Below, piece after piece: positions 1 through 35,508 of a stretch of 35,508 nucleotides of DNA. Location: NCBI GenBank assembly GCA_937922795.1, contig CALAJK010000030.1, positions 1 to 35,508 of the forward strand, given 5' to 3'. The DNA comes from an uncultured Anaerolineae bacterium. GTDB lineage: Bacteria; Chloroflexota; Anaerolineae; Aggregatilineales; Phototrophicaceae. The translations under genes and the position numbers were made by a program. Positions within the stretch are counted from its first letter, which is position 1, and every line of letters starts with the position of its first letter. The notes under the pieces were generated by a model. That model was given only the letters and a program-made list of their open reading frames with translations. It was not told the origin of the DNA and ran no database searches.

Positions 1-3000
1 GCAGATGACATCTCCGGCCTGCAGGTCGCCATCCTGGTTCAGCGGATCGCTGTGAGTCGGGAAATTACCGCGGCCGGTCGCCCGTCGGTAGCATACCCGG
101 AAGTCCACACCCGTGGTCGCCACCTGGGTCAGCAGCGAGAAGCCTGTGCCGTTGAAGGTGAAAGCTAGTTTGGCGCCGCGGCCGGCCGTGCTCAGCGGCG
201 AGCGCGCCTGCGTGCCGCCATAAGCGCGCGCGTTCTTCTGGCCAGTCGCCCAGGCCGCCGGACCTGTGCTGTCCAGCAGGCCGCCGTTGCTCACCAGGAA
301 GTCATCGTAGATGCCGGGGGTCAGCATCGTGCCATGCACCACCTGGAAGCCATCAATCCGGAAGAAACCGGGGGTGAGGGCGCGGAACGTCAGCCGCACG
401 TCGGCGGCGGCGCTGCCCAGCGCGGGCAGGTTAGCGCCGTTCAGCACCACCTGGTTGGCCGTATTCAGGTTAGTGATGACCGTGCAGTCTGTGCCGGACG
501 GGCCAGCCACTCGGTTGGCGCACACCAGCAGTTGGAGCGTGTTGGTGCTGGCCGCCGGCCCAGTGTACAGGATCACCGTCGCGCCGCCGGCGGGCACTTG
601 CAGCCGCAGCACGGCCGCTGGGCCGGCGTAGGTCGAGCTGATGCGCCGCGCGTTGTCCACCACGCCGACGTAGCTGCCGCCGCTGTAACCGCGCGCCGCC
701 GTGCCGGTGAAGGCGCTCCAGCGTTCTGCCGGGACTAGTCCCAGATATGGCTGGCCGCTGCCGTCGCGCGCGTCCTCGTTGTACAGGCCGGGCTGGGTGA
801 CGATCGGAGGCAGCGCCTCGCCCAGCACGCGCACATAGTCCACCACCAGCCGGGCCGGAGCGTAACGCGGATCGCGCGGCGGCACGCCGTCGTCCACATT
901 GCGCACGCGCACCCAGTAGTTGCCCGCCGTCAGGCCGGCCACCACCCGGCTGGAGAGGAAGTTGGCGCGGGTCGCCTGGTTGGTGTAGATGTAGCAGGCC
1001 TGACCGGTGAAAGCGGCGTTGTCCGCGTAGCACACTTCGACGTCGCCGCCGAACACGTCCTGCACCATACCGACCTCAAAGCCGGTCGCCCCGGTGATCC
1101 GGAACGCCAACTGCGCGTTCACCACGTTCGTCTGGCGCGCGCGCCGACCAGAATAGTTGGGCGAATACACCTCCACCCAGTCGGCGTCATAGCCCAGCGC
1201 CGGATGCACATCTTCGTACAGTCCTGGCGACAGCGCCTGCGTAGTGTTCACCACTTCCACAGCATCCAGGAAGACTGGACCGGCGCCCACTGTCATGATG
1301 CTGACGATATGCTCCGCCGTGTCGTCCGACTGGCCGGGGCCGCTGCCCGGCACTGACGGATTATTCAGGAACACCCGCACAGGCTGCTGGCTGCCGGTAG
1401 TTGCCGTGTTAGCGACCGGCGTGCAGAACCACTGCGTGGGCGCAGCAGCCGGGGCGGCGCACACCTCCAGTGGAGCGTGTCCCGGTCGCATATCACGGTA
1501 CAGGATGATCGCGTTGGCATTGTTCGTGCGGAAGACCACGCCTGCGCCGATGACATTGCTGATCGTATCATAGTTCTGGCCGGAGTACGCCCGCGCCGAC
1601 GTCCCTGATACTGACCGCCAACCGTTCCCATAGTACAGGAAACGGCCGTCAGCGGCGCGGTTGGCGAAGCTGGTCTCGTAACGCTGCCCTGGCGTGTTCA
1701 GCACGTTGGCCAACGGCGCGTCGTTGAAGATCTGCACCGCGTCGATCTGCATGGTGATCGGCGTGTTAGCTGGGGTATGCGGCAGCGGCGAGTTGTTGTC
1801 GGGCAGCATCTGCACCGAGGCCGTGTAATTGCCCTGCAGCAAACCGGCGATGGTGCGCGCCGCCTGGTAACGAACCGCGCTGCTCTCGTTGTCGTAGGTG
1901 CGGCAGACCGCGCCGTTGACGGTGTCCTGCGTCTGCGCCACTGTCCACCCCAGGCCGGCGCGCCAGCAGATGCGCACCGCGTCCGCGCGCGGATCGAGCG
2001 TGAAGAAGGCGGCGAAGCCGGTGCCATTGAACTCGAACCGCAGCGCGTCGTTGACCGTAGTCGTCAGGCGCACGGTGCCGCCCGATGCCCCGGCGACCGG
2101 CGTCTCCGTGAACGCGCCGCTGCTGAAGTCCAGCCCTGGATGATCATCTTCGTAGAAGCCGGCTGTCAGCACGGGTGTGGTAGTGAAGACTGGCCGCACG
2201 AAGTCCACCGGCATGGGTTTGCCGTCGGCGTTGCGCAGGAAGACCCAGCGCGTGCCGGCGCCGACCGCCGGCGCCGGCAGCGCCGACTGGCGGAAACCGA
2301 GCGGCGCGGCGGCATTGTTGATGACCGCCGGCGTCGTACAAACGGCCGAGTTCGTGCCAATCGCCGCCGAGCAGACATTCACCAGGCCGTAAGCGGCCAG
2401 CGTTTGGCGGACGTACTCGATGTTCGTGCCGGCGAAGCCGTTCAGCTCGAAGTAGGCCACCGAGCCGCGCATGCTGCCCAGGTGCTGGCTGCCGCCGGAT
2501 GCCGCCGCCGCCAGGGCTTCATTGAAGCTGAAGTACGGGAAGTACACGATGCGGCGATCGGTGTTTTCGACATTGCCGGTGACCGCGCTGCCGATCTGCT
2601 CCGGGACGCCGTTCAGGATGTCCACGCGGTCCACGACTAGCGGCCGGGTGAACGTCGGGCCGGGGTCAGCATTGGCCAGGCGCACGGTATACGTGCCGGG
2701 CGAGAAACCGACGTAAGTCAGCGCGAACGGCGCCCGCGCCGCGCTGGTCGCGGCGTTGGTCAAGGTGGTCAGCGGCATCGTGTCACACGATCCAGAATTG
2801 GAAGCCACTTCTACACACAGGCTGTACTGCGGGCTGGTCGCGGTGCTTTCCGCCAGCACAATGCTGAAGCCCGTCCCGGTGAAGGTGAACTCCAACGTCT
2901 GGCTGCCAGAAGCGGTGTTCGTGGCGCGCGCCAGGCCGTCGGTGGCGCCAGCGCTGGCCGCCGCGGGCAGCCAGCCCGCGCCGAACCGCGGCGCAAGCTG

Positions 3001-6000
3001 CGGATGGTTCTCCTGGTAGACGCCCGCCTTGAGCGCGCCGGCGCCGCTGGTGTCGTGCACGCCGATGGCGTCCACGTAGAAGTTCACCCCGGCAGTCAGG
3101 TTGGTGACGCTGACGAAGTAGTCGCCGGGCGTGGTCGGGTTGAAGACGAAAGTCGTGTTCTTGTTTGGCGCCAGGGACTGCGGCGGCAGGCAGGTGCGCG
3201 TGTAGGGCGGGATCGTCAGCGACGCGCACACCTGTACGCTGGTCGTCGTTGAGCCGCTGTGGTGCAGCGTGATCGCGTTCGCGTCGTCCACCGCGAAGTT
3301 CACCTGCGCTCCGATGTGATTCGTGAGCCGGTGCGTCTGGTTCAGATAGGCGCTGGCGGCGCTCCCGCTGCGGGTCGTCCAGGCGGCGTTGCCCGGCCCG
3401 AAGCGCAGGTAAGGACGACCGCTGGCATCGACTGCGGTATCGTCGAAGATACCCAGCGGCATGGCCGCCGCCGGGTAGTCGCCGTAGATTTCGACACCGT
3501 CCACCGTGAAGCGCTTAGCGTCCGGCTGCCGGACGGTGACCGTATACGTATCGAAGGGCAGACCGGTGACGCTGTGCGCCATGCCGTAGTATACCCGACT
3601 GTTGGCGCTGGTCGTGTTGACCACCTGGTAGTCGTTACCCGTCACCATGCCGTCAACTTCGATGATCAGACTGCCGGCTGCCGGCTCGAACAGCGTGAAC
3701 AGCGAGAAGCCCGTGCCGGTGAAGCGGAACTGCACCTGGGCATTAGCGGTGGTCGTCTGGTAAGCGCTGCGATCCAGATAGTTGGAGCCGAACACGTCGC
3801 GCCAGCCGTTGACCGCGTCCGCCACCGGCGTGTAGATCAGGCGCGGATCGCTCTCCGGGTACACGCCGGCCGTCAGCGGCTGTGCTGAACTCAGCAGTTC
3901 GACCGCATCCAAGTTGAAGATGCCGTTCGTCAGCGCGGTGATCGAGACGACATGCGCCCCGCTGCTGCTGAGCTGTACTTGGAACGGCGCTGACACGCCC
4001 GTGCCGCCGTCGTTCCGCAAGATGGCGCACTGGAACGGGTCGAAGTCATCCTCTGGCATCCAGCACACCTGCAGCGGCGCGTAGCCAGCGCGCACATCGC
4101 GGTAGATGCGCAGGATGTCGCCGCCGTTAGTGCGCAGGACGACGCCAGCGCCGACCGCTCGCGCCTGGTCATAGTTTTGGCCGGAGTACGACCGCGCCGC
4201 TGCGCCAGTGACTGACCGCCAGCCAGCGCCGAAGTATTGGAACCGGTTGTCGGCAAGACGGTTGGCGTAGCTGGTCTCCACCCGGACTGGCGGATCTTGC
4301 AGCGTCACCGGCGCTAGGCCGTCCCAGTTGACGCCGAAAATCTCCAGCGCGTCGAACTGCATAGTGTGGCCTTCGTAGCGCCGCAGCGCAGCGTTATACA
4401 CCCGATCAGCGCCGGCGTGCTGCACGACAGCCGTGTAAGTGCCCGGCTGCAAGCCGAGAATGCTGCGCGACGCCCGGTAGATGGCCGAACGACTGTTATT
4501 GTCGAACGTCAGACAGCGGCCGGTATTGACGACGTTCTGGATGAGCGTGCTGTCGATCGCCGCCGGCGGCACAGCGCCGTCTCGCAGCCAGCACACCTTG
4601 ACTGGGCCGCTCGCTGCGTCGGACGTGAAGCTCGGCGCGAAGCCCGTCCCTGTGAAGCGGAAGGCCATGCCGGCCAGCGCCTTGTTCACATTGATCTGAG
4701 TGTTGTTAGAGTACCGGGTGTTGGCGCGCGGCTCGCAGAACGTCGGCGGCGTGACGTTGGTCGTCGGGCAGGCCGCGCCAGGATACGGCATGATCAGATT
4801 GTAGGCCTGGTCGAAGTACTGCAGCCCGGCCACGTTCTGCTCATAGTAGCTGGGGTCGAGCGCCCGCGCGCTGTTGATGACCTGGATCGAGTCCAAGTTG
4901 AACGGCTGGTTGACCAGGCTGAAGATTTCGACGAAGTGGGTATCCACGCTCTCGCCTGCCCAGCGCCAGGCCGGCCCCCAAGTCGCGCTGGCGAAGTCGC
5001 TCCTGCGAATGACCAGCGGGTTGCTGTTCGCCGCCCGCAGATCGCGCTGGATGCAGTGCTTGGCCTGGTCACCGGGGGCGTCGCCGCGGGCGCGGTTCAC
5101 GCACACCAGCACCTGCTGACTGTCGGCTGAACCAGGCTGACGGAACCAGTAGATGGCATCAGCCGCTGCCGGCACGCGGAAGCTGATGAACGGCCCGGCG
5201 TTGTTGACGCCGCGCGCGATGGTCGTCAGGCTGCCGTTAGACGCGCGTGCGTTGTTGGTGTCGAGCAGCCACGAGTCATCGCGCCCACCCAGCGTGATGA
5301 TCGGCCCGCGCACATCATCTTCGGTCGTGCCGAAAGGCAGGGCGGCAGTGGGCGCTGCATCCAACACCACGATCGAGTCGATCACCAACCGCGCGCCCGC
5401 CGGGATGCTGAGGACATCCAACGTGGCGATATGCTCGACCGATGGATCGAAGCCGAAGAACGGTCGGAACACGCCCCAGACTGGGCTGGTGCCGGCCCCG
5501 ACAGCGTTGTTGAAATCCTGGCACACTGTATTGGTTGGCACGGCTTCGGGCGCTACGCAGATGCGGTACTGCGCGCCCTGCCCAGTAGTTCTGTTCCGCT
5601 CCAGCGTCGTGCCGATAGCCAGGCCGCTACCCTTGAAACTGAACTGGACGTCAGCGATGTTGGTGTTGGTCGTCGAGACGGCGCTGCCGTTGGCCGCGTT
5701 ACGGTCGCTGAACAGCGTCCAGCCGAAGAACAGCGGCAGCACCTGGCTCTCGTTCACGTAGTGCTTGCCCGGCAGCAGTACAGTGCTGTCGGTCAGAATG
5801 CCGATGGCGTCCACATTGAGCTGGCGCGCCTCGCGGTTGATGATGCTGACCATGTGCGCCTCGCCGGCGCGCAGCCGGGCGCAGGAAACAATGTATGCGG
5901 TCGTCCCACGCCCAGAGATGAATTTGCTGAAGTCAGTAGTCGAACTCTTGACGCCGGTAGTTGAAGAAGTCCGGCAGATCAGGCTGCCGCGAGTGGCCGT

Positions 6001-9000
6001 CTGCCGGCCGTCCCAAGTCAGCGGCAGGCCATCCACCTGCAGTTCCCACCAGCCGCCAGCGCTGCTGGCCTGCATATACAGCGCGAAACCGGTGCCGACG
6101 AAGCTGAAGTCGGCGCGGTCGCCCGACGTTGTTGTGCGGTGCAGCGTGTTATTGATATTCGGCTCGCTGTAGATGGGCGTCCAACCTGAACCGGTGTAGT
6201 CGAAGACGAAGCTGGTATCGTCATGTAGGCCGGTGTAGGGGAGCGAGCCGCGCACGGTTACCTCGACCGTGTGCTGCACGCTGCTGCTGCCCACGGTATA
6301 CTGGAATGAGAAAGTGCCGGTAGTGCCGCCGTTGGCGTTCAGCGTGACCAGGCTGTTGGTCACCGGGTTGCTGGCCGCCGCCAGCGCCGTTGTGATATCG
6401 CCCTCGCCTATGCCCAGCGCGACATAGTCGCCCGATAGACTGCCGCTCACATAACTGTAGGTGTACGGATAGTCTGCGCCCGGCGTCTGGTTCTGGGCGG
6501 GCGCGCCGCCGGCCCCCAACGTGTCCTCTGGGCCGCCGTCTTCCGAGAACAGGAAGTTGTCGTCAAAACTGACGTAGGGACGAATGCGGAACTGGATCAC
6601 CGTCGGCGCCGGCGCGGTCGCCGCCCCCACCTGGACGCGCTGCGTCAGCGGCTGGGTCAGTGCCGGGTCAGCCGCGCCAGTGCCGCGCAGGGTGATCGTG
6701 TTGGGCGCCGGGCTGATGTTGCCGCCGGCATCCACCACTCGATAGGTGAAGCTGGCCTGGGCCGCCGTCGGCGCGCCGATCGTGTAGTAGTTCTTCGGCG
6801 GGCAGTAGGTCACCTGGCCAGTGGCGGCGTTCACCTTCAGCGGCTGGCCGCCGCACAGATTACCCGGATTGACATCGTAGATGGCGGGCGGCGTGATGAT
6901 CTGGTAAGTGTAGGGCGGGAAGCCGCCGGTCACACTCAAGTTGTAATTGACCGACAGCGCATCCTCGGCGAAGTTCAAATCGCCGTCCTGGCCGCGCACC
7001 GTCACGAACTCATACGCGCCGATGTCGATCTGGCCGTTCTCCACGCGCGGACGGCCTAGCAGGTCGCCGCTGGCCAGCATCGCCGCCGTCAGCAGGCTTT
7101 GGTTGCCAGCGTCTACGCCTGCCGTGCTCACGCCTTTCAACTGGTAGGGATCGTTGGGCGATACTGTCGGTCCGACAAACTGCGAGTTCGGGTCGGTGAT
7201 CGGCTTGGGGTCTAATGTGACATTGCCGTTGACTGTTGGTCCGAGCGAATTCTGACACTCGCCGCTGATATCGCCGCTGAACGCATACCAGTTGTACTGC
7301 GCGCCATCGTCCGAGCCCGGCACACCGATGCGTTTACACGTCGTGACGATTGCAATGTCCGAGATGATGCCAGCAGTCGGCGAGTTGCTGTAGAACAGGT
7401 TATTGTGAATCTCCCACCCGCCGTCGCCATTGTTCCCATCGCTGTCGCCGCGGGCGATGATCAGGCCATAAACGGGGTCATCCATGCCGGTATTGCCGAC
7501 GACGGTATTGTTGACGAAATAGAAGCGCCGGCTGGGCCGCAGGTGAATGAGCGGCCCCGCGCCAGTATTGTCCTGAAATAGATTGCCAAACACCTGAATT
7601 TCTTTAGCGCCGGCGCCTTCCCCAACTGGATCGCCCGTATTTCTCACGCGCAGCGCCGACCGGGCGCCGTTCGCCACGAAGCGATTGTTGTATAGGTTGA
7701 CAACGCTTTCTGTGATCTGCACCACCGGCTCGGAGATGTCTGCGCCCAGTTCGGTCGAGTTGTTGCCGGTGAAGGTATTGCGCTGCACCAGAATAGCCGT
7801 CGAACTGCTAATCGTGATAGCTGCGCCGCCCCGGCTGTCGTTGCTCGAAAAGGTGCTGCCCTGCACCGTCACATTCTCGGCATTGCCGCCGATGATCACC
7901 GGCGGCCGGCCGCGGAACCCGGTGAACACGCTGTTCTGGATGATGGCGCCCGGAGTCAGTGAGGCGTCGTAGACCGTCACCGCATTTGGACGGTCGAACT
8001 GGACGTTCAGTGCGCCTGGCTGCAGCGGATTGGCCGAGCGAAATACCAACCCATCAATCACCGGATTGTTGCCTTCGATGGCGATGCCGGCTACGCCTTT
8101 ATAGGTGTTGTTCACCCAGAAGATGCTGTCCGGCGTGGACACAGACAGGCGGCCGCCGTTGGCGGCCGAGTCATAGGACTGCACGCGCACCTGCTGCGGC
8201 AGCGCGCTGGTGATGCCGATGCCCGATACATACTCGCCGGGGAACAGGATGACGCAGCCGCCCGCGCCGGCTGCGTTGATCGCTGGCGCGACATGGACGA
8301 ACGGGTTGGCAAATGTGCCGTAATTCGACGCCGTGAAGTTCGGCTCGCTGTACGGGTTCACGTACCGGCACATCGGGTTCACATCGGCGGCGGCGGCGGT
8401 CAGCGCTGCCTCCGGCCGCGGGCTGCCCAGCATCGCCAGCCCGGCGCCGTGCGCCATGTCGTAGCCGTCCGGCAGAGCGCCCAGATACAGATCGAGACTG
8501 TGCGCCTGCATGTAGTTGATGAGGCCCTGCGGCGTGCCAACATACGGGCTGAGAAACGCCGTATTATTGGAACGGATGAGCGCAGCCATGGCCGCCACAT
8601 TGGCCGCCGCCGCCGACGTGCCAGAAAAAACCGTGCCGTCGCTGGCGCATGAATTGGGATCCGCCACGGCATAGGTAGTGGTGACATTCGACGGCCCGAC
8701 CAGATCGGGCTTGAAGGCCGTCCGGGTAGCGAAAGGCCCGGCGCTGGGCGCGCCGCCGCCGGCCGAGAAGATCGGCCCGCGCGAGCTGTCTTCCAGCAGC
8801 GGGTAGGTCAGCTTCTCAGTCGGATTGGACACGTTAGCCAACTGCTGCCGCGCGCACACCGCGCCCACCGTCAGCGCGTGAGGCGAGTCGGCCGGGCGTC
8901 CCAGGCTGCTGGTGGTGTTCACATTGCTGATCGTGCCGCCGGTCGGTGTGCCCACCTCCCCGGCGCCAGTCACCTGCACCTGCACGTAGACCGACGCGAC

Positions 9001-11613
9001 GCCGCTCACGCCGGTGATGGACAGTGTGGGATTCGCTGTCAAGACGATAAACTGGTGGCTGGGCGTGCCGCTCCCGCGCCCGCCATACGGCAGCGCGCCG
9101 GTCAGCGACATGGTCAGATCGACATTGGGCGCGGTAGTGTCCCAATCGTTCCAGCTCACGTTGACGCGATCGCCCGGCTGCGCGGTGATCTGGATATTGG
9201 TCGTGCCGCCGCCGTAGGTGAAGCTGACGTAGCGGCCGAAGTTATTGCCGGCGCTGACGATCACCAGCCGGCCAGCGTTCCGAGCGTTTTGGATGTTGGT
9301 GTACAGGCTGACTGCATCTGGGTTGCTGCCGCCCGTGCCGTCGCCTGGGCTGACATTCGCGCCCAGATCCATCGTGATCAGGATGATGTGGTTGCCGGCG
9401 CTGCTGGCAGCGGAGACCCGGTTCGCCAACTGAGAAGCGGTCTCTGCCCGGTACAGCGTCAGCCGCGCGTTGGGCGCTAGATCACACAGCACCTGTGCCA
9501 CCTTCGTGCCGTGATTGCTGGAGCCCACCCCACTGAGACTGGGGGCATTGTTGACGGTGCGGCTGGGCAGGCAGGTAGTCGGCAGCTCCGCTGCCGGGAT
9601 CGTCGCGATGTCGGCGAAGCCAGTGTCGATGACGGCGATATTGGTGCCGCCGCCGGTGAAGCCGGCCAGATGCCAGTCATTCACCCCCAAGATATCGTAG
9701 CCTTCCGTCGGCGTCCCCGAATAGCTGGCGATGCTCTGGCTCGTGGGCGCGCCCGCCGAACTGGTCGAGGTGGCCAGCACGGCGAAGCGCATCCCCGCCA
9801 CCTGCGGCGCGTTGGCCAGCGGCAGCCGCGCCTCGACGCTGGTGTCATAGGTGTAATCCGCCGCGCCGCCGACCTGTGTCACCAGCGCCGCCAGCGTCGC
9901 GCCATCGGCGCCGTCGCTGGCCCAGATCGTGACTAGAACCCGGCCTTCGTCATCTAGCGGCAGAAAATAAGACCGCGCCAGGCTGAGCGCCCCGGCCTCG
10001 TCGCCGCTCAGATAGCGGTTGAGGATGGCGTCCATGCCGCCCGGCAGCCGGGCGATCTCGGCATCGCTGAGGGTGAACAGCGCCGGCGTGGGCGCAGCCG
10101 CAGCCAGCGCCTCAATCGGCGTCAGATCAAATACCCGAACATCATCCAGCATGAGCGTCCCAGCGGCCAGCAGCGCCAGCTGCCCAGCCGCCAACGCATC
10201 CGCCTGCTCGACCGTCAGCTCAGGAACACCGTTGACCGAGACGACCAGCGCCCCGCCTCGCGCCTCCAGCGCCAGCGTGTGCCAGGTGTTCAGCGCCCGC
10301 GCCGCCGGCAGGCTGGCGATAGGCGCAGCGCCTTCCCCATCATTGCGGAGCAGCGCCGCCTGCGCAGCAGACAGTGACAGCCCATAGCCGCGCCCGTCAA
10401 GCGTGCGGAAGGGCAGGTTCAGCCCGCCATCCGCCAGCAGCATCACCCGCGCCTCTAGCCGGAAATCGCCCAGCACCAGCGTCTCCGCCGGCAGCAGGCT
10501 CCCGCCAGCCGGGAGCAGCAGCGCGTGGTTGTTCCCCGCTTCGACCACGATGCTGGCATCAGCGCTCGGCAGCCAGCCGGTCGGCTCACCCTCAAAGTCG
10601 GCACTCAAGACCAACACGCCCTCCGGCTCCGGCTCGGAAGCGGGTGGTTCGACTGGCGCAGGAGCAACGGCCGGTTCATCGGTCACGATCGGCGCGGGCG
10701 TCGGCAGTTCGGGCGTGAGCGGCGGCTCGGTCGGGAGGACAGTAGGCAGCGCCGCCGTATCCGGCATCCGGATCAGTATCTGGTCGAAGCTCACGGCGCC
10801 GGCGCTGCTCGAACCCGTCTCCAGCGCCACCCAGCCGGGCGGCAGCGGCGCGACATCCTCGGTCACGATGACTGGGACGCCATCTACGCTGGCCGTCAGC
10901 GACCCGCCCGCCATCTGCACATTGACGGTACGCCAGGGCGGCAGGGCGTCCGCTGGCAGTTCAGGCACGGCTGGCCCCTGCGCCAACAGAGTATCATGCC
11001 GCCACAACGAAACACTGCCGTTCATGTCTAACGTCAGCGCGTAGCGGCCTGCTTCCCCCGCGCGCAGGGCGACCACAGCTTGACCCCCTGGCGCGACGCG
11101 CACGCGCACAGACAGCGCCAGATCGCCCAGCGTCAGACCATCTATCACCGCCGTCTCGCTGGGAGCCGAAGCCGTCAGCAGCCAGTTATCCCCTTCAACG
11201 GCAAGCTGCCAGCCTGGGCTGAGCTGCCATCCGGACGCGTCGCCATCTTGGAAATCGTCCAGGAAGATGACGTCTGCGGGGAGCGGCGTGGGCGCAGCCG
11301 TCGGGGCTTCGGTCACGACAGGCGCAGGAGTCGCCGGTTCCTCAGTGGGATCAACCGGCGTATCCGTTGGCGTCTCAGTCGCCGGCTCATCAGTCGGCGC
11401 GGCTGGCGCGTCCGTCGGCGGCTCAACTAGCGGCGCAGTCTCATCAGCGAGCGCAGGCGGCGCAGCGGGCGTCTCGGTCGGCCCGAACAGCGGCTGCGGC
11501 TCGTCTTGAGCGAGCAGGCCGGCGGCCGGCACGACGGCGTTGACCACCAGGGACAACACGGTCACCCAGGCGACCAAGCGGCTTACAAATGATTGGCGCT
11601 GTACGGAGTTCAT
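1..11613 (-). CDS. Giant secreted subtilisin-like (S8) protease with lectin, beta-helix and jelly-roll repeats (3' end outside window)
   Basis: One frame is open from the ATG at 11613 to the window edge (3871 codons, no stop), so the C-terminus is missing. A GGGAGGG ribosome site lies 5 nt before the ATG. Residues 1-35 look like a signal peptide ending GLLA, followed by a Pro/Thr/Glu-rich linker. Two concanavalin/LamG-like domains lie near 116-280 and 332-500, then a possible propeptide. The S8 triad is visible: D663 in AVIDTGF, H701 in SNHGTKV and S1000 in FSGTSAA, with N790 (SAGNN) as the oxyanion residue. Residues about 1130-1535 read as a right-handed parallel beta-helix with NN-rich turns, ending in DIGAYE at 1530. 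Two Ig/cadherin-like segments follow, then jelly-roll modules to the edge. It is probably an extracellular, surface-attached protease that binds glycans or matrix. The protease call is firm; substrate and anchor are unknown. Confidence 0.93.
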   Translation of the reverse strand, partial: MNSVQRQSFVSRLVAWVTVLSLVVNAVVPAAGLLAQDEPQPLFGPTETPAAPPALADETAPLVEPPTDAPAAPTDEPATETPTDTPVDPTEEPATPAPVVTEAPTAAPTPLPADVIFLDDFQDGDASGWQLSPGWQLAVEGDNWLLTASAPSETAVIDGLTLGDLALSVRVRVAPGGQAVVALRAGEAGRYALTLDMNGSVSLWRHDTLLAQGPAVPELPADALPPWRTVNVQMAGGSLTASVDGVPVIVTEDVAPLPPGWVALETGSSSAGAVSFDQILIRMPDTAALPTVLPTEPPLTPELPTPAPIVTDEPAVAPAPVEPPASEPEPEGVLVLSADFEGEPTGWLPSADASIVVEAGNNHALLLPAGGSLLPAETLVLGDFRLEARVMLLADGGLNLPFRTLDGRGYGLSLSAAQAALLRNDGEGAAPIASLPAARALNTWHTLALEARGGALVVSVNGVPELTVEQADALAAGQLALLAAGTLMLDDVRVFDLTPIEALAAAAPTPALFTLSDAEIARLPGGMDAILNRYLSGDEAGALSLARSYFLPLDDEGRVLVTIWASDGADGATLAALVTQVGGAADYTYDTSVEARLPLANAPQVAGMRFAVLATSTSSAGAPTSQSIASYSGTPTEGYDILGVNDWHLAGFTGGGTNIAVIDTGFADIATIPAAELPTTCLPSRTVNNAPSLSGVGSSNHGTKVAQVLCDLAPNARLTLYRAETASQLANRVSAASSAGNHIILITMDLGANVSPGDGTGGSNPDAVSLYTNIQNARNAGRLVIVSAGNNFGRYVSFTYGGGTTNIQITAQPGDRVNVSWNDWDTTAPNVDLTMSLTGALPYGGRGSGTPSHQFIVLTANPTLSITGVSGVASVYVQVQVTGAGEVGTPTGGTISNVNTTSSLGRPADSPHALTVGAVCARQQLANVSNPTEKLTYPLLEDSSRGPIFSAGGGAPSAGPFATRTAFKPDLVGPSNVTTTYAVADPNSCASDGTVFSGTSAAAANVAAMAALIRSNNTAFLSPYVGTPQGLINYMQAHSLDLYLGALPDGYDMAHGAGLAMLGSPRPEAALTAAAADVNPMCRYVNPYSEPNFTASNYGTFANPFVHVAPAINAAGAGGCVILFPGEYVSGIGITSALPQQVRVQSYDSAANGGRLSVSTPDSIFWVNNTYKGVAGIAIEGNNPVIDGLVFRSANPLQPGALNVQFDRPNAVTVYDASLTPGAIIQNSVFTGFRGRPPVIIGGNAENVTVQGSTFSSNDSRGGAAITISSSTAILVQRNTFTGNNSTELGADISEPVVQITESVVNLYNNRFVANGARSALRVRNTGDPVGEGAGAKEIQVFGNLFQDNTGAGPLIHLRPSRRFYFVNNTVVGNTGMDDPVYGLIIARGDSDGNNGDGGWEIHNNLFYSNSPTAGIISDIAIVTTCKRIGVPGSDDGAQYNWYAFSGDISGECQNSLGPTVNGNVTLDPKPITDPNSQFVGPTVSPNDPYQLKGVSTAGVDAGNQSLLTAAMLASGDLLGRPRVENGQIDIGAYEFVTVRGQDGDLNFAEDALSVNYNLSVTGGFPPYTYQIITPPAIYDVNPGNLCGGQPLKVNAATGQVTYCPPKNYYTIGAPTAAQASFTYRVVDAGGNISPAPNTITLRGTGAADPALTQPLTQRVQVGAATAPAPTVIQFRIRPYVSFDDNFLFSEDGGPEDTLGAGGAPAQNQTPGADYPYTYSYVSGSLSGDYVALGIGEGDITTALAAASNPVTNSLVTLNANGGTTGTFSFQYTVGSSSVQHTVEVTVRGSLPYTGLHDDTSFVFDYTGSGWTPIYSEPNINNTLHRTTTSGDRADFSFVGTGFALYMQASSAGGWWELQVDGLPLTWDGRQTATRGSLICRTSSTTGVKSSTTDFSKFISGRGTTAYIVSCARLRAGEAHMVSIINREARQLNVDAIGILTDSTVLLPGKHYVNESQVLPLFFGWTLFSDRNAANGSAVSTTNTNIADVQFSFKGSGLAIGTTLERNRTTGQGAQYRICVAPEAVPTNTVCQDFNNAVGAGTSPVWGVFRPFFGFDPSVEHIATLDVLSIPAGARLVIDSIVVLDAAPTAALPFGTTEDDVRGPIITLGGRDDSWLLDTNNARASNGSLTTIARGVNNAGPFISFRVPAAADAIYWFRQPGSADSQQVLVCVNRARGDAPGDQAKHCIQRDLRAANSNPLVIRRSDFASATWGPAWRWAGESVDTHFVEIFSLVNQPFNLDSIQVINSARALDPSYYEQNVAGLQYFDQAYNLIMPYPGAACPTTNVTPPTFCEPRANTRYSNNTQINVNKALAGMAFRFTGTGFAPSFTSDAASGPVKVCWLRDGAVPPAAIDSTLIQNVVNTGRCLTFDNNSRSAIYRASRSILGLQPGTYTAVVQHAGADRVYNAALRRYEGHTMQFDALEIFGVNWDGLAPVTLQDPPVRVETSYANRLADNRFQYFGAGWRSVTGAAARSYSGQNYDQARAVGAGVVLRTNGGDILRIYRDVRAGYAPLQVCWMPEDDFDPFQCAILRNDGGTGVSAPFQVQLSSSGAHVVSITALTNGIFNLDAVELLSSAQPLTAGVYPESDPRLIYTPVADAVNGWRDVFGSNYLDRSAYQTTTANAQVQFRFTGTGFSLFTLFEPAAGSLIIEVDGMVTGNDYQVVNTTSANSRVYYGMAHSVTGLPFDTYTVTVRQPDAKRFTVDGVEIYGDYPAAAMPLGIFDDTAVDASGRPYLRFGPGNAAWTTRSGSAASAYLNQTHRLTNHIGAQVNFAVDDANAITLHHSGSTTTSVQVCASLTIPPYTRTCLPPQSLAPNKNTTFVFNPTTPGDYFVSVTNLTAGVNFYVDAIGVHDTSGAGALKAGVYQENHPQLAPRFGAGWLPAAASAGATDGLARATNTASGSQTLEFTFTGTGFSIVLAESTATSPQYSLCVEVASNSGSCDTMPLTTLTNAATSAARAPFALTYVGFSPGTYTVRLANADPGPTFTRPLVVDRVDILNGVPEQIGSAVTGNVENTDRRIVYFPYFSFNEALAAAASGGSQHLGSMRGSVAYFELNGFAGTNIEYVRQTLAAYGLVNVCSAAIGTNSAVCTTPAVINNAAAPLGFRQSALPAPAVGAGTRWVFLRNADGKPMPVDFVRPVFTTTPVLTAGFYEDDHPGLDFSSGAFTETPVAGASGGTVRLTTTVNDALRFEFNGTGFAAFFTLDPRADAVRICWRAGLGWTVAQTQDTVNGAVCRTYDNESSAVRYQAARTIAGLLQGNYTASVQMLPDNNSPLPHTPANTPITMQIDAVQIFNDAPLANVLNTPGQRYETSFANRAADGRFLYYGNGWRSVSGTSARAYSGQNYDTISNVIGAGVVFRTNNANAIILYRDMRPGHAPLEVCAAPAAAPTQWFCTPVANTATTGSQQPVRVFLNNPSVPGSGPGQSDDTAEHIVSIMTVGAGPVFLDAVEVVNTTQALSPGLYEDVHPALGYDADWVEVYSPNYSGRRARQTNVVNAQLAFRITGATGFEVGMVQDVFGGDVEVCYADNAAFTGQACYIYTNQATRANFLSSRVVAGLTAGNYWVRVRNVDDGVPPRDPRYAPARLVVDYVRVLGEALPPIVTQPGLYNEDARDGSGQPYLGLVPAERWSAFTGTAARGYSGGSYVGVVDNARRISSTYAGPAAVLRLQVPAGGATVILYTGPAASTNTLQLLVCANRVAGPSGTDCTVITNLNTANQVVLNGANLPALGSAAADVRLTFRALTPGFFRIDGFQVVHGTMLTPGIYDDFLVSNGGLLDSTGPAAWATGQKNARAYGGTQARSPLSTAGRGAKLAFTFNGTGFSLLTQVATTGVDFRVCYRRATGRGNFPTHSDPLNQDGDLQAGDVIC
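1440..1690 (-). repeat. Duplicated module segment, copy 1 (partner at 4040-4290)
   Basis: This segment reads in frame as a type-2 module with the signature ARAYSGQNYD and YRDMRPGHAPLEVC. It aligns in both DNA and protein with 4040-4290 at an offset of about 2601 nt (867 codons). The two copies are clearly closer to each other than to other modules of the array, which points to a more recent internal duplication. Confidence 0.7.
4040..4290 (-). repeat. Duplicated module segment, copy 2 (partner at 1440-1690)
   Basis: It reads in frame with ARSYSGQNYD and YRDVRAGYAPLQVC, matching copy 1 almost residue for residue over this stretch. The preceding segment with W-R-S-V and E-T-S-Y-A-N-R is shared too. 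Offset from copy 1 is about 2601 nt. Confidence 0.7.
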
Positions 11614-11657
11614 GGCTGCCCTCCCTGAAAACGTGACATGTCTGGCAATGACTCGCA

Positions 11658-11679
11658 GACCGGCCGGAAACCGCCGGTC
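11658..11679 (-). other. Hairpin in the leader of the giant protease gene
   Basis: GACCGGC at 11658-11664 pairs with GCCGGTC at 11673-11679 across an 8-nt loop. It lies 45 nt upstream of the ATG at 11613, in the 193-nt gap after the DUF2344 gene. No T-run follows on the minus strand, so it does not look like an intrinsic terminator. It could be a leader structure or a remnant stem with no function. Confidence 0.35.
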
Positions 11680-11806
11680 AATCGTTGATGTCCTGGGAAA
11701 CTTCCGACCAACATTGACATAGTCTTGAAATATGATCTATGCCTTAACTACCGATCAAGTCTCCAGAACGTTACGGGCGAGTTGTGAAAAAACTGTCAGG
11801 ATCTGC

Positions 11807-12475
11807 TCACTCAGTGTCAGCCAGGTGCAGCTTGAAGCGGTGGACTGAGACCGGCTGCTCGGCCAGTCCCAATTCGGCTAGCAGTTCATCTGGCCGCATA
11901 TTCCCCTGGTCGCCCACCGCCAGGTGCGCGATCAGATCGCCCTGATCGTCGAGGTAGAGGTCATAAATCAACGGCCGCAGATCAACCGCTACCGGACGCC
12001 CTTTGCGCTCGCGCTGGGCGTCCACGGACTCGGCCGACAGCAGCGACTGCACCCGTTCCCGAAGCCCATCGCGGTCTACGGCTTCTGGATCGAGGAAACG
12101 AATACGATACTCGGCGCTGCGCACGCGGGTTTGCAGCGCTGGGCTGCGGACAGGCACTTCAACGATGGCCATGATGCGCAGGCCAGGCGGGCTGACCGCC
12201 TGCAGCCGTTCGGCCAAACCGTCCAGGGCGATCGGCTCCCGCAGCGCCACATCCAGAATTTCACACTCGCTGGAGATGCCCAGCGGCAGCGCCGATGCCA
12301 GTTGCAGCCGCGGGCGCGGATTGAACCCAGCCGAATACAGGATTGGCAGGCCAGCGCGGCGCAGCACCCGCTCCCACAGTTTGGCCACGTCGAGGTTGCT
12401 GGTGTAGCGCAGCGCGTCAAACTTGCCGAAAGTGATGTGCAGCCGCTGTTTGACCGGCGTGTTGTCCGGGATCAT
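11807..12475 (-). CDS. TIGR03936 / DUF2344 radical-SAM-linked protein
   Basis: The 222-residue product begins with QRLHITFGKFDALRYTSNLD and carries AGFNPRPRLQLASALPLGI. Both stretches are hallmarks of the DUF2344 (radical SAM-linked) family. In most genomes this protein is encoded next to, or fused to, a B12-binding radical SAM protein of the TIGR03960 type. Its reaction is not established; a role in RNA or ribosome-related modification has been suspected from context in other genomes. Here it starts 10 nt after the stop of the PfkB-type kinase gene and no radical SAM gene is in the window. Family assignment is firm; function is unknown. Confidence 0.85.
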   Translation of the reverse strand: MIPDNTPVKQRLHITFGKFDALRYTSNLDVAKLWERVLRRAGLPILYSAGFNPRPRLQLASALPLGISSECEILDVALREPIALDGLAERLQAVSPPGLRIMAIVEVPVRSPALQTRVRSAEYRIRFLDPEAVDRDGLRERVQSLLSAESVDAQRERKGRPVAVDLRPLIYDLYLDDQGDLIAHLAVGDQGNMRPDELLAELGLAEQPVSVHRFKLHLADTE

Positions 12476-12485
12476 GGGCGAGAGC

Positions 12486-13454
12486 TCAGCCTTCTTGGCC
12501 GGGCAGCGCCGCGGCTTGCGCCTGCCGGGCTGCGATTCGATCCAACCAGATCGCCAGTTCAGCGCGAGTAGGCGCTGCCGTCGCCCCGCCGACCGCCGTC
12601 ACCGACAGGCCGCCGCAGATATTGCCGTACAGCAAACAGCGTTCTAATGGCGCGCGTTCCACGATATAACCATACAGGAAACCGGCGTTGAAGCAGTCGC
12701 CTGCGCCGGTCGTGTCAACGGCCGGCCCGACGCATACCGCCGGCGCATGCAGCACTTCGCCGCCGCGCCGCCCCACCCAGGCGCCGTTCGCTCCGTCCTT
12801 GATAACGACCAGGGGCGTTAGCTCCAGCAAACGCGCCAGCACATGCCGCATATCCGTCGTCTCGGCGATGATTTGGGCTTCGCGGGCATTGGGCATGAAT
12901 ATATCGACCAGCCGCACCGCCTCACGACAGGCCTGAGGGTCTTTGAGGTGCGGCCCGTCCTGACAGTCCGATGACACTGTCGTCCCTTTTTGTCGCGCTG
13001 CCGTCGTCAGCAGTTCCATCGCTGCCCCAGGCATCAAACTGCCCAGATGCAAATGCGCGAAATGACATCGCTCCATGCTGGCCAGCCAGTGATCATCTCG
13101 GTCGGGCACTTGGGGATCGGCGTAGGTCACGAACGCCCGCTCGCCCTCCAATGGGATCGACGTCGTCACCCGGCGGTAAGGGTGCGGCAGACTCCGCGCC
13201 AGCGTCAGATCGATGCCTTCGCGAACGGCCAGATCGCGCACGAACTGGCTGTAAGCGTCATCGCCAAAACAAGCCGGCCAGCCTACCTTCGCCCCTAACC
13301 GCGTCAGCGCCGCCGCCGTGATGAACATTGCGCCGCCAGTCGTCGTCAAATCGGACGCGTAAACTTCACGTCCTAACTCCGGGAATTCTGGCATTCCGGT
13401 GAAGATCTGGTCGAAGAAATACTCGCCCAACAACAGGATGTCACATTGCAGCAT
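12486..13454 (-). CDS. PfkB-family carbohydrate kinase
   Basis: The 322-residue product has the ribokinase/PfkB fold signatures: an N-terminal substrate-binding region with TTGGAMFITAAALTRLG, and the C-terminal signature DTTGAGDCFNAGF with the catalytic base D253. It should phosphorylate a sugar or sugar-like compound with ATP in the cytoplasm. The gene lies about 100 nt after the ABC permease gene on the same strand, so the natural reading is that it phosphorylates the sugar imported by that transporter. The substrate cannot be read from sequence; fructose, ribose, 2-keto-3-deoxygluconate or a nucleoside are all possible. Confidence 0.9.
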   Translation of the reverse strand: MLQCDILLLGEYFFDQIFTGMPEFPELGREVYASDLTTTGGAMFITAAALTRLGAKVGWPACFGDDAYSQFVRDLAVREGIDLTLARSLPHPYRRVTTSIPLEGERAFVTYADPQVPDRDDHWLASMERCHFAHLHLGSLMPGAAMELLTTAARQKGTTVSSDCQDGPHLKDPQACREAVRLVDIFMPNAREAQIIAETTDMRHVLARLLELTPLVVIKDGANGAWVGRRGGEVLHAPAVCVGPAVDTTGAGDCFNAGFLYGYIVERAPLERCLLYGNICGGLSVTAVGGATAAPTRAELAIWLDRIAARQAQAAALPGQEG

Positions 13455-13556
13455 ACGCGCTTCCTAACGGGCTGCGGCTGGGCATGACAGCCCGCCGCCC
13501 GAACGCCAAGCTCATTGTACACGAGAATCGAGACGGTATGCCTTGAAGGACAGCGC

Positions 13557-14396
13557 CTAGGACTTGAGAGCCCCGGCGATCATGCCCTGAATGAACTGCC
13601 GCTGGAAGAAGATATAGACCACCAGCACCGGCAGCAGCACCATGACCGACGCCGCCGCCATCACCGGCACATCGGTGGCATAGCGCCCGCGCAGCAGCGC
13701 CAGTCCGACGGGCAGCGTGCGCAGATCGCCGGACGCCATCACCAGCACTAGGAAGAACTCATTCCACGTCCACATGAACAGCAGCACGACCAGCGACAGT
13801 ATCGCCGGGCGTGATAGGGGAAACAACACACGCCACAGCACATCCCAGGTCGTGCATCCATCTACCACGGCCGCGTCCACCAGTTCAGTCGGCAGGTTCT
13901 TGAAATTGGCACGCATCCAGAACGTGCCAAATGCAAAGCTGAGCGCCACCTGCGGCAGGATCAGCGCCCAATAGGTGTTGCGCAGTCCCAGATCGCCCAT
14001 GATCTGCCAGAGGGGGATGATGACCGCCTCAAACGGCACCATCAACCCTAGCAGGATGATCAGCAGCAGCAGGCTGTCGCCTGGGAAGCGATACATGCCG
14101 AAGGCGAAACCGGACAGCGTCGCCAGGATGGTTGAAATGACGACGACCGGCACGACGACCAGCACGCTGCTCTGGAAGTAGGCGGCGAAGCGCGCCCCCT
14201 CCCAGGCGGCGACGAAGTTCTCCCAGCGCCAGGCTTTCGGCAGCGCGAACGGGCTGTTGGCCAGCTCAGCCGTCGTCTTGAACGCGGTCAGCACAATGCC
14301 CACAAAAGGCATGACCGCAATGAACAGGAACACGCCCAGCAGCGCATACGTCAGCGCCGTCCGCTGGCCTGCGGGGCTAAACCGTGATCGCCGCAT
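13557..14396 (-). CDS. Sugar ABC transporter permease (MalG/UgpE type)
   Basis: An inner-membrane protein with about six hydrophobic segments. It carries the EAA loop typical of binding-protein-dependent permeases (ELVDAAVVDGCTTWDVLWRV followed by LFPLSRPAI), the contact site for the ATPase. I prefer the ATG at 14396 because a GAGATGAGG ribosome site stands 6 nt before it. An in-frame ATG at 14408 is the alternative. The gene overlaps the end of the preceding permease gene by 20 nt, a sign of translational coupling. It pairs with the upstream permease to form the transport channel. Confidence 0.9.
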   Translation of the reverse strand: MRRSRFSPAGQRTALTYALLGVFLFIAVMPFVGIVLTAFKTTAELANSPFALPKAWRWENFVAAWEGARFAAYFQSSVLVVVPVVVISTILATLSGFAFGMYRFPGDSLLLLIILLGLMVPFEAVIIPLWQIMGDLGLRNTYWALILPQVALSFAFGTFWMRANFKNLPTELVDAAVVDGCTTWDVLWRVLFPLSRPAILSLVVLLFMWTWNEFFLVLVMASGDLRTLPVGLALLRGRYATDVPVMAAASVMVLLPVLVVYIFFQRQFIQGMIAGALKS

Positions 14397-15354
14397 CACG
14401 CGCCTCATCTCGCGCCTGCAGCCGCAGCACGACGACCGACACCAGGACGATGATCAGCGTCATGACGACCGCGATGGCCGCGCCATAGCCGGCGCGGTTG
14501 CGGTTGAAGGTTTGCTGGTAAACCAGGATGCTGGTCACCAGGGTTTGCTTGCCCGGCCCGCCGCTGCGCGTCAGCACGAACACTAGGTCGAACACCCGCA
14601 GCGCGGCGATGAACGTCAGCACGAAGGCTACTAGAATCTGCTGGCGCAGTCCGGGCAGCGTCACATGTCGGAACTGCTGCCAGGCGTTCGCCCCGAACAC
14701 CCTGGCGGCGTCGTAGAGCTCCTCGTCGATAGACTGCGCGCCGGCGATGAACAACACCATGCACAGCCCATACTGCACCCACGAGCCAACCACACCTACC
14801 GCATACGGCGCGAAGGTGAAGTCCCCCAACCAGGGACGCGCCCACGCCGCCAGCCCGACCGCCCGCAGCAGTTCATTGATCGGACCATCCAGGGCGAACA
14901 GCCAGCGCCAGATGATGCCCACCACCACCGGGCTCATGACCTGCGGCAGGAACAGGCCGGTGCGGAAGATCACCAGGCCGCGCAGCCGCCCGCGCGTCAT
15001 CAGCGACGTCAGAAACAGGCCGAGCAGGATGGGGATCAGAGTGTAGAAGATGACGAAGAACGCGTTGTTGCCGATGGCTTTCCAGAAATCGGCGTCCCTT
15101 GTCAGCTCCACATAGTTGGCCAAACCGATGAAGGTCGGCGGGCTGAAACCAGTCCAGTCGAAGAAGCTGTAGCGAAACGTGCCGAAGATGGGGATGAGGA
15201 CGAACACGACATATACCGCCAAACCCGGCAGTAGAAACAGATAGGCCTGGTACGGACGGGCGAACGGCCGGCCGCCGCCCCGAAGCCGCGCGGCCAGCCG
15301 CGTTCCAAGCGTTGATGAGGCTGGCTTGAGGCCAGCCTCTGTTCCACCTGTCAT
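14377..15354 (-). CDS. Sugar ABC transporter permease (MalF/UgpA type)
   Basis: The 325-residue inner-membrane protein opens with a cytoplasmic, Arg-rich stretch, then a first membrane segment (YLFLLPGLAVYVVFVLIPIF) and the F-x-Y-S-F-F-D-W-T-G-F stretch typical of the UgpA/MalF class. The EAA loop reads DEELYDAARVFGANAWQQF followed by HVTLPGL. The gene begins 8 nt after the stop of the binding-protein gene and overlaps the next permease gene. Together the two permeases form the membrane pore of a carbohydrate importer (CUT1 type). Confidence 0.92.
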   Translation of the reverse strand: MTGGTEAGLKPASSTLGTRLAARLRGGGRPFARPYQAYLFLLPGLAVYVVFVLIPIFGTFRYSFFDWTGFSPPTFIGLANYVELTRDADFWKAIGNNAFFVIFYTLIPILLGLFLTSLMTRGRLRGLVIFRTGLFLPQVMSPVVVGIIWRWLFALDGPINELLRAVGLAAWARPWLGDFTFAPYAVGVVGSWVQYGLCMVLFIAGAQSIDEELYDAARVFGANAWQQFRHVTLPGLRQQILVAFVLTFIAALRVFDLVFVLTRSGGPGKQTLVTSILVYQQTFNRNRAGYGAAIAVVMTLIIVLVSVVVLRLQARDEARDAAITV

Positions 15355-15362
15355 CGTCGGCG

Positions 15363-16643
15363 CTACCGCCCGGCAGTATAGTCAGCTTCAACGTTCGCGA
15401 TGAACTGCTCTGGCGTGACGACCTTGGCCATCAGTTCCTGGATGTCAGCGGCGATGTCCGGCATCGTCCAGTCCAGGTAGTGACCGACCGTGTCGCCCGC
15501 GCTGATGGTGTTCCAGGCCTCAACGACTTCGGCAGTCAGCGTGCCCTCGGTCAGCAGGCTGGCATCCACGGCCACCGCCGGCAGGAAACCATTTTCGAAC
15601 AGTTTGGCTGCAGCGTCAGGGCCGGTCATCAAGTCAATGTAGGCCGCCGCCAGATCGGCGTGCTGGCTGGTTGCCCGGATGCCATAGCCCAGCCCGACGC
15701 CGCCGATAGCATACGGCGTTTCCAGACCCACCGCCGATGGAACCAGGAAAAACCCGACGGCGTCTTCACCGCCCAACTGCTCGATCAACGTGCCGGTCAT
15801 CCAGCTTCCGGTGATCCACATCACGCCTTCCTGGTTGAGGAACGCGCTCAGCGTGGCGTTGTCGTAGTCCATGCCCTCGAAGCCCGGCGAGAACGCCCCA
15901 GCGTCAATCCATTCGACGAACTTCTGCGCGGCGATCAGGTTGCCCGGTGTGTTGAAGGTGCCGCCTTCGCTGCGGTAGATGAAGCGGTCGATCTCCTCCG
16001 GCTGGCTAAACGCGTGCTCAATCGCGCCGTAGGTGTGAATGGCCGGCCACCCATCCAGGCTGCCGAACACGATCGGCGTCCGCCCGGCTTCGATGATCGT
16101 CTTCACCAGCGCCTCGAACTCATCCCAAGTGGTTGGAACGCTCAAACCGAGTTCTTCGAACAGCGCCTTGTGATAGTAAACGCCGACCACCTCAGCCGTA
16201 TTGGACACACCATACAGATTTTCGCCAGCGAATACAGTGCCATCCGCCGAGAAGCTGTTGCGCTCGTGCAAGCTCTGGCCATAGCGTTCCCACCAGCCGT
16301 ATTGGTCAGCGTAGGCATTCAGCGGCAGCAGCAAACCGGCCTTCACCAGCGCGCCCATGCTGCTGAAGCCCTGGTTGATCATGGCCACATCAGGGCCGTT
16401 TGGCTCCGACAGCGCCCGCGGCAGCAAGGCGGTCAGGTCAGAAGTGTCATAGGACTCGCGCTGAATCTTAACGCCTGGATTGGCTGCCTCGAACTGCGCG
16501 TGCAGCTCCTCGATCATCGCCTGCTCAGCGTCGCGGGTGAAATTGTCCCAAACCACCAATGTGATCGACTCTTGCGCCTGCGCCGGCAGCATACCTACCG
16601 CCAGCAGCAGCACCAACGCCCAACCCCATACACGTCGTCGCAT
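15363..16643 (-). CDS. ABC transporter extracellular sugar-binding protein (family 1)
   Basis: The 426-residue product has a signal peptide (Arg-rich start, hydrophobic core, LPAQAQ end) followed by ITLVVWDNFTRD, a typical first strand of family 1 solute-binding proteins. Later landmarks include the AMINQGFSSMGALVKAGLL stretch and GVMWITGSWMTGTL, which match the CUT1 binding-protein pattern. No lipobox Cys is seen at the cleavage site, so the tethering mode is unclear. A strong AAGGAGG ribosome site stands 7 nt before the ATG. It is the first gene of the operon and delivers sugar to the two downstream permeases. Confidence 0.93.
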   Translation of the reverse strand: MRRRVWGWALVLLLAVGMLPAQAQESITLVVWDNFTRDAEQAMIEELHAQFEAANPGVKIQRESYDTSDLTALLPRALSEPNGPDVAMINQGFSSMGALVKAGLLLPLNAYADQYGWWERYGQSLHERNSFSADGTVFAGENLYGVSNTAEVVGVYYHKALFEELGLSVPTTWDEFEALVKTIIEAGRTPIVFGSLDGWPAIHTYGAIEHAFSQPEEIDRFIYRSEGGTFNTPGNLIAAQKFVEWIDAGAFSPGFEGMDYDNATLSAFLNQEGVMWITGSWMTGTLIEQLGGEDAVGFFLVPSAVGLETPYAIGGVGLGYGIRATSQHADLAAAYIDLMTGPDAAAKLFENGFLPAVAVDASLLTEGTLTAEVVEAWNTISAGDTVGHYLDWTMPDIAADIQELMAKVVTPEQFIANVEADYTAGR

Positions 16644-16994
16644 GCTTGAACCTCCTTGGAAGAAAACATTCTTTCGTTTGGCGTCATGCCTCCCTCAGTA
16701 TATCGCGGCCTGCCCGATGCTCAAAACACTTGACAAGCTGTAAAGTAGTTTGGGGCGCGACCACCGCTGGAATTCACGTGACAGCTAGAAGTGGCCGCGT
16801 ATCCAGCGCATCCAAACCGACGACCTGACGCTGCTAGAGCGCTTTGAAAGCCGGCGTTTGGTCATTGCGCGCCGCTCTGCTGTCGCCGTTCAACAACTCG
16901 ACCGCCGATCAGGCCCGCTTCCTCGGCGCGCGTGATATCACTTGCGGAGACTGCCTGCCAGACGCCTAGCGCCGGGCGCTCACCGGTTAAACTT
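16644..16994. other. Intergenic region between the sugar operon and the M1 peptidase gene
   Basis: This 351-nt stretch separates two genes on the minus strand. The left 100 nt hold the promoter and ribosome site of the binding-protein gene. In the right part I see only a short GC-rich 5-bp hairpin (AGCGC/GCGCT) just after the M1 stop, without a T-run, and short reading frames with no recognisable product. No tRNA, repeat or clear terminator was found. Confidence 0.5.
16697..16724 (-). promoter_or_regulatory. Candidate promoter of the sugar ABC operon
   Basis: On the minus strand TTGAGC (16724-16719) and TATACT (16702-16697) are 16 nt apart, a good sigma-70-type match. The predicted start lies about 45 nt before the ATG at 16643, leaving room for the strong AAGGAGG site. 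No clear operator was recognised. Confidence 0.5.
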
Positions 16995-18575
16995 TCACGA
17001 GCTGCCGGGGATGACGACAATCTGCGGCCGACGCAGGTAGCGCTCGCGAGTGGCAGCGGTGGCGTCAAGCTGCTCCGGCGTCAGCAGCCCCCAGAACGCC
17101 TCTGGCGACATGATGCGCCCGGCGCCGGCTTCCGCATAGCGCCGCAGCCAGTCATAGAACGCCTCAGTCCCCAGGTCTTCGCGCAGCGCCTGGAGCATGC
17201 GCACGCCGCGCAAGTAGACCGCGTTGATGTAGGCGCGGCGCGAGTTGAACTCGTACACCGTGCTGTCCACAAACCCCTGCGGCGACAGGCTGTCCACCCG
17301 GAACCCCCACCACCAATCGCGCAGCGCCGGATAGTGCGCTTCGATGAAGGCGTATTCGCTGTAGGTGGCCAGCGCCTCATCCAGCCACGGGGTCAGCGCC
17401 GCGTCATTGCCTACTTTGGCGTACCACCATTGGTGCGCGATCTCGTGGACGGTGATCATCATCAGGTAGGAGGTCGGCCCGCCGAAGCCCCGGAAATATT
17501 CGCCGCCGACGAACACCAGGCCGCTGAACTCCATCCCATCGGGAAAATCCCCCTGCACTACCACCAACCTTTCGTAGGGATACGCCCCGAACAGGTCAGC
17601 GTAGAGCGCCGCGCTCTTGGCAGCCACGTCCAGCGCATAGGCGGCGCTGTCGATCACGCCGTCCGCCAGCTTGATGCGCGCATCCTCAAAACTATACAGC
17701 TCGACCTTGATCCCGTTGGCGGCCATCTGGCTCGACAAAATGAACTGATCGCTCAGGCTCAAGCTGAAGTCGCGCCCGCCGCGCAGCACAAAGCGCCAGC
17801 GGCCTGGACGGTTCTCCTCGATCTGGCCGGGCGCAGCCACGCGCAGCGACTCCGGCGCATCAGCCGATGTCAGCGTCACGTCCCAATCGGCGGTTTCCAG
17901 CACGTCCTGCTCGCCGATGGCGCTCCCATCGCGCACGATCCAGGCGCCGCGCTGCCGAGGGGCGACGATCGGCAGCCAATGGCCCAGGTTGATCTGGCGT
18001 GGGCTGTAACCCAGATACCCCCGGAACGCATCCACGCCGCCGATGTCAATCGGCGGCAGAGCCAGCTCAAACGCCAGCGTCAGTGTCAGCCGGCAGCCGA
18101 CAGCCAGCGATTGAGGTAAATCTACAGTCAGGCGCTGCCCTTCCAGACGGTACAGCAGCGATCGCCCCGACGGTTCCAGTACGACGCGATCCAGATCGAA
18201 AACGCCTGGACGCGCCGCTGGTTTGACGCTGAGGACGAGCTGTGACAGCGCGTCATCAGTGAGATTGACAAAAGTGATCTGCTGGCGCACGGTCACTGTG
18301 CGGTTAGTGTAGTCTAAATCAGCCTGCACGGTATGCCGCGAGACAGGCTGACCGTCAATCGGAATGCAGGCGACGTCTGCCGGGGTCAGACTGGGAAGCG
18401 GCGTAGTGGTATTCACCGGCTGCGCCTGCCGCCCCAGCGTGGGCACTGGCGTCGCCGGCGGAGTCGGAGAGACCGTCGGCGCCGGCGAAACAACCGCGTC
18501 GCTGGCTTCCAGAAAGGCACAGCCGCAGGAGAATATGACCAACAAAATCGGGTATAATAAGCGCGGGATTGGCAT
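16995..18575 (-). CDS. M1-type (gluzincin) zinc metallopeptidase lipoprotein
   Basis: I choose the ATG at 18575 (526 residues) because it starts directly on a lipoprotein signal (MPIPRLLYPILLVIFSCGC, lipid Cys at 17 or 19) and a strong promoter sits just upstream. An upstream in-frame start at 18695 would add 40 Arg-rich residues and bury the signal. After a Thr/Pro-rich tether come an M1-like N-terminal beta domain and the catalytic domain. The zinc motif HEIAH is at 377-381 with the third ligand E400, exactly the HExxH-x18-E spacing of M1. GMEFSGLV stands where M1 aminopeptidases have GxMEN, so substrate recognition may differ. It is expected outside the membrane, degrading peptides or processing surface proteins. 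Confidence 0.9.
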   Translation of the reverse strand: MPIPRLLYPILLVIFSCGCAFLEASDAVVSPAPTVSPTPPATPVPTLGRQAQPVNTTTPLPSLTPADVACIPIDGQPVSRHTVQADLDYTNRTVTVRQQITFVNLTDDALSQLVLSVKPAARPGVFDLDRVVLEPSGRSLLYRLEGQRLTVDLPQSLAVGCRLTLTLAFELALPPIDIGGVDAFRGYLGYSPRQINLGHWLPIVAPRQRGAWIVRDGSAIGEQDVLETADWDVTLTSADAPESLRVAAPGQIEENRPGRWRFVLRGGRDFSLSLSDQFILSSQMAANGIKVELYSFEDARIKLADGVIDSAAYALDVAAKSAALYADLFGAYPYERLVVVQGDFPDGMEFSGLVFVGGEYFRGFGGPTSYLMMITVHEIAHQWWYAKVGNDAALTPWLDEALATYSEYAFIEAHYPALRDWWWGFRVDSLSPQGFVDSTVYEFNSRRAYINAVYLRGVRMLQALREDLGTEAFYDWLRRYAEAGAGRIMSPEAFWGLLTPEQLDATAATRERYLRRPQIVVIPGSS

Positions 18576-18581
18576 GGCAGC

Positions 18582-18610
18582 ATGATAACCTGCCATCCGC
18601 CCGTTGCCAA
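18582..18610 (-). promoter_or_regulatory. Strong candidate promoter of the M1 lipoprotein gene, probably leaderless
   Basis: On the minus strand TTGGCA (18610-18605) and TATCAT (18587-18582) are separated by exactly 17 nt, each matching the sigma-70 consensus at 5 of 6 positions. Only 6 nt lie between the -10 box and the ATG at 18575, so transcription should begin at or next to the start codon. Confidence 0.6.
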
Positions 18611-18631
18611 TCGTTGGTCGGCGCCGGAATC

Positions 18632-18651
18632 TTGCGAACCAGCTTTCGCAA
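18632..18651. promoter_or_regulatory. Perfect inverted repeat (candidate operator) between divergent genes
   Basis: TTGCGAA (18632-18638) and TTCGCAA (18645-18651) form a perfect 7-bp inverted repeat with a 6-nt centre. It lies in the 137-nt spacer between the M1 lipoprotein and the prenyltransferase, about 20 nt from the -10 box of each gene. Position and symmetry fit a dimeric regulator binding site; the regulator is unknown. Confidence 0.45.
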
Positions 18652-18670
18652 CTCATTCCGCGCCGCTGCG

Positions 18671-18706
18671 TTATATATGCGGACACATCCACCAATCGTG
18701 AAGGAG
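18671..18706 (+). promoter_or_regulatory. -10 box and ribosome site of the prenyltransferase gene
   Basis: TATATA at 18672-18677 is a plausible -10 box; no good -35 box is seen, and the inverted repeat covers that region. AAGGAG at 18701-18706 stands 6 nt before the TTG at 18713 and decides that start over upstream in-frame codons. Confidence 0.45.
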
Positions 18707-18712
18707 CGCACC

Positions 18713-19636
18713 TTGAACCTGATAACTGTGTGGGAACAACTTCGCGGCCTGATCCGGCTGACGCGCTGGAAAGAATATGTGCCGTTTGTCATCCCGCTGA
18801 CGATCCTCGGCGCGCTGCTGGCCGCCCGTCCAAATGATCTGCTGCTGGATTGGCGGCTGCTGGCTGTGACACTGGCAAATATTTTGGCGGTCGCTTACGC
18901 CTTCATGATCAACGACATTGAAGACGCCCCAGATGACGCGCGCGATCCCGCACGCGCTGCCCGCAACCCGATCACCACGGGCGAAATCGGCGTGCGCGCG
19001 GGCTACGCGGCCTGCCGGGTGGTGGCGGCCGCCACGCTCATCTTGTACGCCCTAGGCGGCGTGTGGACGCTGGGCATCGGCATCGCTACGCTGCTGCTGT
19101 CGCATCTGTATTCATGGCGGCCAGTGCGGCTCAAAGCCTGGCCGATCACCGATATCGTCTCGCACTCGCTCATGCTCAGCGGCTTGCTGCTGCTGGCAGG
19201 TTACTTCACCTATGACACCCAGCCGGGCATCGTCTGGTTAGTGGCGGCCAGCGTCACCCTCATCTCCGTCTACGGCCAGCTTTACAACCAGCTCCGCGAT
19301 TTCGAGATGGACAAGGCGGCAGGACTCTACAACACTGCCATCATCTTGGGCGAGAACAACACACGCCGGGCGATGTATTTGACCATTGGCCTGGCCGGCG
19401 CCTGCTTGCTGGCCGCCATCGTGCAGGGTGTATTCCCGCTGTGGTTGGGGTTGGTGGTGTTGGTGGCCGTCCCCATCAGCATGATCTTCCGGCCTAAGAC
19501 CGACATGCGCGGCGGTCAGGCGGTTGAAATCAGCGGCGGGCTGCAAGTTCAGGGGTTGGTGATCGCCAATCTGACGATTGCCGCTTGGCTGGTTTATGTG
19601 CTGTTCAAGCAGCTTTTGGTGCAGTTTCCCTTTTAA
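18713..19636 (+). CDS. UbiA-family membrane prenyltransferase
   Basis: The 307-residue polytopic membrane protein carries the first Asp-rich motif N67-D-I-E-D-A-P-D-D75 (NDxxDxxxD form) and the second, DFEMD in RDFEMDKAAG (DxxxD form). These bind the magnesium-diphosphate of the prenyl donor. About eight or nine hydrophobic helices are visible. UbiA enzymes join a prenyl chain to an aromatic or other acceptor, as in quinone, chlorophyll, heme or archaeal-type lipid synthesis. The acceptor cannot be told here, and no other quinone gene is nearby. The TTG start is chosen from the AAGGAG site. A strong terminator follows the stop. Confidence 0.88.
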   Translation: MNLITVWEQLRGLIRLTRWKEYVPFVIPLTILGALLAARPNDLLLDWRLLAVTLANILAVAYAFMINDIEDAPDDARDPARAARNPITTGEIGVRAGYAACRVVAAATLILYALGGVWTLGIGIATLLLSHLYSWRPVRLKAWPITDIVSHSLMLSGLLLLAGYFTYDTQPGIVWLVAASVTLISVYGQLYNQLRDFEMDKAAGLYNTAIILGENNTRRAMYLTIGLAGACLLAAIVQGVFPLWLGLVVLVAVPISMIFRPKTDMRGGQAVEISGGLQVQGLVIANLTIAAWLVYVLFKQLLVQFPF

Positions 19637-19671
19637 TTAAAGTTGGGCATGGCCAATCGCATAGGACAGGC

Positions 19672-19704
19672 ATATCGGGGGCCGTTGACCCCCGATATCA
19701 TTTT
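19672..19704 (+). terminator. Intrinsic terminator after the prenyltransferase gene
   Basis: ATATCGGGGG (19672-19681) pairs perfectly with CCCCCGATAT (19689-19698) around a 7-nt loop, followed by CATTTT. The 10-bp GC-rich stem lies 35 nt after the stop at 19636. Confidence 0.72.
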
Positions 19705-19778
19705 GACAGAGGGCAGCGCTGCTATCCTCAACGAAGCTAAAACGCGCCCAACGTGTGGCGCAAGTCCAGCCTACGCCT

Positions 19779-19784
19779 TATAAT
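19779..19784 (+). promoter_or_regulatory. Candidate -10 box of the histidine kinase gene
   Basis: A perfect TATAAT stands 43 nt before the ATG at 19828. No convincing -35 box is seen at 16-18 nt, so either an activator is needed or this is chance. Confidence 0.35.
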
Positions 19785-19827
19785 TAACAATCATATGACG
19801 CCCCAGTAGAAGATCGGTCAGCATGCT

Positions 19828-22800
19828 ATGACAAATGGTGAGCAAGAGCGTCCCTGCATCCTAGTGGTTGACGACATTCCTGATACAGTGGACTTGCTGA
19901 GAGACTGGCTAGAGAACCACAACTATCGCACTCTGGGCGTGACTAGCAGTTTGCAAGCCATCCAGGTCGCTGTTGAACAGCGCCCCGATCTAATCCTGCT
20001 CGACGTAATGATGCCTAAGATGGATGGCATCGAAACCTGCCGCCAGTTGAAAGCCAATCCCCGCACCTCCAGCATCCCCGTCATCTTGGTGACTGCTAAG
20101 AACCCCAGCGACGCGCGTTCAGAAGGCATCATGGCCGGGGCGGTTGATTACATCACCAAACCGGTCAACCTGCACGACCTGGTGCGCCGGATTGAGGCCG
20201 CGCTCTCAACGAATGTGCAGGCGCCGGTAGACGTGGAACGCCTGCTCGAAGAAGTCGCCCATTCCGCCCTCACCATCCTGCAGCCCGACATGGTCTGGTT
20301 GTTGGGACTGGACGATGACGATCAACTCCTGAAAAGTCGCATCCTGGCCAGCACCAGCGGCTCACGCGCGGAAACTGATTTCCTGCGGCTGGCCGGGGGC
20401 GAACATCCAGTGCCACAGTACCCTCTGCATGATGCCGGCAACATCCTGTGCGATACGGTGATCAGCCGTTCAACGCACATCAACCTGCCCGTTGACACAT
20501 TAGCCGACTATGCCGGCACGCAGCAGTTGTTTCAAGCGCTGCGGATGCTGCGGGTCAATTTCATCACTCTGGTGCCGCTCACCGCTGCCGGCAAAACGAC
20601 TGGCGTGATGGTGTTAGGCAGCTTCCAACCGTTGAACATGGAGTCGCCGCGAGCACGCCAGGGTCTCACCTCGCTGGGCAGCCAGGCGGCCATGGCACTG
20701 GATTACTCACGCCTGATTACCAATCTCACCCAGCGCGAGCGAGACATGCAGCGCGAACAGGCTTTCCGCGAGATGATCCTGGACACGATGAGCGATGGTC
20801 TGGTAGTCATCGACTCCAAGGGGACGATCAAATACGTCAACCGCCGCCTCCTGCGCATGACCAACTACCCTCGCGGCTACCTCGAAGGCCGGTCGGTAGG
20901 CGAGCTGTTCCATCCTGAAGATCGGGTGTCAGTCATGATCGGCCTGCTGCGCGAAGGCGCCGCCACGCTCAAATTCGACCAGCGCCTGATCACCCGCGAC
21001 AACCGGGTCATTCCTGTCTGGCTGACGCGCTCGCGCGCGCATTCGGACGATCTCAACAATCAGGTGATCGTCCTGAGCGACATGACGCAGCAGAAACAGC
21101 GCGAGATCGAACTCGAACGCCAGACCAATCGGCTGCTAGCGCTCAACCGCGCGGCGCATGTCATCGCTTCGAATCTCTCGCTGCACGAGACGCTGCGCAA
21201 CATCCTTGACGCCGCCATGGATGTCGTCGAAGCCCAGGGAGCGTCGCTGTTTCTATTCAACAAAGAAAACCCCAATGAACTGATCGTGGTGGCCGCCGTC
21301 GGCTCTGGCGCCGACATCCTGCATGGGATGCGCGTGCCCGTCGGTGAAGGCATCGCCGGGTGGGTGGCGCGCGAAGCGCGGTCGCAGTTGGTGGCAGATA
21401 CTTCACAGGATCCGCGTTTTTACCGGGGAGTAGACGACCAAACCGGCATGAGCACACGCTCGCTCATCGCAGTGCCGCTCATCACCGCTGACAAAGTGAT
21501 CGGCGTCGTCGAAGTTGTCAATAAACTCAATGACGGTTTCTTTGACGAGAACGATGTACACCTGCTGGAGAGCATGGCCGGCTCGGCCGCCATTTCGATC
21601 ATCAATGCTCGTTTATTCGATGAAACCCAGCGGCGCGTGCGTGAGCTGGCAACCATGTTGAACGCCAGCGCTGCGGCATCGTCCACGCTGCAGTTCGCTG
21701 AGGTGCTGGAGAGCATTGTCCGCAGCCTGGCGCACGGGCTGGATGCAGCGCGCTGCACCATCATGTTCTGGAATGCCCCTCACAGCCGGCTGGAACTGCT
21801 GGCCGAAGTGTGCGATCTGAGTTGGTCAGCGGCTGACGCGCCCTGGCGAGCGCTGGCGGCTGACCCGCTGAACCGGACCTCTTTGACCAGCGGCGTGGCG
21901 ATGGTCGCGTCGCTCCAGGATCCGCATCTGCCGCCGGAGAATCGGGCGCATCTGGAGGCGATCGGCATGGCGTCGGTGCTGGCAGTGCCGGTTTGGATCG
22001 CCGGACGGGTAGTAGGCGTCATCAATCTGTACGCCATGCAAGGACGAGAACCCTACACTGACCCCGACGCCCAACTAGTCAGCGCCTTGGCTCAGACCTG
22101 GGTCGAAGGTTTGCGTCCAGGAGAAACGCTGGACACCGACGAGGCGGCGCTCAATCGGCTGACTGAACAACTGCTAGTCGTCGGCCAGACCAGTTGGGTC
22201 AGCGTACACGTGTGGACGCCGGGCGACGATTACACCCGCATCATCCGCGAGCAGGGATTCGCCGAGTGGACGAACCGTCAGCGCCTGGCCTTCCCGATTG
22301 AACGCTACCCGACCATGCAGTCCGTCATCCAGCACAAGATGGAGTACGTGGTGACGCTGAACATGCTGGAGACCGATCCGGAAGAATACGAATGGATCGC
22401 CAGCCGCGGCGGTCGTTCTTGCCTGATGGTGCCGTTGGTCGAACGCGGGACGGCCATCGGCATCGTCAAGCTGCTCGACCGGGACGGCCGGCTGTTCGAC
22501 TTCGACGAAATCCGGCTGGCGCAGGGCATCGCCAACGTGGTGAGCAGCGCCGCCGAAAACGCACGCCTCTATCAATCGCTGGAGAGCCGCGCCAAAGCGC
22601 TGGAAAGCGCCTATAAAGAACTTCAGGAAGCCGACCAGGCCAAGGATGAGTTCATCCAAAATGTTTCCCACGAGCTGCGCACGCCGCTGATCTCGGTGCT
22701 GGGTTACGCCAGTCTGATGGCCGAAGGCGAATTTGGCGAAGTCAATCCCCAGCAGGTGGAAGCGCTGCGCGAGATCACGCTCAAGGCGCAGAAACTGGCC

Positions 22801-23331
22801 GACCTGGTGAATGATATCGTCTCAGTGCGGGCGCTGGAGACCCCCACCTTCAACCGTCAGGCAGTGGACTTGCCCACAGTGCTGGCGGAAGTCATCGCTC
22901 GCTATGAGCCGCATGCGAAAGAGATCGGCCTAGCGATCAGAACAGCTTTCCCGCCCGCCCTAGCGCCGGTTCTGGCCGATCCGATCTCCATCAGCGAAGC
23001 TTTCGAAAAGATACTCGACAACGCGCTCAAATTTGGAGCGGGCGGCGAGGCCGTTGACATCGTCGTCCAGGATATCGGCGGCCCGCTGGTTCAGGTATCC
23101 GTGCGAGACTACGGCATCGGCATTGACCCTTCAGAACACCAGCGCATCTTCCGACGCTTCTATCAGGTAGATGGCGGGTCCACTCGACGTTTTGGCGGCA
23201 CAGGACTGGGGTTGGCGATCGCCAAAGCGATCATCGAAGGTCACGGCGGTCGCATTACCGTCAAAAGCCGCTTGAACGAAGGTGCAACCTTCATCTTCAC
23301 TCTACCTAAGTACGATCGGGTAGCGAATTAA
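19828..23331 (+). CDS. Cytoplasmic REC-GAF-PAS-GAF-GAF-GAF sensor histidine kinase
   Basis: The 1167-residue protein has no membrane segment. A receiver domain (about 10-125) opens it, with phospho-acceptor D59 in LLLDVMMP, T89 and K111. A GAF domain (about 135-300), a PAS domain (about 312-425) and three further GAF domains (about 445-600, 605-760, 765-920) follow. The kinase core has H948 in NVSHELRTPL, N1065 in ILDNALKF, D1094 in RDYGIGID and the GGTGLGLA box. With the receiver at the N-terminus it probably takes input from another kinase and relays it, while the GAF/PAS domains sense small molecules or redox state in the cytoplasm. No separate response regulator is encoded nearby. Two small membrane or lipoprotein genes follow immediately. 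Confidence 0.95.
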   Translation: MTNGEQERPCILVVDDIPDTVDLLRDWLENHNYRTLGVTSSLQAIQVAVEQRPDLILLDVMMPKMDGIETCRQLKANPRTSSIPVILVTAKNPSDARSEGIMAGAVDYITKPVNLHDLVRRIEAALSTNVQAPVDVERLLEEVAHSALTILQPDMVWLLGLDDDDQLLKSRILASTSGSRAETDFLRLAGGEHPVPQYPLHDAGNILCDTVISRSTHINLPVDTLADYAGTQQLFQALRMLRVNFITLVPLTAAGKTTGVMVLGSFQPLNMESPRARQGLTSLGSQAAMALDYSRLITNLTQRERDMQREQAFREMILDTMSDGLVVIDSKGTIKYVNRRLLRMTNYPRGYLEGRSVGELFHPEDRVSVMIGLLREGAATLKFDQRLITRDNRVIPVWLTRSRAHSDDLNNQVIVLSDMTQQKQREIELERQTNRLLALNRAAHVIASNLSLHETLRNILDAAMDVVEAQGASLFLFNKENPNELIVVAAVGSGADILHGMRVPVGEGIAGWVAREARSQLVADTSQDPRFYRGVDDQTGMSTRSLIAVPLITADKVIGVVEVVNKLNDGFFDENDVHLLESMAGSAAISIINARLFDETQRRVRELATMLNASAAASSTLQFAEVLESIVRSLAHGLDAARCTIMFWNAPHSRLELLAEVCDLSWSAADAPWRALAADPLNRTSLTSGVAMVASLQDPHLPPENRAHLEAIGMASVLAVPVWIAGRVVGVINLYAMQGREPYTDPDAQLVSALAQTWVEGLRPGETLDTDEAALNRLTEQLLVVGQTSWVSVHVWTPGDDYTRIIREQGFAEWTNRQRLAFPIERYPTMQSVIQHKMEYVVTLNMLETDPEEYEWIASRGGRSCLMVPLVERGTAIGIVKLLDRDGRLFDFDEIRLAQGIANVVSSAAENARLYQSLESRAKALESAYKELQEADQAKDEFIQNVSHELRTPLISVLGYASLMAEGEFGEVNPQQVEALREITLKAQKLADLVNDIVSVRALETPTFNRQAVDLPTVLAEVIARYEPHAKEIGLAIRTAFPPALAPVLADPISISEAFEKILDNALKFGAGGEAVDIVVQDIGGPLVQVSVRDYGIGIDPSEHQRIFRRFYQVDGGSTRRFGGTGLGLAIAKAIIEGHGGRITVKSRLNEGATFIFTLPKYDRVAN

Positions 23332-23335
23332 AAGC

Positions 23336-23731
23336 ATGGGACTCAACGATATACACGCGGTGCTGTTCAACACGCATATCCTGTATTCGGTGGCGCTCGG
23401 CATCTGGGCGGCAGTGATGGCTGCCCGCGGCCAGTCCATCTCCGGCAACTACTGGGGCGCGGTGTTCACAAGCGCGCTGCTGGCGCTGGTCGTGGCCATC
23501 ATCGGCCTGGTGATGACGCTGCAAGGTCTGCGCACCGCTCGCACCGCCGTCTATTTCATCTACATGTCGTGGCTGGTGATCATCATGCCGGGGCTGTTCT
23601 CGCTGCTGCGCGGACGCGATGACCGCAGCGCGGCGATCGCGTTCTCCATCCTCAGCTTCTTCAACGCAGCGACTTCCACCAGCATGTGGCAGCGCGGGTT
23701 GGTCGGCCCGTGGCTGCCCGAAGGCGCTTAA
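23336..23731 (+). CDS. Small multi-pass membrane protein of unknown function
   Basis: A 131-residue protein with four predicted hydrophobic segments (near 11-29, 38-62, 69-88 and 97-112). I recognise no family or catalytic motif. It starts 4 nt after the kinase stop, and its stop overlaps the next start (TAATG), so it is almost certainly co-transcribed and coupled with both neighbours. A role next to the kinase is possible but unproven. Confidence 0.75.
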   Translation: MGLNDIHAVLFNTHILYSVALGIWAAVMAARGQSISGNYWGAVFTSALLALVVAIIGLVMTLQGLRTARTAVYFIYMSWLVIIMPGLFSLLRGRDDRSAAIAFSILSFFNAATSTSMWQRGLVGPWLPEGA

Positions 23732-24612
23732 TGCTGAGCGATGGTTGCCGGGCTGTGAACCCCCGGCGCTGCCTGACAGCTCTAGTCGCGCTACTGGCGC
23801 TGGGGAGCGCTGCCTGCGGCCCGGCGCCGACGCCATTTCCGGTTGACATCCCCGATGAGGAAACTCCCCCGGTGGCCGCAGCCACGACCGCGCCGGTGGA
23901 CGTATCGCCCGACAACACCGCCGGGGACGGCAGACCGCTGCGTTACGCGCTCGCCCCGAATGTCGCCGGCTGGCTGCCCGATCTCGAACAGATTCAGGCG
24001 TCTGCCCAGGTTGAACAACTGACTACCCCGGTGAACCCTGACGATGTGGGCGTCCGGTACGACATCATCGCCGGCTACGGCGACCTGCCCGGCGGAACGC
24101 GCGGCCCGGCGCTGACTCACATCGCTCTGGTGATCGCTCAAACACCCCCTTTTGACGATCCGGCGATGGTCACATTCATTGACCAGAGTCTGAGCCTGCT
24201 GAACGGGACGGCGGATAGCGACCTGCCCGGCGCCATCCTCGAACCGCGCGCGGCTGTTGCGCGGTCGGCGCTGCGCGCCCAAATCGCCAATCTGGGCTGG
24301 CCGGACGGCTTCGACGCGCCGCTGGCGGCAGCCGCCCCTGGCGCACAGTGGCTGACGGCTGCCCTGGCCGATCTGAACATCAACCTGCAAGCGCGAACCC
24401 TGTCAGATACGGAAGTGACGACCTCGCTGATCGCTGGGCAGACGCCGCTGGCGCTCGTCTTGTGGCGCACGTCACCAGAACGCCAGCGCTGGGAAACGCT
24501 GGTTGGTTCAGAACGGGTGCTAGAAGTTTTCGCCCTTCCGGTCAGCTATCTGGCGGCGCCGGGGCTGAACCTCACCTTTACCGCGGGCGGTTGGCCGCTG
24601 GCAGACCGCTGA
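23731..24612 (+). CDS. Lipoprotein, possibly related to solute-binding proteins
   Basis: Using the ATG at 23731, which overlaps the previous stop by one base, the product is 293 residues with a lipoprotein signal ending LGSAAC (lipid Cys 29) and a Pro-rich tether. An upstream in-frame ATG at 23686 would place the signal too far inside. The mature part includes RYALAPNVAGWLPDLEQIQ and a C-terminal TFTAGGWPLADR. The general pattern recalls type-2 periplasmic binding proteins, but I see no family signature. It may serve as an extracellular sensor for the upstream kinase cluster; this is only suggested by position. Confidence 0.72.
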   Translation: MLSDGCRAVNPRRCLTALVALLALGSAACGPAPTPFPVDIPDEETPPVAAATTAPVDVSPDNTAGDGRPLRYALAPNVAGWLPDLEQIQASAQVEQLTTPVNPDDVGVRYDIIAGYGDLPGGTRGPALTHIALVIAQTPPFDDPAMVTFIDQSLSLLNGTADSDLPGAILEPRAAVARSALRAQIANLGWPDGFDAPLAAAAPGAQWLTAALADLNINLQARTLSDTEVTTSLIAGQTPLALVLWRTSPERQRWETLVGSERVLEVFALPVSYLAAPGLNLTFTAGGWPLADR

Positions 24613-24626
24613 CCGCGGAGTATAAT
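24598..24626 (+). promoter_or_regulatory. Candidate promoter of the A-adding enzyme gene
   Basis: CTGGCA (24598-24603) and a perfect TATAAT (24621-24626) are 17 nt apart, inside and just after the end of the lipoprotein gene. Transcription would begin near 24633, beyond the ATG at 24625. That favours the GTG at 24664 as the start. Confidence 0.5.
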
Positions 24627-24663
24627 GCGTCAGCGGAAGGCGACAGAGACGGGCGGCGAGCGC

Positions 24664-27288
24664 GTGGATATCATCGTCACGCATGAAAATGCGGACTTCG
24701 ACGCTGTGGCGGCCATGCTGGCGGCTTACAAACTCCATCCGGGTTCGCTGCCGGTGCTGCCGGAGCGGCTGAACCAAAATGTGGCGCGCTTCCTCACACT
24801 CTATCAGAACGGGCTGCCCTTCCTGCCGCAGCAAGATTTCCGCGCCGGCGGCGCGCAGCGGCTGATCGTCGTGGACACGCAGCGGCCGGTACGCCTGCGC
24901 GGCCTGTCGCTTGATCTGCCGACCCACTTCATTGACCACCACCCGCTGTCGCGCGACCTGCCAGAACACGCGACCTTCAGCGGCGAGACTACCGGGGCCG
25001 CCACCACGCTGCTGGTCGAACAGCTCCGCGAACGGCGCATCCGGATCTCGCCATTAGAGGCCACGCTGCTGATGCTGGGGATTTACGAAGATACCGGCTC
25101 GCTCACGTACGGCACGACTACCTCGCGCGATTTGAACGCGGCAGCCTGGCTGCTCGATCAGGGCGCGGCGCTGGATACTGTCCGCCGCTTCCTAGCGCAT
25201 CCCCTGAGCGACGAACAGCAGGCGCTGCTGGAGACGCTGCTGCGCGCCTGCGACAGCCGCAGCATCGAAGGTTTCATTGTCGCGGTCGCTGCCGCGCAGG
25301 TTGAAACGTACATCGCTGAAATCAACACTGTCGCTCATCGGCTGCGCGACATGCTCGACCCTGCTGCCCTGTTTGTGACGGTGCAGATGCCTGGCAGCAT
25401 CCAGTTGGTGTGCCGCTCAACCGTAGACGCGCTTGATGTCGGCGAGATCGCGCGGCGCTTCGGCGGCGGCGGTCACAGCCGGGCGGCGGCGGCGACGATC
25501 TACGACTTGACGCTGCCTGAAGTCGTCAGCCAGGTATGGCAGGAGGCAGCGGCGCGCATCCAGCCGATCACCCGTGTGGCCGAGTTGATGTCATACGGCG
25601 CCCAAACTGTCGAGGCGCGGCAGCGCGTAGATGATGTCATCCACCAGATTCGCCGCATCGGCCACGAAGGCTACCCGGTCGTTGAGGCCGGACGCGTGGT
25701 CGGCTTGCTCACCCGCCGCGATGCTGATCGGGCGGCAGAGCACGGTCTGGGACATCTGACCGTACGCGAAATCATGACGAGTGGGACGGTGACGGTACGC
25801 CCAGAGGATTCCGTACTGCTGCTCGAACAGCGCATGGTTGAGAGCGGCTGGGGACAAATCCCCGTTGTGGATGAGCACGAACGGCTGCTCGGCATCGTCA
25901 CGCGCACCGATCTGATCAAACACTGGGCGCAGGTTCACCCACCGGCCACGACTCCCGAACAAACAGTATCCGCTTTTCAGATCGAGACGGTGCTGGGGCG
26001 CGCCGCCGCCAGCCTCATCAGCGCAGTGGCAGACCAGGCTCAAATGACCGGCGTTCATCTATACCTGGTTGGTGGGATCGTGCGCGATCTACTCCTCTAC
26101 CGCCGCAATCTGGATATCGATTTTGTGGTCGAGGGCGACGCCATCGCGCTGGCTCACGCGCTTCAGGGGCGTTTTGGCGGGCGGGTGAGCAGCTTCCGCC
26201 CGTTTGGAACAGCCAAATGGCGGCTGACGGAAGAAACTGCCGCCCATTTCGGCGCAGAACCGCGCCTGCTGCCGGATCACGTAGACTTTGCCACCGCTCG
26301 CAACGAATTCTACGAACATCCGACCGCCCTACCAACGGTGTACAACAGCTCGATCAAACTCGACTTGCAGCGGCGCGACTTCACCATCAACACGCTGGCG
26401 GTGCAGCTCAGCCCGTCGGCGAATATGGGGCGCATCCTCGATCATTACGGCGGGCTGAACGATTTGCGCGCCGGCCTTATCCGGGCGCTGCACAGTTTGA
26501 GTTTCGTGGACGATCCCACGCGCATCCTGCGGGCCGTGCGGTTCGAACAGCGCCTGGGGTTCCAGATTGAGCCGCGCACCGATGAGCTGATCGCCAGCGC
26601 CCTGCCCATGTTGGGGCGCATCACCGGCGAACGGCTGCGAAACGAACTGACGCTGCTGCTGCGCGAGATTGAACCTGAACGGGGGCTGCTCAGCTTGCAG
26701 CAGCGCGGCGCCTTGGCGGCCATCCATCCGGATTTTCGCATTTCTGAATCGCTGGTCACAGCGTTCCAGGCCGTTCGCGATCAGGTTGAACTGCCCTGGC
26801 CGATGCCCGACTTCGATCAGACGATCCTCTACTGGCATGTGCTAGCCGCCCATCTGGGCGAGGCGCGGCTGGCCGGCGTGGTCGCCCGCTTGATGTTCGG
26901 ACGGCGGATGGCGCAATCGCTGGCCGGGGCAGCGCGGTTGACCGCCCAGGCCGTATCGCTCGCTGGACTATCACAGCGCCCCAGTCAGGTGGTGAACAAC
27001 CTGAGCGCGTTCACGCCTATGGCGCTTTTGACGGCCTGGCTGCTGAGCGAAGATCGCATCCTGCGCGACCGCTTGCAGCGCTACGTCCTCGAATGGCAGC
27101 ATATTCAGCCGGCCATCAACGGCCATAGGCTGCGGGAACGCGGCCTGAAACCTGGCCCCTGCTATACCGCTATCTTGTCGCGCCTACGGGCGGCGCGGCT
27201 GGATGGCGAAGTTACAGATGAAGCGGGCGAAGAGCGACTGCTGCAGACCATTCTGGATCAGGAACGCGCATGCCATGACCGCGCTTGA
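24664..27288 (+). CDS. tRNA nucleotidyltransferase (A-adding type) fused to DHH, DHHA1 and CBS domains
   Basis: The product has about 874 residues from the GTG start, where homologs begin with a D-I-I-V-T-H-E stretch. An in-frame ATG at 24625 is the alternative. Order of domains: DHH phosphoesterase (DFD at 11-13, D71, DHH at 91-93), DHHA1 with GGGGHSRAAA, a CBS pair (about 300-425), then a poly(A)-polymerase/CCA-type head. The head has LVGGIVRDLLL and the metal-binding D484-I-D486, followed by RRDFTINTLA and the RAVRFEQRLGF RNA-binding segment. This architecture is known from bacteria with split CCA-adding activity, where it adds the terminal A to tRNA. The DHH part may hydrolyse oligonucleotides or nucleotides. 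Assignment is firm. Confidence 0.92.
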   Translation: MDIIVTHENADFDAVAAMLAAYKLHPGSLPVLPERLNQNVARFLTLYQNGLPFLPQQDFRAGGAQRLIVVDTQRPVRLRGLSLDLPTHFIDHHPLSRDLPEHATFSGETTGAATTLLVEQLRERRIRISPLEATLLMLGIYEDTGSLTYGTTTSRDLNAAAWLLDQGAALDTVRRFLAHPLSDEQQALLETLLRACDSRSIEGFIVAVAAAQVETYIAEINTVAHRLRDMLDPAALFVTVQMPGSIQLVCRSTVDALDVGEIARRFGGGGHSRAAAATIYDLTLPEVVSQVWQEAAARIQPITRVAELMSYGAQTVEARQRVDDVIHQIRRIGHEGYPVVEAGRVVGLLTRRDADRAAEHGLGHLTVREIMTSGTVTVRPEDSVLLLEQRMVESGWGQIPVVDEHERLLGIVTRTDLIKHWAQVHPPATTPEQTVSAFQIETVLGRAAASLISAVADQAQMTGVHLYLVGGIVRDLLLYRRNLDIDFVVEGDAIALAHALQGRFGGRVSSFRPFGTAKWRLTEETAAHFGAEPRLLPDHVDFATARNEFYEHPTALPTVYNSSIKLDLQRRDFTINTLAVQLSPSANMGRILDHYGGLNDLRAGLIRALHSLSFVDDPTRILRAVRFEQRLGFQIEPRTDELIASALPMLGRITGERLRNELTLLLREIEPERGLLSLQQRGALAAIHPDFRISESLVTAFQAVRDQVELPWPMPDFDQTILYWHVLAAHLGEARLAGVVARLMFGRRMAQSLAGAARLTAQAVSLAGLSQRPSQVVNNLSAFTPMALLTAWLLSEDRILRDRLQRYVLEWQHIQPAINGHRLRERGLKPGPCYTAILSRLRAARLDGEVTDEAGEERLLQTILDQERACHDRA

Positions 27289-27811
27289 ACCTCACTGCCT
27301 GACCATTCCCATCGCCATCACGCTGCGCCCCGCCACTCCTGACGATCTACCGAAATTGGAGTGGTATGGCCAGTACGCGCATTTTCGCAACCTGTTCCAC
27401 CGCGCCTTCCAGGAGCAGCAGCGCGGTAAACGCTGTATGCTGATCGCCGACAGCAATAATTTTCCAATCGGCCACATTTTCATTCAGTTTCTGGCGCCGG
27501 AACCTTTCCGCGATGACATGGAAGGCCGTGGTTACCTGTATGCCTTCCGGGTCATGGAGATGTTCCGCGGCTATGGCATCGGCACCCAACTGCTGCTGAC
27601 GGCTGAAGCGCTCATCCGCGATCGCGGGCTGCCGTGGGCGACAATCGCCGTATCGAAAGACAACCCACGAGCCCAACAACTATACGAGCGTTTAGGATAC
27701 CAGGTAGTCGGGCAGGATGAGGGACGGTGGCAGTACGTGGATCATCAGGGTCAGATCCGCTACATTCACGAACCATGCTGGCTCTTGCGCAAGCGAGTTT
27801 GCTTGCGGTAG
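27275..27811 (+). CDS. GNAT-family N-acetyltransferase
   Basis: The 178-residue product has the GNAT acetyl-CoA loop (FRGYGIGTQLLLTAE, Q/R-x-x-G-x-G form), the following WATIAVSKDNPRAQQLYERL helix and the GYQVVG strand. It transfers an acetyl group to an amine; the substrate is unknown. I choose the ATG at 27275, which overlaps the end of the A-adding enzyme gene by 14 nt. An earlier in-frame start at 27203 would add 24 residues entirely inside that gene. Coupling suggests co-expression, possibly ribosomal-protein or small-molecule acetylation, but nothing in the sequence settles this. Confidence 0.88.
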   Translation: MTALEPHCLTIPIAITLRPATPDDLPKLEWYGQYAHFRNLFHRAFQEQQRGKRCMLIADSNNFPIGHIFIQFLAPEPFRDDMEGRGYLYAFRVMEMFRGYGIGTQLLLTAEALIRDRGLPWATIAVSKDNPRAQQLYERLGYQVVGQDEGRWQYVDHQGQIRYIHEPCWLLRKRVCLR

Positions 27812-27948
27812 AATTCACGCGTTGTGGCCAGCCCGCCCTGACATATATGGACTAATAATTGTTATGAGCCCGAATGCCCAGGCCTAGGCGACCGGCGCGG
27901 GCTGGCGCTCACGGCAGTTGACTTATCCGAAGGGGGTCTTTGAGACTC

Positions 27949-28281
27949 ATGAGCATCCATCAATCCACCGTCCAGCTCACCCGTTGGAACGGCAGCGAAC
28001 ACCCCACCCTGTCCTCGATCACCCGCCAGATGAAAAAAGACGGTTTGCGCCCCTACATGTGGTTCAACACCCCGAACTACCGCTACGGTGTGCGCAGCCA
28101 CGGCTATAATAAGATCCTATACGTGGTCGAAGGCTCGGTTGAAATCACCCTTCCTGACAACAACCAGCGGCTGATTTTGCGCCCAGGCGATCACATCTTC
28201 ATCCCGGCCGGCACACGCCACGGGACGATCGTCGGCACGAATGGCGCTCGCTGTCTAGAGGCCGCCCTCGCCCGCCGCTGA
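27949..28281 (+). CDS. Small cupin-domain protein
   Basis: A 110-residue single-domain cupin. Cupin motif 1 is partly kept (SHGYNKILYVVEGSVEI, with one His and the E) and motif 2 is intact (PGDHIFIPAGTRHGTI). A metal ion is likely bound by His and Glu residues. Such stand-alone cupins may be sugar epimerases/isomerases, dioxygenases or metabolite-binding regulators; I cannot choose. An in-frame TTG at 27940 sits 3 nt after an AAGGGGG run and is an alternative start. The gene is flanked by non-coding gaps and followed by a terminator, so it is probably monocistronic. Confidence 0.85.
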   Translation: MSIHQSTVQLTRWNGSEHPTLSSITRQMKKDGLRPYMWFNTPNYRYGVRSHGYNKILYVVEGSVEITLPDNNQRLILRPGDHIFIPAGTRHGTIVGTNGARCLEAALARR

Positions 28282-28323
28282 CTGTTCTCGAAAAGCTCAC
28301 AGCGCGGGCTAACCTGCACCTGC

Positions 28324-28353
28324 TGCCGGGATAGAATGCCCGGCATTTGTTTT
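28324..28353 (+). terminator. Intrinsic terminator after the cupin gene
   Basis: TGCCGGG (28324-28330) pairs with CCCGGCA (28339-28345) around an 8-nt loop, followed by TTTGTTTT. It lies 42 nt after the cupin stop. Confidence 0.75.
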
Positions 28354-28427
28354 CTATCGTCAGAACGTCCGTTCATTATTCACGTCAGTTTTTCCCCGCC
28401 TGTTGACCTACGCCGCCAAACTGCCGC

Positions 28428-28458
28428 TTGAAGCGCATCCGCTGGTTCAGGCTATAAT
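28428..28458 (+). promoter_or_regulatory. Candidate promoter of the molybdoenzyme / envelope redox cluster
   Basis: TTGAAG (28428-28433) and a perfect TATAAT (28453-28458) are 19 nt apart, slightly long. It lies between the cupin terminator and the TTG start at 28510. Confidence 0.5.
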
Positions 28459-28479
28459 ACGGAGATGAACGCGCATTGA

Positions 28480-28495
28480 CCCGCAGACATGCGGG
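28480..28495 (+). other. Hairpin abutting the ribosome site of the molybdoenzyme gene
   Basis: CCCGC (28480-28484) and GCGGG (28491-28495) pair around a 6-nt loop directly before the GAGGTGA ribosome site at 28497-28503. A four-codon reading frame (ATG at 28465, stop at 28477-28479) lies just upstream. This could influence translation or be chance. Confidence 0.3.
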
Positions 28496-28509
28496 CGAGG
28501 TGACGATTA

Positions 28510-29469
28510 TTGTCCACAAAACCAACTGAGCTTTCACGCCGGACGTTTCTGAAACGCCTGGGGATCTGGTTAGATGACCAGCCGCCAGACAACACCGGCA
28601 GTCCTGACCGTTCGCTGCCCTTCGAACCGCTGACGCCCATCTCGCAGTTTTATCGCCAGCAGCTCTACGGCGTCCCTCAACTTTCCGCCGCCGACTGGAA
28701 GCTGACGATCAGCGGCCGAGGGAGCAGCCTGAAACTGAGCCAAGCCGACCTGCTGGCGCTGCCAGCGGCATCGCTGCCGGCCACGCTGCTGTGCGCGGGC
28801 AGTCATCCCAACCATCCGCTCATCGGTACTGCCCTTTGGGAAGGCGCCTCTTTGGAGCAACTGTTGGAGACGGCGGGCGTCCATGGCCAGTATATCCACT
28901 TCATCGCCGCCGATGGTTACGCTGTGTCGCTCAGCCGCTCTCAGCTCTTCGGAGCCGTGATCGCCTACCGCATGAACGGCGATCCCCTGCCGGCGGCGCA
29001 TGGTTTTCCGGCGCGGCTGATCGTGCCTGGCGTCTATGGTTACAAACAGCCGAAATGGATCCGGCGCATTGAGGCGGCTGATACGCCGCTGAGCGGGCAC
29101 TGGGAAGCCCAAGGATGGCCCGCTGACGGCGAGCCGCTGCCGATGGCCGCCATACTTCACCCACACGCGGCGGACACCCTGCACGGCGAGATCATCCTGG
29201 TAGGCATCGCCTACGCCGGGCGGCGCTCACTCGACCGCGTCGAGATCAGCATAGACGACGGCGATTGGCAGCCAGTGCCTTTTGAGCGCTATGCCCAGGG
29301 CTGCTGGTCGGTCTGGCAGTCGCGCTGGACGCCGCCGGCGCCCGGCCAGTATGCAGCCCGTGTGCGCGCCTTCGACGAGGCAGGCCGTGCATCTGTCCCA
29401 TCCGCGCCCGCCGCATTTCCCGGGGGCCTGCCCGACTATCCGTCTGTCATCCTGCGCGTTATCGCCTGA
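28510..29469 (+). CDS. Sulfite-oxidase-fold molybdopterin oxidoreductase (YedY/MsrP-related)
   Basis: The 319-residue protein uses a TTG start with a GAGGTGA site 6 nt before it. It opens with SRRTFLK, the twin-arginine motif, but the following residues (RLGIWLDDQPPDNTG) are not hydrophobic, so the export signal looks incomplete. The Mo-binding domain carries the ligand Cys95 in TLLCAGSHPN, then LIGTALWEGASL and GFPARLIVPGVYGYKQPKWI, all typical of the family. A C-terminal Ig-like dimerisation domain (ISIDDGDWQPVPF) follows. No heme domain is present. Relatives oxidise sulfite or reduce methionine sulfoxides in the envelope. No MsrQ-type membrane partner is nearby. A Tat-type neighbour gene and thiol-redox genes follow. 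Confidence 0.9.
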   Translation: MSTKPTELSRRTFLKRLGIWLDDQPPDNTGSPDRSLPFEPLTPISQFYRQQLYGVPQLSAADWKLTISGRGSSLKLSQADLLALPAASLPATLLCAGSHPNHPLIGTALWEGASLEQLLETAGVHGQYIHFIAADGYAVSLSRSQLFGAVIAYRMNGDPLPAAHGFPARLIVPGVYGYKQPKWIRRIEAADTPLSGHWEAQGWPADGEPLPMAAILHPHAADTLHGEIILVGIAYAGRRSLDRVEISIDDGDWQPVPFERYAQGCWSVWQSRWTPPAPGQYAARVRAFDEAGRASVPSAPAAFPGGLPDYPSVILRVIA

Positions 29470-29489
29470 CGCTGCGCTGAGGGACTGCC

Positions 29490-30380
29490 TTGAATCCGAT
29501 TTCTCGCCGACAGTTCTTACAGCTCACCGGCATCGCCTTCGTCGGCAGTCAACTGTCGTCCATCCACCTCTTTGACCACACACCGGCTGTTCAGCAAGTG
29601 CATGGACGTGCGCTAGTCGGCGCGCCGGTGAGGGCATTTCCATCGGCTGCAGCCCCAACGCTCGGACGGCTGTGGCCAGACAGCATCACGCCGGCGCTCA
29701 GCGCCTACGGCGAATGGTATCGTCTGGAACACGGCTATACAGAACGCCAGCATATTCAACCGATGAAACCCTACCAGCCCAATCCCCAGCCGCCCGCCAT
29801 ACACGAGCCCTTCTGGGCGGAAGTGGCCGGGCCAGTCGCAGCCGTGCGCCAGTTTTGCGCCGCCAACGCGCCTCAGATCGCCCGGATCGGCCACGGCGGG
29901 GTCGCGCGCGTCATTGACTATCTGCCGGACAGCCCGTCCGCCTGGTACGGCATCGCCGCTGAGGATGGCAGCTTGCTCGGCTGGTCGCAAGCTGTCAATT
30001 GGCAGCCGGCGGCTGCCCGCGCCGATGAGCGCGTCGTCGCCGTGGAAGTCCGTTTAGACCAGCGACAGCTTCTAGCCTGGGGAGCTGATCGCCTGCTCCT
30101 TCAATCCCCCTGCTCGCTGGGGAACGACTGCCAGCCGGGCAGCTATCAGATCATAGGCCGGCAGACAGCGCTGAGCCTGTCGCTGGCAGAGCCGTCTGGC
30201 CGGCTGCATGGCGTCCCCTGGGTGATCCAGTTCGAAGGCGGCGAATTGGTCGGCGCCTATTGGCACAATCAGTTCGGGCGTTCAACCGCCGTGCCCGGTC
30301 CGGCGGTGCAGCTTCCGCCCATAGCAGCCGAGTGGTTGTACGCTGCGCTGGAAACCGATGCCCCGATACTGATGAGATGA
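29490..30380 (+). CDS. Tat-exported L,D-transpeptidase-like (YkuD fold) protein lacking the catalytic Cys
   Basis: The 296-residue product starts at a TTG after a GAGGGA site. It has a clear Tat signal (SRRQFLQLTGIAFVGS), an SH3-like middle part, and a C-terminal region laid out like YkuD L,D-transpeptidases: VAVEVRLDQRQLLAW, then GVPWVIQFEGG and GAYWHNQFG (W258-H-N260). Active family members have HGTYWHN followed by SHGCVN. Here the first HG is VG, and the SHGC box is replaced by STAVPGPAVQL with no Cys. The three Cys present lie elsewhere. It is probably not a working peptidoglycan cross-linker and may be a binding or structural protein. The fold assignment is from motif order only. Confidence 0.78.
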   Translation: MNPISRRQFLQLTGIAFVGSQLSSIHLFDHTPAVQQVHGRALVGAPVRAFPSAAAPTLGRLWPDSITPALSAYGEWYRLEHGYTERQHIQPMKPYQPNPQPPAIHEPFWAEVAGPVAAVRQFCAANAPQIARIGHGGVARVIDYLPDSPSAWYGIAAEDGSLLGWSQAVNWQPAAARADERVVAVEVRLDQRQLLAWGADRLLLQSPCSLGNDCQPGSYQIIGRQTALSLSLAEPSGRLHGVPWVIQFEGGELVGAYWHNQFGRSTAVPGPAVQLPPIAAEWLYAALETDAPILMR

Positions 30381-30459
30381 AATGCTCATTGAAGACTCAC
30401 GAAAGATCGTTCCAGCCCAGCTATTCTGAAAATTGAACGTTTAGCAGGAGAACAATGGC

Positions 30460-32064
30460 GTGAATCCAGAGAATTTGACGATAGGTCTGGCACTGATCGC
30501 CGGACTGATCTCATTCATTTCCCCCTGCGTCCTACCGCTCGTGCCGGCTTATATCAGCTACATGGGCGGGCGCGTAGCCAATACCATCTCAGCGCAGCTC
30601 AACGCGGGCGGCCAAGCTGTCCTGCGCCCCACGACGAGCGCACGTTTCGCGACTGTGCTCCACAGCCTGGCTTTCGTAGGCGGCTTCACCTTCGTCTTCG
30701 TGGTCATCGGGTTATTCTCGACGGCGCTCATCCAACAAATCGGTGGCCAGAACATCAATCTAGTGACGGGCATGATCGGGCGCATCGGCGGCGTTGTCGT
30801 CATCTTTCTCGGTCTGCATTTCATGGGTGTGCTGCCGTCAGTATTCAACTGGCTGCAAGCGCGCCCTCATCTGCTCAGCTCGCCGCTGACCACGCCCCTA
30901 ATCGCCCTGGCCGGAGCGGCGCTCATCCTGTGGGGCTTCACCGGCGTGCTGCTGCCCGCCTTGAACACCACCCTGACAACCACAGCCGGCACAGTCACCA
31001 CCCTGCACTGGCCGACGTTGATCGCGCTGGCGGCGCTGACCGGCTTCCTGCTGTGGATCATCCTAGGGGGCGCGCTCATCGCGCCGGGGCGTTTCTGGTC
31101 GAGCACGATTCAGACCGTGCAGACTGCGCTGTATACCGACACGCGCCGCCAGATGACCGCCCGCGGCCAGCAAGGCCTCAGCGGCTCGGCCATCATGGGG
31201 GTGGTTTTCGCCGCCGGCTGGACGCCGTGCATCGGCCCAGTGTACGGCGCTGTGCTGACGCTGGCCGCCAATACGGGCGATGTCGTTCGCGCCGCGCCGC
31301 TTCTGGCCGCGTACTCGTTGGGGCTGGGCATCCCCTTCGTGCTCACGGCCGCGCTGCTGGACAGCGCCCAAAATCTTCTGCGGCGGCTGCAGCGCCACAT
31401 GCGCAAGATCGAGCTGGCCAGCGGCGCTTTCCTGGTGCTCATCGGCCTGCTGGTCGCCACCGGCACGCTGCAAAGTCTCAGCGCCTATCTCAGCGGCCAG
31501 TACGCTGAGGTCGCCATCAGCGTCGAGGAGCGCGTGATCAACGCGCTCACCGGCCAGGATGCAGCCCCCACTATGGCGCCGGAGGGCGATGCTTCGCTGA
31601 ATACGATCACCAGCGTTGCCGCCCTGAGCGCCGCCGAAGGTTTGGAAGTCGGCCAGATCGCGCCAGATTTCGTTTCTGTCACCGACTCCGGCGATCCGAT
31701 CAAACTGTCTGACCTGCGCGGGCAGGTGGTGCTGCTCAACTTCTGGGCCAGCTGGTGCGGCCCGTGCCGGCTGGAAATGCCCGAATTTCAGGCGGCTTAC
31801 GCGCGCTACGGCGACCAGGGCTTCAGCGTCGTCGCCGTCAACTACGGCGAGGCGGCAGAAACCGTCCAAAACTTTCGCAAGGGGCTGAAGCTGACCTTCC
31901 CACTGGTGATGGATGAGCGCGGCGAAGTCCAAACCCGGTACGGCATCAACCAGTATCCGACCAGCCTGCTCATCGGGCGCGACGGCGTCATCTTAGCGCG
32001 GTTCTTCGGCGCGATGACCGCTGAGCAAATTGCTCAGGCGGTGGACAGCGCGCTGGCGTCCTGA
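30460..32064 (+). CDS. CcdA-like thiol-transport membrane protein fused to a TlpA/ResA-type thioredoxin
   Basis: A 534-residue fusion. The membrane half has the CcdA/DsbD signatures with the redox Cys pair C23 ([16 protein letters not shown]) and C257 ([14 protein letters not shown]) and about eight helices. The second half (about 400-534) is a TlpA-like thioredoxin with WCGPC at C433/C436 and the cis-Pro segment YPTSLLIG. Normally these are separate proteins that pass reducing power from cytoplasmic thioredoxin across the membrane to envelope substrates or apocytochrome c. The GTG start lies 9 nt after AGGAG. An out-of-frame ATG at 30455 is better spaced but stops after two codons. Confidence 0.92.
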
Positions 32065-32075
32065 CTTCAAACGCG

Positions 32076-32639
32076 GTGCTCCGACCGGTGCGGCGCCCCT
32101 GGCTGCTGCTGTCTGCCATATGTCTTCTCAGCGCGCTGGCGATCATCGCCCAGGCCGGCCTGCCGGAGCGCGCCTTTTTCACCGGGCGCGTGACAACGGC
32201 CGGCGCGCCGGTGGGGCCAGAGATCGGCGCGCTGGCGCCCTCGTTCACTGCCCCGGCGCTCACCGGCGCCGAGTTTCGCCTGGCTAATCTGCGAGGCAGC
32301 CCGGTGGTGCTCAACTTCTGGGCTACGTGGTGCGGCCCATGCCGCTTGGAGCTGCCAGAGCTCCAGGAGCTTTACGCGGCGCTCCAACCGCGCGGTCTGC
32401 GCATCGTGGCAGTCAACCTAGGCGAACGGCCTGAAAAGGCGCGGGAATGGGTTGAAGCGCTCGGCCTCACTTTTGACGTGGTGCTAGATGAACAGGGGAC
32501 GACGGCCGCACGCTACCATCTGCGAGGCCAACCCTCGACCTTCATCATCGCCCCTAACGGCATCATCACGCACATCATCTACGGTCCGGCCAGCGCCGCC
32601 GCCCTGCACGCAGCCCTACTTCCTTATTTGACCGGTTAA
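32076..32639 (+). CDS. Membrane-anchored TlpA/ResA-like thioredoxin
   Basis: The 187-residue product has an N-terminal hydrophobic anchor (PWLLLSAICLLSALAIIAQA) and a thioredoxin fold with [15 protein letters not shown] (C86/C89) and the cis-Pro segment QPSTFIIAPNG. It starts at a GTG 12 nt after the CcdA-TlpA fusion and closely resembles that fusion's own thioredoxin half, so the two likely arose by duplication. It would act outside the membrane as a disulfide reductase, receiving electrons from the CcdA part. It may serve cytochrome c maturation or other envelope proteins. No cytochrome gene is in the window. Confidence 0.9.
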   Translation: MLRPVRRPWLLLSAICLLSALAIIAQAGLPERAFFTGRVTTAGAPVGPEIGALAPSFTAPALTGAEFRLANLRGSPVVLNFWATWCGPCRLELPELQELYAALQPRGLRIVAVNLGERPEKAREWVEALGLTFDVVLDEQGTTAARYHLRGQPSTFIIAPNGIITHIIYGPASAAALHAALLPYLTG

Positions 32640-32697
32640 GGCGATAATCGCATAATGGTAGCGCGATCGCCCAACCTACTCGTCAGAAAGGCTCGCT

Positions 32698-33459
32698 ATG
32701 ACCCGCAAGCGCAGCAGCCTGGGGCTGCGGCTGAATATTTGGTTGCTGCGATTGGCGCGCAACTGGCTGCGCGTAGCGCTGACGGCCATCGGCATCTATG
32801 CTGCCCTGCCCTGGGTGGCGCCCACTCTCATGCGCCTGGGACTAGAGGGACCAGGGCGGGCGCTGTACACACTGTACAGTCCTTTCTGCCACCAGTTCGC
32901 TTTCCGATCCTTTTTCCTGTACGGCGAGCAGCCCGTCTATCCCCGCTACAATACCGGCACTACGCTTAAACCGTTCGAGGCTTACGCCGCTGACCTGCCA
33001 GAATTCGCGCCCAACCAGTCGCATCCGCTGGGCGGACCGGTCGGCGACCTGTATGCCTTCACGCCAGGATTTCAATTCATGGCGCGCGACTTCATCGGCA
33101 ACGCGCAGATGGGTTACAAGCTCACGCTGTGCGAACGCGATATCTCCATCTATACGGCGCTGTTCGTCGGCGGCCTGCTCTACAGCCGCGCCCGCCGCCG
33201 CATCCGGCCTGTGCCCATCTGGCTGTACATCTGGTTGGGACTGCTACCCATCGGCATTGATGGCTTCAGCCAGATGTTCGGCTACCCGCCGTTCAACTGG
33301 TGGCCGCCGCGTGAAACCACGCCCTTCTTCCGCGTGCTCACCGGGGCGATTTTCGGCCTGATGAACGCCTGGTTAGGCTTCCCCTACCTGGAGATATCTT
33401 TCCGCGAAACACGCGAGCAAATCGAGCTCAAACTGGCGCGAGCCGGCATCACAGTCTAA
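32698..33459 (+). CDS. DUF2085-family membrane protein
   Basis: A 253-residue membrane protein with the DUF2085 landmarks: a first helix, then SPFCHQFAFRSFFLYG, later LCERDISIYTALFVGGLLYS, and GLLPIGIDGFSQMFGYPPFN ahead of the last helix. The family is of unknown function. The CHQ and CERD motifs carry conserved Cys, His and Asp residues that may bind metal or take part in redox chemistry. It follows the TlpA-like gene by 58 nt with a fair AGAAAGG site. The start ATG at 32698 is well supported. Position in the thiol-redox cluster is suggestive but proves nothing. Confidence 0.88.
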   Translation: MTRKRSSLGLRLNIWLLRLARNWLRVALTAIGIYAALPWVAPTLMRLGLEGPGRALYTLYSPFCHQFAFRSFFLYGEQPVYPRYNTGTTLKPFEAYAADLPEFAPNQSHPLGGPVGDLYAFTPGFQFMARDFIGNAQMGYKLTLCERDISIYTALFVGGLLYSRARRRIRPVPIWLYIWLGLLPIGIDGFSQMFGYPPFNWWPPRETTPFFRVLTGAIFGLMNAWLGFPYLEISFRETREQIELKLARAGITV

Positions 33460-33544
33460 ACCCTACCGCCCACACCTGCGATTAGGCGGCAAGGCTGTGC
33501 GCTCGCCAGCCAGTGACATATTGCGACCAGTCGCCAGAAGCGTC

Positions 33545-33587
33545 AAAAGAAAAGCCCCGGCCTTATGCTTGATCCAGCCGGGGCTTT
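33545..33587. terminator. Bidirectional intrinsic terminator between convergent genes
   Basis: AAAGCCCCGG (33551-33560) pairs perfectly with CCGGGGCTTT (33578-33587) over a 17-nt loop. On the minus strand it is followed by CTTTTCTTTT and lies just after the pseudopilin stop. On the plus strand TTTGATTT follows, serving the DUF2085 gene. Confidence 0.8.
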
Positions 33588-33607
33588 GATTTGCTGCTCA
33601 GGATCGC

Positions 33608-35508
33608 TTAGTCCGCCGGACCCGTATCCGGGATCGTCGGCAGCGGCGACGGCGGCACAGGAGACGGCGTGTTGGTCGGCAGCGGCGTCCGCGATGGTGT
33701 GCGCGTCGGCCCTGGGGTGAAGGTCAGGGTCGGCGTCTGCGGCGTAGGCGTCCGCGATGGCGTGAACGTCGGCCCCGGCGTGCGCGTCGGCCCCGGCGTG
33801 TTGGTGGGCACGGGCGTCGGGATTTCAGACAGGACGATCCGCCCCGTCTCTCCGCCGCCGCCACCGCCAAAGGATGAGCCAGGCCTGCCGCAGTAGATCT
33901 CAAACCACGACCCATTGAACTCGTTCGGCTGGATGCCGAGCGCCGACAGGGGCGAAGCGACGCCGCCGAAATCCAGCAGCAGCGGCGTGATGCTGGGGTT
34001 GCCTGGGCCGATGGCCGGGCTGAAAATGTAGTCGCGCACCCAGCGACCTTCGCTTTTACCCACGGTCGGCGGATTAGCGTCTTGCGTCGGGCTGTTCGAC
34101 TCCCAAACCGTGACGCTGCCGGTCTGCCCCAGCGGCGCAACCGTTGTCACCCGATCCAGCGTGAGGATCCCTGGCCAGCGCTGCGGCCAGACGATGCTGA
34201 AGTTGGTGAAGGGCGCCACCTGATTGCTATAGTTCAGCACTTCCAGCCGGACGATGCCGTACTGCTCGAACCGGACGAAGCGCACTCTCAGGTTGGCCGA
34301 CGCGCAGTCAGGCGTAAACGTGGGCGTGAATGTCGGCGTCGGTTGGTCTGGATTGGGATTCGGCGTCGGCGTCGGCAGGGTCAGCGAAACCTCGCATACC
34401 GGACCGCGCGGATTGAACAGATAGAAAGTCGTGCCGGCCAGGTCGTTGGGCGTCATGTACTGCTGCAGGAACTGCGGGCCGTTGCCCATCAGCGCCGTCC
34501 AGTCGCCCGTGTCAAATCCGGCGATCGTGCGATCCAGCTCCGAGACGCTGGTGAACGGCGGGTTCGACGGGTCGGCATTCGTGTCCACGAAAGTTGGGCT
34601 GCTCTTCTCGCCGCGCCAATGTGGGATGCCGTTCAGCGATAGATCCGACGCGAACATGCCAGGGAAGCTTGGGATCGCCCGCCAGCGATAAACCACCCGC
34701 GTCAGGAACGTCGACTCCAGGTTGTTGTTACGGATCTGGATTGAGATCGTGTTGCCCGTGATCCGCGGCAATGTCGCTTCGATCAAGTTGCAGGAGAACG
34801 GCGGATACGGCGTGCTGCTGGGCGTATTGGTCGGCCGCGGCGTGCTGGTGCCCGTCGCCGTGGGAGTCGGCGTCACCGACGGCGTGAACGTCGGCGTGAA
34901 CGTGGGGGTGTCAAAGGCTGGGTTGGCCGCACCAGGGTTATTGATAGCGCTGACGGCGCGGGCGGCGCGGAACGACTCGACGATGGCGGTACGGCGCGCC
35001 TGCATCTGGATGAACGGGGCCAGCCCCAGCGGCGTGATGAGTGGATGATTGAAGGTGACGACGATGCTGACGCTGTCCGCCGGACCGCCTGGGTCGAGCC
35101 AGGGCTTGCCCGCATTGTTGAGCGCGCCAGCGCTGATATCGCTATCCGTTGGAATCTCGTTGAGCAGACAAGCTGGCGAAGGCGGATTCAAACCATTGCC
35201 GTTGTAGTCCTGGAGCTGCTGGTCGCCCAGATAAGTGACGAAGCGGCTGGTGACTGGCGTAGTGCCGCCCGGCAGCACGACCTGGTGGTAAGTGCCTGAG
35301 CCGCCCACCTCATTCAGCCGGGCGCGGGTGCTGCAGATCATGACGTTGAACCAACCCCGCTGGTCAGAACGCGGCAGCGGTCGTTTCCACACCTCAAACC
35401 ACGGCTGCCCTTCCACCACCGTCTTATCGGAGGGCACTGTGAGGGCATTGTTCTCCAGCGCCAGGCCAGCCGCGCCGCGCCGCGCCTCCTCCATGATCGA
35501 GAGGATGC
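33608..35508 (-). CDS. TadE-like pseudopilin with long Thr/Pro-linked C-terminal modules (5' end outside window)
   Basis: The frame is open to the right edge; an ATG at 35494 is probably internal because codons continue upstream. The first 190 residues match the part of TadE-type pseudopilins after the membrane helix: an [13 protein letters not shown] helix, then [18 protein letters not shown] and [14 protein letters not shown]. After this come a Thr/Pro linker, a beta-rich module with [15 protein letters not shown], a second linker, a second beta-rich module with [16 protein letters not shown], a Gly/Ser patch and a 70-residue Thr/Pro tail ending IPDTGPAD. TadE proteins help build Tad-type (Flp) pili. 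The extra modules are unusual and could be exposed binding domains. Confidence 0.78.
33612..33825 (-). repeat. Thr/Pro low-complexity tail of the pseudopilin gene
   Basis: The DNA is a degenerate GTCGGCGT/GGCGTCCG repeat that encodes a Pro-Thr-x-Thr-Pro tail. Similar linkers lie at about 34305-34383 and 34801-34914 in the same gene. This is a protein linker, not a separate element. Confidence 0.7.

What the first reader, a model, noticed from the sequence alone, without database searches (positions are those of the whole stretch)
1..11613. Uninterrupted reading frame of at least 3871 codons with an unusual protease domain order
One minus-strand frame is open over 11.6 kb and combines two lectin-like domains, a complete S8 catalytic domain (D663, H701, S1000, N790), a parallel beta-helix ending in DIGAYE, Ig-like segments and a long jelly-roll array. 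Putting a protease before a beta-helix and about 14 adhesive modules suggests a giant cell-surface or matrix enzyme. I do not know a named family with this full order.
Basis: partly seen in the sequence, partly recalled or inferred. Interest (0 to 1): 0.72.

Follow-up and report, generated by a model that had tools for sequence, protein, structure and literature searches.

The report
Giant secreted protease with binding-module stalk
One family of uncultured environmental bacteria encodes a giant, probably secreted protein of about 4,000 amino acids that joins a protein-cutting enzyme to a long chain of sugar-binding-like modules; each part is of a known sort, but the assembly had no name in the libraries searched.

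Summary
One minus-strand frame is open for 3871 codons (chance about 10^-46) and is cut only by the contig end; relatives suggest about 200 residues are missing. Order: signal peptide, Pro/Thr-rich linker, two LamG-like domains, prodomain, S8 protease with intact Asp/His/Asn/Ser and an inserted beta-sandwich, beta-helix, Ig-like segments, then 14 modules of about 145 aa. In 22 of 154 genomes of the order (window included), all in one family, prodomain, protease and helix lie in one frame; 21 of the 22 also carry the array. In three close congeners every window module best matches the module of equal rank; in other genera rank is not kept. Sites are under purifying selection, and arrays run to the last residue, so no C-terminal anchor is seen. 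A module pair folds confidently as jelly rolls of the kind found in carbohydrate enzymes. Protease-then-helix is known from subtilase autotransporters, a jelly roll inside a subtilase from Csp proteases. Best reading: a secreted, prodomain-gated subtilase held on surface or matrix glycans by its module stalk; that function is inferred. Real, lineage-specific, a new variant of a known kind.

The parts
1..11613 (-). Giant ORF, 3871 codons visible; about 200 C-terminal residues lie beyond the contig end, judged by orthologues
11506..11613 (-). Signal peptide, residues 1-36 (hydrophobic 19-mer, mean 2.1; no lipobox Cys)
   Evidence: cleavage site by eye
11272..11505 (-). Pro/Thr-rich linker without Lys/Arg, residues 37-114
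   Evidence: P+T 0.42 for residues 36-120
10762..11271 (-). LamG-like domain 1, residues 115-284 (PF06439 best stretch 123-282)
10126..10620 (-). LamG-like domain 2, residues about 332-496 (one search counts two PF06439 stretches; limits of the second by eye)
9766..10071 (-). Subtilase prodomain-like region, residues about 515-616
   Evidence: profile aligns with the long subtilisin E chain 3whi_A from profile position 41; that this chain holds the propeptide is recalled; low-confidence strand-helix-strand-strand pattern
8329..9708 (-). Peptidase S8 domain, residues about 636-1095, with D663, H701, N790, S1000
8905..9237 (-). Beta-sandwich inserted after the oxyanion Asn, residues about 793-903
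   Evidence: profile positions 265-375 have no counterpart in subtilisin BPN'; seven strands, medium confidence
7009..8256 (-). Right-handed beta-helix, residues about 1120-1535, ending DIGAYE
   Evidence: NF041518 below its cut-off
6244..6993 (-). Ig-/cadherin-like segments, residues about 1541-1790
   Evidence: by eye; no Pfam match above cut-off
1..6243 (-). Array of 14 jelly-roll modules: m1 5782-6243, m2 5344-5781, m3 4864-5343, m4 4309-4863, m5 3880-4308, m6 3466-3879, m7 3037-3465, m8 2602-3036, m9 2173-2601, m10 1708-2172, m11 1237-1707, m12 808-1236, m13 328-807, m14 1-327 (cut)
   Evidence: limits set by eye on a start motif

Best explanation
The gene encodes one Sec-exported giant enzyme. 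The prodomain and the beta-sandwich inserted in the catalytic domain fold and hold the subtilase in a latent, self-cleaving form, as described for Csp proteases. The beta-helix and Ig-like segments act as a spacer. The stalk of jelly-roll modules (14 visible, 15 expected from orthologues), helped by two LamG-like heads, binds glycans of the cell's own envelope or sheath, or of the surrounding matrix, and keeps the protease at or near the cell surface without a membrane or sortase anchor. Shown: one gene, part order, catalytic residues present, predicted module fold, no C-terminal anchor in relatives, rank-by-rank conservation among close congeners, purifying selection. Inferred: export, activity and latency, glycan binding, location, substrate.
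For: Signal-peptide-like N-terminus; elsewhere in the window protein the highest 19-residue mean is 1.65. Cysteines are even in number in 264 of 265 modules, the exception being the cut window module: 197 hold two, 14 four, 53 none; this fits disulfides made outside the cell. Of 31 rows from 28 genomes, Asp is kept in 27 of 27 rows that cover it, His in 25 of 27, Asn in 25 of 26, Ser in 26 of 28, both Ser misses being the two pieces of the broken G028 gene. Module-pair model pLDDT 92.4, pTM 0.90; best fold matches include xanthan lyase, GH101, ColG s3as3b, Xyn30D and XynJ. Fold matches of the protease region are led by CspC and CspA, whose jelly roll interrupts the subtilase domain (PMC3567191, PMC6636752, passages). 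Equal-rank best match for 14, 14, 14 and 13 of 14 window modules in L038, L040, L057 and L042. Filaments of Flexifilaceae carry attached cells, and adhesion in such sludge Chloroflexota is called unclear (PMC10746286, passages); that the window belongs to that family is my inference.
Against: No ligand, activity or location is shown. The protease-helix model is of medium confidence (pLDDT 65.9, pTM 0.68) and its TM to Csp is low (0.21-0.22 by query length). Fold matches of the pair are two-domain alignments with rmsd above 10 A and also include Cry toxins, meprins and Elapor1, so only a jelly-roll class is supported, and many jelly rolls bind no sugar. 53 of 265 modules have no cysteine, 34 of them among the 50 modules of L046, L047, L049 and L050. 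Rank is not kept outside the window's clade: L046 of the same genus 2 of 14, L043 1 of 14, L048 5 of 14. Pfam sees the beta-helix in only 2 of 18 relatives; in the rest it rests on alignment with the window. Neighbouring genes give no functional clue.
Confidence: 0.5

Rival explanations
1. Mainly a structural surface or sheath fibre: the module array is the working part and the protease only matures the protein itself, or is dispensable.
For: In G005/G006 the three array blocks covered have lower dN (0.017, 0.054, 0.013) than the protease-helix blocks (0.090, 0.092, 0.087), though dS is lower there too. A sister clade (G018, G028) has Arg for the catalytic His. Rank of modules is kept among close congeners. 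The identity of the outer layers of a Chloroflexota envelope is called unclear (PMC13319060, passages).
Against: The same clade has no array (L052 and L056), the opposite of what an array-only function predicts. Asp, His, Asn and Ser are kept in all other rows that cover them. In G005/G007 array dN reaches 0.102.
Confidence: 0.25
2. A degradative scavenging protease that binds insoluble polymers through its modules, like collagenase with its collagen-binding domains.
For: ColG tandem collagen-binding domain among the fold matches; Ca. Flexifilum is listed as a heterotroph using amino acids (PMC10746286, passages).
Against: Fifteen modules of kept rank in close congeners are more than polymer binding should need. 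At 1e-40 two matches in one genome occur only in G028 and G104 (split genes) and G093 (protease-only matches).
Confidence: 0.2
3. Assembly or frameshift artefact joining unrelated genes.
For: The contig ends inside the array, and arrays break contigs in other assemblies (G006 and G014 have their array on two contigs).
Against: Continuous orthologous frames in other assemblies, one of them (G024) on a 2.7-Mb contig; dN/dS well under 1 along the frame.
Confidence: 0.01

Closest known systems
Subtilase autotransporters (Ssp of Serratia marcescens)
   Same: S8 subtilase directly followed by a right-handed beta-helix, secreted (PMC9977779, passages read).
   Different: No C-terminal beta-barrel seen in relatives; adds LamG-like heads, an inserted sandwich, Ig-like segments and the array; helix of about 415 residues against 248. 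Chloroflexota are considered monoderm, though some tomograms show a diderm envelope (PMC13319060, passages).
Csp proteases (CspB, CspA; pseudoprotease CspC)
   Same: Prodomain, subtilase and a beta-sandwich inserted in the subtilase; best fold matches. As with CspC, a clade here lacks the catalytic His.
   Different: No sequence kinship found in the PDB searches made (none at E<=1; subtilisins only at 1e-7). Csp are spore-germination proteins; no helix or array is described in the passages read. PMC6636752 says the insertion appears unique to Csp; this family suggests otherwise.
Jelly rolls of carbohydrate-active enzymes and collagenase (xanthan lyase, GH101, Xyn30D, XynJ, ColG s3a/s3b)
   Same: Predicted fold of the repeated module. 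CBM family numbers for these would be recalled, not tested.
   Different: No Pfam match above cut-off in the window's array and no PDB sequence at E<=1. In relative L046 one DUF2846 match just passes (35.0 against 34.3) and CE2_N just misses (27.5 against 27.9); among 25 pairs, Pur_ac_phosph_N matches 3 (best 3.7e-6) and fn3 4.
S8-plus-modules protein of G040 (L096:4687-10041, 1785 aa), another family of the order
   Same: Signal, Pro/Thr-rich linker, S8 with an insertion, then five A/B-profile modules to within 2 residues of the end.
   Different: No LamG-like or beta-helix match in Pfam up to E=5. The helix was gained or lost between protease and array.

Membership tests
Peptidase S8 (subtilase) | PF00082 above gathering score | tested here: met
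   50.7 bits against 21.8; 18 of 18 relatives at 0.01, although the whole L046 protein listed none up to E=5
Peptidase S8 (subtilase) | Asp/His/Ser triad and oxyanion Asn in order | tested here: met
   D663, H701, N790, S1000
Subtilase autotransporter | Subtilase followed by beta-helix | tested here: met
   Pfam sees the helix in 2 of 18 relatives
Subtilase autotransporter | C-terminal beta-barrel translocator | tested here: not met
   arrays reach the last residue in 15 of 15 and 7 of 8 stop-ended frames (the eighth 2 residues short); the window's own C-terminus is missing
Csp protease | Jelly roll inserted in the subtilase domain | tested here: inconclusive
   the insertion is clear, its fold comes from a medium-confidence model
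Csp protease | Sequence kinship to CspA/B/C | tested here: not met
   none at E<=1; only subtilisins at 1e-7
Csp protease | Prodomain stays bound after self-cleavage | not testable with these tools
   needs protein
Choice-of-anchor Q proteins (NF041518) | NF041518 above its cut-off | tested here: not met
   19.8 against 25 bits
Choice-of-anchor Q proteins (NF041518) | A C-terminal anchoring signal (recalled as usual for the name) | tested here: not met
   no LPxTG-like motif and no hydrophobic tail in 16 relatives with arrays
Carbohydrate-binding module | Jelly-roll fold of the kind in carbohydrate enzymes | tested here: met
   (fold class only; other jelly rolls match too)
Carbohydrate-binding module | Binds a carbohydrate | not testable with these tools
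   needs a binding assay

The most novel reading that the evidence does not exclude
The giant is a main building block of the unidentified outer layer or sheath of these Chloroflexota: a self-tethered stalk of 15 jelly rolls, mostly disulfide-stapled, carrying a clamped, prodomain-gated protease at its far end that trims or polices the layer. Protease activity and array are functionally coupled, since the one clade found without the array also lacks the catalytic His.
Probability: 0.15. Interest if true: 0.75.

Novelty: new variant of a known kind. Interest (0 to 1): 0.45.

Why it matters
It gives a concrete candidate for the surface-adhesion or envelope-layer machinery of an uncultured group where that machinery is described as unclear (PMC10746286, PMC13319060, passages). 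It suggests that a beta-sandwich inserted in a subtilase is not confined to Csp proteases, and it describes a large array of a module with no curated family matching it in the window. A natural contrast exists: relatives without the array also lack the catalytic His.

Tried and rejected
Rejected: artefact. Sortase anchoring: the genome has three sortase matches, but none of 18 relatives has an LPxTG-like motif in its last 80 residues; the window's own C-terminus is missing. Functional operon: conserved neighbours are DUF2344 upstream (5 of 22 loci, window included) and, downstream, a PsuG-type gene (9 of 22; Pfam run on two) and a PfkB gene (6 of 22; Pfam run on one), which look like housekeeping genes at a shared location. 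Recent tandem duplication of all modules: not within the window's clade (equal-rank matches); insertions are probable between genera (17-18 modules in L045, L051, L053, L055; 10 in L067). Viral or mobile origin was not tested; the one viral-collection scan failed.

Led nowhere: self-BLAST of the whole protein found only itself. Paper searches on giant proteases or surface proteins of the group gave one relevant paper (PMC10608941, passages), on the sortase fusion, found none. 'No name found' rests and these paper searches only.

Caveats: A/B seeds were picked by eye from the window, so the window's A/B string is not independent, and the retrained profiles blur the two types in other genera. 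Less dependent support: 12 of 13 modules m2-m14 have their best within-protein match at the same parity. The tree (quick method, several long branches, midpoint root) does not make the window's genus one clade: G003, G004, G013 and G016 group elsewhere. In one search, G110 is in two rows, G028 and G104 in two pieces each. One search left out G008, G002, G083, one G104 piece and the duplicate G110 row. One search searched with one peptide pattern only.

Full report
What is there. The window is a whole contig, C30, of a 127-contig genome that is 85% complete. On its minus strand a frame runs from ATG at 11613 to base 1 without a stop, 3871 codons. At the window's base composition such a run has a probability near 10^-46.5. 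The contig ends inside a module. Orthologues L040 and L057 go on for 205 residues after the aligned point, L038 and L042 for about 200, so the complete protein should have about 4,075 residues. A search of the own genome with the C-terminal part of L040 found only the window's own gene.

Domains. Pfam gives PF00082 at 655-1022, PF13229 at 1208-1371 and PF06439 in two stretches, all above their cut-offs. The choice-of-anchor Q model falls below its cut-off. D663, H701, N790 and S1000 sit in canonical contexts, and a family profile aligns with subtilisin BPN' around them. After the oxyanion Asn come about 110 residues that subtilisin lacks. In the predicted model they form seven strands (pLDDT 65.9, pTM 0.68), and the top fold matches are CspC and CspA, in which a jelly roll of about 130 residues interrupts the subtilase domain and touches the prodomain (PMC3567191, PMC6636752, passages). 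PDB searches by sequence list no Csp. I therefore say that it looks like a Csp-type insertion, not that it is a Csp protease. Among 18 relatives Pfam finds S8 in 18 but the beta-helix in only 2 at 0.01; in the others the helix rests on alignment with the window.

The array. From residue 1791 the protein is 14 modules, 13 of 138-185 residues and the last one cut. Profiles made from them find 12-19 modules in each of the 15 stop-ended array proteins, and in all 15 the last module ends at the last residue; a stricter score cut gives 12-18 there and 10 in L067. Seven further stop-ended frames also end flush, and L096 ends 2 residues short. Two subtypes alternate in the window: 12 of 13 modules m2-m14 have their best internal match at the same parity, and the two subtype profiles are related (probability 97.2). 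Cysteines are even in number in 264 of 265 modules, but 53 have none. A predicted pair (m10-m11, 25-row alignment) has pLDDT 92.4 and pTM 0.90. Its fold matches, 133 at E<=0.001, are led by jelly rolls of carbohydrate-active enzymes and include collagenase, Cry toxins and meprins. No PDB sequence matches the pair profile at E<=1. Pfam matches among 25 pair members are scattered: fn3 in 4, Pur_ac_phosph_N in 3, best 3.7e-6. In relative L046 DUF2846 just passes its cut-off inside the array and CE2_N just misses.

Relatives. 30 of 61 genomes, the own included, match the protease-helix region at 1e-3. At 1e-40, 32 of 154 order genomes match; 31 are of the window's family. Of these, 22, the window included, span prodomain to helix in one frame, in 11 genera; six (G002, G008, G019, G028, G083, G104) are partial or split; three (G025, G091, G093) match in the protease part only. 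The family has 98 held genomes in 24 genera, so most of it was not seen to have the gene. Of the 22, 21 carry modules in the same frame; the exception is G018. In an even sample of 400 genomes of the phylum, 7 match at 1e-40 and only G000 and G030 cover the helix. The pair profile matches 20 of 98 family genomes at 1e-20 and, in a phylum sample of 201, only the window's own genome at 1e-8. The genome-contig scan gave 24 loci: 18 titled Chloroflexi, Anaerolineae, Anaerolineaceae, Anaerolineales or, once, Aggregatilineales; the other 6, from other phyla, match the protease part only. NCBI lists Candidatus Flexifilaceae under Aggregatilineales. That the window belongs to that family is my inference.

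Evolution. In three congeners 14 of 14 window modules match best the module of equal rank; in a fourth, 13 of 14. Outside this clade rank is not kept: L046 2, L043 1, L045 3, L048 5 and L067 5 of 14. dN/dS is 0.08-0.34 in 18 of 18 blocks of two close pairs. G018 and G028 group together (SH-aLRT 100), have Arg for the catalytic His and no modules; G028 is also broken in frame near the Ser. This can be a single event. G040 of another family has S8 and modules without a helix match.

Function. Signal peptide, lack of anchor, jelly-roll fold, paired cysteines and kept catalytic residues together favour a secreted protease tethered to glycans by its stalk. This is inference; see rivals. Giant genes are comparably more common in Anaerolineae and often encode surface proteins (PMC10608941, passages); Flexifilaceae filaments carry attached cells, with adhesion called unclear (PMC10746286, passages); the identity of outer envelope layers is unclear in a studied Chloroflexota member (PMC13319060, passages).

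Verdict. Real, conserved in part of one family, built of known parts in an order not found under a name in the libraries searched. The protease-helix order has a precedent in Ssp (PMC9977779, passages). New variant of a known kind, interest 0.45.

Noticed in passing
L100:1532-14917 (G000:C112), same genome: A second giant frame of 4462 codons: SdrD_B, SpaA-like and DUF11 matches, then LPVTG, hydrophobic segments and a C-terminal sortase domain (PF04203 over cut-off), all in one protein: an adhesin that seems to carry its own sortase.
   Followed up: partly
L096:4687-10041: S8 protease followed directly by A/B-type modules, with no beta-helix match, in a different family of the order.
   Followed up: partly
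L052:4951-11313 and L056: Array-less relatives (G018, G028) with Arg in place of the catalytic His; the L056 gene is split between two frames.
   Followed up: partly
window:33608-35506 (-): Pro/Thr-rich protein of at least 632 aa, open at the contig end, with short tandem repeats in its DNA and no Pfam match at 1e-4.
   Followed up: no
window:30460-32064 (+): DsbD-type membrane domain fused to an AhpC/TSA-thioredoxin domain, with a molybdopterin oxidoreductase gene nearby at 28510-29469.
   Followed up: no
L046, L047, L050 neighbourhoods: Members of the same genus with the giant gene at another location: shared neighbours, by Pfam on L046 a PMT_2 membrane protein, a DegT aminotransferase and a glycosyltransferase. 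L046 and L050 (G016, G004) fall with G003 and G013 outside the window's clade in the gene tree; L047 was not in the tree.
   Followed up: partly
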